Positions 1-64,000 of a DNA stretch of 64,000 nt are shown piece after piece. The number at the start of each line of letters is the position of its first letter. Position 1 is the stretch's first letter. The stretch covers positions 1-64,000 of the forward strand of contig JAVUPY010000029.1 of the NCBI GenBank assembly GCA_032252755.1, given 5' to 3'. Below the pieces are notes generated by a model, which was not told the DNA's origin, made no database searches, and saw only the letters and a list, made by a program, of their open reading frames with translations. The DNA comes from Terriglobia bacterium. Its GTDB lineage: Bacteria; Acidobacteriota; Terriglobia; Terriglobales; Acidobacteriaceae. The translations under genes were made by a program, and so were the position numbers.

Positions 1-1
1 G

Positions 2-1387
2 CAAGACACGATTAATGCCGGTGACGGCCTGGTGAACGAAGAAGCCGCGCGAGTGCTGGTAGAAGAAGGCCCCCCGCGGATCGAAGAACTGATTGAGTGG
101 GGAACGCAGTTCGATCGCAGCGGTACCAAGCTGTCGTTCACCCGCGAAGGCGCGCACAGCCGGAACCGCGTGCTGCATGCGCATGGCGATTCCACCGGAC
201 GCGAGATTGGACGCGCGCTGTACGCCAAGGCTGTCACCATTCCCAAAATCCAGTTCCTGGAATTTGAATTCACATTCAAACTGATCCGCGAGCATGGACG
301 GGTGTGCGGCGTGCGGGTGCTCGACGCCGAAAATCGCGCGCGCTCGATTCGCTCTCGGGGCGTGGTGCTTGCCACTGGCGGACTCGGCCAAGTTTATAGC
401 GATACCACGAATCCCTCCGTCGCGACCGGAGACGGGGTGGCGATGGCGTATCGCGCGGGCGCCGAAATCAGCGATATGGAGTTCGTGCAGTTTCATCCGA
501 CGGCGTTGTACCTGAAGGGCGCGCCGCATTTCCTGCTCTCGGAGGCGCTGCGCGGAGAGGGCGCGTATCTGCGGAATACAAACCTGGCGCGCTTCATGCC
601 GAAGTATCACGAGATGCACGAGCTTGCGCCGCGCGATGTGGTTGCGCGGGCGATCGCGCACGAGCTCGAGGTATCGCACGTCAAGGATCCGGTCGTCTAT
701 CTCGACCTCACGCACCTGAACAGCGAGCGGGTGAAGAAGCGCTTCCCGCGGATTTACTCGACCTGCATGCAGTACAACATCGATATCACGGAAGAGCTGA
801 TTCCGGTTCGTCCGGCGGCTCACTACGCGATGGGCGGAGTGAAGACGGACCTGAACGGTCGAACCAACCTTCCGGGACTCTACGCTGCGGGTGAGGTCGC
901 GTGTACTGGAGTGCACGGCGCGAACCGGTTGGCGAGCAATTCCCTGCTCGAGGGGCTCGTTTACGGCGCGCGCGCGGCGCAGGCGGTGGCAAGCGAGTGC
1001 GGTGCTGCGCTGAGCAATGGGCCGACGAAGAACGCGCAGACGATTGCTCCGGCGAGAGCGAACTCCAAACCCAGTCCTGAGGCCGAACAGGTGGTGGCGC
1101 AGATACAGCAGCTGATGTGGCAGAACGTCGGGATCGTTCGCGAGGGCAAGAAGCTGCGCGAAACGGTTCCGCTGCTAGAGGATATACGAGCGGCGCTGCC
1201 GAGCGGAAGCTGCAGACGATGCAGCGAAGTACGGAACATTGCAGATACAGCGCTGCTGATCGCGCGTTCTGCGCTGGCGCGAATGGAGAGCCGCGGAGCG
1301 CATTATCGGATGGATTATCCGTTCCACGACGACCAGAAGTTCCTCAAGCACTCCATCGTTACTGGCGACAAAATTCGGTTTGCCTGA
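2..1387 (+). CDS. nadB: L-aspartate oxidase NadB, 5'-truncated by window edge
   Basis: FAD-dependent oxidation of L-aspartate to iminoaspartate, the first step of de novo NAD synthesis; cytoplasmic. The frame is open from base 2, and the residues before the first GTG (base 32) still match the family (DTINAGDGLVNEEA), so the true start is upstream of the window. Visible hallmarks are the FAD/substrate segment ATGGLGQVYSDTTNP, the EFVQFHPTAL motif, SEALRGEGAYLRN, the RDVVARAI helix, and the C-terminal FAD-binding stretch AAGEVACTGVHGANRLASNS. The C-terminal helical domain is complete. Fumarate reductase and succinate dehydrogenase flavoproteins are related, but the overall pattern and short C-terminus favour NadB. 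Confidence 0.93.
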   Translation, partial: QDTINAGDGLVNEEAARVLVEEGPPRIEELIEWGTQFDRSGTKLSFTREGAHSRNRVLHAHGDSTGREIGRALYAKAVTIPKIQFLEFEFTFKLIREHGRVCGVRVLDAENRARSIRSRGVVLATGGLGQVYSDTTNPSVATGDGVAMAYRAGAEISDMEFVQFHPTALYLKGAPHFLLSEALRGEGAYLRNTNLARFMPKYHEMHELAPRDVVARAIAHELEVSHVKDPVVYLDLTHLNSERVKKRFPRIYSTCMQYNIDITEELIPVRPAAHYAMGGVKTDLNGRTNLPGLYAAGEVACTGVHGANRLASNSLLEGLVYGARAAQAVASECGAALSNGPTKNAQTIAPARANSKPSPEAEQVVAQIQQLMWQNVGIVREGKKLRETVPLLEDIRAALPSGSCRRCSEVRNIADTALLIARSALARMESRGAHYRMDYPFHDDQKFLKHSIVTGDKIRFA

Positions 1388-1436
1388 GTGTATTGCTGTT
1401 GTCGACCAAATTCTCTTTCGTCTATAGAATCGAAGC

Positions 1437-2399
1437 GTGCCTTCCAACCTGATCTTCTGGGTGCTGTTCGTGGTGTTCGTGCTGGCGATGCTGGCGCTCG
1501 ATCTGGGCGTCTTCAACCGCAAAGCGCACGTCGTGCACTTCAAGGAGGCGGTCGGTTGGACCGTCGTCTGGATATCGCTTGCGGGACTGTTTGCCGTGCT
1601 GCTGTCGCAATGGGGTCACCTGATGACAGGCGATCACTCGCGGCCGAACTCGCAACTCACGCTTGAATTCGTTACCGGATATCTCATCGAAGAATCGCTC
1701 AGCGTCGACAATCTCTTCGTTTTTCTGCTGATCTTCCGCTACTTCAAGGTGCCTTCGGAGCAGCAGCACCGGGTACTGTTCTGGGGGATCATCGGGGCGC
1801 TGATCATGCGAGCGATCTTCATCATCGCGGGCGTGGCTTTGATTCGCCGCTTCGAGTGGATCACGTATATCTTCGGAGCGTTCCTGATCTACGTCGGCAT
1901 CCGACTGTTCTTCCAGAAGGAAGATGAGCACCAGATGGAGAAGAATCCGATGGTGCGTTTCTTCCAGAAGCACATGCGGTTGACGAAGAATTATGAGGAC
2001 GGCAAATTCTGGGTGATGCGCGAGGGGTTGCGCTACTTCACGCCTCTGGCGCTGGTGCTGCTGGTGGTCGAAGCTTCGGACGTGATCTTCGCGACGGATT
2101 CAATCCCGGCGATCCTGGCGATCACGAGAGATCCGTTCGTGGTGTTTACGTCGAACGTGTTCGCGATCCTCGGTCTGCGCTCACTTTATTTTGCGCTGGC
2201 CGGCATGATGAAGACCTTTCACATGCTGCACTACGGGTTGTCCGTCATCCTCACCTTCATCGGGATCAAGATGCTGGGCGGACATTATTTCGAGATTCCG
2301 ACGGTTGCGGCGCTGGGCGTGATCGTCGCGGTGCTGGCAATCTCGGTGGCCGCATCGCTGATGTTTCCGCCGAAAACAGAACGGCGAGTAACGAGTTGA
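1437..2399 (+). CDS. TerC-family integral membrane protein
   Basis: About 320 residues with eight or nine hydrophobic segments and the TerC/Alx signatures: acidic residues inside membrane helices in EESLSVDNLFVF (about residue 85) and VVEASDVIFATDSIPA (about residue 215). The family (TerC, Alx, YkoY) is linked to metal ion, chiefly manganese, export and to tellurite resistance; substrate here is inferred only. The start is a GTG 49 bp after nadB stops. That gap is too short for a yybP-ykoY riboswitch, which often precedes such genes. Length is typical for the family. Confidence 0.9.
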   Translation: MPSNLIFWVLFVVFVLAMLALDLGVFNRKAHVVHFKEAVGWTVVWISLAGLFAVLLSQWGHLMTGDHSRPNSQLTLEFVTGYLIEESLSVDNLFVFLLIFRYFKVPSEQQHRVLFWGIIGALIMRAIFIIAGVALIRRFEWITYIFGAFLIYVGIRLFFQKEDEHQMEKNPMVRFFQKHMRLTKNYEDGKFWVMREGLRYFTPLALVLLVVEASDVIFATDSIPAILAITRDPFVVFTSNVFAILGLRSLYFALAGMMKTFHMLHYGLSVILTFIGIKMLGGHYFEIPTVAALGVIVAVLAISVAASLMFPPKTERRVTS

Positions 2400-2692
2400 A
2401 CTTGAGCAACCGCCCATGGATGTTCGCCCCACCCCCTATTTTGTGTCGTCCTCTTTTCAGTTAGTTACGGAAATTTTCCCAGTAGCGAGCTGATGGGAAA
2501 GAACTTAAATCTGAAAACAGGAACTCTCCTTTTGGGTTCAAGGATTTGCGAGGAAAGAATGTGTTTTTAAGTGCGAGGTACGAGGACTCGCAATTCGAAA
2601 CTCCCGGGAGCGAGTCGAAAGTCAAAATCTGAAACACAAAACCAAAAACAAATTAGAAACCCTAGCCTCTCGCCAAAGCGGGCGACAAGTCA

Positions 2693-2717
2693 CCCCAACA
2701 AGCGCTGCTTGTTGGGG
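2693..2717. repeat. Perfect 11-bp hairpin in gene-free stretch 2400-2941
   Basis: The arms CCCCAACAAGC and GCTTGTTGGGG flank a 3-nt loop. The hairpin sits in about 540 bp without a convincing gene between terC and the next small membrane protein. No T-tract follows, so it does not look like a standard intrinsic terminator. The rest of the gap is A-rich upstream of the hairpin, and the short reading frames there lack family resemblance. Confidence 0.5.
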
Positions 2718-2941
2718 GCCCAATGGGGTAGGGCACTACGGAAGCGAGCGAAGAACGGAGATCGGGAGAACCGAAGAACGAACTCGCTTGGACAAACAAA
2801 AACGACCGCCACTAAGGACGGCCGCTGTTTCGTCTCTCTATTTTCAGAATAGCAAATTGGGTATGGCTACTGTGACATCGCGGAGAAAACTATATTGGCA
2901 ATAATATACTTGACTCAGGAAGGCTGGCTTTGGTGGGGACG

Positions 2942-3286
2942 ATGCGAAAACTCGATGTTGTTGTTGCGTGGCTACTGATCGCCCTCGGTGCCGTCCACGT
3001 ATTGTTGACGGCCAAGTTCGATCCGAACCTTGGGTTAAACGCCATCTGGTTTGCGAGTGGCGGGCTACTGATCATCACGATCGGGGCGTTGAATTTACTC
3101 CGGGTCGCCTATACGAATGCTGCAAAGGGCGTCTACATCGTTTCGGCAATAGCGAATGTCGTGCTCCTTGCGCTAATGGTCTGGATGGCAATCCGGGTAC
3201 CGATCCGCGGCAATCCACAGATTGTGGTTGGTTTGATTCTTGCGGGACTGCTTACTGGATTCTCTGTGCTTCGCCGCGGTAGATAG
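2942..3286 (+). CDS. Small four-helix membrane protein, unknown function
   Basis: About 114 residues with four evenly spaced hydrophobic segments (AWLLIALGAVHVLL, FASGGLLIITIGALNLL, YIVSAIANVVLLALMVWMA, VVGLILAGLLTGFSVL) and short polar connections. I do not recognise a named family. An in-frame TTG lies 12 bp further upstream, but the ATG at 2942 gives the cleaner start (MRKLDVV). It stands alone between two gaps. Inner-membrane location is inferred from hydrophobicity only. Confidence 0.6.
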   Translation: MRKLDVVVAWLLIALGAVHVLLTAKFDPNLGLNAIWFASGGLLIITIGALNLLRVAYTNAAKGVYIVSAIANVVLLALMVWMAIRVPIRGNPQIVVGLILAGLLTGFSVLRRGR

Positions 3287-3325
3287 AGAGCGATAAATCC
3301 CCATACCATAACCTATCCAGATCAC

Positions 3326-3772
3326 TTAACAAAGTGAGTCTCCATCACCGGCAGAACGCGTCGGGGAATGGACGCGTCGGACGAACCAGATCGCTGCCCT
3401 TGCTGTCCAATACCACTGGAGAAAAGACAGGAGCATCGTTGCAAGTACCGTGTATCCATGCAGGGAAGTACCGATGAACTCATGCTCCCAGACTTCTGGA
3501 TGGCGATTGGCCACTGAGATTTCAATCAGTCTCGCAACCACGGTGCTTGGAAGATGAAGTAGTAAAACCGGGCTGAATAACTTCAATTCAAAATCAGGCA
3601 ATGCGGCATGATGAAACACAATTACCAAGGGGTATCTTTCTTCCCACACTGGTCGGTGCTCGACAAAAGGATGGCTTGCGCGGGCGAATGCCCCCCAGAC
3701 CAACAGCCAAAGAACAGCATTTGCAATCAGCACGACACGAAGCGCAACCCTCCTGTGTGAGTGTTCGGTCAT
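3326..3772 (-). CDS. Hypothetical membrane protein
   Basis: About 148 residues with an N-terminal hydrophobic helix (VVLIANAVLWLLVWGAFA), a polar middle, two weaker hydrophobic stretches (LKLFSPVLLLHLPSTVV and TVLATMLLSFLQWYW) and a basic C-terminus. No family recognised. The ATG at 3772 is chosen over upstream in-frame GTGs because it follows the usual polar lead into a transmembrane helix. Codon use fits the surrounding genome less well than its neighbours, so it may be a lineage-specific gene. Confidence 0.45.
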   Translation of the reverse strand: MTEHSHRRVALRVVLIANAVLWLLVWGAFARASHPFVEHRPVWEERYPLVIVFHHAALPDFELKLFSPVLLLHLPSTVVARLIEISVANRHPEVWEHEFIGTSLHGYTVLATMLLSFLQWYWTARAAIWFVRRVHSPTRSAGDGDSLC

Positions 3773-3888
3773 ACTAACTTTGGACACCACGGAATCGGAG
3801 AATATACCAACATTCTTTGGGAAGTCCTGTGCCTGTTCGCAACAAGTAATCCGGGACCTGTCCCATCCGGTGTGGTGTCATAGCAGTT

Positions 3889-4533
3889 ATGGAATGGACG
3901 AGTGGGTTCGTCGCATACTGCTGCTTCGTTTTGTCGGTCCTCGGAATATCAGCGACCTGCAAGGCCCAGTCCACCTCGTACACAAACACGGAAGCTTACG
4001 GCGTTTACTCAGCTGTGATCCCTCGGGCGACTCGCCATGTTCTCCCTCATCTACCGAAACGATTCGCAATGGCAGACGAAACGTTCCCGTCGACGTCTCA
4101 TGCGGGGTGTTTCCCGGACAAATACCAGGGGGAGTTCGGTGAGGCGTTCAGCAACTTTGAAGAGGTGAACAAGCAGCCATTGCGACTGTTACCCGAATTT
4201 CATCTACCACGCAGGTACGACTTCGTAACGAAGAAACAGTTAGATGCGATGATCAAAGTTATCCAACCACCTCCGGTACTCGATGATTCCTGGTCATCCG
4301 ACACCGACCGCCGCCTCTTTCTTTGGGAGGCGTTCTCTAAGGAATTTCCCAAATCCGACGGCTATTTCGTACTCTCAGCAGTAGGCTTCAATTCCCGAAA
4401 GGACAAAGCTGTCGTAAACGTGGCACTTTATTGTGGATACTTGTGCGCGTTGACGACCGATTACCTGCTGGAAAAACGGCAAGGACGATGGACGATTCTA
4501 CCGGTCGAGTCTGCGTGTACGGGAGTGTCGTGA
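3889..4533 (+). CDS. Secreted hypothetical protein
   Basis: 214 residues beginning with a hydrophobic export signal (FVAYCCFVLSVLGISATCKAQS; cleavage plausible after CKA). The mature part has no transmembrane helix. The last 60 residues (YFVLSAVGFNSRKDKA, then LYCGYLCALTTDYLLEKRQG, then WTILP) resemble a beta-rich domain common in exported acidobacterial hypotheticals, with a paired-cysteine CGYLC segment. Function unknown. It is transcribed divergently from the membrane protein at 3326-3772. Confidence 0.6.
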   Translation: MEWTSGFVAYCCFVLSVLGISATCKAQSTSYTNTEAYGVYSAVIPRATRHVLPHLPKRFAMADETFPSTSHAGCFPDKYQGEFGEAFSNFEEVNKQPLRLLPEFHLPRRYDFVTKKQLDAMIKVIQPPPVLDDSWSSDTDRRLFLWEAFSKEFPKSDGYFVLSAVGFNSRKDKAVVNVALYCGYLCALTTDYLLEKRQGRWTILPVESACTGVS

Positions 4534-4582
4534 GAATAGAGCTTGGGAAATCGCCATCAAACAAGCTGAGACTGAGCTAAGA

Positions 4583-4753
4583 ATGAACATTGTTAGGCGA
4601 ATCGCAGCCCTCAAGCGAGAAATCCATTACAGAGAAGAGGAATTGCAGCGCGTTGCACGGCTTCGCGAGAGGAAGGAGCCAACTGTTATCGCTTTCCCCG
4701 GTAAGGTGGACGAGTATTTAAGAGCCATCCGTGCGGAGATCAAGCACGGTTGA
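4583..4753 (+). CDS. Possible 56-residue charged helical protein
   Basis: An ATG frame of 56 codons encoding a strongly charged, helix-prone peptide (MNIVRRIAALKREIHYREEE at the start). The heptad-like spacing of leucine and isoleucine suggests a coiled coil. It begins 49 bp after the preceding secreted protein stops. There is no strong ribosome binding site, and it may be a relic or a chance frame. Kept because the composition looks protein-like. Confidence 0.3.
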   Translation: MNIVRRIAALKREIHYREEELQRVARLRERKEPTVIAFPGKVDEYLRAIRAEIKHG

Positions 4754-4872
4754 ATGAAATCGCGAACTTGAACGAAGCCGATAGCTGATGGTAAGTCGTC
4801 ATACCGCAATCTATCCAGAGTTACCGGAAGAGGACGGCACGGCGCAGCACCGGTTCGCTGCTGGCGTACCGC

Positions 4873-5226
4873 TCATTCCTCGGTGGGGGCCGGCATGAAG
4901 AATATCTCTCGCACCTCGACCTGCCCCCGAGTGGCGGCGACGCCTTTGCGTGCCCATGCAACAGCCTCGTCCATGTCAGCGCATTCCAAAATCCAAAAAC
5001 CGCCGATGTGTTCCTTGGTCTCGAGGTATGGCCCGTCGGTGATGTGGACCCCGCCATCGGCCTGCGCCCGCAACGATTTCGCGGCCCCAAGGCCGCAAGC
5101 GAATTTCCTGACGCCGGCAGCAATCATCTCTTTGTTGAGTTCGTGGATCTCGCGGCCCATCGCTTCGTCCGCCTGGGACGGGTCGAAGTCGTCGGGGAGG
5201 TAACCAGCAACCAAGTATTGCGGCAT
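4873..5226 (-). CDS. YCII-related (DGPF-domain) protein
   Basis: 117-residue YCII-superfamily protein: MPQYLVAGYLPDDFDPSQAD, then the central GGVHITDGPYLETKEHIGGF with the family's DGP(F/Y) signature, then the EVREIFF ending. YCII proteins adopt a ferredoxin-like fold with a conserved His/Asp pair. Many in this subfamily sit beside ECF sigma factors, but none is next to this one. A GGAG box lies 6 nt before the ATG. Biochemical role unknown. Confidence 0.85.
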   Translation of the reverse strand: MPQYLVAGYLPDDFDPSQADEAMGREIHELNKEMIAAGVRKFACGLGAAKSLRAQADGGVHITDGPYLETKEHIGGFWILECADMDEAVAWARKGVAATRGQVEVREIFFMPAPTEE

Positions 5227-5423
5227 TATGTTCTCCTGTCGTCTTAAGCCAGGCTAATCGCCCCGCCTTCACTATAACGTCGAACGGCTAGACCAGAATT
5301 CGACCAACTTTCCAGAAAAATCTTAGTAATGAAGTGGAGTGTCCGTAACACCTGATGACGGCAGCTCGGGTGAATAATGCGCACGGTGCGAACTAGTATC
5401 TGTGTGGAAAATGTTTGTGGTCA

Positions 5424-5459
5424 CCCGGCCCTTTCCCAAAAAACCGGGAAAGGACCGGG
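5424..5459. repeat. 14-bp inverted repeat (one mismatch)
   Basis: The arms CCCGGCCCTTTCCC and GGGAAAGGACCGGG are separated by 8 nt. It sits just past the 3' end of the minus-strand DUF4256 gene and could end that transcript or be a dispersed palindrome. There is no clear T-tract on either strand. Confidence 0.45.
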
Positions 5460-5498
5460 CACCCACCGTGTGTGAAGGTCCGGCCACCCGGCCGCCTT

Positions 5499-6065
5499 TT
5501 AAACCCGTAGTGCGCCGCGGAAGCCGCGGCCAGCGTAGTAGGATTCGGCGCCGTTATGGTAGGTGAAGACGGTGTCGTAGCGGCGATCGCAGAAGAGGGC
5601 GCCGCCGAGTTTCCGGACATTGGAAGGGGTCTTGATCCAGCTTGAGGTTTTGGTGTCGAATTCTCCGAGCTTCTCCAACTCGCGATATTGTTCTTCGGTC
5701 AGAAGTTCGACGCCCATTGCGGTGGCCACATCGACGGCGTTATTTGCCGGTTTGTGCTCCTTCCTTGCGTCGAGGGCTTCGCGGTCGTAGCAAAGGCTTC
5801 GACGGTCTTTGGGAGTCTCCGGGGAGCAGTCGTAGAAAATGTATTTGCCGGTCTTCTTGTCGTGACCAACGACATCGGGTTCGCCGCCGGTACGTTCCAT
5901 CTCGTGGAGTGACCACAGCTTTTCAGGGTTCGATTCGAGCCTCGACTGTACCTTGGCCCATTCAAGGCCCCTGTGGCGATTCATGTTCTTCTCGAAACGG
6001 GCTTTCAAAGTGGGGAGGAGTTCGTCGCGCTGTTTGGGGGACAAGTTTCTCTTACTAGCCTTCAT
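5499..6065 (-). CDS. DUF4256 family protein
   Basis: 188 residues matching DUF4256 along the whole length. Landmarks are LSPKQRDELLPTLKARFEKN at the N-terminus, LHEMERTGGEPDVVG, the YDCSPETPKDRRSLCYDREA block, then CDRRYDTVFTYHNGAESYY near the end. The family is widespread, cytoplasmic and uncharacterised. A purine-rich AGAGG lies upstream of the ATG. It is followed on the same strand by the hairpin at 5424-5459. Confidence 0.88.
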   Translation of the reverse strand: MKASKRNLSPKQRDELLPTLKARFEKNMNRHRGLEWAKVQSRLESNPEKLWSLHEMERTGGEPDVVGHDKKTGKYIFYDCSPETPKDRRSLCYDREALDARKEHKPANNAVDVATAMGVELLTEEQYRELEKLGEFDTKTSSWIKTPSNVRKLGGALFCDRRYDTVFTYHNGAESYYAGRGFRGALRV

Positions 6066-6105
6066 GTGCTTTATACCTCTGCTGAACGGGTAGCCTGACG
6101 GCGGA

Positions 6106-8790
6106 TTACTTTTTCAATCCGGTGGTGAAGTTGGTGACGACGGTGATCGGTTGGTTGATCTGCTGGGAGATGCGCGCCAGCAGGAAGCGCTTGCCGTCGG
6201 GGGCGACGCTAAAAAAAGGCGTTGTCAGGAATGTCCATTGGTGGCTGAGAACCTGGGGCACGCCGAATTGAAGGGCGCCGCCGGACTCTTTGACTGAAAC
6301 GGCGACGAGGTTCTGGTTGCCGTCGAAGTAGAAGATCTCTTTACCGTCAGCGCTCCAATGCGGTACCTGTCCGGTATCGGGTGAAACCTGCCATTTGCCC
6401 TGTCCGCCACCATAGGCCTGCACATAGACTTCGTTCTGGCCGGATTCGGTGGAACTGTAAGCGAGCCAGCGCCCGTCAGGGGAAAGGGTGGCGTAACTTC
6501 CATGCGGGAGTACCTGGTGTGGCTTGTGGTCTCCATCGACAGAGATGGCCCATACCCCATCATCTCTTTGAGTAAACAAATTCGGTGAATAGAAGAGGGT
6601 CTTGCCGTCGGGTGACCAGGAGTCGGGAGCGAAGTTCATGGTGGCCGAGTCGGCAACCAGTAATTCTTCAGCGCCACTGCCGTCGGAGGGTCTGCGATAG
6701 ATTCCACCCCCGGATACACGAAAAGAGCTGTACGCAATCCACTTTTCGTCGGGTGACCAGACAGGAATAGTGTTTCCTGTTGGGCCGAAGGTGAGCCGGG
6801 TTCGGACGCCGCGGGCGAGGTCGAGGACCCAGATGTCGTTGATGCCGGTATCAATCTGCAGCGCGACGCGATCACCGCGCGGCGAGAGGGCGGCGAATTG
6901 CAGTTTCTGGAGATTGTCAGCCGCCACTCCCACCTCTTTTCCGCTGCGCTCCATCCAGACGAGTTGAACCCCACCGGAGGTACCGCTGCCGAAGGCGAGA
7001 AGGCCGCTGTCGGTTGCGGTAACGCTGCTGCGCCAAGTGGAGGTGTCGATAAGCACCCCGGAAGAAAGAGTCTGCATTTCACCGTTCAGGACCGCATTAT
7101 CGGGATCGAAGGGTTGGGCAATCAGCTGATCGTTGCGGCTGAGGAGAAGAAAGCCGGCAGCGTAGATTCCGTTGCTCTGGGTGTGGATGAGCAGACGGTT
7201 CTCGCGACCGTCGAGCGAGGCATAGAAGATGCCATCGTTCGACTGCCTGGTCGGGTCATGGTTCAAGGCGAAATAGAGGAAATGCTTGCCGTCAGGAAGA
7301 AGAAAAGGCCAGCGGTAGGAAGAGTACTTTGAAAGATCGAGAGGGATGAACTGGGTGGCAGAACCACCGTTGGCATTGACCTTGAACAGCGGTGAGATTG
7401 GCGATGGCGAAAAAACGATGACGCCGCTGGGACTCCAGGCACCACCGCGCCCGAGTTGCGCGTCGCAGAGAGTTTGGGCGGTGGTTCCATTCAGGTCGAT
7501 GGTCCGGAGTTTGCCATTGGCGAAGAACCCGAGCGCATGGCTATCGGGCGACCAGAAAGGAAAGATCGCGTCGCTGGTGTCGGGCAGGATACGCGCATCT
7601 TCTGCGTTCATGCGACGCACCCACAAATTCGTCTTGCCGTTCGTGTCGATGGCAGTAAAGGCGATGTAAGCGCCGTCGGGCGAGAGCACGGGCGGGCCGG
7701 CAAGATCCGATGACAGGCGAAAACGGGTGTCAGGCGGTGGATTGATTTCGGCACGGATGCTGGCGGCGTTGACCGTGCTGCGATGAAGGAAGAATCCTGC
7801 AAGGGCCGCCAGAATGGTTGCGACCGCAATCGCAGCGAACCATGGGAGGCGGCTTCGGCTGGGTGCGGTGACCGATTCCGCGTCGGCGGGTGCGCAACGG
7901 AGCGATGCGATCCAGCGCAGCTCCATGGCGACGTCATGGATCGATTGCGTGCGCTCGGCGGGATCTTTGGCGAGACAGCCACGAACCACGAGATCGAGCA
8001 TGGGCGGAGCGACCGCCTGGGTGTTAGCGATAGGCTCTGGTTCTTTTTCGAGGATGGAGGTGAAGATGCTGAGCTGCGATTTGCCTTCGAAGGCTCGGCG
8101 ACCGGTAACCATCTCGTAGAGAACGCAGCCAAAGCTGAACAGGTCGCTGCGCACATCGGCTTCGGCTCCCTGCAAGACTTCAGGAGCGATGTACTGGAAA
8201 GTGCCGACGACTGAGCCTTTCTGCGTGATGGGCGACGCGGCAGAGGCAAGCGAGGCCAGGTTCATGGTTGGCGTGGTCGGCGTGAGGTGTCCGACCGCTT
8301 GCGATGCGATCGATACCTTCGGTTTCGCGAGACCGAAGTCCATCAGCTTGGCGCCGGCCTTGGTCAGCATGATGTTACCGGGCTTGAGGTCGCGGTGGAT
8401 GATTCCCTGCTGGTGAGCTTTTTCGAGCGCCTCGGCAATCTCGACGCCAATCTTGAGAACCTGGTCGAGGGGAAGCGCGCCTTTCTCGAGACGCTGGGCC
8501 AGGGTGTGGCCTTCGAGGTACTCCATGACCAGGAAGTCGGTTCCGTCCTGCGAGCCGATGTCGTGAAGCGTGCAGATGTTCGGGTGCTGAAGCGCGGAGA
8601 TGGCCTTGGCTTCACGCTGCATGCGTTGGCGCGATTCGGTATCAGAGGAGAGATGCGCGGGCAGGACCTTGATGGCTACGGTGCGATCGAGACGGGTGTC
8701 CTTCGCTCGATACACTTCACCCATGCCGCCGGCACCGAGCGGAGACTGGATTTCGTAAGGACCAAGTTTTGAGCCAGAAGTGATGGCCAT
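6106..8790 (-). CDS. Serine/threonine protein kinase with PD40/TolB-like propeller
   Basis: 894-residue transmembrane Hanks-type kinase. The catalytic domain occupies about residues 10-280: glycine loop GAGGMGEVYRA, lysine in VAIKVLP, catalytic HRDLKPGN (about 136) and DFGLAKP. A proline/basic linker leads to one membrane helix (FAAIAVATILAALAGFFLH, about 312-330). An external beta-propeller follows, with repeated 'SPDG' blades (LSPDGAYIAF, WSPDSHAL, WSPDEKWIAY, WSPDGKTLFY). This architecture is abundant in acidobacteria and is thought to couple sensing at the propeller to cytoplasmic phosphorylation; ligand and targets are unknown. All catalytic residues are present. Confidence 0.95.
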   Translation of the reverse strand: MAITSGSKLGPYEIQSPLGAGGMGEVYRAKDTRLDRTVAIKVLPAHLSSDTESRQRMQREAKAISALQHPNICTLHDIGSQDGTDFLVMEYLEGHTLAQRLEKGALPLDQVLKIGVEIAEALEKAHQQGIIHRDLKPGNIMLTKAGAKLMDFGLAKPKVSIASQAVGHLTPTTPTMNLASLASAASPITQKGSVVGTFQYIAPEVLQGAEADVRSDLFSFGCVLYEMVTGRRAFEGKSQLSIFTSILEKEPEPIANTQAVAPPMLDLVVRGCLAKDPAERTQSIHDVAMELRWIASLRCAPADAESVTAPSRSRLPWFAAIAVATILAALAGFFLHRSTVNAASIRAEINPPPDTRFRLSSDLAGPPVLSPDGAYIAFTAIDTNGKTNLWVRRMNAEDARILPDTSDAIFPFWSPDSHALGFFANGKLRTIDLNGTTAQTLCDAQLGRGGAWSPSGVIVFSPSPISPLFKVNANGGSATQFIPLDLSKYSSYRWPFLLPDGKHFLYFALNHDPTRQSNDGIFYASLDGRENRLLIHTQSNGIYAAGFLLLSRNDQLIAQPFDPDNAVLNGEMQTLSSGVLIDTSTWRSSVTATDSGLLAFGSGTSGGVQLVWMERSGKEVGVAADNLQKLQFAALSPRGDRVALQIDTGINDIWVLDLARGVRTRLTFGPTGNTIPVWSPDEKWIAYSSFRVSGGGIYRRPSDGSGAEELLVADSATMNFAPDSWSPDGKTLFYSPNLFTQRDDGVWAISVDGDHKPHQVLPHGSYATLSPDGRWLAYSSTESGQNEVYVQAYGGGQGKWQVSPDTGQVPHWSADGKEIFYFDGNQNLVAVSVKESGGALQFGVPQVLSHQWTFLTTPFFSVAPDGKRFLLARISQQINQPITVVTNFTTGLKK

Positions 8791-8903
8791 CCGTGCGCGA
8801 CATTATAGCGTGTCGGCAGGGTTGGGGAAGATGGACTTATGTGTCTCGCGGGGAACTACCCCGCCCTAACGAAGCCAGGACGGGGAACCCGGAAGAAAAC
8901 ACT

Positions 8904-10781
8904 CTAATGCTTGCCGGTGGCGACGTCGGCGCTGAGGTCGGCGACCGCTTCGGCGGCACTGGCGCCCCAATTGCGCGCGGATTGCTCCTTGTAGAGCAGG
9001 AAACCGCAGATCAGCGAGCCCACAAGCATCAGCGAGCCGAGGCCGCGCTGATTCAGGATGAACTTGCCGGTTCCGAAGAGCGCGAGGTAGATCAGCGCGC
9101 AACCTAATATCCACGACAGGAGGTTGCGGCCGATGTCGCGCGTTTGCGCGATCTGCGTCTCCAGGGCGGCGATGGGTTTCCAGCCGCGCACGTCGGGATG
9201 CACTTTGCGGTAGAAGGCGCGGAGGACGGGTTCGGGTTCGGCGCTGGTCAGGAGAGTTACGGCTATCGCGACGATTGTGGTGCAAAGCGTGGTTGTGATC
9301 GCGGTTTTCGCAAAGACAACGGCGTCGCTTCCAGTGAAGGGCGGCGCTACGGTTCCCCGCATACCGAGAAATTGCCAGATACGCAGCGAGAGGGAGACAA
9401 CCATTGCGGTTGCCATTGCGGAGATTTCGCTCCAGGCATTGATGCGCCACCAGTACCAGCGCAACAGGTAGACGATTCCGGTGCCGGCTCCGAGTTCGAG
9501 GACGAATTCCCAGCCGGACTTGATGGACGTTAGCAGCGCGGCGACGACGGCGGCGGCACAAACGAGGATGACCGTCGTGAGGCGGGAAATGTGGACGTAG
9601 TGACGCTCCGACGCGTCCTTCTTGATGAAGCGCCGGTAGAAATCGGAGACGAGATAGGAGGCTCCCCAGTTGAGGTGCGTGGCGATGGTGGACATGAAGG
9701 CGGCGAGGAATCCAGCCATGGCGACGCCTCGCCAGGCATGCGGCAGATGCTCGTTCAGCACCATCATGTAACCAGCTTCGGGATTGGCTCCGGGGGCGCG
9801 CAGTTCAGGATGCAACACGATCACGGCGAGGCCGGTGAGTATCCAGGGCCAGGGGCGCACCGCGTAATGCGCGAAATTGAACCAGAGGACGGAGAGCAGG
9901 CCGTTCTTCTCATCCTTGGCGCTGAAGATACGCTGCGCGATGTAGCCGCCACCACCGGGTTCGGCGCCGGGATACCAGAAGGCCCACCACTGCACGCCGA
10001 GGAAGACGACGAAGGTGATGACCGGGAGAGTCCAGAGATTCTCAGAGGTGAAGCCATGGGAGAAGTCGGGGAAGAGCGCGAGTGGGTCGGATGCGCCGTT
10101 GGTCGCGCGCATGGAAGAAAGTCGCGAGAGCATCACGTCCATACCGCCGATGGCGTGCACCGCATAGAACGCGACGGCTATCACGATGCCCATCTTGAGG
10201 ACGAACTGGAAGAGGTCGGTCCAGAGGACTCCCCAGAGGCCACCGAGCGCGACGTAGAAACCAGTGAACGGGATGAGGAATAGAACGCAAATGAGCAGGG
10301 CCTTGAAATCGCTGATCTGGAAGGTGACGCCGAGGATGGAGACCATGGCCTTGGTCACCCAGCCGAGAATGAGGCAGTTCATCAGCAGGCCGAGGTAGAT
10401 GGCGCGGAATCCGCGCAGGAATGCCGCGGGTTTTCCCGCATAGCGCATTTCGGCGAACTGGACATCGGTGAGCAGGCCGGAGCGTCGCCAGAGTCGCGCG
10501 AAGAGGAACACGGTCATCATTCCGGAGAGCAGAAAACTCCACCATATCCAATTACCGGCGATTCCCTGGCGATAGACGAGGCCGGTGACGAGCAGCGGGG
10601 TGTCGGCGGCAAAGGTGGTCGCGACCATCGAGGTTCCGGCGAGCCACCAAGTGACGTTGCGGCCGGAGACGAAATAATCGTCGACGCTTTTGCCGGAGCG
10701 CGATTTGAAGTAGAGGCCTAAAAGAAGAGTGATCAGCAGGTAAGCGGCGATCGCGCCCCAATCCAGAAAGGTAAAGGTCAT
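8904..10781 (-). CDS. Sodium:solute symporter (SSS) family transporter
   Basis: 625 residues with about 14 hydrophobic segments and the SSS family start (DDYFVSGRNVTWWLAGTSMV). Other motifs are FAEMRYAGKPAAFLRGFRAI and GWAFW-like cores (VQWWAFWYPGAEPGGGGYIA). It probably uses a sodium gradient to import a small organic solute; the substrate cannot be read from sequence. A soluble C-terminal extension carries two more helices, as in the long SSS members. The first copy of the 'CACAGAG' palindrome lies just upstream of its start. Confidence 0.92.
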   Translation of the reverse strand: MTFTFLDWGAIAAYLLITLLLGLYFKSRSGKSVDDYFVSGRNVTWWLAGTSMVATTFAADTPLLVTGLVYRQGIAGNWIWWSFLLSGMMTVFLFARLWRRSGLLTDVQFAEMRYAGKPAAFLRGFRAIYLGLLMNCLILGWVTKAMVSILGVTFQISDFKALLICVLFLIPFTGFYVALGGLWGVLWTDLFQFVLKMGIVIAVAFYAVHAIGGMDVMLSRLSSMRATNGASDPLALFPDFSHGFTSENLWTLPVITFVVFLGVQWWAFWYPGAEPGGGGYIAQRIFSAKDEKNGLLSVLWFNFAHYAVRPWPWILTGLAVIVLHPELRAPGANPEAGYMMVLNEHLPHAWRGVAMAGFLAAFMSTIATHLNWGASYLVSDFYRRFIKKDASERHYVHISRLTTVILVCAAAVVAALLTSIKSGWEFVLELGAGTGIVYLLRWYWWRINAWSEISAMATAMVVSLSLRIWQFLGMRGTVAPPFTGSDAVVFAKTAITTTLCTTIVAIAVTLLTSAEPEPVLRAFYRKVHPDVRGWKPIAALETQIAQTRDIGRNLLSWILGCALIYLALFGTGKFILNQRGLGSLMLVGSLICGFLLYKEQSARNWGASAAEAVADLSADVATGKH

Positions 10782-10801
10782 GGTATCCCTTTGAAAACCG
10801 A

Positions 10802-10903
10802 CTCACCACAGAGACACAGAGGCACAGAGACTCAAAATCATAACTGCTCCAACAATCCGGGGCCGACATGGCAACTCAGTGTCTCTGTGTCTCTGCAGTG
10901 AAG
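10802..10903. repeat. Dispersed palindromic element, copy A
   Basis: The left arm begins CTCACCACAGAGACACAGAG (10802-10830). The right arm (10875-10903) is close to its reverse complement, and about 44 bp of unrelated sequence lies between. The same arms recur at 11853-11975 and 19085-19190, so this is an interspersed repeat family of REP/MITE type. Here it sits in the 5' region of the symporter gene. Confidence 0.8.
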
Positions 10904-11030
10904 GAATAGTGTTTAGAAGAATGCTGTGGGTGTCAATTCTTTCTTGAGTTCCCTGCTCTTCAGGCCCCTTGGCACCTTACTTTCACCATCTAAGTGTTTG
11001 AGAAGGGTTGCCAATTTTGAGGAGGGTTCC

Positions 11031-11846
11031 ATGCGGTCCAAAGCGCACATCGGTTCACACCCCATTCACCCGATGATCGTGGCATTCCCGGTGGGACTGT
11101 GGGTGACGAGCTTCATCTTCGACCTGATCGGAGCGGGGTCGCACGAGCAGGCGTATTTCACGGCGAGCTATTACATGATCATCGCCGGGTGCATCGGCGC
11201 GGCATGCGCGGCAATCCCCGGGGTGATCGACCTGTTTGGCGTGATTCCAGCGAACTCCAGCGGGCGATCGCGGGGGTACATTCACGGAACGCTGAATACG
11301 CTGGCGCTGGCGGACTTCGTTTATGTGGCGGTTCGGCGAGGCTCACCGGCGGTTGCAGCGGACGGAATCGCGATCGCGTGCTCGGCGGGCGGAGTAGTCC
11401 TGATTGCGATCTCAGGATGGCTGGGCGCCACGCTGGTTTATCGCAACCAGATTGGAGTGGATCGGCGGTTCGCGAATGCGGGGCAACTGCGCGAGCGGAC
11501 TGTGACGGATTTCCGGCGGCCAGTTTGCAACCAGTCGGAACTGGGCGACGGGCAGATGATGCTGATACGCAGCGGCAACGACCGGATTGCGATTGCACGA
11601 TGCGCGGAAGGGCTGTTCGCGTTCGAGGATCACTGCACGCATAAAGGCGGGCCGTTGAGCGATGGCGCGCAGGTGGACTGCACGGTGCAGTGCCCATGGC
11701 ACGGCTCGCAATTCGATATCAGGACGGGTCGCGTGGTGGCGGGACCAGCTGGGCGCCAGGTCACAACATATCCGATCGAGATTCGCGGCGGAGAAGTTTA
11801 CGTTAAGAAGGATGTCGTGGCCGGGGAGAAACCGAAGGCCGCGTAA
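11031..11846 (+). CDS. DUF2231 membrane domain fused to Rieske [2Fe-2S] domain
   Basis: 271 residues. The N-terminal half is a DUF2231 four-helix membrane domain (HIGSHPIHPMIVAFPVGLWV with the HP..HP signature). The C-terminal half is a Rieske domain with the cluster ligands CTHKG and CPWHGSQFD (C-x-H about 17 residues before C-x2-H). An electron-transfer role at the membrane is inferred. The ATG at 11031 is preceded by GAGGAGGG at good spacing; the frame runs open further upstream, but that part is not domain-like. Palindromes flank the gene on both sides. Confidence 0.9.
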   Translation: MRSKAHIGSHPIHPMIVAFPVGLWVTSFIFDLIGAGSHEQAYFTASYYMIIAGCIGAACAAIPGVIDLFGVIPANSSGRSRGYIHGTLNTLALADFVYVAVRRGSPAVAADGIAIACSAGGVVLIAISGWLGATLVYRNQIGVDRRFANAGQLRERTVTDFRRPVCNQSELGDGQMMLIRSGNDRIAIARCAEGLFAFEDHCTHKGGPLSDGAQVDCTVQCPWHGSQFDIRTGRVVAGPAGRQVTTYPIEIRGGEVYVKKDVVAGEKPKAA

Positions 11847-11852
11847 GACCGA

Positions 11853-11975
11853 TTCACCACAGAGACACAGAGGCACAGAGAGTCAGAGCATAACTGCAGA
11901 AATAAACGCAAAAGCACGACCTCCAAGATTGGGGGGGAAGATCAGACCTCTCTATGACTCTGTGTCTCTGTGGTG
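11853..11975. repeat. Dispersed palindromic element, copy B
   Basis: The left arm is TTCACCACAGAGACACAGAG (from 11853). The right arm ends TCTGTGTCTCTGTGGTG (to 11975), with about 70 bp between. It occupies almost the whole gap between two convergent genes (the Rieske fusion and the M28 peptidase), so a transcribed hairpin could separate the two transcripts. Same family as copies A and C. Confidence 0.85.
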
Positions 11976-11984
11976 TGTCGGTTG

Positions 11985-13010
11985 TTATTTCGTGTTCAGT
12001 GCGCGGATGCTTTCGAGGACGGTGTCGCCGACAATTTGAAGGCTCTTGGGGCTGATCTTGTCCATGGTGTCTTCGGTCGTGTGGTGGAAGAGGTTGTTGA
12101 AGCCGTAGGTGAAGTCGATGAGGTCCACAACAGGGATGCCGATCTTCTTAAAAGGGAGCTGATCGTCATTAATCGCCTGATCGGACTTGTAGAAGTAAGA
12201 GCCGTAGCCGAGACGGTCAGCGGCGCGCCCGATGACATCCTGCAACCAGGGAGTGGAGTTGGTTTCGCGGGTGATGTCGAGGTCCTTGTCACCGATCATG
12301 TCGAGCAGGATGAAGGCCTTGATTTTTTGCGCGGTACCGTCGTTCTTCCACTTGGCCGCGAGCTGCTTGGTGCCGTAGAGGCTGTCGGAGTCAGACCAGC
12401 TGACTGTAGCTTCTTCGCCGTCATCGAAAACCAGCCAGATGCTGTAACCGTCGTTGGGTTTTGATTTCAGGACGTTTGCGAGTTCGATCAGGAGGCCGCT
12501 GGTTGAGGCGCCGTCGTTGGCGCCGACAAAGTTCTCATTGCGCAGCGGGTAATTCGTGTCGTAATGGCTTGCGAGGACGATGATGCCGTCTTTCTTGCCG
12601 GGGATCTTCGCGATGATGTTGTTCATCGGAAAAGTTCCAGCGGCTGTATTCGCCGTGAACTTGTCTTGTTCTACTTGAATGCCCTGCAGGTGAGACACGA
12701 TGTATTGCTCGACCTTGCGATGGGTTTCGCTGCCGATGGGACGTGGGCCGAAGGCGACGATTTCGCCGGCGTACTGGTAGGCCTTCTTTCCGTCGACCTT
12801 GGGCGCGGGTGGTTCATTCGCGGGAGGATCGTAGGAAGCGGGATTGATGGAAGCAGGTTTGGGCATCGGGGCCTCGGCCTTTGCCTGTGGCTGAGACTGG
12901 TCGCCGTTGCAGGCGGGCCACAATAAAACTGATCCCAACAGGAGTGCGATTAACACAGGAATGCCTCCGCGCTTGCATCGAGACTGCCCGTGAATTGGAT
13001 GCTCAATCAT
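11985..13010 (-). CDS. M28-family lipoprotein, glutaminyl-cyclase-like
   Basis: About 341 residues. The N-terminus is a lipoprotein signal (IPVLIALLLGSVLLWPAC, lipidated Cys about residue 34) followed by a proline-rich linker. The catalytic domain has the M28 zinc pattern: ASHYDTN, GANDGASTSG, FDDGEEA, and the late HHTTEDT. The segment WSDSDSLYGTKQLA resembles glutaminyl-peptide cyclotransferases rather than ordinary aminopeptidases, so it could cyclise N-terminal glutamine or hydrolyse peptides. ATG 13010 overlaps the tatC stop by 4 bp, making this the distal gene of the tat operon. The longer frame upstream is the antisense/alternate frame of tatC. Confidence 0.85.
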   Translation of the reverse strand: MIEHPIHGQSRCKRGGIPVLIALLLGSVLLWPACNGDQSQPQAKAEAPMPKPASINPASYDPPANEPPAPKVDGKKAYQYAGEIVAFGPRPIGSETHRKVEQYIVSHLQGIQVEQDKFTANTAAGTFPMNNIIAKIPGKKDGIIVLASHYDTNYPLRNENFVGANDGASTSGLLIELANVLKSKPNDGYSIWLVFDDGEEATVSWSDSDSLYGTKQLAAKWKNDGTAQKIKAFILLDMIGDKDLDITRETNSTPWLQDVIGRAADRLGYGSYFYKSDQAINDDQLPFKKIGIPVVDLIDFTYGFNNLFHHTTEDTMDKISPKSLQIVGDTVLESIRALNTK

Positions 13011-13807
13011 GAGTTCTGTTCGGCTTCCCGTCGTGCTTTTCGTCGGGCCGGATGGACCACGTATGCCACGCCGATACTCAACAGGTAGAGAGCGATCATG
13101 GGCGCGGCGAAGATGCACATGTTCATGATATCGGTGGTCGGGGTAATGATGGCGGCAATAATAAAGATAACCAGGATGGAATAGCGCAGGTTGTTCCACA
13201 TCCACTTAGCGCTCACAAGGCCCATCAACGAAAGAAAGAACACCAAGATCGGCATCTCGAAGACGACGCCGAGACCGAGAATGATGGTCATAAAGAGATC
13301 GGTGTACTCACCGATCGTCACCATGGGCTGGAACTGCGCGCCGTAGCCGACGAGGAAATCGAGCGCCGCGGGAAAGACGATCTTGTAGCCGAAGAAGCCG
13401 CCAGCCATGAAAAGAAATACCGTGCTGAACATGAACGGCAGCACGTAGCGACGCTCATGCTTGTAAAGCCCCGGAGCGATAAATGCCCAAACCTGGTAGA
13501 GGATAAAAGGCGAAGCTACGAAAATCCCGCCTATCAATCCTAACTTCAAGTACATGTTGAAGGGTTCGGTCGGATTCAGGTATGTGAGCTTCTGGTCGAG
13601 GCCATGGCGCTGCAGCGCGAACATGATGGGCTGCTGCATGTAGTTGTAAATCTTCTCGTGAAACCAGTAGACGATGCTGAAGCCGCCGATGATGGACAAG
13701 ACAGACCAGATGATGCGCCGGCGCAGTTCCTCGAGGTGCTCGAGGAAACTCATCGACTGGAGTTGTTCGAGGCGCGATTTGGCGGCGCCGCTGGCTTCAG
13801 ATGGCAT
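13007..13807 (-). CDS. tatC: Sec-independent protein translocase TatC
   Basis: 266 residues, six membrane helices, core of the twin-arginine translocase that exports folded proteins. Family marks are MSFLEHLEELRRRIIWS at the N-terminus, NPTEPFNMYLKLGLIGG, SPFILYQVWAFIAPGLYKHE, and FEMPILVFFLS. It overlaps the upstream tatA/B gene by 11 bp and the downstream M28 gene by 4 bp, so all three are probably co-translated. The Tat-type multicopper oxidase at 41928-44084 is a likely client. Confidence 0.97.
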   Translation of the reverse strand: MPSEASGAAKSRLEQLQSMSFLEHLEELRRRIIWSVLSIIGGFSIVYWFHEKIYNYMQQPIMFALQRHGLDQKLTYLNPTEPFNMYLKLGLIGGIFVASPFILYQVWAFIAPGLYKHERRYVLPFMFSTVFLFMAGGFFGYKIVFPAALDFLVGYGAQFQPMVTIGEYTDLFMTIILGLGVVFEMPILVFFLSLMGLVSAKWMWNNLRYSILVIFIIAAIITPTTDIMNMCIFAAPMIALYLLSIGVAYVVHPARRKARREAEQNS

Positions 13808-14261
13808 TTGGCTCCCGATGGGACGTATTGATGGCGGGCTCGTCGTTGAAGCTCAACTGCTCGGGTTCGTGCGGCGCTTCCTCGTGAGTTGCTGCGGCGG
13901 CTTCGCCGTTTTCTGAAGACGACGCAGTGGTTTCGGAGAGGGGGCGCGTTTCGCCTTCGACGACGTATCCGGAGCCGGTCGCGAGCGAATTGCTAATGGC
14001 ACCCGGCGGGGGTGGCGGCAAAATTGTCTGCTCGCCTGCGGCGAGTTGCTGCGTGCGCGATTTTTCGCGCTGCTGCTGGCGTTCCTGGATTTCGAGCTGC
14101 TCGATCTCGTTCTCGATCTGGTATTTGAAATCGTTGGTTGCGCGCTTGAACTCGGCCATTACCTTCCCGAATTTGCGCGCCAATTCGGGAAGCCTCTTGG
14201 GCCCGAAGACGATGAGGGCCATAAGGAAGATGAACAGCATCTCTGGCATGCCGAGATTCAT
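13797..14261 (-). CDS. Twin-arginine translocase subunit TatA/TatB
   Basis: 154 residues: short N-terminal membrane helix (MPEMLFIFLMALIVFGPKRL) ending in the FGPKRLPEL hinge, then an amphipathic helix (ARKFGKVMAEFKRATNDF) and a long charged, Gln/Pro-rich tail. The glutamate in the membrane helix and the long tail lean towards TatB, but one TatA/B protein can serve both roles in many bacteria, so I leave the subtype open. First gene of the tatA/B-tatC-M28 operon. Confidence 0.92.
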   Translation of the reverse strand: MNLGMPEMLFIFLMALIVFGPKRLPELARKFGKVMAEFKRATNDFKYQIENEIEQLEIQERQQQREKSRTQQLAAGEQTILPPPPPGAISNSLATGSGYVVEGETRPLSETTASSSENGEAAAATHEEAPHEPEQLSFNDEPAINTSHREPNAI

Positions 14262-14519
14262 GCTTCCATCATACTTGGGGTTCTAGTTTGGCAGCAATCA
14301 CGCCAATGTGGGGACGAAGGTACGAGGTACAAGGTGAGGGGGAGGCTAGCGTGGAGTTATCTGAGCTGTCGAGGTCGAAGGCAGTTCCACATTGGACAGC
14401 GCCGCGGGAGCGCCTCAGGGAAATCTTCGATATCGGAGCTTAACGAAATAGCGTCGACCCACTAAGTACGTGCAATCGCGGCGCGAGCATAGTTCTGGTG
14501 GCTCAACCACTTGAAACTT

Positions 14520-14549
14520 GGCCCACGGTCGCGAGTACGGCCGTGGGCC
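14520..14549 (+). other. Strong hairpin and SD-preceded short frame in gap 14262-14794
   Basis: The stem GGCCCACGG / CCGTGGGCC (9 bp perfect) has a 12-nt loop. It is preceded by a smaller GTGG/CCAC hairpin and followed by a strong Shine-Dalgarno TAGGAGGTGGT and an ATG at 14569. That frame runs 78 codons to 14805, overlapping the protease start, but its composition is not typical of the genome's proteins. The 530-bp gap otherwise holds only the leader of the protease gene. It may be a structured leader or a small RNA. Confidence 0.35.
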
Positions 14550-14794
14550 GGGTACTTAGGAGGTGGTAATGGACCCTGAGCGGAATTGGAGAGGGATTCA
14601 ATGGCCTATTTGTCGGCGGTCGGAATACAGCTACTTCTTACGCACCTTTAAGCGCTCCGGAAGCATCAGAAACACTGGGGCTTGTACAGGCGGGATACGT
14701 CCCAAAGGTGCCCGGGTTTACCGTGCTATACTGCCCATAATCAACCGGTTGCGGGGTTTGCGGCCGCGAATCCTGCAACTTCTAAGGACACACG

Positions 14795-16408
14795 ATGGCC
14801 CGTAGTACGCGACGATCTCTTGGCCTGATCTTTGTAATCATTCTTTTCTGTGGCGCGCTGGGCGCCCTGTTCGGACAAAAGGTCAGCAGCACGCCTGCGA
14901 CCGGCGACTCCGACGTGCAGGACAACCTGAAGGAGTTCTCGCAGGTGTACAGCGTCGTCGAACAGAATTATGCGGAACAGGTCGATCCCGACAAGGCCAT
15001 CTATAACGGCGCTATTCCGGGCATGCTGCGAGTGCTTGACCCGCACTCGAACTTCTTCGATCCAAAGTCGTATGCGCTGCTGCGCGAAGAACAGCGCGGC
15101 AAGTATTACGGCGTCGGAATGCAGGTGGGCCCGCGCAATAACAAGGTCATCGTGATTGCTCCGTTCGCGGGCGCTCCGGCGTATCGAGTTGGTATCCGGC
15201 CCGGCGATGTCATCATCGCGGTGGACGGCAAACCGACGGACAACATGAGCGTCAGCGATGTTGCCGAGTTGCTGAAGGGACCCCGCGGCACGACGGTGAA
15301 GATCACGGTGCTGCGCGAGGGCGCGGAAAAACCTCTGGAGTTCTCGGTGGTGCGCGATGAGATTCCTCGCTACTCGGTGGACGTTCACTTCCTGATCCGG
15401 CCGGGCATCGGGTATGTCCATATCTCGGGGTTCCAGGAGACAACGGTTGACGAGCTGAACGCGGCGCTGAACGATATGGGCGACGTCAAGGGCCTGATTC
15501 TCGATCTTCGGCAGAACCCGGGCGGACTACTGAGCGAAGGCGTCGGCGTGGCGGACAAGTTCCTGAAGAAGGGACAGGTGATCGTCAGTCATCATGGACG
15601 GAACTCGCCGGAGAAGGTCTATCGGGCGGCGCATGGCAACGGCGGCAAGGATTATCCGCTGGTGGTGCTGGTGAATCGCGGAACAGCTTCGGCGGCGGAA
15701 ATCGTGTCGGGTGCGATACAGGACCACGATCGTGGATTGATTGCCGGTGAGACGACATTCGGCAAGGGTTTGGTACAAACGGTGTATCCGCTGAGCGAGA
15801 ACACCGGACTGGCACTGACGACGGCGAAGTACTACACGCCGAGCGGACGGCTGATCCAGCGCAATTACTCGGGCCTGTCGCTGTACGACTACTACTACAA
15901 TCGCGAAGACGACGCGGCGAACGTGCCGATGGCAAATCGCGAAGTAAAGCTGACGGACAGCGGGCGCACGGTGTATGGCGGCGGAGGAATCACGCCGGAC
16001 GTGAAGATACCCACGCCAAAACCGGATCACTTCCAGGACGTGCTGCTGCAGAAGTACGCGTTCTTCAATTTCGCCAAGCACTACCTGGTGAATCACAAGG
16101 TGGACAAGAGCTTCCAGGTGGACGAGAACGTGATGCAGGAGTTCCGGCGCTTCCTTGACGATCAGAAGATTCCGTTCACGGAACTGGAACTGGCACAGGA
16201 TAAAGACTGGGTTCAGACGAACATCAAGGCAGAACTGTTCATCAGCCAGTTCGGACAGCAGGCAGGCTTCATCGTAAGGGCGGAAGGCGATCCTGAGGTC
16301 TCCAAGGCCCTGACACTGCTGCCACAGGCGAAAGAACTGGCGGAAAACGCGCAGCGAATCATCGCCCAGCGCAAGCAGGCACAGATGGCAGCTCAGCAGA
16401 ATCAATAG
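14795..16408 (+). CDS. C-terminal processing peptidase, S41 family
   Basis: 537 residues. N-terminal signal/anchor (LGLIFVIILFCGALGALFG), a PDZ domain at about 105-185 (YYGVGMQV, GIRPGDVIIAVDG), then the S41 protease core. The catalytic serine is in NRGTASAAEIVSGA (about 295) and the lysine in TTFGKGLVQT (about 323), with the substrate-binding LRQNPGG. Ctp/Prc proteases trim C-termini of periplasmic proteins. AAGGA lies 7 nt before the ATG. A strong intrinsic terminator follows the stop codon. Confidence 0.95.
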   Translation: MARSTRRSLGLIFVIILFCGALGALFGQKVSSTPATGDSDVQDNLKEFSQVYSVVEQNYAEQVDPDKAIYNGAIPGMLRVLDPHSNFFDPKSYALLREEQRGKYYGVGMQVGPRNNKVIVIAPFAGAPAYRVGIRPGDVIIAVDGKPTDNMSVSDVAELLKGPRGTTVKITVLREGAEKPLEFSVVRDEIPRYSVDVHFLIRPGIGYVHISGFQETTVDELNAALNDMGDVKGLILDLRQNPGGLLSEGVGVADKFLKKGQVIVSHHGRNSPEKVYRAAHGNGGKDYPLVVLVNRGTASAAEIVSGAIQDHDRGLIAGETTFGKGLVQTVYPLSENTGLALTTAKYYTPSGRLIQRNYSGLSLYDYYYNREDDAANVPMANREVKLTDSGRTVYGGGGITPDVKIPTPKPDHFQDVLLQKYAFFNFAKHYLVNHKVDKSFQVDENVMQEFRRFLDDQKIPFTELELAQDKDWVQTNIKAELFISQFGQQAGFIVRAEGDPEVSKALTLLPQAKELAENAQRIIAQRKQAQMAAQQNQ

Positions 16409-16433
16409 AGGCCGGCCCAGATTGCCGGATCGA

Positions 16434-16461
16434 CGGCGGCGCTTTGCCGCCGTTTTCTTTT
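16434..16461 (+). terminator. Intrinsic terminator after the S41 protease
   Basis: GC stem CGGCGGC / GCCGCCG, 5-nt loop GCTTT, then TTTTCTTTT. It lies 26 bp past the protease stop codon. Confidence 0.92.
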
Positions 16462-16490
16462 GGCGAAGGCGAAGTTTCCGTCACCTCTGC

Positions 16491-16518
16491 TTGACTATCT
16501 GCGTTTTCTCCGTAAGAC
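16491..16518 (+). promoter_or_regulatory. Possible sigma70-type promoter for the AAA ATPase
   Basis: TTGACT and TAAGAC are spaced by 16 bp, between the protease terminator and the ATPase start about 95 bp downstream. A match by eye only. Confidence 0.3.
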
Positions 16519-16612
16519 TGCCCGAAAGCAGTAAACGTGTTTCGCGCGCCACGCCACGCCAGCGCCTACTTCGTCAATTGACTGGCCGAACTGACTCGCA
16601 TGGGAGCGGTCG

Positions 16613-17911
16613 ATGAGCGAACCTGCTGCATTACAAACTTCTCAGGCAGCGAGGGTGGTTACAATTCCGCGGCCGGAATCCGTTAACGACCTCGCAATCC
16701 GGAGGAGTTTTCTCGAGGAATTGGGACTGAAGATCCTGTATTTGACAGGGCCGGCGTCGATCCCGGAATTGGCCGATCGGCTGAAGCTCAATTACCGCAC
16801 AACCGATGAAATATTTCGACGGATCCGGGATGGGCTGCTTTGCGAAGTAACGAGCGTCTCGAGAAATACGCCCACGCTGGCGATGACGACGCAGGGGCGC
16901 GCACGAGCGTTGGAATTGCTTTCGCTGAACCAGTACACGGGGCCGACCCCTGTGTCTCTGTCCAGCTATGTCCAGCAGGTTGGGTTGCAGAGTGTCCGGA
17001 AGATGGCGATCCATCCGCCGGATATTCAGAAGGCATTTGCGCACCTCGTGGTCGACTCGAAGACGTTGACGCAGATTGGGACGGCCCTGAACTCCGGCAC
17101 GTCCATATTCCTCCATGGGCCGACGGGATCCGGGAAGACGACGATCGCCGAGACACTGACAAAAGTGTTTGCGGCGGATAAGGTCTGGATTCCTTACGCC
17201 GTTGAAGTCGATGGGGAAGTCATCGCGGTCTATGACCCGATCATTCACCGAAAAGTCGAGGAGCCCACGGCGGATGTTGGCGACCGGCGATGGGTGCTGT
17301 GCGAGCGTCCCACGGTGCTGGTCGGTGGCGAGCTGACAATCGAAATGCTGGACCTGCAGTTCAACGGCATCGCCAAGTTCTACGAAGCACCCGTGCAGAT
17401 GAAGGCGAACAACGGGGTGTTGATCATCGACGACTTCGGGCGGCAAAGATTGCGTCCGGATGAGCTTTTGAACCGCTGGGTGGTGCCGCTCGATCGTCAT
17501 ATCGATTTTCTGAGCCTTGCCGGCGGAAAGAAAATCGAGATGCCATTTGAAATGTTCGTGGTGTTTGCGACGAATATGTCGCCAAGCGAACTGGTGGACG
17601 CCGCCTTTCTGCGACGGATCCAAACGAAGATTCGGGTAGGAAACATTTCAGGGGCGCAATTTCACGAGATATTCCGGCGGGTAGCGCAGTCGGCGAAGTT
17701 GCAGTACGACCGCGAGGTTGTCGACGAACTGATTCACGTCATCCAGCAGTCGCTGCACGAACCCCTGCGAGCGTGCCAGCCAAGGGACATCGTCAACCAG
17801 ATCTACTGGGCTGCGAAATATGAAGGAACGCCGATGAAACTGGACCACAACACGATCAAACGGGCGGTCGATGCTTACTTCCTGCCGCCGGGGAGCGATG
17901 AGGAGGCATAA
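16613..17911 (+). CDS. AAA-family ATPase with winged-helix-like N-terminus
   Basis: 432 residues. Residues 30-105 look like a winged-helix DNA-binding or interaction domain (LGLKILYLTGPASIPELADR, LKLNYRTTDEIFRRI, ending TTQGRARALEL). The AAA domain has Walker A GPTGSGKTT (about 169-177), Walker B GVLIIDDFGRQ (about 262-272) and a sensor segment FATNMSPSELVDAAFLRRI. It lacks any protease or helicase extension. Function unknown; similar ATPases are common in acidobacteria. Its stop is followed after 2 nt by a tiny frame with a strong ribosome binding site. Confidence 0.85.
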   Translation: MSEPAALQTSQAARVVTIPRPESVNDLAIRRSFLEELGLKILYLTGPASIPELADRLKLNYRTTDEIFRRIRDGLLCEVTSVSRNTPTLAMTTQGRARALELLSLNQYTGPTPVSLSSYVQQVGLQSVRKMAIHPPDIQKAFAHLVVDSKTLTQIGTALNSGTSIFLHGPTGSGKTTIAETLTKVFAADKVWIPYAVEVDGEVIAVYDPIIHRKVEEPTADVGDRRWVLCERPTVLVGGELTIEMLDLQFNGIAKFYEAPVQMKANNGVLIIDDFGRQRLRPDELLNRWVVPLDRHIDFLSLAGGKKIEMPFEMFVVFATNMSPSELVDAAFLRRIQTKIRVGNISGAQFHEIFRRVAQSAKLQYDREVVDELIHVIQQSLHEPLRACQPRDIVNQIYWAAKYEGTPMKLDHNTIKRAVDAYFLPPGSDEEA

Positions 17912-17913
17912 CC

Positions 17914-17982
17914 ATGGCAGGCAACTCACGCAGGCGTGCGACTAGAAGCTCAGGTTCAGACTCTCTCTTTGCCTTTTTCTGA
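17914..17982 (+). CDS. Possible 22-residue peptide with strong SD
   Basis: ATG preceded by GAGGAGGC at ideal spacing, immediately after the ATPase stop. The peptide starts MAGNSRRRATRSS and ends DSLFAFF. The first residues resemble the basic N-terminus of some RlmB/TrmH-type rRNA methyltransferases, but no such gene follows. It may be a leader peptide, a remnant, or chance. Confidence 0.3.
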   Translation: MAGNSRRRATRSSGSDSLFAFF

Positions 17983-18002
17983 TTGCCATCTTCCCATTTA
18001 CA

Positions 18003-19073
18003 ATGATCACTGGACCCTGTGATCTTATGTCGCTGACCAAAGAACAAGCTCTTGAGATGTTTCGCTCGGATGACCTGATTGGCATTGGGATGGAAGCCGA
18101 TGCGGTGCGGCGGAAATTGCACCCTGAAGGCGTGGTTACATACATCATCGACCGGAACATCAATTACACGAATTTGTGCACGGAGTACTGCACCTTTTGC
18201 GCGTTTTATGCGCCGATCAAGGGGCCTGGGCGCGCCAAGGGATACGTGCTCGAAATGGAGAAGATTTACGAGAAGATCGCCGAGACGGTGGAGATGGGGG
18301 GCACCGGCATTCTCATGCAGGGTGGCCTTAATCCGGACCTGAAGATCGAGTGGTTTGAGGACCTGTTTCGCGGGATCAAGCAGCGCTTCCCGATGGTGCA
18401 CCTGCACTGTTTGTCGGCGTCGGAGATTTTGGGGATTTGTGAGTTCAGCTCGATCTCGCTGGAAGAGTGCATTTCGCGGCTGAAAGATGCCGGGCTGGAT
18501 TCGATCCCGGGCGGCGGCGCGGAGATCCTCGACGACGAAGTTCGGTCGCGGATTGCGCGGCTGAAGTGCATGACGGCGGACTGGCTGGCGGTGCATCGGA
18601 CGGCGCACAAGCTGGGGATGAGGACGACGGCGACGATGATGTTCGGGGTCGGCGAAACCTTCGAGCATCGGATTAACCATTTTCAGCATATCTATGATCT
18701 TCAGGAAGAAACGGGTGGCTTTACGGCGTTCATCCCGTGGACCTTTCAGCCCAAGAACACTGCCCTCGGCGGACGCGGATGGGATGAGGCGACTTCGGTG
18801 GAGTATCTGAAGACGCTGGCGATCTCGCGCATTTTCCTCTCGAATTTCCTGAACGTACAGTCGAGCTGGGTGACGCAGGGGCTGAAGGTTTGCCAGATGG
18901 GGCTGCGCTTCGGTGGAAATGACGTCGGATCGGTGATGCTGGAGGAGAACGTCGTAAAGGCGGCCGGAACTTCCAATTGCACCACCGAAGAAGAGCTGCG
19001 GCGGATTATTCGCGACGCCGGGTTCGTACCGAAGCAGAGAGATACGCTTTATCGGGCGTATTTCCTGAACTGA
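18003..19073 (+). CDS. mqnC: Cyclic dehypoxanthinyl futalosine synthase MqnC
   Basis: 356-residue radical SAM enzyme that cyclises dehypoxanthine futalosine in the futalosine route to menaquinone. The [4Fe-4S] motif is CTEYCTFC (Cys 59, 63, 66), with the aromatic CxFY-like context FCAFYAPIKGPGRAKGY. Further family blocks are GGTGILMQGGLNPDLKIEWF, HCLSASEI, GLDSIPGGGAEIL and AGTSNCTTEEELRRII. MqnE is related, but the GGLNP and GGGAEIL pattern fits MqnC. An alternative ATG lies at 18027; neither start has a clear SD. mqnD lies about 2.8 kb downstream on the same strand. Confidence 0.93.
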   Translation: MITGPCDLMSLTKEQALEMFRSDDLIGIGMEADAVRRKLHPEGVVTYIIDRNINYTNLCTEYCTFCAFYAPIKGPGRAKGYVLEMEKIYEKIAETVEMGGTGILMQGGLNPDLKIEWFEDLFRGIKQRFPMVHLHCLSASEILGICEFSSISLEECISRLKDAGLDSIPGGGAEILDDEVRSRIARLKCMTADWLAVHRTAHKLGMRTTATMMFGVGETFEHRINHFQHIYDLQEETGGFTAFIPWTFQPKNTALGGRGWDEATSVEYLKTLAISRIFLSNFLNVQSSWVTQGLKVCQMGLRFGGNDVGSVMLEENVVKAAGTSNCTTEEELRRIIRDAGFVPKQRDTLYRAYFLN

Positions 19074-19084
19074 GAGAAAACCTA

Positions 19085-19190
19085 CTCACCACAGAGGAGG
19101 CACAGAGATTTTGGACATAAAAACCTAGTCTCCAGGATTCTGAGTTTATAAATCAGTTTCCCTCAGTGCCTCGGTGTCTCTGTGGTGAAA
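19085..19190. repeat. Dispersed palindromic element, copy C
   Basis: The left arm CTCACCACAGAGGAGGCACA (19085) and right arm CCTCGGTGTCTCTGTGGTG (to about 19188) are separated by about 55 bp. It is shorter and more diverged than copies A and B, and lies between mqnC and the glycosyltransferase. Confidence 0.8.
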
Positions 19191-19385
19191 GGTCTTGCTT
19201 CCTTTATGCCATTTTCCTGATCGGCGATTTCCCGTTACAATCATTGTTTTTGAGGGAGCCTTCCCCTGCTGCTAGCGCTCGCCAATTGGTTTCTCACCGG
19301 ACCGCGCCCAACCGCGATTGAGAATTTCCTTCGCAAGCAGACTGATCGAACCTTCCAGGGGCTATATCAAGCCAATGGGTTCGAC

Positions 19386-20897
19386 ATGATGCTGCTGATC
19401 CCGTATTTCGTTCTGCTGGTAATACTGGCGGCGTACGGGTTCCATCGCTACCAGCTTGTCTGGATGTATTACCGGAACAAGAAGAACAAGACGACGCAGC
19501 CGAAATTCCGGTTCAGCGTGCTTCCGCGAGTGACGATCCAGTTGCCGCTATTCAACGAGCAGTTCGTCGTCGACCGGCTGGTCGATGCGGTGTGCTCTAT
19601 GGATTATCCGCGCGACCGGCTGGATATCCAGGTACTGGACGATTCGACCGACGAAACCGTGCACGTTGCACGTGAGGTGGTAGAGCGGTATCGCGAACTC
19701 GGGCACGACATCAGTTACATTCATCGGACCGATCGAACCGGGTACAAGGCCGGCGCACTCGCGAACGGGTTGCGGACGTGTAAGGGCGAATTCGTCGCAA
19801 TATTCGATGCCGACTTCCTGCCGCCGAAAGACTGGCTGATGAAGGTCATCCACCACTTTGCCGACCCGAAGATCGGCATGGTGCAGACGCGCTGGACGCA
19901 CCTGAACCGGGATTACTCGTTCCTGACCAATGTTGAGGCCATCCTGCTTGACGGGCATTTCGTGCTGGAACACGGTGGACGCTCGCGCGTGGGCGTGTTC
20001 TTCAACTTCAACGGCACGGCGGGAATGTGGCGGCTGCAGGCCATCGAGGACGCCGGCGGCTGGGAGCACGACACGCTCACCGAAGATACGGACCTCAGTT
20101 ATCGTTCGCAGCTCGTCGGGTGGAAGTTCCTTTATCTGCAAGACGTGGAGTGCCCGGCTGAGTTGCCGATTGAGATGACGGCGTTCAAGACACAGCAGGC
20201 GCGCTGGGCCAAGGGGCTCATTCAGTGCGCGAAGAAAGATCTGCCGAAGGTCCTGAAATCGAAGGTGAACCTGCGCGAGAAGATAGAGGCGTTCTATCAC
20301 CTGACGGCGAACATCAGCTACCCGCTGATGATTCTGCTCTCGGTGCTGATGATGCCGGCGATGATCATCCGCTTCTACCAGGGCTGGTTCCAGATGCTCT
20401 ACATCGACTTGCCGCTTTTCCTGGCATCGACGTTTTCGATCTCGAGCTTCTACCTCGTGTCGCAGAAAGAACTGTTTCCGGGCCGGTGGTATAAGACATT
20501 CCTCTACCTGCCATTCCTGATGTCGCTGGGAATTGGGCTTACGATTACGAATTCAAAGGCGGTGCTGGAGGCGCTGTTTGGGTATCAGACGGCGTTTGCG
20601 CGGACGCCGAAGTATCGGGTGCAGACGAAGGGTGAGAAGTCAGTTGCGGCGAAGAAGTATCGCAAGCGGCTTGGGTTCATCCCGTGGATTGAGTTGCTGA
20701 TCGGCTGCTACTTCGCGCTGACGGTGTGGTACGCGATCGATAACGAAAACTACATCACGGTTCCCTTCCTCATCCTATTCGTCGTCGGGTATTGGTATAC
20801 GGCGGCGATGTCGCTGCTGCAGGGACGGTTCGAGGCGCTGATGGGACGGGCGCCATCGGCGGAGCAGGGGACGAAGCCGTTCCCTGTCGGAGTCTGA
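19386..20897 (+). CDS. Cellulose-synthase-like glycosyltransferase, GT2
   Basis: 503 residues as drawn from the first ATG. Membrane helix at the N-terminus, GT-A catalytic domain (VTIQLPLFNEQFVVDRLVDA, DDSTDET, GYKAGALANG, the DAD of IFDADFLPP), acceptor-site TEDTDLSYR and the processive QQARWAKG motif. Three or four C-terminal membrane helices follow. The set is typical of a polymerising beta-glycan synthase (cellulose or mannan synthase-like); product unknown. Coding-like sequence continues in frame 40 codons upstream to a CTG at 19266, 7 nt after a GAGGGAG box, so the real start may be there. Confidence 0.92.
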   Translation: MMLLIPYFVLLVILAAYGFHRYQLVWMYYRNKKNKTTQPKFRFSVLPRVTIQLPLFNEQFVVDRLVDAVCSMDYPRDRLDIQVLDDSTDETVHVAREVVERYRELGHDISYIHRTDRTGYKAGALANGLRTCKGEFVAIFDADFLPPKDWLMKVIHHFADPKIGMVQTRWTHLNRDYSFLTNVEAILLDGHFVLEHGGRSRVGVFFNFNGTAGMWRLQAIEDAGGWEHDTLTEDTDLSYRSQLVGWKFLYLQDVECPAELPIEMTAFKTQQARWAKGLIQCAKKDLPKVLKSKVNLREKIEAFYHLTANISYPLMILLSVLMMPAMIIRFYQGWFQMLYIDLPLFLASTFSISSFYLVSQKELFPGRWYKTFLYLPFLMSLGIGLTITNSKAVLEALFGYQTAFARTPKYRVQTKGEKSVAAKKYRKRLGFIPWIELLIGCYFALTVWYAIDNENYITVPFLILFVVGYWYTAAMSLLQGRFEALMGRAPSAEQGTKPFPVGV

Positions 20898-20980
20898 GGT
20901 ACAAAAGCTACAAGGTGCAAGGTACCCATCACGCTGAATTTCCAACCGTCTCCGGTGTCGATTTGTTATCCTAACCAATC

Positions 20981-21151
20981 GTGTTAGTGCTTTATGTCAT
21001 CCTGATTGTTTCGACCCTGGCCGTGATTGGGGCCGGGATCGCGTTCCATTTTCGGGTCAAGCGTCACATGTCATCTCCCGCAGACGGCGCACATAAAGAA
21101 CCACTTACGCCGGGAGAGGCGCCGGTATCGAGTGACGAACCGTCAACGTAA
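20981..21151 (+). CDS. Small single-helix membrane protein, 56 residues
   Basis: GTG start, one N-terminal membrane helix (LVLYVILIVSTLAVIGAGIA), then a basic stop-transfer segment (FHFRVKRH) and a hydrophilic, Pro/Glu-rich tail. The composition is convincing for a real bitopic small protein. No family recognised. It lies between the glycosyltransferase and bioY on the same strand. Confidence 0.55.
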   Translation: MLVLYVILIVSTLAVIGAGIAFHFRVKRHMSSPADGAHKEPLTPGEAPVSSDEPST

Positions 21152-21218
21152 GATCGACTTCTGCCGGGCGCCATCCGGCGCCAGTGGTTGTGGGCTGTCA
21201 TTCCATTTGTGAGGGTTC

Positions 21219-21773
21219 ATGACGAATTTTGCGAATACCGCCGTTGCCGATCGCAGGGTTGCACTGCTGCGCACCGTCGGGCTGGTCATCGGAGCCAGCC
21301 TGTTTATCGCCATTTGCGCACGTTTGAGTCTGCCACTTCCCTTCACCCCGGTACCGCTAACGCTGGCCAACTTCGCCGTGCTCGCCGTCGGGTTGGTATT
21401 GGGCAGCCGTCGGGGATTTGCCGCCTGCGTGGCTTACCTCATGATGGGTGCTTCCGGACTGCCGGTGCTGTCGCCGTTCGGGCCGGGTGGATTTCTGCAC
21501 CTGTTTGGACCGACGGGCGGCTACCTGTTGGCATATCCGCTCGTGGCGTATATCTCTGGAATGGGAACGGAACGCGGTGGATTTGGGCGGAAGCTGCTAA
21601 TGACGACGATTGCGGAGATCGCACTGTTCGTCTGCGGAGTAAGTTGGCTGATGGTCCTCGCACATGTTCCGTTCGCGAAGGCAGCTGCGTTCGGGCTCTA
21701 TCCCTTCGTCTTCTTTGAAGGCATGAAGGTAATGGGAGCGGCGGGGCTGGCGACGAAGCTCAGGATTTCGTAG
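21219..21773 (+). CDS. bioY: Biotin transporter BioY
   Basis: 184-residue S component of a biotin ECF transporter: six hydrophobic segments and the BioY signatures LPFTPVPLTLANFAVLAVG, GLVLGSRRGFAAC, YLMMGASGLPVLSPF and FGPTGGYLLAYPLVAYI. BioY binds biotin and works alone or with a shared EcfAT module; no energising subunits are nearby. A small GGCGCC/GGCGCC hairpin lies 37 bp upstream (21167-21182). No biotin-operator-like site was recognised. Confidence 0.95.
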   Translation: MTNFANTAVADRRVALLRTVGLVIGASLFIAICARLSLPLPFTPVPLTLANFAVLAVGLVLGSRRGFAACVAYLMMGASGLPVLSPFGPGGFLHLFGPTGGYLLAYPLVAYISGMGTERGGFGRKLLMTTIAEIALFVCGVSWLMVLAHVPFAKAAAFGLYPFVFFEGMKVMGAAGLATKLRIS

Positions 21774-21867
21774 GTTCGGTTTCACAGCGAAAGCCCTATT
21801 CAGTCAAAAGAAGGCTTGAATGGGACAACCGGTTTGTTTTTCTTCAGCAAGGAGTTTCACTGCATTC

Positions 21868-22737
21868 ATGAGCAACGCTGAGCCTCGCGAGATCAAGATC
21901 GCGCATAGTCCCGATTCCGACGATGCGTTCATGTTTTATGGGATGGCAACGAACAAGGTTCGAGTGCCGGGCCTGAAGTTTACGCACGAGTTGTGCGATA
22001 TCGAGACGCTGAACCGGCGTGCGCTGGAAGGCGTCTACGATGTGACGGCGATCTCATTTCATGCGTATCCGTACCTCCAGGACAAGTACGCGCTGATGCC
22101 GAGCGGCGGCAGCGTCGGCGAGGGCTATGGGCCGATGATCGTTTCGCCTCGGCCTTACAGTGTGAGCGACGTCAAGAAGCTGAAAATTGCGGTGCCGGGG
22201 ACAATGACGACAGCGTTCCTTTCACTGAAGCTGTTTGCGCCAACGATCGAAACCGAAGTTGTGCCGTTCGACCAGATCATCCCACAGGTCCTGGCGGGCA
22301 AGTACGAAGCCGGACTGATCATCCATGAAGGCCAGCTCACTTACGCGAAGAGCGGACTGCACAAGGTCGTCGATATGGGCAAATGGTGGAGTGACATGAC
22401 TGGGCTGCCGCTGCCTCTCGGCGGAAATGCCATCAAGCGTGACCTTGGCACCGACCTGATGGTGACGGTGTGCCGCGCGCTGAAGGAGAGCATCCAGTAC
22501 GCGCTCGATCATCGCGAGCAGGCACTGCAATACGCTATGCAGTTTGCGCGCGACCTGGAAGTGCAGCAGGCGGATAAGTTCGTTGGGATGTACGTGAACG
22601 AGCGGACGCTCGATTACGGGCCAGATGGGCGCGAAGCGGTATCACGACTGCTGGAGATGGGATATAACGCCGGAGTGATTCCGCATCGGCCGAAGGTGGA
22701 CTGGGTCGATGTGCCGGACATGGCGGCGGCAAAATGA
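21868..22737 (+). CDS. mqnD: 1,4-dihydroxy-6-naphthoate synthase MqnD
   Basis: 289 residues. Converts cyclic dehypoxanthinyl futalosine, the MqnC product, to 1,4-dihydroxy-6-naphthoate in menaquinone synthesis. Family motifs are HSPDSDDAFMFYG, ELCDIETLNRRAL, SFHAYPYLQDKYALM, GEGYGPMIVS and IIHEGQLTY. It has a periplasmic-binding-protein-like fold but no export signal. I prefer ATG 21868 (MSNAEPREIKIAHS) over the upstream ATG at 21820, whose first 16 residues are not family-like. AAGGAG lies about 13 nt upstream. Confidence 0.93.
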   Translation: MSNAEPREIKIAHSPDSDDAFMFYGMATNKVRVPGLKFTHELCDIETLNRRALEGVYDVTAISFHAYPYLQDKYALMPSGGSVGEGYGPMIVSPRPYSVSDVKKLKIAVPGTMTTAFLSLKLFAPTIETEVVPFDQIIPQVLAGKYEAGLIIHEGQLTYAKSGLHKVVDMGKWWSDMTGLPLPLGGNAIKRDLGTDLMVTVCRALKESIQYALDHREQALQYAMQFARDLEVQQADKFVGMYVNERTLDYGPDGREAVSRLLEMGYNAGVIPHRPKVDWVDVPDMAAAK

Positions 22738-22738
22738 A

Positions 22739-22842
22739 GGAATTGACGACTGACGATTGTCACGTTGACGTTGACGATTGAAAAGCCGACCGAACATAAG
22801 GTCCCTCTTCGTCAATGAGAAAATCGTCAATCGTCAATTCGG
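22739..22842. repeat. Palindromic 'ATTGACGATTGACG' element
   Basis: The left arm GGAATTGACGACTGACGATT (22739) and right arm AAATCGTCAATCGTCAATTC (to 22842) are nearly complementary. They are built of short tandem TTGACGA units, with about 60 bp between the arms. It fills the gap between convergent mqnD and the NTF2-like gene, similar in placement to the CACAGAG palindrome at 11853. Only one copy is seen here. Confidence 0.7.
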
Positions 22843-22857
22843 TAAACCCTCGGCCTT

Positions 22858-23433
22858 CTACTTCAGGTACTTCTTCGGTATCGGATTATCCGGCCGCTCT
22901 GAATCCCACAAGATGCTCACTACCCACCAGCGTTTCCCATCATTCATTAATTGAATGGAATTGATTCCGCGGGCGAAGGGCTTGGCGCCTTTCTCGTGGC
23001 GGGATTCGTAGGTACTGAAGACCTGCGCGACCTGGCCAAAGCGGTCGATCTTGTTAGCGATGGTGTTCTCGAAGAAACCCTCTTTCAGAAAGAACGCGCC
23101 ACTTCGATCCTGGTACTGCTTGGGGGTGAGGGCCATGTGGACGGGAGTGCCATCAGGCTTTTTACCAGTGAATATAAGGTGCGCTTCGGGAATGAAGAGC
23201 GAGTTGAAACGACCCCAGTCGCGCGGTCCCGCCGGTCCGGAGATGACGTCATAGAGAGCATTGAGGATGGAGTCGATGCTATCGACGTCCGTGGACTTTG
23301 CCTCAGGAACTTGGGGCATCACATCGGTCATCACTGGGTTGGTATTGTTGGATGCCGGCTTGGACTCGGACTGCTGGGCGAGCAAGGAACAGGCGAAGAG
23401 CGCTGCCAGGGCTAGAACGGTGAGATTTCGCAT
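22858..23433 (-). CDS. Secreted NTF2-like hypothetical protein
   Basis: About 191 residues with a signal peptide (LTVLALAALFACSLLAQQ) and a Ser/Asn-rich linker. The domain resembles SnoaL/NTF2-like proteins: SILNALYDVISGPAGPRDWG, HLIFTG, then ARGINSIQLMNDGKRWWVVS. The last segment is the typical strand pair of that fold. ATG 23433 is preceded by CGGAGG at good spacing. Function unknown. Confidence 0.65.
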   Translation of the reverse strand: MRNLTVLALAALFACSLLAQQSESKPASNNTNPVMTDVMPQVPEAKSTDVDSIDSILNALYDVISGPAGPRDWGRFNSLFIPEAHLIFTGKKPDGTPVHMALTPKQYQDRSGAFFLKEGFFENTIANKIDRFGQVAQVFSTYESRHEKGAKPFARGINSIQLMNDGKRWWVVSILWDSERPDNPIPKKYLK

Positions 23434-23537
23434 TAAACCTCCGGGTGATGTCGTAGACGGACCGAATTGGAGAAGGATAGCAGGACCGCCGCTATTCGCA
23501 ATTCGACATCCGCAAAAGCCTCGATGCAAACTTCAAA

Positions 23538-23867
23538 TCAATTGGCTTCTGCGGAGTAATATTTGCCGATGATGACGCCGACTTCGACGGCGGCGTCGGG
23601 GTCGAGGGTGTCAAATTCGATGCCGACGCCGTCTTCGCGGCTGTAGCGGACGGTGCCGTTCAGTTCTCGGCGAATACCCTCGGTGTCGTCGACCAGAAGG
23701 AGGTCGACGTGTGAGCCGGGTTGGAAGGATACGTCGGACTTAAAGAGCAGACCGCCGCGCCCGATCATCAGCACGGGACCCAAACGGCGCTTCTGGGTAT
23801 CGGCCAGGTAGACTTTGGCGGACTCGGGCAGACTTACTCTCTCGAACCTGCGTCGTTCATCGATCAT
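23538..23867 (-). CDS. PilZ-domain protein
   Basis: 109 residues that are essentially one PilZ domain: RRRFERVSLP at the N-terminus (the RxxxR-type c-di-GMP motif is only partly matched), GRGGLLFKSD, and VGIEFDTLD. It probably senses c-di-GMP or is a degenerate adaptor. ATG 23867 follows an AGGGGAG box. The frame continues upstream but without domain sequence. Confidence 0.75.
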   Translation of the reverse strand: MIDERRRFERVSLPESAKVYLADTQKRRLGPVLMIGRGGLLFKSDVSFQPGSHVDLLLVDDTEGIRRELNGTVRYSREDGVGIEFDTLDPDAAVEVGVIIGKYYSAEAN

Positions 23868-23997
23868 CGTTCGCTCCCCTGAACTCGAAATTCTACAACG
23901 AGAAGTTGCGACCGCCGAGTAATGAGTAGCAAAAAGAACAACCCGGAGGTCGGGATTCGCTACCGGGGCCCAGGTACATTTATGATGATTGTTCGTT

Positions 23998-24714
23998 ATG
24001 TCCGTGCTTGAGCCAACTCGTAATGGTGCACAGACGCTGCTCATCGATGCCGATGACACGCTCTGGGAGAATAATGTCTACTTTGAGCGGGCGATTGCGA
24101 ACTTCATTTCGTTCCTGGAGCACAAGGAGCTTTCGGCGGCGGAAGTACGCGGGGTCTTGAACGAGGTGGAGCGAGACTGCATTGTTTCGCATGGTTATGG
24201 GCTTAACAGTTTTGTGGAGGCGCTGGTTCGAACATTCGAGCGAGTGTCGGTTGAGCCGCTAACACCCGCACTTCGGGAGACCATTCATGGATTTGCACGA
24301 ACAATCGCGGAGCATCCGGTGGAAGTTATTCGGGGTGTCCAGGAGACGCTCGGATATTTGCACCCGCGGCATCATCTGATTCTCGTGACCAAAGGGAACT
24401 TCACTGAGCAGACGGGCAAGGTGGAGCGTTCGGGGCTGAAACAGTTCTTTGCGGCGGTGGAGGTGGTGCCGGAGAAAGACGCCGAGGTCTATGAGGGCCT
24501 CGTGGAGAAATATGCGCTGGCGCGTCAGTCCACGTGGATGATCGGGAACAGCCCGCGGTCCGACATCAATCCAGCTCTCGCCGCAGGGCTCAATGCCATA
24601 TTCATCCCCCATGCACAGACCTGGGTGCTGGAACACGAGGAGATCGAGAGAGGGATCGGGACCGGGAAACTTCTTGAGTTGGAAAGCTTCGGAAAGTTGA
24701 GAGAACAGTTCTAA
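23998..24714 (+). CDS. HAD-superfamily hydrolase
   Basis: 238 residues. HAD motif I IDADDTLWENN (Asp about 17 and 19), a helical cap, motif II LVTKGN (Thr in place of the more usual Ser/Thr is acceptable), a lysine in VVPEKDAEVY, and motif IV IGNSPRSDINPALAAGLNAI. It looks like a small-molecule phosphatase; substrate unknown. Divergent from the PilZ gene. Start ATG 23998 chosen over an in-frame TTG 9 bp upstream. Confidence 0.88.
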   Translation: MSVLEPTRNGAQTLLIDADDTLWENNVYFERAIANFISFLEHKELSAAEVRGVLNEVERDCIVSHGYGLNSFVEALVRTFERVSVEPLTPALRETIHGFARTIAEHPVEVIRGVQETLGYLHPRHHLILVTKGNFTEQTGKVERSGLKQFFAAVEVVPEKDAEVYEGLVEKYALARQSTWMIGNSPRSDINPALAAGLNAIFIPHAQTWVLEHEEIERGIGTGKLLELESFGKLREQF

Positions 24715-24880
24715 TTGGGAAAGCGGGAACTCAAAGCAATTCGCGGACAAGTTCCAGTAAATCTCTACGTGAACTAATGAGCTTCGTGCAGCGAGGGGCT
24801 TTGCGCCATCAGGTCGAGGCGAGACGGCGTTCACGAGCTTTCCGGAGACATACCCTGCTCTTCCCCACTCAAGCAGCGGG

Positions 24881-25006
24881 TTAAGCCTTCCTTTGCGGCT
24901 CCTGGTGGGAGTCGTTGTTGCGCTCCGACATCACGGCGCTGATGCCGAGCACTCCGATGGCAATAAACAGCAGGAAAGAGAAGACTCCGAGGACTAATAC
25001 CGGCAT
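24881..25006 (-). CDS. Small single-helix membrane protein, 41 residues
   Basis: MPVLVLGVFSFLLFIAIGVL forms one membrane helix, followed by a charged tail rich in Asn, Gln and Glu. ACGGAG lies 7 nt before the ATG. Reminiscent of small accessory subunits of membrane complexes, but no family can be named. Confidence 0.45.
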   Translation of the reverse strand: MPVLVLGVFSFLLFIAIGVLGISAVMSERNNDSHQEPQRKA

Positions 25007-25176
25007 AGGACACTCCGTAGGAGGATTGTCCCTCTGGTGCTCCCTGACTACGGTGATAGCGGTCACAAGCCTTGGTGCGATCCAGTGAGATATTCGCATG
25101 GCATCAAGGTGCGGGATGGCGGGACCGCGGCTTGAACTTTGTTACAATCCCCTGACCTCACTTCACGGGAGTTGCA

Positions 25177-26589
25177 ATGCGTCGATCCCTTGCCTTGGCA
25201 GGACTTGTTCTGGCAGCAACCGTATTAACCCTCTCCTCCACCTATTCCCACGCGGCCACACCACCCGAATTGAAGGGGGCGTTCCGCCGTCCGGAAAAGA
25301 ACGGATGGACGTTTGTGCACCTGCAGGGAACCCCGCACCAGATCGGCTTTCAAAACGGCTATTTACTGGCGCCGGAAATTGCTGACGCGCTGAAGGTCGT
25401 GCAACTGGAAACCAAGCACGACCAGAAGAAAGACTGGAGCTTTTACCGCGATGCGGCAAAGAACATGATGTGGCCGCACATCGAGCAGGAGTATCGCGAG
25501 GAACTCCAGGGAATTGCGGACGGGGCTACAGCGCACGGAGTGAAGATCGATGTGTGGGACGTCATCGGGCTGAATGCGCAGACGGAGTGGGAATACTACG
25601 TCGAGCAGTATGACAAGCAGCACGGCATCAAGGAATCGGCGCGAATGACGGTTCCCGAGCATTGCAGCGCATTTGTTGCGACGGGCAGTTACACGAAAGA
25701 CGGCAAGCCGGTGATCGCGCATAACAACTGGAGCACCTACCTGGAAGGAGAGCGCTGGACCATTATTTACGACATCGTTCCCGCGAAGGGTTATCGCATG
25801 CTGATGGATGGTGTGCCGGGACTCATTCATAGCGCCGACGATTTCGTAATCAACTCGGCCGGAATTGCGATCACGGAAACGACAATCAGCGATTTCCACG
25901 GTTACGATCCGGCGGGCATACCGGAGTTCGTGCGGGCGAGGAAGGCGGCGCAATATTCGAAGTCGATCGACGATTTTGCCCGGATCATGAAGGATGGCAA
26001 CAACGGCGGCTATGCCAATACATGGCTGGTCGCGGATACGAACAAGAACGAGGTCGGGCGCCTGGAACTTGGATTAAAGAACGTCACCGTGGAGAGGACG
26101 AGCGACGGGTATTTCGTGGGATCGAATTTCCCTATTAATGAAAAACTCATTCGCGAGGAAACGACGTTTAACCCCAAAGACATGAGCGTTAGTTCGAATG
26201 CGCGACATGTCCGTTGGGACGAGTTGATGGCGCAGAACAAGGGAAAGATCGACGTCTCTGCGGCACAGCGCTTCCTCGCCGACCACTACGACACCTTCGA
26301 AAAGAAGGAAGATCCGGACGAGCGCACGCTCGATGGGCACATCGATCTCTCGCCAAGAGGGTCCCCGGGCTGGATGGGGCCGTACGGAATTGCCGGGGCG
26401 GTTCAGAACAAAGCTGCCGATGCGAGCATGATTTCCAGGATGAGTTTCACGGCGGCTGCCGGTCACGCCTGCGGAAAGGATTTCAAGGCCGCCGAGCACC
26501 TGCAAGCGCATCCGGAATACGACTGGCAGAAGCCGCTGCTGCACGACATGGACGCGTATCCGTGGACGACGTTCAGCGCAACCAAGTGA
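25177..26589 (+). CDS. Secreted C45/phospholipase-B-like hydrolase
   Basis: 470 residues with a signal peptide (LALAGLVLAATVLTLSSTY, cleavage near SHA). The body resembles autoprocessing Ntn hydrolases of the C45/PLB-like group: HQIGFQNGYLLAPEI, EELQGIADGA, and a nucleophile in VPEHCSAFVATGSYTKDGKP, where the Cys would become the N-terminal nucleophile after self-cleavage. Then AHNNWS and GLIHSADDFVINSAG. Likely an amidase or acyltransferase; substrate unknown. Followed by a strong intrinsic terminator. Confidence 0.85.
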   Translation: MRRSLALAGLVLAATVLTLSSTYSHAATPPELKGAFRRPEKNGWTFVHLQGTPHQIGFQNGYLLAPEIADALKVVQLETKHDQKKDWSFYRDAAKNMMWPHIEQEYREELQGIADGATAHGVKIDVWDVIGLNAQTEWEYYVEQYDKQHGIKESARMTVPEHCSAFVATGSYTKDGKPVIAHNNWSTYLEGERWTIIYDIVPAKGYRMLMDGVPGLIHSADDFVINSAGIAITETTISDFHGYDPAGIPEFVRARKAAQYSKSIDDFARIMKDGNNGGYANTWLVADTNKNEVGRLELGLKNVTVERTSDGYFVGSNFPINEKLIREETTFNPKDMSVSSNARHVRWDELMAQNKGKIDVSAAQRFLADHYDTFEKKEDPDERTLDGHIDLSPRGSPGWMGPYGIAGAVQNKAADASMISRMSFTAAAGHACGKDFKAAEHLQAHPEYDWQKPLLHDMDAYPWTTFSATK

Positions 26590-26615
26590 CTTGAATCCTA
26601 GGGGGTTTCGCGAGG

Positions 26616-26642
26616 GTCCGCACTATCCAGTGCGGACTTTTT
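26616..26642 (+). terminator. Intrinsic terminator after the C45-like hydrolase
   Basis: Perfect 9-bp stem GTCCGCACT / AGTGCGGAC, 4-nt loop ATCC, followed by TTTTT. It lies 26 bp after the stop codon. Confidence 0.95.
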
Positions 26643-26700
26643 CATTGTCAAGGCGAAATCTCATGAGATATGCTTCACCAAATTGTGGGGTGTTGCCAGT

Positions 26701-27360
26701 ATGTCCAGTGTTGCCCCGGCCCAGGCTTTGCGACCGCGCTCACGATCGCAAAAGAAGCTGATTTTCTTTGCGATTTTCTTCGCTCTCACTGCGTTCGTCA
26801 CATATATGAAGAACGCGCAAATCTTCCAGCCCGACTCGCCTATCGCGCGGCATTTCGCACCGGGAGAGTTTTACCTGGTGCCGCACGCGATTTTCGCCGG
26901 CATGGCGATGATCATGGGCGCATTTCAATTCTCCAACCGGCTACGTGCGCGTTACCTCAGGCTCCATCGCGTCATGGGATACGTCTACGTAACTTGCGTC
27001 GCGATTGGTGCACCGGTCGCGATTCCGCTGGCGATGAAAGTGGCTACGCCTTCGCTGGTGGCGGCGTCGGCTGTGCAGTCGTTTGGCTGGATGCTCTGCA
27101 CGGGTATCGCTGTGTACTGCATCAAGACCGGCAACGTTCAGCAGCACCGGAAGTGGATGATCCGCGGATACCCGTTCGCCATGGTATTCACGGTGGCGCG
27201 CTTGATCATTCCGATACCAGCAATCCTACGGACGGGATTCGTGGGAATTGAGATTGTGGTCTGGACATCGATCGCATTGGCGGCATTCCTGCCCAGCGTG
27301 TTCCTCGAGTGGCAAGCAATCAAGCCGCGGCGCTCGCCAGCCGGGCGACTGGCGAGCTAA
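26701..27360 (+). CDS. DUF2306 membrane protein
   Basis: About 219 residues with six or seven membrane helices. Family-like features are FYLVPHAIFAGMAMIMGAFQ, the conserved LRARYLRLHRVMGYVYV and GNVQQHRKWMIRGYPF with its conserved His/Arg pattern. DUF2306 proteins are uncharacterised; the histidines could bind heme or metal, which is inference. ATG 26701 is preferred to an in-frame ATG at 26683. Convergent with the M61 peptidase. Confidence 0.8.
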   Translation: MSSVAPAQALRPRSRSQKKLIFFAIFFALTAFVTYMKNAQIFQPDSPIARHFAPGEFYLVPHAIFAGMAMIMGAFQFSNRLRARYLRLHRVMGYVYVTCVAIGAPVAIPLAMKVATPSLVAASAVQSFGWMLCTGIAVYCIKTGNVQQHRKWMIRGYPFAMVFTVARLIIPIPAILRTGFVGIEIVVWTSIALAAFLPSVFLEWQAIKPRRSPAGRLAS

Positions 27361-27377
27361 CGCAGGTCAGGTTTCCA

Positions 27378-29396
27378 TTAGAAGGCCGGCAGCGAGCGCT
27401 TGCTCGGTGCGAGGATTTCGTCGAGACGGTCAGGCGTGCCCTCGACCCGCTCCAGCGAAGGAATTCGCAGGCCGCCGAAATACGGGATTGAGACGGTCTT
27501 GAACTCTTCTCCGCGGCGGAACTGCAATTCGATCGGCTGCTTCGTCTGTTCGGCTTGCAGGATCGCCTCGCGGAGAACTTTCGCCGAGTAGACCTTTCCG
27601 TTCACCGAGATGATCTGCATGTCCGGCGTGACTCCTGCTTTAAACGCCGGGCTGTTCCACCAGACATTGCCGATGGTGCTGGACTGAGGCCCACCGGGAC
27701 TGGGTGGGGCCGCGCCGCGGCGTCCTCCGCCGACGGAGAACCCGAGCGAAGTGGAGAAATCCTGCCCGCCAAAGGCGGCTTCAGCTTTCTCCAGCCATGA
27801 CGGCATGTTGTCGGTGTAGACCAGCTTGTAGCCACCGCGGGTGATTCCATCCTCGGGAACGGTCGGATGGAGATCGTAAACCCGTTCCTGGAAGAACTTC
27901 ATCCAGTCATACGGGGCAATTTTGTTGAGGATGTTAACGATGTCCTGAAGGTTATAGGTATTGGTGACGAAACTGCCGTTGTAGACGCCAAGGAATTCGG
28001 AAACAAAATCGTCGAGCGATTTCTGGTCGTTGGTGAGTTCGCGAATTTTGGTGTCAGCGTCGAGCCAGATAAGTTCGCCCTCGGTGTAATAGTCCTCAGG
28101 AAGCTGCCAGCTCACCCAACTGACGGGGCGGCGCTGCGAGACCGTTGGCTGGTTGGTGGTGTCGACGAGCGGGCGCCAGTCGCGACCGGGGCTGACCTCA
28201 AAGCCGGCGGCAACGCGGGCGAAAACGAACCGCGCCTGCTCCGGCGTGCGGAACCCGGCACGCGCGGAAAGCACGCTTCCCCAGTATTGTGTCATGCCTT
28301 CGTAGACCCAGAGCAGGTCATCGCGCATGGGGAGGTTGAAGTTCGCCGTCCACAGATCGGCGGGACGGCGGAATTTGCCGTTCCAGGAATGCGTGTATTC
28401 GTGGGCGAGGAGATCGCTGCGCAGGCCGCCGCGGTCCCATTCGGTGAAGTAGTTAGGACGCGAGCCGTCCTCGCTCGACTGGTGATGTTCGAGCCCGATT
28501 CCGCCGACAGTGCTGCTGAGGAGGAGCAGGAAATCGTAATGGTTGTAGTGGTGCGACTGGTAAAGCTTGTCGGCTTCCATGGCAAGATTCTTGTGTTTCT
28601 GGAGAGCGTCGGGAGAAATTTCGATATCTTTCTCCGTGTCACCGAACACGTTCAGATAGACCTTGTTGGTCGGCGAGGGTGAGATATCGACGCGCTTATA
28701 GTGAATACCGGCATAGAGCGGCGAATCAAGAAGAGTGTTTAAGGTGGTCTGCCTGAACTTTACCGTCGAACCTTCTTCGGATGCGGTCTCCAGGGCGGTG
28801 GCGTATTTCCAGCCCTGCGGCAGTTTCAGGGTGACATCGAGCGGGATGTCGCGGGAGAAGAATCCAGCCGGATACATTACGACTTCGTTCCACTCCAGGT
28901 CGGCGATGGCGTCCGAGCGCTCGATACGGCCCTCGGCGGGTTTGATGGGCGACAGGTAGTCGAACTCCAGTTGCACGGTTTTCGCACCCACACCGAGCGG
29001 CACGTGGAAGGCGTACACGTTGACCTGGTCGCGAACCCATTGCACGCGCCTCCCGTCAACACTCGTCACGATTCCAGCGAGGCGCGAGATGGGGCCGGTC
29101 GGCGAGTGGTTTCCGGGTATCCACTGTGGATACAGCAATACGAGTTCCTTCGCGTTGGGCTCAACGGGGATCTGCTCGCGAACGTGAGCGACGCGATCGA
29201 CGACGTTCGAGATATCGATTTCTGCTTGTATCGGACCGACGTAAGCCTTATCGACCGGCGCGACAACGGGTGGCGGAAGTGGAACGGGCTGCGGTGGTGG
29301 CGGGTTCTTTACGTTTTGGGCGAGCAGTGTTGCAGTCGCGGTTAAAGAAAGTATGGTGGTAAGCAGACATTTGTGGCGAAGGATACGCAGAGTCAT
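27378..29396 (-). CDS. M61 glycyl-aminopeptidase-type metallopeptidase with PDZ domain
   Basis: 672 residues, exported (signal around LLTTILSLTATATLLAQ, then a proline-rich linker). An N-terminal beta domain precedes the zinc site HEYTHSWNGK (about residue 330) with the downstream glutamate in WVYEGMTQYWG. GIGLEHHQSS is a further M61 hallmark. A PDZ domain occupies the C-terminus (FKAGVTPDMQIISVNGKVYS). Likely periplasmic peptide processing. The ATG at 29396 is chosen over a TTG 9 bp upstream. Confidence 0.93.
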   Translation of the reverse strand: MTLRILRHKCLLTTILSLTATATLLAQNVKNPPPPQPVPLPPPVVAPVDKAYVGPIQAEIDISNVVDRVAHVREQIPVEPNAKELVLLYPQWIPGNHSPTGPISRLAGIVTSVDGRRVQWVRDQVNVYAFHVPLGVGAKTVQLEFDYLSPIKPAEGRIERSDAIADLEWNEVVMYPAGFFSRDIPLDVTLKLPQGWKYATALETASEEGSTVKFRQTTLNTLLDSPLYAGIHYKRVDISPSPTNKVYLNVFGDTEKDIEISPDALQKHKNLAMEADKLYQSHHYNHYDFLLLLSSTVGGIGLEHHQSSEDGSRPNYFTEWDRGGLRSDLLAHEYTHSWNGKFRRPADLWTANFNLPMRDDLLWVYEGMTQYWGSVLSARAGFRTPEQARFVFARVAAGFEVSPGRDWRPLVDTTNQPTVSQRRPVSWVSWQLPEDYYTEGELIWLDADTKIRELTNDQKSLDDFVSEFLGVYNGSFVTNTYNLQDIVNILNKIAPYDWMKFFQERVYDLHPTVPEDGITRGGYKLVYTDNMPSWLEKAEAAFGGQDFSTSLGFSVGGGRRGAAPPSPGGPQSSTIGNVWWNSPAFKAGVTPDMQIISVNGKVYSAKVLREAILQAEQTKQPIELQFRRGEEFKTVSIPYFGGLRIPSLERVEGTPDRLDEILAPSKRSLPAF

Positions 29397-29548
29397 AGCG
29401 CGCAACAGTGTACCTTTTCGGACGCATATCTGTCGCTTTTCGCGGACGAAGGTTCAGAGAAGTGGTACAGGACGTGCTCCGCGGGGGCACATGTGAGCGA
29501 ATGCTAAGATAGCTGCCTGCAACTACGCTGACCGAGGCTTCAAGAATA

Positions 29549-32488
29549 ATGCGTCGTGATTGTGCCCCGCTTGCCCTATTGGTTTTGATCGCTAGCCTGA
29601 CAGTAACTTTCTTCGCCCAGACTCCCGATACGGTTACTGTGCGCGGACGAGTGTTGGATCCAGCGGGAGCGCGGATTCCTGGCGTTACGATCACACTCAC
29701 CAACAACGCGACTGCGGCTGGGCGCAACGCCACAAGTAATGCGTCAGGATTTTTCACTTTTTCCGGACTGCCGGTGGGAACGTATACCCTGACAACGCAG
29801 AAGGAGGGTTTCGCGGAAACGACCCAGCAACTGAAGCTCGCGGGGGGAAGAACCGCAGAACTCGAGTTGCAGTTGAATGTGAACGCCGCAAAAACACACC
29901 TCGTCGTAACGGGAACAGTGGGACAGATTCGAACCGATGAGCCCCAATTGGGAGATCTTATTGAGTTGAAGCAGATCGAGCAGATGCCGCTGCTGAACAA
30001 CCGGATAACGTATCTGCCGCTGCTGAATGCGGCTAACCGACCGGCTCTCAACCAGGGCGACGCGTTCATGAACCAGAACCTGTTCACGACGAACGGTTCG
30101 GGGCGGCGGCAGACGGCCTGGGTGGTGGACGGCGCGACCGGCAATGACATGTGGGGGCGCCAGACAACGTTTACAAACATTCCGCAGGTTGCGGTGCAGG
30201 AAATGACCGTCCTCGAGAATGCTTTTTCCGCAGAGTATGGCGCCACGATGGGCGGAGTCGTGAATATCACGACCAGGCAGGGAGGAAATCAGTTTCACGG
30301 CGATCTGCTTACGGCATGGCGGCCGAACGGTACGTCGGCGAAGTTGTCGGGGTTTACCGCCGCGAGTGCCACGAATGGCAACCAGGTCGTCACCGATTCT
30401 CTTGGACTGCTGTCGGGTTCTCTCTCGGGACCGATACCCGGAAGCGAGGGGCGCACTCATTTTTTCCTGGCCGGCGAATACAGCCGTCAGAACCGTGGAT
30501 CACCGGTGACTTCGCCGATCGCACCTCAAGTATTCGCAGGACACTACGCAGGGTGGATGACATTTCTGAGGCTCGACCATCAATTAGACGAGAGAAACCA
30601 GTTGTTCCTGCGGGCCAACACCGACAGCTTTCACGATACGAATCCGAACGGAGCGGTGGGCGGTAATAACCTGCCGACGGTAGATCGCATCTTCCGGCGG
30701 AGAACGTATTCAGTGGAAGCGGGCGAAACAGCAGAGTTGACCTCGTCGCTGCTGAATTCCGCGCGCGCGCAGTTTCAGTTGGCTTCGCCGATTACGCAGT
30801 TCGATCCGCTGGTTTATGGAACGCAGTTCGTGGTACCGGTCTCGACGGGTGGGACTTTCACGACGGGCACGTCGCAATCGGCGCTGCTGTTGAACCGGCA
30901 ATACGAGTTCACCGACACGGTTTCGAGTTCGTGGCGACGGCACCAGTTGAAGTTCGGCGTGGAGGTGATTCACGCGCACAACGGCGGCGACAGCAAAGAG
31001 TATGGCGGGCCCATCTTCCTCGGGCAATTTCAGTACAACACGTGCACTCAGCCATTGACGGTCTGCGAGAGCGCGGCATATCTCAACGACATTACGAATG
31101 TCCGAAGCTATACGCAGAGCTACGGAAACGCCAATTACACGGTCGGCGATACGCTGTGGGCGCTATTCGTGCAGGATGACGTGCGGGTGAAGACCAACCT
31201 CACGATCAATCTTGGGCTGAGATACGAGCGGCAGACCTTCACGGATTCGACTAAGAATATCGCGCCGCGCGTCGGCTTCTCCTACGATCCGTTCGACGGC
31301 GGCAAGACCGTGATTCGCGGCGGGTTCGGGATCTACTATGCCCAGGTAGTGGACAATTCCGCGGCGAATTACACGCTCTCCGGCCCGACCGGCGTCTTCA
31401 ACTACACGGCGCAACCGGGACAGATAGGATTCCCAACCAGTATTGCCGACGCTCCGCTGCCACAATTCCCGTCGGGCGCGATTCAGCCCGTGCGCAGCTT
31501 ATATATTCGCCCGGGACGCAGCGCTTACTACAATCAGTTCTTCGATACCTCGCTCCTGAAGGGCTATCCGGAGGCGCTGCTGAGTCCATATTCGGAGCAG
31601 TGGAGCTTTGGAATCGAGCGGCAGTTGGCGCCGGATTGGGTGCTCAGTGTCGATTACGTTGGTTCGCACTCGCTCCATATAGTGCGTCCACTCGACCTTG
31701 ATGCGCCGACACCGTTCGTGCGCACGGAACCAGGCCAGGTCCGAAGCGCGCAGGCGGCGAATTGCACGCGGCCGCTGTGGGTGGCGTTCTACGCAGATGC
31801 CGGGCGGACGTGCGATCCGACGGCGCCGAATCCGCCGCAGCCGGCTTACGGCGTCATTCTGAGCGATGTCAATAACGGATTCGGGACGTATAACGCGCTG
31901 AACGTGAACCTCAGCCATCATTTTGCGAAGCGCTTTACGATGCTGGCCAGCTACGTCTACTCCCACGCGATCAATAACGTCGATCCCGACATTCCTAACC
32001 AGAACCCCAACGATCCAAATTTCACGGGACAGAGGGAAAAAGGCAATGCGATCTTCGATCAGCGGCACCGGTTCGTTCTGAGCGGAATCTATAACGCGCC
32101 GTGGGGTGTCAGTTTTGGCGGAATCGCCACGGCGGCTTCGGCACTGCCGTTCAACATCGTCACGGGCACAACTAACAGCGGAGATCCGGGCGCGACGACG
32201 GACCGACCGGTGATCAACGGCGTAGTTGTAGGGCGCAATACCGGGCGCGGACGGCCGATCTACGACTTCTCCCCATTCGTTGAAAAAGATTTCCGAGTGA
32301 CGGAATCGTTGCACGTGCGCGCGCGAGCGGAGTCCCTCAACATCTTCAATCACGCAAACTTCGTCGGCTATAGCGGAACCTATGGGAATGGGCCGACGCC
32401 AGGCAACGGATTTGGCCAGCCGCTATCGGGCATAACGAACCAGTTGCCGGCGCGTTCGTTCCAATTCTCGTTGCGACTCTCGTACTGA
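29549..32488 (+). CDS. Oar-like TonB-dependent outer-membrane receptor
   Basis: 979 residues. Signal peptide, then a carboxypeptidase-regulatory-like beta domain (VRGRVLDPAGARIPGVTITL to GFAETTQQLKL), a TonB plug (QMPLLNNRITYLPLL, VDGATGNDMWGR, FSAEYGATMGGVVNITTRQG), and a beta-barrel with aromatic-rich strands ending in the terminal FQFSLRLSY. Acidobacteria and Myxococcus carry many of these; they transport large or complex ligands, or support adhesion. No TonB partner is in the window. Divergent from the M61 peptidase. Confidence 0.93.
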   Translation: MRRDCAPLALLVLIASLTVTFFAQTPDTVTVRGRVLDPAGARIPGVTITLTNNATAAGRNATSNASGFFTFSGLPVGTYTLTTQKEGFAETTQQLKLAGGRTAELELQLNVNAAKTHLVVTGTVGQIRTDEPQLGDLIELKQIEQMPLLNNRITYLPLLNAANRPALNQGDAFMNQNLFTTNGSGRRQTAWVVDGATGNDMWGRQTTFTNIPQVAVQEMTVLENAFSAEYGATMGGVVNITTRQGGNQFHGDLLTAWRPNGTSAKLSGFTAASATNGNQVVTDSLGLLSGSLSGPIPGSEGRTHFFLAGEYSRQNRGSPVTSPIAPQVFAGHYAGWMTFLRLDHQLDERNQLFLRANTDSFHDTNPNGAVGGNNLPTVDRIFRRRTYSVEAGETAELTSSLLNSARAQFQLASPITQFDPLVYGTQFVVPVSTGGTFTTGTSQSALLLNRQYEFTDTVSSSWRRHQLKFGVEVIHAHNGGDSKEYGGPIFLGQFQYNTCTQPLTVCESAAYLNDITNVRSYTQSYGNANYTVGDTLWALFVQDDVRVKTNLTINLGLRYERQTFTDSTKNIAPRVGFSYDPFDGGKTVIRGGFGIYYAQVVDNSAANYTLSGPTGVFNYTAQPGQIGFPTSIADAPLPQFPSGAIQPVRSLYIRPGRSAYYNQFFDTSLLKGYPEALLSPYSEQWSFGIERQLAPDWVLSVDYVGSHSLHIVRPLDLDAPTPFVRTEPGQVRSAQAANCTRPLWVAFYADAGRTCDPTAPNPPQPAYGVILSDVNNGFGTYNALNVNLSHHFAKRFTMLASYVYSHAINNVDPDIPNQNPNDPNFTGQREKGNAIFDQRHRFVLSGIYNAPWGVSFGGIATAASALPFNIVTGTTNSGDPGATTDRPVINGVVVGRNTGRGRPIYDFSPFVEKDFRVTESLHVRARAESLNIFNHANFVGYSGTYGNGPTPGNGFGQPLSGITNQLPARSFQFSLRLSY

Positions 32489-32526
32489 TAGCGAATGGCT
32501 TTCTTCGCCGCGTGGGCGCGCAACTG

Positions 32527-33288
32527 CTACTTCAGTTGGCGGAAGCGTCGCGAATTGCGGAACTGGATTGCGATGGCCTCGAGAAGATCTTCGTTGTTGC
32601 CCCTGGCTTCCGGCGCGAGTTTCAGGCGCCCGGCATAAACATCGGCGAGACGCTGTGCTGTCGCGTGACGAACATCGAGCGGGATATCGAGGCGTCTTTC
32701 CAGGAAAGCTTCGATCACCTGGAGATCGCTATCGGTTATGGTCGAGATGTCCCAGGTGGACCCGTAATCCTTTGGAACGCTCCAGATGACCTGGTTTTCA
32801 TCGGCCTTGCGGTCGTGGACAACGACTGTTCCCGCGACGAAGTCGCCGAGACGGCGGTTGCGCTTGTTCAAGGCCATGGTGATTGCACCGACTGCGTAGA
32901 AGCCAGGTATGACGTCTACGGCGCGAACAAGGTTTCGGGCGATCGCCTCGAACGGCGTAATGGGACGGCCACTGTCTTTGATGACGCGGATTCCGGCCTG
33001 GCGCTTGCCGAGGGTTTGGCCGTTCCAGAGGGCTTCAAAGGCCGCGAAGTAGCCCCAGTAGATGCAGAAGGCAACCAGGATCAATATCGCCGCAAGCCAT
33101 TTCGATGGGGCATTCCAGAGACCGCCGGGCAGCGCGAACGCGGAGATCAGCGACAGCACCAGAAAAATTATGAGTTGAACCAGGGAATCGTAGAGCACGC
33201 CCAGGAAACGGCTGCCAAGGCCTGCGAGTGGGTATTCCAAATCCACCTGTTCTGGGGTATCAATAGTAAGCTTCTCAATCGGGTCCAA
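32527..33288 (-). CDS. RDD-family membrane protein
   Basis: About 253 residues. The RDD domain covers the first 150: YPLAGLGSRFLGVLYDSLVQ, three hydrophobic helices, GQTLGKRQAGIRVIKDSG, then NKRNRRLGDFVAGTVVVHD. A soluble C-terminal tail follows. Start chosen at TTG 33288, giving an N-terminus DPIEKLTIDTPEQ, because a GGAG box lies exactly 6 nt upstream; an earlier TTG at 33321 has none. Its start codon is one base from the start of the divergent SpoIIM-like gene. RDD and SpoIIM proteins travel with MoxR/DUF58 operons. Confidence 0.88.
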   Translation of the reverse strand: MDPIEKLTIDTPEQVDLEYPLAGLGSRFLGVLYDSLVQLIIFLVLSLISAFALPGGLWNAPSKWLAAILILVAFCIYWGYFAAFEALWNGQTLGKRQAGIRVIKDSGRPITPFEAIARNLVRAVDVIPGFYAVGAITMALNKRNRRLGDFVAGTVVVHDRKADENQVIWSVPKDYGSTWDISTITDSDLQVIEAFLERRLDIPLDVRHATAQRLADVYAGRLKLAPEARGNNEDLLEAIAIQFRNSRRFRQLK

Positions 33289-33289
33289 A

Positions 33290-34252
33290 ATGATCTCCAC
33301 GCACTGGCTGGAAAAACGCAAACCGTACTGGAGCCGGCTCGAAGAACTGCTCGACGACAGCAGAAAGAACGGCGTCGCGGGGCTGAACCGCTCAGAACTC
33401 CAGGAGCTTGCGCTCCTATATCGCCAAACGGCGGCGGATCTCTCTGCCCTTCGCGAAGACCCGTACAGCCAGAACTTCGCCCGGTACGTAAACCAGTTGC
33501 TTGCGCGGGCTCACAATATCATTTACACGGGCCGAAAATCGAGTGCTATCGAGATCTACCACTTCTATCGGTACACGTACCCGCAGGTGTTTCGCCGGAT
33601 GTCGACATACACGGTGGCGGCGTTCGCCCTTTTCCTGGGAAGCGCCCTGATTGGCGCAATCCTCACAGTCACGCATCCGGATTTCATGCGCCAGATGCTT
33701 GGGCCGCGAATGGTCCAGACGATCGAGCGGCGCGAGATGTGGACCCAGTCTGTGGTCGCAATGAAGCCCATCGCATCGAGCGCCATCATGACCAATAATT
33801 TGAGCGTCGCGTTCGCTACCTTCGCGTCCGGAATCACGGGCGGAGTGGTTACCGCGTACCTGATCATATTTAATGGCCTGCTGATGGGCGTGATTGGGGC
33901 GGCGTGCTGGATGGGCGGGATGAGCCTGAAGTTGTGGAGCTTCGTCGCGCCGCACGGAGCTTTAGAGCTACCGGCTATCTTCATCGCCGGGGGAGCGGCA
34001 TTTCGAATCGCGGAAGGACTACTGTTCCCGAACAATCTTTCGCGGCGAGATTCGCTGGTCGTGGCCGGGGGAGAAGCGGTGCGGTTGGTGCTGGGAACCA
34101 TTCCTATGCTGTTCGTCGCAGGCTTGCTGGAAGGATTCTTCTCGCCATCGAATGCGCCTGTAGCGATGAAGTTCGCGGTCTCGGCACTGATGTTTGCGGC
34201 TTTGCTGGCATATCTTTCGCTGCCGCCGAAGCCGAAGCAGCCCGAAAACTAG
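33290..34252 (+). CDS. Stage II sporulation protein M (SpoIIM)-family membrane protein
   Basis: 320 residues. A helical soluble N-terminus (RLEELLDDSRKNGVAGLNRS, LYRQTAADLSALREDP) precedes five or six membrane segments and the family-typical NNLSVAFATFASGITGGVV and WSFVAPHGALELPAIFIAGGA. SpoIIM homologues outside sporulators are part of MoxR gene clusters; role unknown. No Shine-Dalgarno precedes ATG 33290. The 3' end overlaps the convergent DUF58 gene by 4 bp. Confidence 0.9.
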   Translation: MISTHWLEKRKPYWSRLEELLDDSRKNGVAGLNRSELQELALLYRQTAADLSALREDPYSQNFARYVNQLLARAHNIIYTGRKSSAIEIYHFYRYTYPQVFRRMSTYTVAAFALFLGSALIGAILTVTHPDFMRQMLGPRMVQTIERREMWTQSVVAMKPIASSAIMTNNLSVAFATFASGITGGVVTAYLIIFNGLLMGVIGAACWMGGMSLKLWSFVAPHGALELPAIFIAGGAAFRIAEGLLFPNNLSRRDSLVVAGGEAVRLVLGTIPMLFVAGLLEGFFSPSNAPVAMKFAVSALMFAALLAYLSLPPKPKQPEN

Positions 34253-35622
34253 ATCAGGCTGCGCTCCTTGATCATGAGGTACTGGTTCATCAGCGCCACG
34301 GAAAGCTGGCCCGGAGTAACTTCCATGGCGAGGGCACCCTGGTCGCGCAGGCGGGAAATCAGCAGTTCCCTTCTCTGAAGCATCTCCTGCGCCGCTACCA
34401 TTTCGTACATCTGCTCGGAGTCCTTGGGTCGTGCGGCACCTTTTTTGGCAAGCGCGGGGTCGCCGATCACCATGAAGAGCACGAGGTTGCGCTTCAGCAT
34501 CAGTGACGCGCCCTCGATGACCTCCGGCGTCATGGCGGTTTCGGCGAGATCCGTGATCCAGACGACCAGGCTGCGGCGCTTCTGCATGGATAAGAGCATT
34601 CCGGCGGCGCGGAGGTGATCGGCTTCGGGAACTTCTGCCTTGGCGACTGCGAGTTCTTCGACGATGGCGCGCAAGTGAGGCAGGCCACGTCCCAGTGGCA
34701 CGCGATGCTTGATCTGGCGGCCATAACCGAGGAGACCGACGCGGTCGCCTGAATAAAGCGCGAGTTGGGCGAGGTTCAGTGCGGCTTCGGCGGCGAAGTC
34801 GAGTTTATTGAGGTCGCCGACCTGGGCGCGCATGAGGCGGCCGGTATCCATGACGATCCACACGGGTTGGCTGCGCTCGACGTTGTAGACGCGGGTGATG
34901 AGCTTTCCCCGGCGGGCGGATGCGGTCCAGGAGATATCGCGAAATTCATCGCCGTCCTGGTAGTCGCGGAGGCTCTCGAATTCGCGACCCAGGCCACGCT
35001 GCTTCAACCTCCTCTTCTCCAGTTCGATCTGGCGGCTTCGCGAGAGGAAGATCGTGTTCTTCTTCGCGGCCTCGATGTTGGGGTAGATTCGCAGTTCCTG
35101 GACGAGATCGGCGACATACCAGCGCTCGGCAAAGTGCAGGCCGGTTTGCGCGCGTAAGTAGGTGGAGCCGGTTTTGAAATCGCCGCGTTGCATTGCGGTG
35201 GCGGTGTAAGTCGCGGTGGCGCGGCGGCGCGGAGCGACGGTCAGTTTCATTCCCGGCACTGGAACTCGAAATGCCGGCGGAAGATCGTCTTCAATCTCGC
35301 AGTGAATCGTGCCGCGGGACTGATTGGAGACTGAGATCGACACTTCGGATGTGCATTCGATCGCGGGCACTCCGACCCACGAACGCTCGACATGAAGATC
35401 GGTTGGACGCGGCAGGCGTGAAAAATCTACCAGCCAGGCAGCGATCAGCACGAAATCCCACGCCCACATTCCATAGAGAAAGTGGCGATTCCAGAAGGCG
35501 GGCACGATCCACGCAAAGCCGAGGAGAAAAAGCAGCAGGAACCTGTTTCCAAATCCGAAGGCAAGCTTGCGCCCGGTACGTGAGGAGGCGCTGATCGGAT
35601 CGGGAAGAAGGTGATGCGTCAT
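34249..35622 (-). CDS. DUF58 / VWA-like protein of MoxR operon
   Basis: 457 residues. Two N-terminal membrane helices, a beta-rich middle (CTSEVSISVSNQSRGTIHCE), and the DUF58 block GREFESLRDYQDGDEFRDIS, W, then the VWA-like metal site WIVMDTGRLM. DUF58 proteins are predicted chaperone-type partners of the MoxR ATPase. The ATG overlaps the moxR stop by 4 bp, indicating coupling. Confidence 0.93.
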   Translation of the reverse strand: MTHHLLPDPISASSRTGRKLAFGFGNRFLLLFLLGFAWIVPAFWNRHFLYGMWAWDFVLIAAWLVDFSRLPRPTDLHVERSWVGVPAIECTSEVSISVSNQSRGTIHCEIEDDLPPAFRVPVPGMKLTVAPRRRATATYTATAMQRGDFKTGSTYLRAQTGLHFAERWYVADLVQELRIYPNIEAAKKNTIFLSRSRQIELEKRRLKQRGLGREFESLRDYQDGDEFRDISWTASARRGKLITRVYNVERSQPVWIVMDTGRLMRAQVGDLNKLDFAAEAALNLAQLALYSGDRVGLLGYGRQIKHRVPLGRGLPHLRAIVEELAVAKAEVPEADHLRAAGMLLSMQKRRSLVVWITDLAETAMTPEVIEGASLMLKRNLVLFMVIGDPALAKKGAARPKDSEQMYEMVAAQEMLQRRELLISRLRDQGALAMEVTPGQLSVALMNQYLMIKERSLI

Positions 35623-36599
35623 TTCGGGACCTCGACCGCAGCGAGCACGTCGGAGATAACGTTATCGGCGCCGATGCCCTCCAGTTCCGCTTCGGGTTTC
35701 AAGAGAATGCGGTGGCGGAGGCATGGCAGCGCCGCTTCCTTCACGTCATCCGGAATCATGTAGTCGCGGCCCTCCATGCCGGCCAGGGCCTTCGAGACCA
35801 CGAGAAGGCTGACGCCGGCGCGAGGACTGGCACCAAGCGAGACCGTCGGCCACTCGCGAGTGCGGCGGATGACGTCGCTGACATACTTGAACAGAGCCGG
35901 TTCCACGCGAACGTTGCGTACTTCCTGGCGCGCCCGGCGCAGCAGGTCGGTATCGAGCATCTCCAGCGAGAGTTGCTGGAGGTCTCGGGCGTCGAATCCG
36001 TTCTGATGATGTTCGAGGATGGCGACCTCGTCTTCGGCGCCAGGATAGTCGACCTTGATTTTCAGGAGGAAGCGGTCCAACTGGGCCTCAGGGAGCGGGT
36101 AGGTGCCTTCGAACTCGACCGGGTTCTGTGTGGCCAGGACGGTGAAGAATTCCGTCAACGCGTAGCGGGCGCCGTCGATCGTGACCTGCAACTCTTCCAT
36201 TGACTCGAGCAGGGCCGCCTGCGTGCGCGGAGGCATGCGGTTGATTTCGTCTACGAGCAGCAGGTCGGTGAAGATCGGGCCCTTGCGCAACGAAAATGTC
36301 GCATTCGCGGCATTGAAGACATTGCCGCCGATAACATCGGCGGGCATCAAGTCTGACGTACATTGCACGCGCTGAAAATCGACCTGCAGCATTCGCGCCA
36401 GCAGTTTGACGACGAGGGTCTTTGCGACTCCGGGTACGCCCTCGATGAGCGCGTGTCCGCGGCAGAGGATGGCAAGGAGAACCTTGTCCACGAAGTCCTG
36501 CTGTCCGACAACGCCTTTGCCGACTTCTTTGCGCACCTGCTCTACTACTTTCGGCAGAGCTTTTGTGTACGCTGTTGCTTCTCCTTGACTCTGTTCCAT
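35619..36599 (-). CDS. MoxR-family AAA+ ATPase
   Basis: 326 residues: Walker A EGVPGVAKT (53-61), Walker B LLVDEINRMPP (about 115), sensor 1 FTVLATQNPVEFEGTYPLPE, arginine-finger region QLDRFLLK, and the C-terminal lid LGASPRAGVSLLVVSKA. MoxR ATPases act as chaperones with VWA/DUF58 proteins. Lies between DUF4350 and DUF58 on the same strand with essentially no spacing (1 bp after DUF4350 stops). Confidence 0.96.
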   Translation of the reverse strand: MEQSQGEATAYTKALPKVVEQVRKEVGKGVVGQQDFVDKVLLAILCRGHALIEGVPGVAKTLVVKLLARMLQVDFQRVQCTSDLMPADVIGGNVFNAANATFSLRKGPIFTDLLLVDEINRMPPRTQAALLESMEELQVTIDGARYALTEFFTVLATQNPVEFEGTYPLPEAQLDRFLLKIKVDYPGAEDEVAILEHHQNGFDARDLQQLSLEMLDTDLLRRARQEVRNVRVEPALFKYVSDVIRRTREWPTVSLGASPRAGVSLLVVSKALAGMEGRDYMIPDDVKEAALPCLRHRILLKPEAELEGIGADNVISDVLAAVEVPK

Positions 36600-37775
36600 T
36601 CAGCGTCTCTCCGTTTTCGATCCCGCGATTTTAAGTAGTTCAGTCTGATACTCGGTAAGCTTCTGTATCAAATGCAATGCCTTCTTGTCCGTCATGTCCT
36701 GGTCGTAACCGGCGGACTCGCATTGCTGCATTGTTTCGGTGAAACCAGTATCGCTGAATTTCAACCGTTCGCGGCACAGGCTCGTAATCATGTCGGCAGA
36801 CGAGTCGCGTCGGAAGCCGAGCTTGTGCATCATGACCTGGCGGAAACGGTCCCATGCTACCTGCACTGCCAACCTCGGCGCGCGCGAGCGCTTGTACAAA
36901 CCGCCGAGAGTCTCGATGAACTCCAGCGAGGACAGTCGCGATGGCTCCTGCAGGGGCCGCATTGGGCCGCTGCGGCGGGAATAGGTGATCAACGCGGCGC
37001 CCAGGACCAGCGCCAACTGCGCGAATAACCATTTCAGCGGCGTGTCGGCGACCCGCGACCATAGAGACTGCCGCGAAGAATGGAAGTACTCGTCCCAGTA
37101 GATGCGCGTGTTGCGGTCACCAATGCTGTTCAGGAGAAGGTCGAGATTGCCGGTTTCGTTGATGCCGGCGTTGGTAAGCGGCACTGAACTGGCCCACCAT
37201 ACGACTTCGCCCGCGCCAAGATGGTAGGAAATTACGACCGGACCGTCGGCGGTCGCGTAGTGAACCATCTGGTCAGGCGAGGTGACATTCCACTTCGATT
37301 CCCAACTGCTCTTGAAAGGACCTCCACGAGTGATACGGCTGGGCAGCGACGGTTCAATGTCGGACTGCTCGACATGCGCTACTGTCAGCATCTCGGCGTC
37401 GTTAATCGGAAGCAGGCTTCCTGCGAGCCAACCAACGGCCAGGACTCGTCCACCGAGGCGAACGTATCTGTCGATCGCCTGTTTCTCCGCCCTGTCGGGA
37501 TACAACGTTGGCTGCGCGAGGATGAGCAGAGTGCCCTTGGGTTTGGCGGGAAGTTGATCGGGCGGCTCGTACCAGCGCTCGATGGCGTATCCGCTTTCCT
37601 GCAACATCAAGTAGGTAGCCTTGGCACCGTGCGAATGCGCTGATGTGGAGGAGGGGAAGACCGGGTCCTTGTCCGCATTCGGCGAGGTCACCAGGACAAG
37701 GGCAATGATGACACCTATGATCACCGCAAAAGCGATTGCGGCTTTTTTCTCCTCGGGTCGAAGGGTCAGCGGCAT
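36600..37775 (-). CDS. DUF4350 membrane-associated protein
   Basis: 391 residues. Helix near the N-terminus (AAIAFAVIIGVIIALVLVTS), then a DUF4350/GATase-like domain (SAHSHGAKATYLMLQESGYA, WYEPP, LLILAQPTLYPD, DRYVRLGGRVLAVGWLAG), a second helix at WLFAQLALVLGAALITY, and a helical cytoplasmic C-terminus. It is a standard partner of DUF4129 and MoxR. Overlaps the upstream DUF4129 gene by 10 bp. Confidence 0.88.
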   Translation of the reverse strand: MPLTLRPEEKKAAIAFAVIIGVIIALVLVTSPNADKDPVFPSSTSAHSHGAKATYLMLQESGYAIERWYEPPDQLPAKPKGTLLILAQPTLYPDRAEKQAIDRYVRLGGRVLAVGWLAGSLLPINDAEMLTVAHVEQSDIEPSLPSRITRGGPFKSSWESKWNVTSPDQMVHYATADGPVVISYHLGAGEVVWWASSVPLTNAGINETGNLDLLLNSIGDRNTRIYWDEYFHSSRQSLWSRVADTPLKWLFAQLALVLGAALITYSRRSGPMRPLQEPSRLSSLEFIETLGGLYKRSRAPRLAVQVAWDRFRQVMMHKLGFRRDSSADMITSLCRERLKFSDTGFTETMQQCESAGYDQDMTDKKALHLIQKLTEYQTELLKIAGSKTERR

Positions 37776-38743
37776 CCGATCGCCTCGAGTTGCTGCAATG
37801 TTTCGTGATAGTCGTCGGCTGCAGCGGGTTTATTGCCGTACCAGACCACCTCAAATTTACGTGTGAGTGCGGACAGTGCAGGACGATTCGGGTCGCGGGC
37901 GGTCATGATCTTCAGGTACTCGCGTGGAGTTCGGGCGCGGTCCGGTATCCAGGCACCTGAATCTTCGAGCTTGGAGATCCCAGCCCAGTAGGCGAGGTGA
38001 ATAGCGTCGCGCCAGTTCCCACCTGCCGCAGCCGCCTTCGCGTCGGCGAGCCAGGCGCTCCAATGTTTTTCGGATGGCGCAAAGAGGACGCGCTCGGTTA
38101 CCTGCTCGCGCTCGAGGTTGCGGCCGATCCGCATCAGCCATACAGCCAGCAGCACCGTGGCAATGCAGATCAGGATCCACGTCACGATGTCGCTGCCGTG
38201 AGCCGGGCTTGGGATCTTGCCGAAGATCTTCATCAGCAGACGTTCAATCCATAGCTCCACTTTCGCCCAGATCTGCTGCAATTTGGTCGGGCCGGAGACG
38301 CGCCGGAACTCGCGCCGCGCCAGAACCTCCGCGAGCCTCTTACGTTCAAGTGCGTGGTCTGAAGGTTGCGAGTAGACGACGAGACCTTCTCGCATTTGCG
38401 CGATGGCCGATTGCATTGCGTTCAGCAGGTCAGCTTTCCGTTTCGGGTAAGCGATTTGGTATTCGCCAATCGCCTTTTTCAGGACGGTGTTGTTGATGGT
38501 GAACGACGTGTTGTTGCCTATAACGATGTACTTGTCGGGAATGGAGTCGTGTAAGGGAACAATACCTTTGGAATCGGACTTGAGATTCGCGACAGCGGAG
38601 CCGAGGCGCTGTATCTCCTGGTCGAACTCCGCAAAGGTCAACTGACGCGCCATCGGCCGAGGCGGGGCTTTCGCCGGTTCGTTGGCAAAGACGAGGCCGG
38701 AGAGGGCGCCGAACAGCAGAATGAAATGGACGATCTTGCGCAT
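37766..38743 (-). CDS. DUF4129 protein
   Basis: 325 residues. Signal peptide (IVHFILLFGALSGLVFA), periplasmic helical region, a membrane helix (IVTWILICIATVLLAVWLM), and the diagnostic C-terminal DUF4129 domain: DAIHLAYWAGISKLEDSG, RTPREYLKIM, and LTRKFEVVWYGNKPA. Role unknown; linked to MoxR by context. Its ATG overlaps the preceding gene's stop by 1 bp. Confidence 0.9.
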   Translation of the reverse strand: MRKIVHFILLFGALSGLVFANEPAKAPPRPMARQLTFAEFDQEIQRLGSAVANLKSDSKGIVPLHDSIPDKYIVIGNNTSFTINNTVLKKAIGEYQIAYPKRKADLLNAMQSAIAQMREGLVVYSQPSDHALERKRLAEVLARREFRRVSGPTKLQQIWAKVELWIERLLMKIFGKIPSPAHGSDIVTWILICIATVLLAVWLMRIGRNLEREQVTERVLFAPSEKHWSAWLADAKAAAAGGNWRDAIHLAYWAGISKLEDSGAWIPDRARTPREYLKIMTARDPNRPALSALTRKFEVVWYGNKPAAADDYHETLQQLEAIGCR

Positions 38744-39846
38744 CAGGAATTGGCCGTTCCAGCTCCTTCTGCGTTCGAGGGTCCCTGCTCAGGTGATGCG
38801 GAGGATTCGGGCTGACGCTGCTCGGTGCCAAGCATAGGCTCAGCAGCGGCGCCGGCGGGGGCGGTCGCGAATTGCGCGGTCAGGGTGCTCCCAGCAGGCA
38901 CTTCGACGGGCGGTGCCTGCGGCAGGAATTGCATCATGTACTGGATGTCGAAGGCCTCCTTGCGGACCCGCTCGTCGAAGTACACGAGCGATAAGGCGAT
39001 GGTTGCGAGGGGACCCACGACAGAGTAGACCCCGAAGGATCCGACTGCCTGGAAGATGGTGATCATGGTCGCCCACAGCGTCGTCTTGGAAACGAACATA
39101 AGCATCTGGATGGGGATCGCTACTCCGAATGCAGCCACCATGTTGATGACGACGACGAGAATGTAAATTGCCAGGATCTTGCCGATGCTTCCCGTGGAAA
39201 GGAACACGCTGCGCTTGATGGCGGGCCGGGTCTTTATGTCTTCGACGACGCAGGCAGGGACTGCCAGCGAATATCGCGCGAAAAGGCGGACAGCAAAGAT
39301 AAGCCCAACGAAGAACCCTACGAGGGCCAGGATACCAATAGCGACGGACAGCACAATTCCCTTTGCGCCGAATGTGCTGGGTACGAAAACCGCGAGGATG
39401 ATCAGCAGGTAGGCGAGAAGCATCACGCCGAAGACTCGAATGTAAATGGTGACAATGACGTTCACCATCCTGCCGTACCGGCCCTTGATGCGGCCGTAAC
39501 ATTCCCGAATCGTCGTCGGGACTTCGAGATGGACGGCGGAAACGGCGTACGCTGTGGCCCCCTGCGAGACGGCGAGGGCAATCACGTAGAAAATCGCCGT
39601 CACGATCGCGCCAACAACTGAGAATATCAGCGCCGCGCTTCCGGCGCCGCCAGCAGCGATTCCGGTGCCCCGCGCAGCCGGGGTCCAGGAATCTGCAACT
39701 CCGACAAGGATGAATAACAGTTTGCAGACGAGAAGGATCGCCGCGGGAATGGCGGCGATTCCGGCGAAGAGTTTGAAATTGTGTCGGTAGTTGCTGAACG
39801 TCCGGTCGAGAATCTCTCCCGTACTCATTGGACGCAGTTGCGGCAT
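38743..39846 (-). CDS. Multi-helix membrane protein heading the MoxR operon
   Basis: 367 residues. The first helix follows RPMSTGEILDRTFSNYRHNF, a start seen in proteins with a glycerophosphoryl-diester-phosphodiesterase-type membrane domain. Six hydrophobic segments (for example LLAYLLIILAVFVPS and ILAIYILVVVINMVAAFGVA) precede a disordered Pro/Ala/Glu tail. No catalytic phosphodiesterase domain is attached. It is the first gene of the five-gene minus-strand operon that ends with DUF58. Confidence 0.8.
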   Translation of the reverse strand: MPQLRPMSTGEILDRTFSNYRHNFKLFAGIAAIPAAILLVCKLLFILVGVADSWTPAARGTGIAAGGAGSAALIFSVVGAIVTAIFYVIALAVSQGATAYAVSAVHLEVPTTIRECYGRIKGRYGRMVNVIVTIYIRVFGVMLLAYLLIILAVFVPSTFGAKGIVLSVAIGILALVGFFVGLIFAVRLFARYSLAVPACVVEDIKTRPAIKRSVFLSTGSIGKILAIYILVVVINMVAAFGVAIPIQMLMFVSKTTLWATMITIFQAVGSFGVYSVVGPLATIALSLVYFDERVRKEAFDIQYMMQFLPQAPPVEVPAGSTLTAQFATAPAGAAAEPMLGTEQRQPESSASPEQGPSNAEGAGTANS

Positions 39847-40057
39847 CTTAGGCCCCCATAAACGCGGACGACCTCAAAAGCGGGTCGCATCTGCAGATAC
39901 TTTTAACCTAAGTGGCTCAAAGTGGATACCAAAAAGTGCTGGTGTTCCGGTTTCTATCTGATTGCGGCGTCAGGGTGCGATAATCTGTGCCGATGCCGCC
40001 TGTCTCAAACTAGCTATGTCAACCTTTTTCAACGTCGTCATTTAAGACGGAGCAAAT

Positions 40058-41410
40058 ATGCAAGTTCCGGCCCGCAGTCGAGGCTCAACACTCGCAAAAG
40101 CGGATACGTCATTCTTGACGAAGAGAGTTCTTCTGCCCGCGCAACGGTACTTCCTTACGGAAATCACCAGTGGGCTATTGCTGTTGCTCGCCGCTGTAAC
40201 GGCACTAATCTGGGCCAACTCTCCGGCTGCCGATTCGTACGGGCGATTCTGGACGACGCAGGTATCTATTCACTTTGGAACATTCTCTCTCGAGCACACG
40301 TTGCGTGAATGGATTAATGACGCCTTCATGGTCGTCTTTTTCTTTGTAGTGGGACTCGAGATCAAGCGTGAGTTCCTGCACGGCGAATTGTCTGGATGGA
40401 AGCGCGCAGCACTGCCCATCATCTGTGCGTTCGGCGGAATGATCGTTCCTGCGCTTTTGTACCTGTTGTTTAACAGTGGTACACAAACCCTCCATGGGTG
40501 GGGAATACCCATGGCCACCGACATTGCTTTTTCGCTCGGCATTGTGTCTCTTGCTGGAAACCGGCTGCCCACATCTGCGCGTATCTTCCTGCTCGCCCTC
40601 GCTACGGTGGATGATCTCGGTGCAATTCTAGTGATTGCAGTCTTCTACTCAGATCATCTCAGCCTCATTCCGTTGATATGGTTCGCCTTTGCAATTGCGA
40701 TGATCCTGGTAATGCGACGTCTTGGAGTGCGCTCAACCGCATCGTACGTTCCGCTTGGAGTGCTGTGCTGGTTCGCGGTGTTGAATTCAGGCGTGCACGC
40801 GACCGTTGCGGGTGTGGTGCTCGGCCTGCTCACACCAACAGAGCCTATCCATGATAAGCGTTCCTTCAGCGCCTTGGCGGGTGGACTCGTCAATGGTATT
40901 CAGAATTCGGTCGACGGAGCGGACAATGACTCCGCGGAAGCCATGCTCGGAAGACTCGGACAACTTGTGACAGAGACTGAGGCACCCTCGGACTACCTGG
41001 TGAGAATGCTGCATCCGTGGACTGCTTACGTCATTCTGCCGTTCTTCGCCCTGGCGAATGCTGGCCTCACCTTTAATTTCGCCGTCCTCAGGAACGCACT
41101 GTTCAGCCCGGTGACCATTGGCGTTTTCGTGGGGTTGTTTGTGGGGAAATCCCTGGGAATAGCCGGTTTCGCTTACATCGCAACTCGGTTGCGAGTCGCG
41201 ACCCTCATGCCGCACCTCACGTGGATTCAGGTCGTCGGCCTGGCAATGCTCGGTGGTGTTGGCTTCACAATCTCTCTTTTCATTTCCGACTTGGCGTTCT
41301 CGGAACAGTCGATTATAGATATGGCGAAAATCGGAGTTTTCGCTGCGTCGCTTCTATCGGGTGTTCTGGGATTCCTTCTGCTTAGATTCAGGAAACCAGC
41401 GGTTTCTTGA
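40058..41410 (+). CDS. nhaA: Na+/H+ antiporter NhaA
   Basis: 450 residues, 12 hydrophobic segments. NhaA exchanges Na+ or Li+ for protons. Signatures are LREWINDAFMVVFFFVVGLE, KRAALPIICAFGGMIVPAL, the ion-binding region MATDIAFSLGIVSLAGNRLP, then LATVDDLGAILVIAVFYS with the paired Asp, and GIGFTIS-like GGVGFTISLFISDLAF. GGAG lies 5 nt before the ATG. Monocistronic by position. Confidence 0.96.
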   Translation: MQVPARSRGSTLAKADTSFLTKRVLLPAQRYFLTEITSGLLLLLAAVTALIWANSPAADSYGRFWTTQVSIHFGTFSLEHTLREWINDAFMVVFFFVVGLEIKREFLHGELSGWKRAALPIICAFGGMIVPALLYLLFNSGTQTLHGWGIPMATDIAFSLGIVSLAGNRLPTSARIFLLALATVDDLGAILVIAVFYSDHLSLIPLIWFAFAIAMILVMRRLGVRSTASYVPLGVLCWFAVLNSGVHATVAGVVLGLLTPTEPIHDKRSFSALAGGLVNGIQNSVDGADNDSAEAMLGRLGQLVTETEAPSDYLVRMLHPWTAYVILPFFALANAGLTFNFAVLRNALFSPVTIGVFVGLFVGKSLGIAGFAYIATRLRVATLMPHLTWIQVVGLAMLGGVGFTISLFISDLAFSEQSIIDMAKIGVFAASLLSGVLGFLLLRFRKPAVS

Positions 41411-41519
41411 ACAATTCGTCGCTGCAGGAGAGGAAGTGCAATTTCTCAGCTGTCTTCGTGTACATCCAGGAAGACTTCGCTTTGGGGCCGAAGAAAGGAT
41501 TTCTAAAAAGCCCTCATAG

Positions 41520-41669
41520 CATGTATTTGATTTGAGAGTAGCAACCGACTGGTTGAATTCGCCGAACACGGTCCTTAAGGACCTGAAGCCAATCGAGTTG
41601 TTGGAGACCTTGGGCATCCAGCAGGTTGAGACCATACTTCGCCGCATTGGCTGCGGGGTTTACAGCTAG
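41520..41669 (+). pseudogene. Remnant of a MbcA/ParS/Xre-type antitoxin
   Basis: A 49-codon open stretch that matches the C-terminal toxin-binding domain (DUF2384): ATDWLNSPNTVLKDLKPIEL, then LETLGIQQVETILRRIGCGV, ending YS and a stop. The intact family has an N-terminal DNA-binding half, which is missing; only a TTG at 41532 could start it. The usual RES-type toxin partner is not recognisable downstream. The remaining gap (41411-41927) shows no supported gene. It looks like a decayed type II toxin-antitoxin locus close to the island boundary. Confidence 0.6.
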
Positions 41670-41927
41670 CGTCCGGATAAGCACGCTCCTTAGCCCGGCA
41701 GTCTGTTCCTTCGATCACTTCCGAATAGCCGACCATCCGGACACAATTGGTGTTCGTACGGGATAGAGAAGCGCGTTTAGAAGTACCAATCCCGACTGAC
41801 AAAACGATGACTTCCGGATTGCTCGTCATCCATAAAGAATCCAGCATCAATGGCTTGGTGGAGAATAGGTTGGGGCGACGGCTGGGAGCGGCGGAGGCCG
41901 CTCCCGTGATGTACTCGACTCTCCGAT

Positions 41928-44084
41928 CTAGAGAACGACCAGTGGCCGCATCATGTCGTGTTCCTCGTGCTCCAAGATGTGACAGTGGTAGACATACTCA
42001 GCCCCGGTGATCCCGTATTCGTTCTGCAGTCTCGGGCTGGGAGGTACGGCGAAGCTAACGGACGGCAATGCGAACTTCATGATCACCGTCGTCACCTCGC
42101 CCGGGTTCATGCGAACCGTTTCCTTCCACCCTCTCTCGAACATCGGCGGAGGCACAGGGGCACCGGTCAGGTTCGGAGTCCCGTCATAGGTGTTCAGCTT
42201 GAATGGCTGGCGCGAGATGATCTGCACATTCACCAAGTGGAAGTGGATTGGATGAGTGTCGCCAGTGAGATTCGCGAATTCCCAAACCTCCGTGCTTCCC
42301 GCCGTCGGTGTCTCGGTAGGCGTGTCCATGTAGAACCTGGCGAAGGTCCCGGGATAGAGCGGAACATTCGTGCCAATCCGCTGAATCAGGCGGCCCCAAT
42401 CGTCAAACTCCTCATTGAGTGTCAGTTGCCTGACCGGGACTCCCGGCGGTGGCGTGGTTACTCCAGGAGGCACCAGGAGCGCGTCATTGCCGAGGGTAAG
42501 ATCGGTTGCATGGCTGATGTTGAGTAGCGGGTCCACGCTGGTGGCTGGAACGACTTTGAAGCGCATGATGACACGCGTGTTCGGTCCTTCGCCAGCGGTG
42601 GTTATGCCATTGACTGGGTTGTTTCTAACGTTCCAACCGGGGAAGAAATCGGTGCCTGCGTCGCCGTCCGGGAACGGCGCCGGCGCATCGGTGTAAAGGA
42701 TGATCTGCTGTCCCACGTGTTTTGAAAAATCAAAAAGCATATCGACCCGTTCAGCAGGTGCCAGCAGGAGGGACCCACCCGTCGCAGTGCCGTTGAATGG
42801 GGTATTACTGGCTACGAACGCCGGCCGTGGGAGGAAGCCGCCCTCGGCTCCGAGAACGAGAAAGTTACTCGTGGGAGCGCCATGGGGGTTAGCGGCGGCG
42901 GCGTTCAAAGCCGCCTTGTTTTGAGGTTTCCCCCTCTTGTCGAGCGTGATGCCATTCGGGCTTCCATCGTCGATGTACATTTGCAGGTTGAGGAACCGGG
43001 AACTGCAGGCATTCAAGACGCGGAACCGATACCTGCGAGCTTCTACCTCAACTTCCGGATACACCGTGCCGTTTGCCAGCATCGTGTCGCCGAAAAATTC
43101 CGGAACAGCAGATGGGTCGGGCAAAGGGAAGATGGGATTCGATCCCAGGTCGGCGGGATCATACACATGGGCGTACCAGAGAGACCCCGTCGTGCTCGGA
43201 CAGTAGTTGGGCCAGGTCGGATCGACATCGAAAATGTAGTTTGGCGAAAGGGGGTTGCCATTCACGAAGACCTTGTCTTGAACAATGATCGGCAACTCGT
43301 AACCGCCGTTCTCGACAAAATCAGACAGGCCCTGGTTGCGTAGATTGCCTTCGAAGCCGTCGCGAATAAGGTAGGCGCTCGCGATACCCGCATAGGCATT
43401 CAGGCGAGTGGTTTCGTGAGCGTGGTCGTGGTACCACAACATGCGCGCGCTCTGCTGGTTGGGATAATAGTATTCGGCTTGTCCCGCCTGTATCGCCGGG
43501 TTCAGCAATTCGTAGAAGCTGAGCGGCACACTGGGGCCGTAATTGCCTTGGGGATCGAACCATGAGAACGGTCCCCCATCACTGATCCATGGAACAAATC
43601 CTCCGTGCAAGTGAGTTGAGGTTTTGTTCTTCGAAGAAGCGGCGTCCGGAAAAAACGCGCTAACGTCAACCGGCAGGATGTGCTGGTTGGGAAGAGTGTT
43701 GGTGAAAGTCATCTGGATAGGCACGTCCTTGTTGGCCACGACAATGCCGCCCAGATGGCGCTTAGGATAGCCGCCTTCGCCAAGCGCTACCGAGGGGCTG
43801 TAGCCCCAGAGGGAAGTGGGGCCAAGGTTCGGGTGCAGCGTGTCATGGAAATCACCAATATTGAAAGAGTAGTGAGCGGCACCCGTGACAGGCGAAAATC
43901 CGTCAGGGAGAGCCACCGGTATCCCGCCCGGACCGACGCCTCGTAGTTGTTGCGAAAAAAGCGTCAGTCCAAGCCCTGAGCTCTGGTTGAAACCCCAGGG
44001 TCGCTTTGTGCCGAGTGCCCCATAGATCGCTGCGGCAGTCCCGGCCATTGCAGTCGTTTGCAGGAATTCTCGTCTAGTTGCCAT
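41928..44084 (-). CDS. Multicopper oxidase, Tat-exported
   Basis: 718 residues with a twin-arginine-like signal (MATRREFLQTTAMAGTAAAI). All four copper-ligand motifs are present: HLHGG (about 165), WYHDHAHETTR (about 226), HPIHFH (about 615) and HCHILEHEEHDMM (about 700), with the type 1 Met near the C-terminus. Related to bilirubin oxidase/CotA/SpoA-type laccases. Possible roles are metal or phenol oxidation in the periplasm. Export through the Tat system encoded at 13007-14261 is inferred. Confidence 0.93.
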   Translation of the reverse strand: MATRREFLQTTAMAGTAAAIYGALGTKRPWGFNQSSGLGLTLFSQQLRGVGPGGIPVALPDGFSPVTGAAHYSFNIGDFHDTLHPNLGPTSLWGYSPSVALGEGGYPKRHLGGIVVANKDVPIQMTFTNTLPNQHILPVDVSAFFPDAASSKNKTSTHLHGGFVPWISDGGPFSWFDPQGNYGPSVPLSFYELLNPAIQAGQAEYYYPNQQSARMLWYHDHAHETTRLNAYAGIASAYLIRDGFEGNLRNQGLSDFVENGGYELPIIVQDKVFVNGNPLSPNYIFDVDPTWPNYCPSTTGSLWYAHVYDPADLGSNPIFPLPDPSAVPEFFGDTMLANGTVYPEVEVEARRYRFRVLNACSSRFLNLQMYIDDGSPNGITLDKRGKPQNKAALNAAAANPHGAPTSNFLVLGAEGGFLPRPAFVASNTPFNGTATGGSLLLAPAERVDMLFDFSKHVGQQIILYTDAPAPFPDGDAGTDFFPGWNVRNNPVNGITTAGEGPNTRVIMRFKVVPATSVDPLLNISHATDLTLGNDALLVPPGVTTPPPGVPVRQLTLNEEFDDWGRLIQRIGTNVPLYPGTFARFYMDTPTETPTAGSTEVWEFANLTGDTHPIHFHLVNVQIISRQPFKLNTYDGTPNLTGAPVPPPMFERGWKETVRMNPGEVTTVIMKFALPSVSFAVPPSPRLQNEYGITGAEYVYHCHILEHEEHDMMRPLVVL

Positions 44085-44777
44085 GTCTTATCCGGCACAT
44101 CGTGTCCTTGCCGGACCTCCAATGGGCAGAAGCACCCAGATCAGGAAGTTGGTGGTACACACATCGGGGACACTTCGGACGTGCGCACTGAAGAAATTTG
44201 TTCGAATCGGGTTTTCTGTCTGGGAGATCGGGAAGGGTGTTCTTAAGTTCTTTTCCTTGTCCTGCTCAAGGACGACCCAGGCTTTGAGCAGATTTCCAGA
44301 CTTGCTGCTCCTGGCGGGAAGACGAGCGTAACCCCACAACCATAGAAGCATCCAACGAAGAAATCCAACGACGTTCTGACACCCTGCGAAACGCCGCTAT
44401 GTCATGTCAGAAAACATGGCGCAGTGTGGCGCAGCGTACGTCTGGTTACTTACGGCATGCCATGATGTAAGTCACTGATGGATGTGATCGTCGAACCAAC
44501 GGCGATCAATTTTGTGCAGCTAGTCCGATGCGCCCAGGCAGTGCCCCAGCCTTTACTACAACACGGCGTCTACCAATGATGAAAAGATCTCGCACTGCAA
44601 GATCAAGGGAGGTCATTATGATGTCGAACTCGCTATCTCGTTCCATGTGAACCTACGACGCAGCGGCATAGAGCCATCGCTACCGTGGGCCATGACGCTG
44701 TAATCTCGCCGCCGACCGCGATGTACTGCTGCTCGGCGTCTTTCCGGTCGACGGCCTTGCTACTGAATTATAAGGAT
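44085..44777. other. Gene-free stretch before the island boundary
   Basis: About 690 bp with no convincing coding frame on either strand. The longest frames (about 80 codons) overlap the oxidase start and lack family resemblance. A local direct repeat of TGGCGCAG occurs near 44420-44436. Probably the oxidase upstream region plus degraded sequence. Confidence 0.4.
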
Positions 44778-44799
44778 TGGTGCCGAAGAAGGGATTCGA
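44778..44799 (-). repeat. tRNA 3'-end fragment, probable island attachment site
   Basis: Read on the minus strand this is TCGAATCCCTTCTTCGGCAC plus CA: T-loop, T-stem 3' strand, a 7-nt acceptor strand (CTTCGGC), discriminator A and CCA. The sequence to its right does not complete a tRNA, so only the 3' end is present, as left by site-specific recombinase insertion into a tRNA gene. The acceptor strand fits a tRNA beginning GCCGAAG, common for tRNA-Leu. Orientation places chromosome on the left and island on the right. Confidence 0.65.
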
Positions 44800-44925
44800 G
44801 CCTACGCATTCCAGCTAAGTTCTTGGCGTGCGAGGAATTATCTGTATCTGATTGATAGATTGGTACTTGCTGGACTTTCTCTAAAGTCTATTCGTTCTCT
44901 CGGTTCTCGACAGAGCTCTTTGGAC

Positions 44926-44947
44926 ATAGACACCAAATAGACACCAA
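44926..44947. repeat. Tandem 11-bp direct repeat near the attachment site
   Basis: Two adjacent exact copies of ATAGACACCAA. Short direct repeats beside an attachment core are typical arm-type recombinase or excisionase sites; that role is inferred from position, 127 bp from the tRNA fragment. Confidence 0.5.
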
Positions 44948-44992
44948 GGGAGTAATCAGCGCCACTTTTTCGCGGTCGCGGCCACTGCGGGC

Positions 44993-46231
44993 TCACTTGG
45001 AAGATTTCGGTAGGTGGAAACAGAGGATACTCAGTCTTATTGGCACACCCTTATCACCAGGCAGGTGGAAGGTGTAGTCAAACCATGAATCATCCTTCTT
45101 CCCATTGAGTTTCACAAAACATAGGTGACCTGGTGTATCCACTTCAATAGCTTTCAGAGGAGCGGACATTTCCTTCGTATCCATGAAATAGACGATTGCG
45201 GTCTTCGAATCTCGCCACGTCAGATAAGACAGAATCTGGTCGATTGTTTCGAGGTGCTTTTTTGAGCCACCCCAAAACTTGCACTCTGCAACAAAGATGT
45301 TGCTTTTCTCATATCGGATCAATATGTCGGTCTTGCCAGTCTTGTTAAATGTCTCTCCCGTCGTCGAATACTCGAATTGCGGTTCAAGCTGGAGGATCAG
45401 ATGGTCTCTGAGCGACTCCTCGTCCTTCCCTGCATACGTCCTGGGTAGTCGCTCAAATACCTTCCCGGTGTCATGTATCACCTTCAAAATATCCTGATAG
45501 ATATTCTCTTCAAGGGTAGGATCGGGACTCTTTGCTGGCGAGCCTGATGGCGCTGGCTTACTAACAATCTGTTTCCTAGCAGCTGGAACGGCAAACGTAC
45601 TCGGGATACCTGAAGCTTTTCTTATCGGGACGCCCAATTTGGAAAGAGTGTGAGATCTCTTTAATAGCTCTTCTTTTCGAGTTCCAAACAGATTCCGTGC
45701 TTCTTTCTGCAATCCCGCATTGAATGCGCGGATGTTTGAGGCCAGATTTTCATATTGTTGCCTAATCGTTCCTAATCTCGAATCCGCTTCTCGCTTGATA
45801 CGATCGGCATCGTTGTAGAAATCGACAATATCGAAACAGACTGCTCCGTTCTCAAGTGAGACGGGATAAGTCATGAGCACGCGAGGGTTTGGAATGCAAC
45901 GCAAAAGCCCCAGGTCGCCCGTTACAGGCAAGTGATATTTGATTACTGGTTTGGGATACGACTTGCCCTCATACACGTTGAAATCAAAAGGAAAATGTTC
46001 GGCAGGAATCATTTCCTCATGGACGCTCACCTCGATGTGGTCAAAATGCAACTCGAGGGGATCAATCGAATATTTCGACACTAAGTGTTCGATGTACTTG
46101 GATTCATCGACGTTCACAATAAAGGTTTCATCCTCATTGCGAATTGTTTGTCTTAGTTCTTCGAGCCGTCCACGAGAATAAGAATCAAAATCGTGTTCGA
46201 AGAAGATCTTGAAGGTTCCGTATCGGTTCAT
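44993..46231 (-). CDS. Nuclease-domain protein, fourth gene of the type I R-M operon
   Basis: 412 residues. The N-terminal half (MNRYGTFKIFFEHDFDSYSR onward) is unrecognised, with a helical stretch about 140-190. The C-terminal domain has a PD-(D/E)XK-like core: TGKTDILIRYEKSNIFVAEC then KFWGG, giving the D...ExK pattern, then IDQILSYLTWRDSKTAIVYF. It overlaps hsdS by 4 bp, so it is co-expressed with the restriction system. It may be an extra nuclease or an accessory defence protein. Confidence 0.7.
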   Translation of the reverse strand: MNRYGTFKIFFEHDFDSYSRGRLEELRQTIRNEDETFIVNVDESKYIEHLVSKYSIDPLELHFDHIEVSVHEEMIPAEHFPFDFNVYEGKSYPKPVIKYHLPVTGDLGLLRCIPNPRVLMTYPVSLENGAVCFDIVDFYNDADRIKREADSRLGTIRQQYENLASNIRAFNAGLQKEARNLFGTRKEELLKRSHTLSKLGVPIRKASGIPSTFAVPAARKQIVSKPAPSGSPAKSPDPTLEENIYQDILKVIHDTGKVFERLPRTYAGKDEESLRDHLILQLEPQFEYSTTGETFNKTGKTDILIRYEKSNIFVAECKFWGGSKKHLETIDQILSYLTWRDSKTAIVYFMDTKEMSAPLKAIEVDTPGHLCFVKLNGKKDDSWFDYTFHLPGDKGVPIRLSILCFHLPKSSK

Positions 46232-47694
46232 ATCCTGTTATTTTTACGATTTGCGGCTTTGGTCTGCCTCTCCGCCCTTATCCTCTCCAACAACACCGAT
46301 GCCGGTTCGTAATCTCGCCCCTCGCGTCTTGCCAGTTCGGCTTCGGTGGACACCAATTCACCTCGAAATGCCTTCGCGAGTACGGCTTGTGTCAGGTTCT
46401 CGGCCCGGGCAGTTGCAGCAGCAACTCGCTTCTCGATGGCATCAGCAAGTTTGAAGAGTGCCTCGACCCGGCGGACGATTTCGTCTTGCTCTTCGAAGGG
46501 AGGCAATGCGAACGGTTGGGCTTTGACTTTGGCCCCCGATATACCCTGTTGTCCGGCGGAAGAAACAGCCCCATCGGTAATCCGCTCTCGTGCGCCGGTA
46601 GAGCCGAAGAAGATTTCGGCATAAGACGGTAACACGAGCCCATGACCGAATCGCACTCGCATGAGTTTATCGGGGTACAACAACTCGCCACCTAGGTTAC
46701 GCACCTGTCCGCATACGCCGAGGAGGTCCAAGCTGCCGTTATAGCGTGTAAATAGAAGATCTCCTTCTCGAAGTCCGTATTCAGAAAACTTTTCCTTTGC
46801 CCGCAAATAGCGTCGATCTTCGAGACTGACGCTACCTGAGCGAACGGCACTTATGCGAAGAATTGGTCTCCCTGGAGGCTCTATCTCGGGCTTTGTCGAA
46901 ATGCCATTCTTGAGTTCGCTCAATATCGACCCGAAGGTGATCCAAATCCAGGAATCCGGTATCTCTGTCGGACCATCGATTTTCTTCAGGTCCAGTTTCT
47001 GATTAAGGTCAACATCCGGATGCTGCACTCTCCACTCTTCCGTCAGCTTCCCCGAACACGCCGCCGCCAAAACCGATTGACGAAAGTTTGCTAGAAGCTG
47101 TTTTGCTCGGCCAAGGTGATTTAGAGGTGATTTGGTCCTGGACGTCACCTCTTCTAGTGCTCTCGAGATGCGCCGCTGCTCTTCATACGGAGCAAATATG
47201 AACGGTATCTCCTTAGCTTTAGCACCGGAGATTTCAAGAAAAGTCGTGCCGCTACCCAGTTCTTGAAGATCATCGCGTTTATATTTCAACCAGAAATAGC
47301 AGTATTCCGGAACAATGCCGTTTGGTAGAACGAAGCTCTTAAATCCTTGACTCGTTGCAATCGGGTTCGCGGCAATCGCAACGTATCCGATTGGGGCGCG
47401 ACTCGACATCAGCACTGTTCCCGGTGGCATTGCCGTTGCGCCGCAGGATCGAAAGCCCTTTTCCGACAGCCCTCGTCTACCTCTCTTGATGTACATCCCC
47501 TCAAATCCGCTCAAGTCGGCAGGTGTTAGCCACGGTTGGCCATCTTCAGAAAAGTTGTCTGAAACTGACGTCTTTGGAGTTCCACCCCCAACAACATGCG
47601 AAACCTCGCCAATTTCGGCGGCAGCCCAACCCTCCGGCAAATCCGATTCGGCGGTGATTTCCTCTTCGCGCAGTAGTTGTGCCTTGGTGCTCAT
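46228..47694 (-). CDS. hsdS: Type I restriction-modification specificity subunit HsdS
   Basis: 488 residues with two target recognition domains. The first begins LPEGWAAAEIGEVSHVVGGG and includes VLMSSRAPIGYVAIAANPIA; the second begins IPDSWIWITFGSILSELKNG. Each is followed by a conserved coiled-coil spacer (APYEEQRRISRALEEVTSRT and LPPFEEQDEIVRRVEALFKL). This subunit sets the bipartite recognition sequence. Overlaps hsdM and the downstream nuclease gene by 4 bp each. Confidence 0.95.
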   Translation of the reverse strand: MSTKAQLLREEEITAESDLPEGWAAAEIGEVSHVVGGGTPKTSVSDNFSEDGQPWLTPADLSGFEGMYIKRGRRGLSEKGFRSCGATAMPPGTVLMSSRAPIGYVAIAANPIATSQGFKSFVLPNGIVPEYCYFWLKYKRDDLQELGSGTTFLEISGAKAKEIPFIFAPYEEQRRISRALEEVTSRTKSPLNHLGRAKQLLANFRQSVLAAACSGKLTEEWRVQHPDVDLNQKLDLKKIDGPTEIPDSWIWITFGSILSELKNGISTKPEIEPPGRPILRISAVRSGSVSLEDRRYLRAKEKFSEYGLREGDLLFTRYNGSLDLLGVCGQVRNLGGELLYPDKLMRVRFGHGLVLPSYAEIFFGSTGARERITDGAVSSAGQQGISGAKVKAQPFALPPFEEQDEIVRRVEALFKLADAIEKRVAAATARAENLTQAVLAKAFRGELVSTEAELARREGRDYEPASVLLERIRAERQTKAANRKNNRI

Positions 47695-49190
47695 GCCTTT
47701 TTGCCTGTCGCTGCAGGTTTAGCCGATTTGCCGTTCCCGTTCCCATTCGACTCCAGCATCGCCACGATCGCGTTCAACTCCTCGACCGCGGCTTTAAGCT
47801 CCGCGATCGCATCCGTCGCGAGTTCCTGCGGCTCAATATCCGGATCAAATTCGTCGAGCGACTCATCCTTCAGCCATTTCAGTCCGTCGATCTTGTAATC
47901 GCGCTCCTTCACTTCCGCGATAGAGAACGACCGCCACCGATCTTCCTTAGAGTCGCTCGCTTTCCGTTTCGATCGCCCATTCGGATCGCCGCCAAAACAC
48001 TTTTCGAATTCCGCAAAGTGCTCTTTCGTAAGCGGCCGGTCCTTCTTCGTGATCCGCGGCACGTTGCTTCGAGCGTCGTACACCCACACCGTTTCGGTCG
48101 GCGCACCTTTAGTGAAGAAAATCACGTTCGTTTTGGTACCGGGACTGTACGGGCTGAACGTGCCGTTCGGCAGCCGCAGCACCGTATGGAGCACGCAGTC
48201 CTTCATCAGGATCTCGAACACTTCTCCCGCCTGATCCGCGAAGAGGCAGTTGTCAGGCACCACGACGGCCGCGCGCCCTCCCTGCTTGAGAATCGTCAGC
48301 ACATGCTGCAGAAAGTTGAGCTGCTTGTTCGAGGTCTCAATCGTGAAATCATCCCGGTCCGGAACTTGGTTGGCACCCTTCGTCCCGAACGGGGGATTGG
48401 TCAACACCACGTCGAACCGCTGCGAGTCAGGAACTTCGTAAATAGAATCGCCACCTTTGATGACTGGCTCAAGCCCATGCAGGTATAGGTTCATCAGCGC
48501 GAGCCTCTTCGGCCGGGCGACCAACTCCTGCCCGTAATAAGTTCCCTTCTTGATCCTTTTTGCGAGCTCGCGGTCGAGCGCCCCGCCCTTCGTCTCCCCG
48601 ATGAACCATTCATATGCAGAGACCAAAAACCCGCCGCTCCCGCATGCCGGGTCGGAGATCGTAAATTCCTTGTGGCTCCTCGGGTCCGGCTTCACGCACC
48701 GCACGATCGACTGAATAAGGATGCGCGGCGTGAAGTACTGCCCCGCGCCCTTCTTCCCTTCACTCGCAGCCTTTTCCAGGAGCCCCTCAAATGCGGCTGC
48801 CTTCACGTCCACACCAAGCTGCGTCCATTCGGTCTCGTCGATGACGCCGAGCAGGGCCTTGAGGTTCACGGGATTGTTGAACCGCGACAACGCTCCTGCG
48901 AAAATCTCGCCCAGCAGCCCTTTCTGCTTTCCCAATGCCTGGAGAACCGAGACATAGTGCTCAGTCAGCGCCGTGCCCGACTTCGATTCGAGCGTTGGCC
49001 ACGAGCAATCGCACTCGACCTCTCTGCCGTTCCCGGCCACGTACTTCGTTTTCGAAAGGTCGATCCCGCGCTCATCGGCCATCTTCAAAAAGAGAAGGTA
49101 GGTGAGCTGCTCTATGTAATCACCGTAATCGATCCCGTCATGCCGAAGGGTATGACAGAAGCCCCACAGTTTCCCGACAACATCGCTCAT
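47691..49190 (-). CDS. hsdM: Type I restriction-modification methyltransferase HsdM
   Basis: 499 residues. HsdM N-terminal domain (LWGFCHTLRHDGIDYGDYIE), SAM-binding motif I DPACGSGGFLVSAYEW, and catalytic motif IV NPPFG of N6-adenine methyltransferases. The tail is charged and ends in a Lys/Ala-rich segment. Methylates the HsdS target and is needed for cleavage complexes. Coupled by 4-bp overlaps on both sides. Confidence 0.97.
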   Translation of the reverse strand: MSDVVGKLWGFCHTLRHDGIDYGDYIEQLTYLLFLKMADERGIDLSKTKYVAGNGREVECDCSWPTLESKSGTALTEHYVSVLQALGKQKGLLGEIFAGALSRFNNPVNLKALLGVIDETEWTQLGVDVKAAAFEGLLEKAASEGKKGAGQYFTPRILIQSIVRCVKPDPRSHKEFTISDPACGSGGFLVSAYEWFIGETKGGALDRELAKRIKKGTYYGQELVARPKRLALMNLYLHGLEPVIKGGDSIYEVPDSQRFDVVLTNPPFGTKGANQVPDRDDFTIETSNKQLNFLQHVLTILKQGGRAAVVVPDNCLFADQAGEVFEILMKDCVLHTVLRLPNGTFSPYSPGTKTNVIFFTKGAPTETVWVYDARSNVPRITKKDRPLTKEHFAEFEKCFGGDPNGRSKRKASDSKEDRWRSFSIAEVKERDYKIDGLKWLKDESLDEFDPDIEPQELATDAIAELKAAVEELNAIVAMLESNGNGNGKSAKPAATGKKA

Positions 49191-51895
49191 ATCGCAATAG
49201 CCTGATTAAAAGAATGGATAAGCTGCGGCAATTGGCCTGAGAAGACCCCGTTTGCCCGTCCCCACCCGCCAAAGCGCGTGAAGATCGGCAGGCTGTCAAA
49301 GTCCTCTTCATCAATGGACAGGTTCACGACGAGGTGCGTCTGTATGCGCTCCAGCCACTGCTGCTGTTCCGGCGTGAACGTTCTGCCTGACGTTACTGTA
49401 GCAAACGCGCGCTCGACCCGTTCGTTCGCGGTGAGCAGGGGACTTTGCTTGTCGGCGGCGTGCTTCACCATCGAGATGATGTCGGCGAGAGCCTTGTGAT
49501 ACTGGATCTCGTGCGCTTTCTGCAGGTTCTCAAGCGTGAATCGCTGCGGCGCTGCCCTTAGCTTGTCTCTAAGTTCCCCGATAGCAGCCGGACTCCAGTT
49601 CTCTGGACTCTGCTGCAAAATCCTGATCGCTTCAATGTGGTCCGGGTTCTCCTCGACGAATCGGGCAAACGCCGTGAGGTAATCTTCGGGCTTGTATTCC
49701 TTCCCATCCGCGCCGCGTGCCAGCCATTCCGATCTGACTGCATCCTTGTTTTCGTACGCGATAACGAAGGTGCGCTTGGCGCGGATGTAGTTCACCAGAA
49801 GATCTTGGAACTTCGGATCTCTCAGAAGCTTCATGGCTCCCGCGAAGTTCCGCTTCAGGTCCCCAGGCAAATCCTTTGCATACGCCCCGAGATCCCCGTC
49901 GGCAACCCAGGCCGCAAACTGTTCCCGCGCCTCTCCCGACATCTCCTTGTTGATGCGCTGCAGGCGCTTCACCAGGCACCGGACGTTGTAGTCGCGATCA
50001 TGGTTCTGCCAGATGTCCTCGATGACCTCGGCAATCGTCCGGGCCTCTTTCTCAAGGGGCTCCGCGGTGATGTCGGTCGCGTTCCTGAAATACTCGAAGA
50101 GAGACCCGCCGAAACAATCAAAGACCGTGAAATGCGACTTGTCCGGGAACTTATCACCCCTGCGGGTTCCTCGCCCCAGCATCTGCTCGAACAGGATGCG
50201 CGACTTCACCGGACGGAGGAATACGATGAATTCGAGATCAGGGATGTCTACGCCGGTGGAGAGCATGTCGACCGTGACCACAATCCCGGGCTCCGGCCGG
50301 TTCCGGAACTCCCGGATTCGCTGCAGGGGCCGGTCCACGGTTTTCGATCCTGTGATCTTCTGCACATATGAATCGCCCCGCCCATATACGTCCCTGGCGG
50401 TCTCGACCAATTGGTCGGCGTGCGAAGTGTGCGGCAGATCGTTTGCCGCGAAGATTAGCGTCTTCGGCAGACGTCCGTAGATCGCTTCGTGTTCCAGCGC
50501 GTACTTCTTCACTTCCTCGAGGATCTTGCGGTTGGAGTCGGGGGAGGTGACCTTCTCCTCGATCTCGGTGGTATCGAACTGCCGCTCGTCTTCCAGGAGA
50601 TCAAGCTGTTTCGTGCCGGTCTCCGCATTGACGATGCCAACTTCCTCGCCCTCCTTGAGAAATACGCCCTTCATCCGGACGTCAGATGAGACCGCCACGA
50701 CGTCGTAGGGCACGAGGAAGTCTTCCAGAACCGCGCGCTCGTACTCATACCGGAACACGACATCCTTAAAGAAAGAGGTTGTGTGCGATGCCGGGGTCGC
50801 GGTGAGGCCTACCTTGATCGCATCGAAGTGTTCCAGCGTCTGCCGCCAGACGGCCACTTGCTTTGCGGTGTACCCGCGGTGGCATTCGTCGGCGATGACG
50901 AGGTCGAAGGCATGGATCGGGATGTTCTTGATCTCGTCAGCATCCTCATCCGGAGCTTCGTCCTTGTCTCCGAGTACCGTCTCCCGCCCGAAAAGGTTGA
51001 TAGCCATCCGCTGGATGGTCGAGACGTACACGAACGCGTCGCCCGGCTTCGGCGCGGTGAGGTATGAATTCGGCAGGACTGTGGGATCGAATTTTTCGTC
51101 CTCACCGAAATCCTCTTTTTGGAATTTCTGGCTATATACCTGGTAGATCTTATTGAACTTAAGTCCGGGCTCCGGTTCGAATGATGCGAACGTCCGCACC
51201 GCCTGCGCCGCAAGCGCCCGCCGGTCGACGAGAAAGAGGATGCGTTTCGCGACGCCCGACTTCATCAACCGGTAGATCTCGTTCACGGTCATGAAGGTCT
51301 TGCCGGTGCCGGTCGCCATGGCGACGAGCATGTGTCGCTTTCGCTCTTCGATTGCATTTTCTATTGCGGTGTTCGCTTCGACTTGGTACGGCCGCGCCAG
51401 GATTCGCCGGTGATCGTTCGGCATCGCCCGGAGCACTGCAACTGATGCATCAAAATCCCGCTCCACGAATTCGGTGAGGGCATCGGGCGTGTGGAACTTC
51501 TTGATCTCTCGCGAGCGGCTCAGCTCGTTCCGAATGTCGTGGTACCAGATCACCTCGCCGTTGGTGGAAAAGAGAAACGGTACGCGGTAGCCGCGGAAAT
51601 CGAAGGGGCCCGCCATGAGGCCCCGAGAGTACCGTTCTGCCTGGGTTAGCACGTTCTGCGGTCCGAGGCTCAGTTTCTTCGCCTCGACAATGCCCACGAT
51701 GCGTCCGCCCATGCACAGGGCGTAGTCCGCAGGCCCCGCCTCAGTCGGATACTCTTCGATGGCGCAGCGTTCATATTTCGCAAGTGGCCGCTCCGCGTCG
51801 AATTTGGCGACAGTCCAGCCTGCCGCCTTCAACTTGGCGTCGATGATCTGCTTGCGAGTGACGTATTCGGATTTGGCCGGAGAGGTTTTGAACAT
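49187..51895 (-). CDS. hsdR: Type I restriction endonuclease subunit HsdR
   Basis: 902 residues. N-terminal nuclease domain with the PD-(D/E)XK pattern (AGPADYALCMGG, GIVEAKK), then a superfamily 2 translocase: Walker A MATGTGKTFMT (about 189), DECHRG box, LTATP motif III, and QMLGRGTRRGD motif VI. A helical C-terminal domain binds HsdM. It drives ATP-dependent DNA translocation and cleavage of unmodified DNA. All motifs are intact. First gene of the minus-strand operon. Confidence 0.96.
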   Translation of the reverse strand: MFKTSPAKSEYVTRKQIIDAKLKAAGWTVAKFDAERPLAKYERCAIEEYPTEAGPADYALCMGGRIVGIVEAKKLSLGPQNVLTQAERYSRGLMAGPFDFRGYRVPFLFSTNGEVIWYHDIRNELSRSREIKKFHTPDALTEFVERDFDASVAVLRAMPNDHRRILARPYQVEANTAIENAIEERKRHMLVAMATGTGKTFMTVNEIYRLMKSGVAKRILFLVDRRALAAQAVRTFASFEPEPGLKFNKIYQVYSQKFQKEDFGEDEKFDPTVLPNSYLTAPKPGDAFVYVSTIQRMAINLFGRETVLGDKDEAPDEDADEIKNIPIHAFDLVIADECHRGYTAKQVAVWRQTLEHFDAIKVGLTATPASHTTSFFKDVVFRYEYERAVLEDFLVPYDVVAVSSDVRMKGVFLKEGEEVGIVNAETGTKQLDLLEDERQFDTTEIEEKVTSPDSNRKILEEVKKYALEHEAIYGRLPKTLIFAANDLPHTSHADQLVETARDVYGRGDSYVQKITGSKTVDRPLQRIREFRNRPEPGIVVTVDMLSTGVDIPDLEFIVFLRPVKSRILFEQMLGRGTRRGDKFPDKSHFTVFDCFGGSLFEYFRNATDITAEPLEKEARTIAEVIEDIWQNHDRDYNVRCLVKRLQRINKEMSGEAREQFAAWVADGDLGAYAKDLPGDLKRNFAGAMKLLRDPKFQDLLVNYIRAKRTFVIAYENKDAVRSEWLARGADGKEYKPEDYLTAFARFVEENPDHIEAIRILQQSPENWSPAAIGELRDKLRAAPQRFTLENLQKAHEIQYHKALADIISMVKHAADKQSPLLTANERVERAFATVTSGRTFTPEQQQWLERIQTHLVVNLSIDEEDFDSLPIFTRFGGWGRANGVFSGQLPQLIHSFNQAIAI

Positions 51896-52116
51896 CCCTG
51901 CAAAGCCGTTACCAGATTAGGGGAGAGAGCGAAGGTGAAGTTTAGCAGCAATCCAAGCGAGAACCCTAGCGGATTCTGCGTCTTGCAACTAGCTCCCATC
52001 CTAGCCCGAAAAACGAAATCCCGCAAAAGCCATACCACACAGCCGTTTCCAGCCCTTGCTTTTTCTCGAAGAATGCCCAAGATGGAGAAAGTGGCTTTCT
52101 CTAGCGCTCATTCAAG

Positions 52117-52139
52117 GTTCCGTGTTCGGAACACGGAAC
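52117..52139. promoter_or_regulatory. 23-bp perfect dyad between divergent defence operons
   Basis: GTTCCGTGTTC and GAACACGGAAC flank a single central G. It lies about 220 bp from the hsdR start and about 190 bp from the PHP-ATPase start, so it could be an operator controlling either side, or a hairpin. The rest of the gap (51896-52330) holds no supported gene. Confidence 0.45.
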
Positions 52140-52330
52140 ACCCCCGAGAATTCATCCCACCCCCCGCCTGTCCTGTGTTATAAGCGATTTTTCTCCCCCC
52201 AATAGCTCGAACCCCGCGCCCGGCACGATTTTCGTACGCACGAACTGGTGCGCGAATAAGAACTTCTATGGATTCCTCTGCCCAATTGCACACTGATCAA
52301 TTACCCGCCGAAAACGTAACGGAGGAAATA

Positions 52331-55233
52331 ATGCGGCATCTGCCAATTGGTTCCCTTTGGCGCAAATGGGATCTGCATTTTCATACACCATCCTCATTCG
52401 ATTATGCCGATAAGAGCATCACCGATGAAAAGATCATAGACACGCTTGTAGAAGCTGGGATCGAGGTGGTTGCTGTCACCGACCATCACGTGATCGACAT
52501 TGCGCGAATTTCAAATCTCAGCACCATCGCTGCTGGCAGGATCTCAATTTTGCCCGGTATCGAATTCCGTACTGAGTTGGGCGGCAAACAGAAAGTCCAT
52601 TTGATCGGCATATTTCCGGAGAATGCAAAGCTGAAAGACATTTGGACGACGGTTCAAGGAAAGCTCGAACTCACTACTGGTCACATTGAGAAGAAGGGTG
52701 GCGACGAAAGTGTGTACGTCAACTTTCGGGAAGCGGCCGACGTTATTCATGATTTGGGCGGGATCGTATCCGTCCACGCCGGGACGAAGTCGAATACCAT
52801 AGAAACAATTGGCAATAAGGAACTTTTTAAACAGCGACTCAAGAAAGATCTAATCCGAGATTACATAGACCTGTATGAAATTGGGAAAGCATCAGACGTT
52901 ACGGACTATGAAGCTAAAGTATTCCCTAATATTGGTAAGCACATTCCGCTTGTCATTTGCTCAGATAACCACGACATAAAGAATTACGCCCTCAAGGCAT
53001 CATGCTGGATCAAGGGGGACCCGTGTTTCTGCTCCTTCCAGCAGATCAAGAGCGACCCGAATCGTGTTTTTATTGGAGACCTGCCTCCCGCAGTTGATCG
53101 AATCAAAAAGAATCCGACAAAGTACATCAAAGCAGTCCAATACAAAAAGCTTCCTGGCTCACCTTTGCCTGAGGAGTGGTTTTCAGGAACCGTGCAGATC
53201 AACCCGGGCTTGGTTGGAATCATTGGTAACAAGGGTAGTGGCAAAACGGCTCTAGCCGAAACAATTGGCTTGCTCGGTAACTGCGAACTGGAGAAGCATT
53301 TCTCATTTCTTAATGAGGCAAAGTTTAGGCAACCGAAAGGCAGCAAGGCCAAGCACTTCCAGGCTTCATTGGTTTGGGCAAATGATCACCAAGATATAAA
53401 GCTTCTGAGCGACTCTACCAATTCCTCCAACCCGGCCTCCATTTCATATATTCCCCAGAACTATCTAGAAACGATCTGCAATGAGGTGGTAAATCTGCCT
53501 GGCAGTCGTTTGATCTCGAGCTTAAGTCAGTAATCTTCTCCCATGTATCCGAGGCAAAAAGACTCGGCGCTGACTCTCTGGATCAGTTACTTGAATTCAA
53601 AACGCTGCCCGTCCTCAACAGGCTTGACCAACTCCGCACTGAACTGAGTGAAATCAATTCTGAAATTGCGACTCTAATGGAATTGAGTTCCGACGAGCAG
53701 CGCCAGCTCCTGCTAAATTTGGTTGCTTCAAAAGAAAGGGAATTGGCAGCTCACGACAAGAACAAACCGGAGGAGAAGAAGAAGCCAGACACAGACCCAG
53801 CGCAAAAAGCGCAAATGGACGCGATTTCGCAAGAGATCACCCAGAAGAACAGTCAACGGGATCAATTGCTAAAGCAATCCAAAGACGCAGAGGCGAAAAA
53901 GCGAGCTGCCACCCTGCGGGCGGCGATTGCTGATCGTGTACTCTCGAGCTTAACGAACTTTGAAGCACAGCATACAGCCTTTCTGGCTAGTGTCGCGAAC
54001 GATTGTGCGGAATTGGAAATTGATCCAAGGACCCTCGTCACAATCGATGTACATAAGGATTTCATCGAGGTGATTTCCAAAAACGCAAAGAAACTTGCGG
54101 AAGATCAAAATGCGATCGTGGCCGACCTCCTAAACCAGCAATTCGGTCTCAAACAAGCCGTCCAGGACCTCTCGAACAAACTCGATGCGTCAAATGGCGC
54201 CTTTCAAGCATACGTCGAGGCTCTGCGCGAGTGGCAAGAAACAAGAGATGCGATTCTCGGAACGGACGAGACTCCAGATAGCCTTAAGTACTTCGAAAAG
54301 AAGATAGTCGATCTGGATTCTCTGCCAACTAAACTCTCCGCCGCCCAACAGAATCGCGAAACGAAAGTACAGGAGATATTTGCACAGATATCTACCATGA
54401 TCTCGGCCTACAAGGAACTCTACGAACCCGTACAAAACTTCATAACCAACCACCCGCTTGCAAAAGACAAGTTCAAGCTTGAATTTGATGCCCGCATAAT
54501 TCCAATGGAGCTAAATCGACTCTTGGAGAAAGTTAATCAGGGGCGCAAGGGATCATTCTGCGGAGTGGAAGAAGGAAAGCTCAGGCTGAAGCAGCTTTCA
54601 GATGCTGCAGATTTTGGAACCGCGGATGGAGTGGTAAAGTTTGTAGACGCCCTGTTCGATCACTTCCAATACGACTACAGGTTTTCCCCCAAGACCGTTG
54701 CCGTGGTTCGGGACCAGCTTAAGGCGGGAAATGAAGTTGTTGACCTCCTGAATGCAATCTATGATTTGAAATACCTTTCACCCCGATATCAACTTCGCTG
54801 GTCGGGCAAAGACCTGGATGAATTGTCGCCAGGGGAAAAAGGCACCCTTCTCCTAATTTTCTATCTACTGATCGATAAGAGGGATATTCCCCTGATCATC
54901 GACCAGCCTGAAGAGAACTTAGACAATCAAACCGTATATAAGATTCTCGTACCTTGCCTAAGAGAGGCGCGAAAGAAGCGCCAAGTCGTAATAGTCACTC
55001 ACAACCCGAATCTTGCAATCGTCTGCGATGCCGATCAAATTATTCACTGCGCTATAGATAAAACTCAGAAGAACCGCATCACTTACACGACAGGCGCAAT
55101 CGAAAATGAGACCTTAAACCACCTCATCGTGGATGTCCTCGAAGGAACTCGTCCAGCATTTGACCATCGCGACGCAAAATACCAGGAGGACGAAGACGCT
55201 CTAGGAGCAGCGCATACGGCTGGGACAATTTGA
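52331..55233 (+). pseudogene. PHP-domain / SMC-type ATPase, split by a frameshift
   Basis: The first part starts at ATG 52331 with GGAGG 5 nt upstream. It has a PHP phosphoesterase domain (WDLHFHTPSSFD, VVAVTDHHVID, SVHAG, VICSDNHD), then Walker A GIIGNKGSGKTA (about 299). The frame stops at 53533. The second part, in a different frame from about 53512, continues with FSHVSEAKRLG, a coiled coil, the ABC signature LDELSPGEKGTLL, Walker B IPLIIDQPEENLDN and the H-loop VTHNPN. Restoring one T near 53510 joins them into one protein of about 967 residues. This PHP-ATPase layout is found in defence islands. It is either a mutation, an assembly error, or a recoding site. Confidence 0.8.
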
Positions 55234-55304
55234 AGAAGTTCATCCTTTCGATGCAAAGTCTGTCAGATCTAAGCTGACGTTGGTAAAAGCACAGGGAGTA
55301 TACG

Positions 55305-55871
55305 ATGCCCCTCGTTTTCCAATACGGATCAAACTGCGATGCCAACCGATTGAACGCGTCAAACCGCCTCCAAGGCGATGCCACCGACTGCGGACAGGCC
55401 GAGACGATTGAAGAATTCGAAATCGCGTTCGACGTCTTCAGCCAATTCAATGGCTGCGCCGCAAGCGACCTGATTGCCGTTCCAGGCACGGGCCGCCGCG
55501 CTCGGGGCGTCCTGTACGACATTCCCGCCGACCTCATTCGAGGTAAACGTCGTGACGGACGTAAGACGCTGACGCAGATTGAAGGTCCACGCTACGAAGA
55601 ACACCGCATTCAAGTTCGTAATTCGGCAGGGAAAGAGGTTGAAGCCGTAACATTCCTAGTGAAGAAGGACGATCGACGAACCGGGCTATGGACCAGTGCC
55701 GAGTATGTCGGCCACATCGTCACTGGGCTCCGAGCTAACGACGTCGCGGAGGAATACATTCAGCGTGTGATTGAGACCGCGATTCGAACGAATGGCGAAT
55801 CCACCGAAAGCGCTGCCGAACAAACGCAACTTATTGAACAACTTCGAAGTGCCGGGCAACTAAGCCTTTAA
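55305..55871 (+). CDS. Gamma-glutamylcyclotransferase-like protein
   Basis: 188 residues with the GGCT-fold start VFQYGSNCDANRLNASNRLQ, where the YGSN loop binds substrate, followed by RARGVLYDIPADLIR, then RYEEHRIQV and VTFLVKKDDRRTGLWTSAEY, VGHIVTGLR. The usual catalytic Glu region is present as a possible match in the Glu of SAEY, but not certain. GGAG lies 6 nt before the ATG. It sits 71 bp after the ATPase and may act as a small cyclase or be a structural partner in the same cluster. Confidence 0.75.
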   Translation: MPLVFQYGSNCDANRLNASNRLQGDATDCGQAETIEEFEIAFDVFSQFNGCAASDLIAVPGTGRRARGVLYDIPADLIRGKRRDGRKTLTQIEGPRYEEHRIQVRNSAGKEVEAVTFLVKKDDRRTGLWTSAEYVGHIVTGLRANDVAEEYIQRVIETAIRTNGESTESAAEQTQLIEQLRSAGQLSL

Positions 55872-55883
55872 GGATTACCTAAT

Positions 55884-57050
55884 ATGCCAAAAACACAACA
55901 AGCTACCGCCATGGATCTGAAGGAACAAATCGCCAATTTCAAGAAATGGCTCGAGAGTCACGGCGGTGATTCCGGCGAATGGCAGGAGGGAAGAAAGGAA
56001 CGACTAGCCTGGTATCGCGAACATCTGACACAACCTCGGATAGAAAAGCTCACCGAAGCGGAGTTTGCAACTCTCATCAAAAGTCTTTGGGCCGTAAATA
56101 TTTGGCACAACAAGGACTATAAGGTCGAAAAACTCATCTCTGATAACGGTCTCGACAAGATTAGGGTCGCGTTGAAGGACCTTCTGTTTGGAGCCTCTCC
56201 TATTCAGGATCGATGGGATGCTTTCAGGGGAAAGATCAAGGGTCTCGGGCCTTCCTCGTTAAGTGAGATCCTGACATTCTTCGACCCTCAACAGTACTCG
56301 CTCGTAAATTTGAAGCCATACGAGGTTCTTCCGCGAATTGGATACTCACTAGATTCTGTGTCCGATGGGAAGAGCTATCAGCAGGCTACCGACGAAATTG
56401 GGAAAGTGAAAACTCTACTGGTTGAGAATGGTCTGAAGGATGCCGACTTCCTGATCGCAGATTTCTTCATCGCGTACCTTTTCTATCAGGTGTTTCATCT
56501 TGAGGGCAAGCGAAGCACCGAACCTGTCGTCGCGCCTGCGCCGAAGGCGAGTGAAACGCCGGAATCTAATAGCGACAACATCTCGATTGCATCTCACGAG
56601 TCAGCCGAGGCGATCCTTTTGATGCTCGGCAACCTACTCGGGTATGACACGTACACACCCGATGCTAGCCGGACGTATGACGGGCAGAAGCTCGGGCAAA
56701 TCGCTACTCTCGACGATCTGCCCGCATTCTCAAGCGAAAAGGTCATGGATTCCGTTCGGAACATCGACGTTGTCTGGCTTAAGGATGAATGGCCGGAATA
56801 CTTCTTTGAAGTGGAGCACACGACCGGAGTTACGTCGGGGCTACTTCGCATCTATCAGGCGCATAAGCTGAGCACCAAGTTTTTTATCATCGGTCCAGCC
56901 GATGTTCTGAAGAAATATGAGAAGGAGGTTCAGAAATCGCCTTTCGCGTCTATCCAGCACAAGTACCGCTTTCGCTCGTATGACGAACTAAGGCAGATGT
57001 ACCTGTTGACTTCACGTTATCGGAAGATGTCTGACGAATTTCTCGGCTAG
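55884..57050 (+). CDS. Two-domain protein with C-terminal nuclease-like motif
   Basis: 388 residues. The N-terminal half (about 1-210) is helical: LKEQIANFKKWLESHGGDSG, LWAVNIWHNKDYKVEKLI, FRGKIKGLGPSSLSEILTFF; the GLGPSS motif resembles a helix-hairpin-helix DNA-binding turn. A disordered linker follows, then a PD-(D/E)XK-like domain: NIDVVWLKDEWPEYFFEVEH then TTGVTSGLLRIYQ (about 290-320), where the lysine is replaced by His. AAGGA precedes the ATG. It is 12 bp after the previous gene. Confidence 0.65.
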   Translation: MPKTQQATAMDLKEQIANFKKWLESHGGDSGEWQEGRKERLAWYREHLTQPRIEKLTEAEFATLIKSLWAVNIWHNKDYKVEKLISDNGLDKIRVALKDLLFGASPIQDRWDAFRGKIKGLGPSSLSEILTFFDPQQYSLVNLKPYEVLPRIGYSLDSVSDGKSYQQATDEIGKVKTLLVENGLKDADFLIADFFIAYLFYQVFHLEGKRSTEPVVAPAPKASETPESNSDNISIASHESAEAILLMLGNLLGYDTYTPDASRTYDGQKLGQIATLDDLPAFSSEKVMDSVRNIDVVWLKDEWPEYFFEVEHTTGVTSGLLRIYQAHKLSTKFFIIGPADVLKKYEKEVQKSPFASIQHKYRFRSYDELRQMYLLTSRYRKMSDEFLG

Positions 57051-57071
57051 GTCCCTGACTACATTCTTCAT

Positions 57072-57611
57072 ATGACCAAAGAGGAACGGTACGTCGTAAA
57101 TCCACTGGTTCGCTGGCTCAAGTGCCAGAAGGCAACGTGGCAAGTGTATAAGCCGTCGTATGGTACCTCGGCAACCGGCTGGGACATCGAAGCCAGGCGG
57201 AAGAATCAGGACTTACTCATTGAGGCCAAATACATTGATGGCGCATTTCTCGCCTCGTTCACCGGATTGGTCACTGCATCATTGGCAAACCGGCGGCAGC
57301 ACTTCATGATCCAGAAGTACCGGAGCTGGTGCCACCATGTGTGCTGGGCAATCGGCAGCGACCGACCACAGAATGACATCTTTCAAATCCTGTTTGACTA
57401 CATAGCGCGAAACCCAAAGTTCTGGAAACACTACGCTGAAGACGTTCGGATGAAGTACGTATTCTTCGTGCGAAGTGGGAGAGTTAGCAGGATTCCTTTC
57501 TCGCTCGTTCTGCACCTTGCGGAGCGCTACGCGCCTGAGGCCTCAAACAAAACACTTTTGGAACGGCGCAAAGTCGCTGGACACTTGATTCGCAACTTTC
57601 GCTTTTCCTGA
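57072..57611 (+). CDS. Small PD-(D/E)XK nuclease-like protein
   Basis: 179 residues. Core motif GTSATGWDIEARRKNQDLLI then EAKY (Asp about 38, Glu about 50, Lys about 52), the standard D...ExK metal site of this nuclease superfamily. The remainder is helical and basic. No other domain. It lies 21 bp after the preceding gene, without an obvious Shine-Dalgarno. Likely a DNA or RNA nuclease of the cluster. Confidence 0.7.
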   Translation: MTKEERYVVNPLVRWLKCQKATWQVYKPSYGTSATGWDIEARRKNQDLLIEAKYIDGAFLASFTGLVTASLANRRQHFMIQKYRSWCHHVCWAIGSDRPQNDIFQILFDYIARNPKFWKHYAEDVRMKYVFFVRSGRVSRIPFSLVLHLAERYAPEASNKTLLERRKVAGHLIRNFRFS

Positions 57612-57622
57612 CCTACCTGCGT

Positions 57623-58126
57623 ATGGATAAATCCGACTACATCCGACTCCGCGACCGGTTCACTCCCGAGAATCCAACTGTGATCTTCATTCTCGAATCC
57701 CCGCCCGCATCGGGATTGTATTTCTACAACCCCGATGGCAAGACGACGGAGCCGCTATTCAAAGCAATGATGAAAGATGTTCTCGGGAAATTCCCAAGCA
57801 CGAAAGAGGAGGGTCTGCAGGACTTCGCAGCCAAAGGCTACCTCATCATCGACGCGACCTACACACCGGTGAACAACCTCGGCGACCCCGAAGCCGACGC
57901 GATCATCGTCCGCGACTTCCTTCAGCTCCTGGAAGAGTTGCGCGCACACGCGCAACCCAGCACGAAGATAGTTCTCGTCAAAACTAACATCTGCAGACTG
58001 CTCGAAAAACGATTGGATGAAGAAGGTTTCAGGGTCCTCAACGGGGGCGTCACCATCCCGTTTCCCAGCACCGGCCAACAATCGAAGTTCAGAGAAAAGA
58101 TCCAGAGAGTGCTCTGGGATACCTGA
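57623..58126 (+). CDS. 'ESPP' protein, unknown, possibly uracil-DNA-glycosylase-like fold
   Basis: 167 residues. N-terminal core NPTVIFILESPPASGLYFYN, a middle acidic/aliphatic strand KGYLIIDATYTPVNNLGDPE, and KIVLVKTNICRLLEKRLDEE near the end. The alternation of hydrophobic strands with helices and the early ESPP turn recall UDG-superfamily proteins, but the usual catalytic motifs are not clear, so function is open. 11 bp after the nuclease gene and 75 bp before the tRNA-like gene. Confidence 0.5.
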   Translation: MDKSDYIRLRDRFTPENPTVIFILESPPASGLYFYNPDGKTTEPLFKAMMKDVLGKFPSTKEEGLQDFAAKGYLIIDATYTPVNNLGDPEADAIIVRDFLQLLEELRAHAQPSTKIVLVKTNICRLLEKRLDEEGFRVLNGGVTIPFPSTGQQSKFREKIQRVLWDT

Positions 58127-58200
58127 TCCTCACGTACGACCTTTCGTGATGACTTTCGTCATCTTCCGCGGGATAGCAGGAGAAGATTACTATCATCAAC

Positions 58201-58310
58201 GGCGGTATGGCGGAATTGGCAGACGCGACGGCTTCTGGAGCAATCGAGTGTCTCGGTTTCTCCACAAGCCGTTGCCTTCGGGCGTGAGGGTTCGATCCCC
58301 TCTACCGCTA
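58201..58310 (+). tRNA. tRNA-Leu-like gene with 45-nt hairpin in place of the anticodon arm
   Basis: Acceptor GGCGGTA (58201-58207) pairs with TACCGCT (58303-58309; first pair G.U). The D arm GCG..CGC has GGAATTGGCAGACGC as in tRNA-Leu, the variable arm is TGCC-TTCG-GGCG, and the T arm is GAGGG-TTCGATC-CCCTC. The anticodon stem ACGGC/GCCGT is present, but 35 nt instead of 7 separate its strands. That insert folds on: ACGGCTT/AAGCCGT, a C/C mismatch, TGGAG/CTCCA, a C/T mismatch, AATCGAG/CTCGGTT, loop TGT. No ordinary anticodon is displayed. CCA is not encoded. TACTAT (58188) is a possible -10. Whether an intron is removed is unknown. Confidence 0.7.
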
Positions 58311-58466
58311 CAAAACGTATCAATCCCGCGCACGTCCTCGGTCCGGACTGCCGGAATCTCGGCAGCGCCCAAGAAATCGACCACCAGCGTCCCCCGCAAG
58401 GAACGCCCCCCAAAACCATATTCCCAAACGAAAACCCGCAAAATCCGCGACCCAATCCTCATGACA

Positions 58467-58502
58467 AATTCGAGACCTGGCACACCCGCCAGGTCTCGAA
58501 TT
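58467..58502. repeat. Perfect 15-bp hairpin downstream of the tRNA-like gene
   Basis: AATTCGAGACCTGGC and GCCAGGTCTCGAATT flank a 6-nt loop. No T-tract follows on either strand. The sequence between it and the tRNA-like gene (58311-58466) has no supported gene; the hairpin could mark the end of a non-coding transcript or a small dispersed element. Confidence 0.5.
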
Positions 58503-58645
58503 CTGCCTCTTCAAAAATCCTAGGATTGTAAGCTTTCCAGCAAAACTCATTTTTCCGGAGTGTGCGCTCGGTTAGGGCAATTCACCTGCCAACTATTTAT
58601 TTTTATTTTTGCTTTCTCCAGGTGCCTCGCCACGGAATAATAAGT

Positions 58646-59185
58646 ATGAGAGAAAAGATCCATAGAACGCTCGGCTTGCTAGTCTCCTCACTATTTCATG
58701 TTCCACCAAACTTTCACGTTATCTCTGCGCCGGAATGCGGGGGTAGTCACAGGCTCCAGCTGTTCACTACGCCCTACAAGTCGCGATCTACTAGTTACTG
58801 CTGGCCAGACTTGGCCATTTCGCAAGGTGGAGAAATTCGCCTCATCCTTGAAATAGAGGAAGCGGCGGTAACTCCCGCCAAGATCGGGAGCAAACTGTTA
58901 CCAGTGTCGCCATCCAGATACCTGTGCTGCGAAGGGACCGACCAGAATCAGTTCCCAATCAGCTCCGGGATAACACTCATTCAGGTGGTCAATATAGCTT
59001 CATTGAAACCCGCGACACGAAAGATGGTTCAATACGAAAATCTGGAAGCGGATATTCGACGGCTCTTGCCCATTGGCTGTGTCGCTCAATATTTCCTATT
59101 CCCTATTCTCGCGGCTAATGCTCTGCCAGTTGAAACGGAGAAGTACAACAATTTACTAAATGCGATCGATCGCATATTGGTTTGA
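58646..59185 (+). CDS. Nuclease-like protein with PD...ExE motif
   Basis: About 179 residues from ATG 58646 (MREKIHRTLGLLVSSLF). Central block YCWPDLAISQGGEIRLILEI then EEAAVTPAKIGSKLLP resembles PD-(D/E)XK enzymes, with Asp in PDLA and an EIE in the metal position. A helical end follows. No Shine-Dalgarno is clear, and codon use and AT content differ from the chromosome, as in other island genes. Followed by a good terminator. Confidence 0.55.
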   Translation: MREKIHRTLGLLVSSLFHVPPNFHVISAPECGGSHRLQLFTTPYKSRSTSYCWPDLAISQGGEIRLILEIEEAAVTPAKIGSKLLPVSPSRYLCCEGTDQNQFPISSGITLIQVVNIASLKPATRKMVQYENLEADIRRLLPIGCVAQYFLFPILAANALPVETEKYNNLLNAIDRILV

Positions 59186-59208
59186 GGGAAGGAGCTCAGG
59201 ACCCAAAG

Positions 59209-59233
59209 AAGCCGCCCAAAGAGCGGCTTTTCT
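59209..59233 (+). terminator. Intrinsic terminator after the PD...ExE gene
   Basis: Stem AAGCCGC / GCGGCTT with a 7-nt loop, followed by TTCT. It lies 23 bp past the stop codon. Confidence 0.8.
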
Positions 59234-59338
59234 GCTATCGAAATGAGTCGTAGGATTGTAACCTTTCTACATCTACACATCTCAATCCGAATTGCGGTTT
59301 AAGTCTACAATCAAACTTGTGGAAATTTCTCCGCTGGA

Positions 59339-60313
59339 TCAACCTGACATCGACAGCCCTGGATATGCCTTAGCAAGTTCGTCGATAGACGAGGAAATTG
59401 TCGTGCGCTGATCGGACAACGAAGTCCTGCAATTCTTAACGAGGGCTTCTTCTTCTTGGCTGAGTTTCAAATTAAGGAACGAAGCGGTGTTCCCAAAAAA
59501 CACATAAGGTATCAGTTGCAGATACGACCAAAACCCAGCGACGTCAGTCGAACTGAATAATCCGTAATTTGATACAAAAGTGGCCTGGTTATGGATCCCG
59601 TGCTCCTTAATGAATTGGATGAGGAAGGGGTTATAACAAGTTTCAACGTCGGTAGCGTGCGTGGCCGCACAAGCTGCCCGATAAATCGTCACATAGAGCT
59701 TTCCTACCCCGAAGTCGCTGGCGAGTTTTTCGAGTGTTTTGCCAGTCCAGGCCCTATTTCCCCCTAATTGTTTTGACTCTTCTGCTAGTACATTGGCTAC
59801 GTGTGCGATTCTCTTATCACCGAGAGCGACCATACGGTTCGTCCAAGTGGCATCCTCTTTTTTGTAGAATGCGCGGTAGCTCTTGACTCGTGTCTCAGTA
59901 TCTTTTTCAAGAATGTGCGCCTGATACAAATAGGTTTCAAAGAAAGTTCGCACTTGGCCGATGGCGGGCCCCACAGAACCAGCTTCAATTAACGCTCGGA
60001 TTGCGAAGAGTTGGTCTATACCTTTCGCATGAAAACCCAAAACCACACCTCTGGGATCCCATGGGTCCACTTCCTGCTTATCCATAGAAGCCATGCCGTC
60101 GTGGAAGATTTTGATTCCGAATCTGAGAGGCATTACGGCAGCCTCGGAGCACCACTTTAGAACGGCCTTCGTCTCAGGCGCGAGAGTTCCGTATATCCTC
60201 TTTTCCAGTTCGAAAGGGGATTTCAACATCACCCGCTCGACTGGAGAACCGTGACAGCGCTTGTATTTCAATCCACTTCCGCATGGGCACTTTTGATTCG
60301 GACCGATCTTCAT
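59339..60313 (-). CDS. SEC-C motif plus DUF5677 protein
   Basis: 324 residues. An N-terminal zinc-binding SEC-C motif, GPNQKCPCGSGLKYKRCHG (CxC...CH), is followed by a helical DUF5677-like domain with AIRALIEAGSVGPAIGQVRT, FFETYLYQAHIL and AATHATDVE. DUF5677 proteins are uncharacterised and frequent in islands; relation to HEPN-type or abortive-infection proteins is possible but unproven. ATG 60313 is preferred to GTG 60322, as GAGGTGA lies 6 nt upstream. Confidence 0.75.
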   Translation of the reverse strand: MKIGPNQKCPCGSGLKYKRCHGSPVERVMLKSPFELEKRIYGTLAPETKAVLKWCSEAAVMPLRFGIKIFHDGMASMDKQEVDPWDPRGVVLGFHAKGIDQLFAIRALIEAGSVGPAIGQVRTFFETYLYQAHILEKDTETRVKSYRAFYKKEDATWTNRMVALGDKRIAHVANVLAEESKQLGGNRAWTGKTLEKLASDFGVGKLYVTIYRAACAATHATDVETCYNPFLIQFIKEHGIHNQATFVSNYGLFSSTDVAGFWSYLQLIPYVFFGNTASFLNLKLSQEEEALVKNCRTSLSDQRTTISSSIDELAKAYPGLSMSG

Positions 60314-60486
60314 GGCAGTCACCTCGCTATGGAAACTCTCAAGGGACCATCAAAATAAATCACCGTTGCCGGGGGGCCTGTCTGTGCGTCGTAGAGATCA
60401 TCTTACACAAAGGCCACTTTCCAGCAGTCTTGGTTTTCGTTGCCCAGATGTGCCAGGGGGCCAATTCAGCAAAAGGGTAGAAAGAA

Positions 60487-60918
60487 GTGAATCCTAGAAC
60501 TTCTTGCGCCTGGCAGAGCAGCTGGGATAATTACGCTGTGATCAATAAGAGGATAGCCGTCGAGATCGCCATCGCCGCCGCGAAGAACTGCATTCACGTC
60601 TTCGAAGAGAAATATCCTACCGACGATCGGCCGCTCAAAGCACTAGAAGCGGCAGAAACATGGCTCGCCGATCCGACGAATGCAAACCACCAAGAAATTG
60701 AAATGATCGAGGTCAGAGTGTGGCGATCGAGGGACTGGGAGGGGAGGGCGCGATCCGCCGCCGAAGCCTGCGCCAGCGCCGCTAGGGCGCTCCGCCATCC
60801 GCAGACTTCGGCCATGGACGCGATTTGCTGCGAGAGCTGTGCCAACGGAATCGAATTCAACGAAGACTACGGAAGATGCTTTCTCTGGCACCTCATCAGA
60901 AGTTCCAACCGCACCTGA
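60487..60918 (+). CDS. Imm5-like putative immunity protein
   Basis: 143 residues from a GTG start. The sequence VFEEKYPTDDRPLKALEAAE, TWLADP, then RARSAAEACASAARALRHPQ matches the repeat-like helical pattern of Imm5-family immunity proteins. No toxin is seen beside it. Purine-rich GGTAGAAAGAA precedes the start. Cytoplasmic, by absence of a signal. Confidence 0.55.
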   Translation: MNPRTSCAWQSSWDNYAVINKRIAVEIAIAAAKNCIHVFEEKYPTDDRPLKALEAAETWLADPTNANHQEIEMIEVRVWRSRDWEGRARSAAEACASAARALRHPQTSAMDAICCESCANGIEFNEDYGRCFLWHLIRSSNRT

Positions 60919-61072
60919 CGCAAGGTTTGCCATCATTCAAAGACAGCCTTAATCCATGCTTCACGTAGTCACAGTTATCCTTATGATCATGAGCATTTAA
61001 TGATCACTATGCGGCCCAGGATTCCAATCGAAAATCAATGCCACCCAGTTCTTGAGTTACTCCGAGCAGCGC

Positions 61073-61100
61073 GCCGCCCGTCCGGGCGGCTTTTCTTTAT
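61073..61100 (+). terminator. Intrinsic terminator upstream of the XRE gene
   Basis: Stem GCCGCCCG / CGGGCGGC with a 2-nt loop as written (4 nt if the top pair opens), followed by TTTTCTTTAT. It separates the Imm5-like gene from the mobile-element module. Confidence 0.85.
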
Positions 61101-61200
61101 TTTGCGTTTATCTACTCGCAACCCATTCTTCATTTCGCACTCCACCGAAGTTTTTGGCTCTGCATTTGTCTCGTCCGACGTTCTAAGCTGAACGTGGAGC

Positions 61201-61527
61201 ATGAAACAAACACCCGCCCAACAACAACTCAACGGTTTGTGGATCGCCAGGAAGAGAGCGGGCCTGGAACAAAAGGTCGTGGCGCGGCTGCTTGAACAGA
61301 AGAGCACGTCGCAGGTCTCTGAGTACGAGCGCGGCAGACTTCTGCCAAATCTCCGGACGGCATTGAAACTTGCCGTGATTTACAAGACTCCGGTCTGTGA
61401 GCTCTATCGAGAGCTCTACGACCGGGCGAAAGATGATGTCAATCGCGCAGGGTACAGGGTGCAAATTCCCAATACTCGCCCTAATCCATTCTATGTCTAC
61501 TCGCAGCGTGCGCATTTTGGCGATTGA
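61201..61527 (+). CDS. XRE-family helix-turn-helix regulator
   Basis: 108 residues. HTH_3 domain at the N-terminus: LNGLWIARKRAGLEQKVVAR, LLEQKSTSQVSEYERGRLLP, NLRTALKLAVIY. A short C-terminal extension has no recognised domain. Probably the repressor of the element. Its last 35 bp overlap the start of the RuvC-like gene in another frame. Confidence 0.88.
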   Translation: MKQTPAQQQLNGLWIARKRAGLEQKVVARLLEQKSTSQVSEYERGRLLPNLRTALKLAVIYKTPVCELYRELYDRAKDDVNRAGYRVQIPNTRPNPFYVYSQRAHFGD

Positions 61528-61993
61528 TCCCGGCCTGCAATACCTGGGAGTTGCGATCCTCGAAGGTGAAGAACTCTTGTGGTATGGCGTGAAGACGTTC
61601 CCGAAGGTCACATGCCCGCTCGACCTCTGCTGCCAAGTCCGCCGATTTCTCACAAACCTCGCCGCAACCTACTCACCCTCAGTCGTCGCAATCGAATCGC
61701 CGTTCTATCCCCAGGCGGTCGGAAACGAGGAACTGAACAAGCTAACCGCAGCGCTCATTAGTTGGGCAAAGTGGAAAGGACTGAAAGTCGTCACCTCCAC
61801 CCCGCCTGAGGTGAAGGCGTTCTTCTGCCGGGATCAGAAGACAAAACAATCGTTGGCCGAAGCGATGATCTCGCGCTATCCATTCCTTGCGCGCTACTTG
61901 AGTCCGCTGCCGTGGAGACGTCGCTATTGGTTCTACGTCTTCGACGCGGTCGGTCTCGGCCTCATGTGTGTCCGCAAAATGGCTCGTTCTTAG
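61493..61993 (+). CDS. RuvC-like nuclease
   Basis: 166 residues from ATG 61493. RNase H-fold motifs of the RuvC family: ILAIDPGLQYLGVAILEG (Asp in DPG), VVAIESPFYP (Glu), a lysine-rich helix near TKQSLAEAMI, and FDAVGLGLMC with the late Asp. A Holliday-junction or branched-DNA resolvase role is plausible. Shorter and more diverged than chromosomal RuvC. Overlaps the XRE gene, suggesting a shared transcript. Confidence 0.8.
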   Translation: MSTRSVRILAIDPGLQYLGVAILEGEELLWYGVKTFPKVTCPLDLCCQVRRFLTNLAATYSPSVVAIESPFYPQAVGNEELNKLTAALISWAKWKGLKVVTSTPPEVKAFFCRDQKTKQSLAEAMISRYPFLARYLSPLPWRRRYWFYVFDAVGLGLMCVRKMARS

Positions 61994-62124
61994 TTCTCTC
62001 CCCGAACGGATTCCTTCCCGTCCATATATAAGGAACGCACTATCACCGGAGTTCCGCGGGCATAAGGCATCCTGGAGGGTTCGGGGAGAGAGGTGATCGC
62101 GAGCCAACACTAACGCCCAGGAAC

Positions 62125-62361
62125 ATGCTCCCGAGATACCTCATCATCATTCGAGGAAATACGCTCTGCGGCATCACCGAAGAGGCCCTGCACTATACCT
62201 ATTTCCTGCTCGGCCGCGCCCTTGCCCAACATCGAATGGAGGGCAGAAATGGCGAGTACGAGGCCTTCGCCATCGGCGTCCTCGCCCTCCTACAGAAATA
62301 TCGTCACCTCTACACCACAATGCCCGAGGCCCCCGATCCGGAGCCCGGCCAGTCACTCTAA
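62125..62361 (+). CDS. Small hypothetical protein, 78 residues
   Basis: MLPRYLIIIRGNTLCGITEE followed by helical YFLLGRALAQHRMEGRNGEY and a Pro/Glu-rich end. No family recognised. It sits in line with the XRE, RuvC-like and Replic_Relax-like genes of the module, on the same strand. Confidence 0.5.
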   Translation: MLPRYLIIIRGNTLCGITEEALHYTYFLLGRALAQHRMEGRNGEYEAFAIGVLALLQKYRHLYTTMPEAPDPEPGQSL

Positions 62362-62387
62362 AGCTGGATTCGGGAGCGTTACACGGT

Positions 62388-62482
62388 TGGAACAGGGTGG
62401 GTCCGAGGCTTACAAATTGGCTTAACCACGCGACGCGAATTTGAATGGACGCAATTTCAGGTGTGTATTTCTGGAACAGGGT
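62388..62482. repeat. Two copies of TGGAACAGGGT, 84 bp apart
   Basis: Exact 11-bp matches at 62388-62398 and 62472-62482, upstream of the Replic_Relax-like gene. Could be protein-binding sites for replication or mobilisation, or chance. Confidence 0.25.
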
Positions 62483-62539
62483 ACCCGGTTTTTCCCCTTA
62501 TAACTCCCTCTTAACCGCCGTAACGAATACCCCCTCAAT

Positions 62540-63301
62540 ATGAGGCAACTGCGGAAAGCGCATTTCGACCTTTTCCGACTCCTGAACGAGCACTTTTTGT
62601 TCTTAACTCGAAAGCAAGTCGCGCTGATTCTGACCCTATCCGCCAATCCCACCATCAAGTGGCTGCTGTGGCTCGTATCGGAGCACTACTTGGAGCGCCG
62701 CTATCGGGCAAGTTCGTTCTCGGATTTCCAAACGCCGCTCTACTACCTGGGACCAAAGGCCTGGCGGATGCTGGGAAACCCGCCGGAGAGCTACAAGCCG
62801 TACCGTGCGGGCATCGAGCAGTGGTCAGGTGTGCAGCTGGAACATCAGCTCGCGGTGTACGACGTCATCCTGAAATTCCTCCTCGAGGCAGGGGTGAGGC
62901 GGATCGTCCAAAGCCAAGACAGGTTTTGGCACGAATCGCTTAGCTTCGAAGTGATCCCCGACGCGTGGATCGAGTACGCAGGCGGCCAAGCCTTCCTCGA
63001 AATCGACCGCGCTACCGAGAGCCGACAAGTGGTAATGCAGAAACTTGAGAAGTACATCAGGTTCAACGAATCGGGACTGCACAAGATCCTTCTCCCCGGC
63101 ACCACGTTCAGAGTCCTCTTCATTACGACAAGCGAGGAGTGGATCGAAGCTCTGGAGCAGCTGACGCGCTCGGACGACGTCTGGTTCGCAACAATGGAGG
63201 AATTCCTAAAGGAGCCGCTCGACCACCAACACTGGTTCGCCCTAAAGGGCTTCTATGCTCTACAGATTGCTCCAAAAGAAGAGGTGCAAGAGCTGCGGTA
63301 A
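62540..63301 (+). CDS. Replication-relaxation (Replic_Relax)-like protein
   Basis: 253 residues. N-terminal winged-helix-like region (LFRLLNEHFLFLTRKQVALI, then YLERRYRASS with a Y-rich turn) and a nuclease-fold domain with VIPDAWIEYAGGQAFLEIDR, TES, KLEKYIRF. The PDA...LEID pattern is that of replication-relaxation proteins carried by plasmids and integrative elements. Role in element transfer or copy control is inferred. The 3' end overlaps the next gene by 47 bp. Confidence 0.75.
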   Translation: MRQLRKAHFDLFRLLNEHFLFLTRKQVALILTLSANPTIKWLLWLVSEHYLERRYRASSFSDFQTPLYYLGPKAWRMLGNPPESYKPYRAGIEQWSGVQLEHQLAVYDVILKFLLEAGVRRIVQSQDRFWHESLSFEVIPDAWIEYAGGQAFLEIDRATESRQVVMQKLEKYIRFNESGLHKILLPGTTFRVLFITTSEEWIEALEQLTRSDDVWFATMEEFLKEPLDHQHWFALKGFYALQIAPKEEVQELR

Positions 63302-63602
63302 GGTTAGCCACAAAGACGTTCTCTTCTGCTGGCTGTGCGGGAGCTCATTCGATAACCGAATTTGCACATCGGGACACTTGAATCCATCCTGGGTGTGCCA
63401 CTGCCTCACCTGCGGCAAAGACCGCTCCTTGATGTCGCGACCGCATTCATCAACGGATCTCTCGTTCATTAAACATCCGGATAAACCCTTCACCTATGTT
63501 CCCGGACGACGGAAGATTGATCATATCTTCCCGTGGTTCGCGATCGGCTTGGGTGCTGCGATCCTCTGGTATTTGGCTTTCTTGATCACGAGCAAGGTGT
63601 AG
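63255..63602 (+). CDS. Zinc-ribbon membrane protein
   Basis: 115 residues. Paired CxxC motifs (CKSCGK, CWLCGS; later CHCLTCGK) form one or two zinc ribbons, and a single C-terminal membrane helix (IFPWFAIGLGAAILWYLAFL) anchors it. Translationally overlapping with the preceding gene. Function unknown, probably part of the element. Confidence 0.65.
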   Translation: MLYRLLQKKRCKSCGKVSHKDVLFCWLCGSSFDNRICTSGHLNPSWVCHCLTCGKDRSLMSRPHSSTDLSFIKHPDKPFTYVPGRRKIDHIFPWFAIGLGAAILWYLAFLITSKV

Positions 63603-63609
63603 ATTTGCT

Positions 63610-64000
63610 ATGCACTTCTGCATGAACACGAATCAATGTCCGAAAATAAGCGAAGTGTTGGTCGGGTTTACCGAATACATGTCCGCTGAAAGGCGGTTCT
63701 CACCCCGTACAGTAAAGAACTATGGGGAGGCATGTCGATACTTTGCGAAAGAACTGGGAGATCTGGGAGTCTCGGAAATTGAACTCCGCCACTTCATCTC
63801 GCTCAAGGCCCGAATGGAGGTACGCGGAACTGGTGCCTCGCGCGTTGCCAGCATCATCGTTGGAATGAAGTGTTTGCTCCAGTATGTCCGCGACGTCTTA
63901 GGCGTTGCGGTGATGGATCTCACTGGCATCAGAACCCCGAAAGCACCAAGTCGGGAGGTGACGTACCTGACCCATGACGAACTGGGGATATTTTTCGCAG
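63610..64000 (+). CDS. Tyrosine recombinase/integrase, 3'-truncated by window edge
   Basis: 130 codons of an N-terminal core-binding SAM-like domain: VGFTEYMSAERRFSPRTVKN, YGEACRYFAKEL, LRHFISLKARMEVRGTGASR, IVGMKCLLQYVRD, and the linker PSREVTYLTHDELGIFFA that leads to the catalytic domain. The catalytic Arg/His/Tyr residues lie beyond the window. XerC/D-like integrases of this type move islands in and out of tRNA genes, consistent with the tRNA fragment at 44778. ATG 63610 or 63622 could be the start. Confidence 0.85.
   Translation, partial: MHFCMNTNQCPKISEVLVGFTEYMSAERRFSPRTVKNYGEACRYFAKELGDLGVSEIELRHFISLKARMEVRGTGASRVASIIVGMKCLLQYVRDVLGVAVMDLTGIRTPKAPSREVTYLTHDELGIFFA

Follow-up and report, generated by a model that had tools for sequence, protein, structure and literature searches.

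The window, by which we mean the whole stretch of 64,000 nucleotides analysed here, contains a tRNA-Leu-like gene in which a single long hairpin takes the place of the anticodon arm (Table 1). The gene is located between defence-type genes on one side and a mobile-element module on the other, the latter comprising Replic_Relax, a weak RuvC match, two tyrosine integrases and a TraG/TrwB-like ATPase downstream of the RNA. In the preliminary description the RNA was said to lie beside nuclease-type genes. This is correct for the island, which includes HsdM/HsdR, TrlF and REase_II, but is not borne out for the direct neighbours: a Pfam scan of the nearest genes (57072-57611, 57623-58126 and 58562-59185) gave zero family matches; solved-structure searches also returned nothing useful. 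A sigma-70-type promoter was not seen at the window copy.

Table 1. Features at and around the tRNA-Leu-like gene, in positions of the window
Feature	Position	Strand	Basis and remarks
HsdM and HsdR, type I restriction-modification	47691-51895	-	Pfam
TrlF-family PHP/AAA gene, split in two ORFs	52268-55233	+	NCBIfam NF045780; ORFs 52268-53533 and 53677-55233 match profile 2-411 and 467-944 of 944
Gene with REase_II match	55884-57050		E 5.7e-6
Upstream neighbour gene, 167 aa	57623-58126	+	no Pfam match; no useful solved structure
24-nt direct repeat (88%)	58091-58114, 58649-58672		end of the upstream gene; within the ORF that follows the RNA gene
tRNA-Leu-like gene with hairpin anticodon arm	58201-58310	+	110 nt; Rfam RF00005, 42.5 bits; covariance models R1, R2
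Acceptor stem, 5' strand	58201-58207	+	7 bp with 58303-58309, one G-U; sequence and model alignment
D arm, 3-bp stem	58210-58226	+	D region same as host tRNA-Leu(CAG)
Anticodon arm, single hairpin	58228-58272	+	folding, shuffles, covariation among relatives
Basal arm helix	58228-58234/58266-58272	+	7 bp; then C58235.C58265 mismatch
CTT of conserved CUU/AAG hairpin base	58232-58234	+	partner AAG 58266-58268
Middle arm helix	58236-58240/58260-58264	+	5 bp; then C58241.T58259 mismatch
Apical arm helix	58242-58248/58252-58258	+	7 bp; loop TGT 58249-58251
Class II variable arm	58274-58283	+	3 bp, TTCG loop (GCC-UUCG-GGC)
T arm	58286-58302	+	5 bp, TTCGATC loop
Discriminator A73	58310	+	sequence
Perfect 15-bp inverted repeat	58467-58481/58488-58502		6-nt loop; ~160 nt past the RNA gene; no T run after; single within window

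A tRNA-Leu body with a hairpin in place of the decoding loop

The Leu-like body that had been recognised from the sequence is supported. In an Rfam scan the tRNA family RF00005 is the sole one above threshold in the window. The match leaves 31 nt unmodelled within the anticodon loop, and the paired acceptor, D, variable and T arms are all present. The leucine-identity nucleotides, as listed in part of PMC9976931 and including A73, are also in place. On the other hand, a decoding arm, with its 5-bp stem and a 7-nt loop that carries a Leu anticodon, is absent, ARAGORN makes zero tRNA calls across the whole window, and CCA is not encoded, CAA being found directly after A73.

The arm follows the order 7 bp, C/C, 5 bp, C/T, 7 bp and loop UGU, exactly and at the very coordinates that the preliminary description had given, and it folds as one hairpin with no decoding loop left, as had also been claimed. 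The minimum free energy of 58226-58274 is -29.1 kcal/mol vs -11.6 (sd 2.7) for dinucleotide shuffles (n=200), none of which is that low; shuffling only the insert inside the fixed stem gives a z of -4.6, with 0/1000 equally low. Random 35-nt segments of the window, placed in this 6-bp stem, reach so low an energy in 100 of 20000 trials and form a single hairpin of at least 20 bp in 36 of 20000. Taken alone, the window arm thus has a chance of ~1/200 to 1/550, which is suggestive and not conclusive. The recurrence of the design at 11 further loci, described below, makes the observation secure, and the earlier view that such symmetry exceeds chance is upheld by the shuffle tests and this recurrence together.

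The host genome (5.39 Mb in 96 contigs) gives 50 tRNA matches, the window copy included. Its tRNA-Leu genes with CAG, CAA, TAA, TAG and GAG anticodons show normal 7-nt loops and encoded CCA; since all five normal tRNA-Leu are present, the window gene is an extra one. Several origins were considered and rejected. The gene is not a dispersed repeat element, having no second site in its own genome at E 0.001, and its 3' tRNA end is not duplicated as an attachment site, no second copy with up to 3 mismatches being found within the window. A recent copy of a host tRNA-Leu was also discarded: the D region is that of tRNA-Leu(CAG), yet the acceptor and the arm differ.

Relatives and conservation of the arm

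Relatives were sought with a pattern consisting of a tRNA-Leu D arm and T arm spaced too far apart, in which some D- and T-loop letters were fixed and U8, A14, U48 and A73 were left free. The scans retrieved at least 120 loci in viral contigs and at least 119 in genome contigs. From the 239 listed loci 236 were scored, with a filter of acceptor pairing of at least 6/7 and T-stem pairing of at least 4/5, and 185 of the listed loci passed (102 viral and 83 genomic); L247, with one T-loop base fewer, failed and was retained on its covariance-model match. Model R1 was built from the window gene alone and R2 from the family, the latter being applied to 200 of the 239 listed loci. A Pedobacter-type group (38 of the 83 passing genomic loci) was excluded from fold inspection, and L251, L257, L192 and L141 were set apart because their insert leaves normal stem and loop ends. 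At least six listed genomic loci carry a window-like arm, membership being judged by eye from the folds: L304 (Chlorobaculum), L247 (Methylorubrum podarium), L262 (Amylibacter bin), L269 (Methylopila bin), L245 (Acidobacteriaceae bin) and L283 (Polyangiaceae bin).

Later searches (four taxon scans and a plasmid blastn) ignored the arm. The pattern matched 3 of 385 genomes in the class of L262's genome, namely the seed, L375 and one artefact formed by a normal tRNA-Leu and a distant T-arm-like word. In the class of L304's genome 8 of 98 matched; the seed, L387 and L394 are of the hairpin-arm type, L389 is of another type and the remaining four are devoid of a tRNA-Leu-like body. Eleven of 149 genomes matched in the family of L247's genome, with the seed as the only hairpin-arm type. 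A blastn search of plasmids with L375 and L247 as queries led to L442, on the Komagataeibacter nataicola plasmid pKNA06, and to L439, on a Methylobacterium fujisawaense plasmid; the long hairpin is present in each. Among 396 genomes of the host phylum the pattern was found in 16 genomes at 18 places, the window copy being the sole hairpin-arm type, and the other matches listed for R1 in these genomes have normal tRNA length (~81-87 nt by coordinates).

In total 12 hairpin-arm loci of 109-119 nt are known, the window and 11 others, the relatives spanning Chlorobi, Alphaproteobacteria, an Acidobacteriaceae bin and a Polyangiaceae bin. Five of them (L375, L387, L394, L439 and L442) were found regardless of the arm, and the non-seed bodies longer than 100 nt from the arm-blind genome searches have a long arm in 3 of 4 cases. 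The preliminary description had named homologues with a normal 7-nt loop and a random insert, or a lack of conserved pairing, as evidence against it. It withstands this check: the relatives hold their pairing by double changes and are without such a loop. The occurrence is thin and scattered (1/396, 2/385, 1/149 and 3/98 genomes), as expected for mobile DNA. No relative of the window arm itself was found in the viral contigs, where a CTTGCC-type arm gave 13 matches and none with a tRNA body. Blast of the window gene against plasmids (156 records) and phages (270 records) gave none covering 80% of the query, and L443, one of the blast records for the window gene, has no R2 match; L394 gave zero blast matches against plasmids.

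By R2 score alone the family cannot be told from normal tRNA-Leu: L442 (72.8 bits) falls below L141 (75.7), of another type, and below some normal tRNA-Leu such as L325 (74.2). Arm fold and length are what decide. At the Rfam gathering threshold the window, L262 and L304 are reported as plain tRNA and nothing is reported at L245, L247, L269 and L283, while ARAGORN found no tRNA at the six other copies tried, nor at the two plasmid copies. Thus, standard tools miss the hairpin-arm design. Normal-length tRNA-Leu matches are present in all six of the other long-arm genomes checked.

The examination of compensatory changes, proposed at the outset as a check, shows that the relatives hold the arm pairing by double changes. 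When the five arm-blind finds are aligned to R1, 91.2% of the arm-helix cells are paired and changes on both sides occur in 15 of the 19 pairs. For the whole structure of these five, 95.0% of the cells are paired, compared with 36.4-44.4% when the partner is displaced by 1-3 columns; 0/500 shuffles attain the observed value. All 12 members under R2 show 90.9% pairing in the arm helix and double changes in 17/19 pairs. Both alignments are model-fitted, and in distant members the apical parts may correspond by analogy and not by letter-for-letter homology. At its base the hairpin is near-invariant, with CUU/AAG at tRNA positions 31-33/37-39 (C-G in 11/12, U-A in 11/12 and U-A in 12/12), and CUUGCC is found there in seven of the 12, the six alphaproteobacterial members and L394. 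U8, A14, A15, G18, G19, A20a, U48, U54, U55, C56 and A58 are present in all 12 members and A73 in 11, L245 having G73. The arms folded for ten members contain 17-21 bp, and nine of the ten tested are more stable than their shuffles (z -2.4 to -6.6), the exception being L394 (z -0.9). Selection on the hairpin-arm structure is supported by these sequence comparisons, and the RNA looks like a real, recurrent and selected kind of tRNA-like RNA.

Neighbouring genes and related RNA types

No neighbour is constant across the hairpin-arm loci. L394 adjoins HsdR with an integrase ~4 kb off, a DUF3800 gene follows L375, L387 is beside a NYN + OST-HTH gene, L245 has a PIN_12 gene nearby and L247 a PIN match below threshold. 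The neighbours of L262 include genes of core type and one that matches no Pfam family, and those of L269, L283 and L304 allowed no assignment. Two candidate partners were discarded. DUF3800 was found in 4 of 289 genomes, and the three non-seed loci (3.7-3.9 kb examined) are without the RNA; the 57623-58126 gene was found in 3 of 61 genomes, its own included, and the other two loci, L075 and L076 (3.3-3.4 kb examined), are also without it. We regard the link between the hairpin-arm RNA and defence genes as a lead.

The hairpin-arm RNA shares with bacterial tRNA-Leu (RF00005) the acceptor, D, variable and T arms, A73 and the leucine-identity nucleotides, but the latter has a 5-bp anticodon stem and a 7-nt loop whereas the hairpin has ~20 bp and no anticodon. 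Natural anticodon stems have 5 bp, with 6 in named exceptions, according to passages of PMC7609411; among those, tRNA-Pyl and mitochondrial tRNA-Ser(UCN) also have a lengthened stem, but of 6 bp and with an anticodon loop. The "long anticodon stems" in the relevant passage of PMC6582537 are of four base pairs. Allo-tRNA and selC* tRNA-Cys are unusual tRNA genes too, the former also occurring in Acidobacteria; as set out in part of PMC7609411, these are decoding tRNAs that depart in their acceptor domain (12 bp, as 8/4 or 9/3), whereas the hairpin-arm RNA is 7/5. An allo-tRNA or tRNA-Sec type was therefore rejected, since it needs a 12-13-bp acceptor plus T domain and the window gene has 7 + 5 bp. 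tmRNA (RF00023) is likewise a tRNA-like RNA without anticodon decoding, from which the window RNA differs by its D arm; it was also rejected, with no RF00023 match in the window and no tag reading frame found by ARAGORN. Phage tRNAs evading tRNA-cutting defence, described in part of PMC11555353, are similarly mobile and linked to conflict, but they decode, while the hairpin-arm RNA is without a free anticodon. No description of such an RNA was recognised among the open-access papers searched, a scope outside which most subscription papers and all preprints lie.

The searches also returned other tRNA-Leu-like types. In the viral contigs (L107-L226, e.g. L145:2005-2128, L193:3196-3321 and L112:5194-5293) a paired tRNA-Leu-like body is present in 102 of the 120 listed loci, usually without a normal anticodon arm, and ARAGORN calls one of these 102. 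The listed viral bodies have A14 in 102/102, U48 in 100/102 and A73 in 71/102, and their 3' end is CAA in 39, CTA in 20 and CCA in 9 of the 102. Many of them allow two crossing helices in similar placement, only moderately above shuffles (mean z 0.92, 16/96 above 2). A phage-type example blasted against phage records gave 4 records with 22% of the query. In L112 a tmRNA match (5468-5866, reverse strand, RF00023, 63.1 bits) adjoins the viral tRNA-Leu-like gene.

Another type, of ~126-127 nt, is represented by L264, L389, L229, L172 and L197, from Chlorobi, a Terriglobia bin and viral contigs; the L264/L389-type shares the words CTCGTTG near the middle and GAAACACGTAT ahead of the T arm. The Pedobacter-type group (38 listed genomic loci, mostly Pedobacter, such as L232, L241 and L242) has a conserved tRNA-Leu-like body with G73 in 38/38, a TTGTCTC-like loop and a long variable region, and the viral L120, L196 and L212 look alike. 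A normal anticodon stem with a hairpin insert is seen at L251:138-247 (-) and L257:6074-6183 (+) of Planctomycetota and at the viral L192:3275-3403 (-) and L141:6617-6730 (+), inserts that may be small introns of tRNA genes in bacteria and viruses. Finally, L441:1300-3271, on the Bosea plasmid pANAM02, has nine tRNA genes in a row beside an annotated RNA ligase family protein.

Proposed role and alternative explanations

We propose, with a probability of about one half, that the hairpin-arm RNA is a non-decoding tRNA-Leu mimic carried on mobile, defence-rich DNA. Carriage on such DNA is supported by the two plasmid copies, by L394 with HsdR and an integrase, by the integrase/TraG region of the window and by the scattered occurrence. 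In this mechanism the RNA would be transcribed, trimmed and given CCA, and would fold into an L shape in which the anticodon limb is a long rod. With no loop free, codon reading should be impossible. In E. coli, A73 and the D/T-loop contacts are required by LeuRS and the anticodon is not, tRNA-Leu lacking both the anticodon arm and the variable arm is still active, and the anticodon arm has a role in editing and none in charging, as reported in passages of PMC9976931. Because leucylation in E. coli is thus independent of the anticodon arm, the hairpin-arm RNA, with its kept identity nucleotides, should still bind LeuRS and perhaps be charged by it. The RNA might then occupy an enzyme acting on tRNA-Leu without feeding the ribosome, which is the weakest step of the proposal; candidates are LeuRS itself or a tRNA-directed nuclease or modifier in a host-element conflict. 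The conserved CUU/AAG base may represent an added protein-binding handle. Among the roles considered, judging from the sequence, the RNA is probably a decoy, a titrator or a leucine acceptor, and repurposed structural RNA fits best among the options offered in the preliminary description.

In one special case the mimic would act as decoy or guard for a single tRNA-targeting enzyme of a defence or toxin system. Such an enzyme would recognise the tRNA-Leu body but be unable to cut the double-stranded anticodon region, and loss or occupation of the RNA would free or block a nuclease, perhaps encoded nearby in the manner of a type III-like antitoxin. A decoy or sensor had already been suggested for this RNA and is possible, given the nuclease-type genes near several copies (HsdR/TrlF at the window, HsdR, NYN + OST-HTH and PIN_12 at other loci, together with the sub-threshold PIN match and DUF3800) and the phage tRNAs that counter tRNA-cutting defences in part of PMC11555353. 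We nevertheless give the one-enzyme decoy a minor place, as these genes differ per locus and the DUF3800 homologues lack the RNA in 3/3 other loci; furthermore, in the retron-Eco7 work covered in that part of PMC11555353, changes in the anticodon or stem-loop of the phage tRNA-Tyr abolish rescue, so that it is no decoy there. The other special case, a dedicated leucine donor charged by LeuRS, barred from the ribosome and feeding a non-ribosomal aminoacyl transferase, would agree with the kept LeuRS identity nucleotides and with charging that needs no anticodon arm (passages of PMC9976931), but it is doubtful, since no aminoacyl transferase was recognised in the Pfam scan of the neighbours.

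A further explanation is a decayed or accidental tRNA copy bearing a neutral palindromic insert. It would fit the search of 396 genomes of the host phylum, which gave the window gene no orthologue, and the odds that one gene acquires such an arm by chance are not negligible; with all the stems intact, and with the same arm design and double-sided changes in other phyla, we consider it unlikely. If the extra 28 nt were an intron, splicing would yield a decoding tRNA-Leu, as the separate set L251, L257, L192 and L141 might illustrate, where removal of the insert gives CAA or TAA. The Lak megaphage tRNA introns described in part of PMC6784885 also place extra sequence in tRNA genes of mobile DNA. 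Unlike those, excision fails to restore a Leu anticodon after U33 in 8 of the nine members tested, the exception being L245, with L283, L439 and L442 outside the test; for the window copy CAC, CTC and CTG are the sole possible outcomes, and the host already has all five tRNA-Leu. The insertion option of the preliminary description, when read as a removable intron, is consequently disfavoured and very improbable; no group I or II intron family match was found above the Rfam threshold in the window. The least probable explanation is an RNA that works through its rod, which would be a double-stranded substrate (e.g. of RNase III) or act as a scaffold, while the tRNA ends would serve for processing only. 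The 17-21 bp of the ten folded arms and the conserved sequence of their base would suit this explanation, which leaves the kept A73 and the other leucine-identity nucleotides unexplained.

Returning to the non-decoding mimic, we tentatively extend it to a broad class of tRNA-Leu look-alikes on mobile DNA, with either a rod, as in the window type, or a pseudoknot-like fold, as in many viral contigs. The leucine-acceptor body would be kept in both, and the RNAs would be bound or charged by the host LeuRS and never translate; the odds of this extension are somewhat against it. If true, the look-alike class would be a new way to handle the leucyl-tRNA system of the cell in genome conflict. The hairpin-arm RNA can serve to test the idea of a tRNA mimic on mobile DNA that does not decode and may be chargeable. 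Its conserved hairpin of ~20 bp, carried by a tRNA-Leu that is complete in all other respects, amounts to a natural experiment on the roles of tRNA besides decoding.
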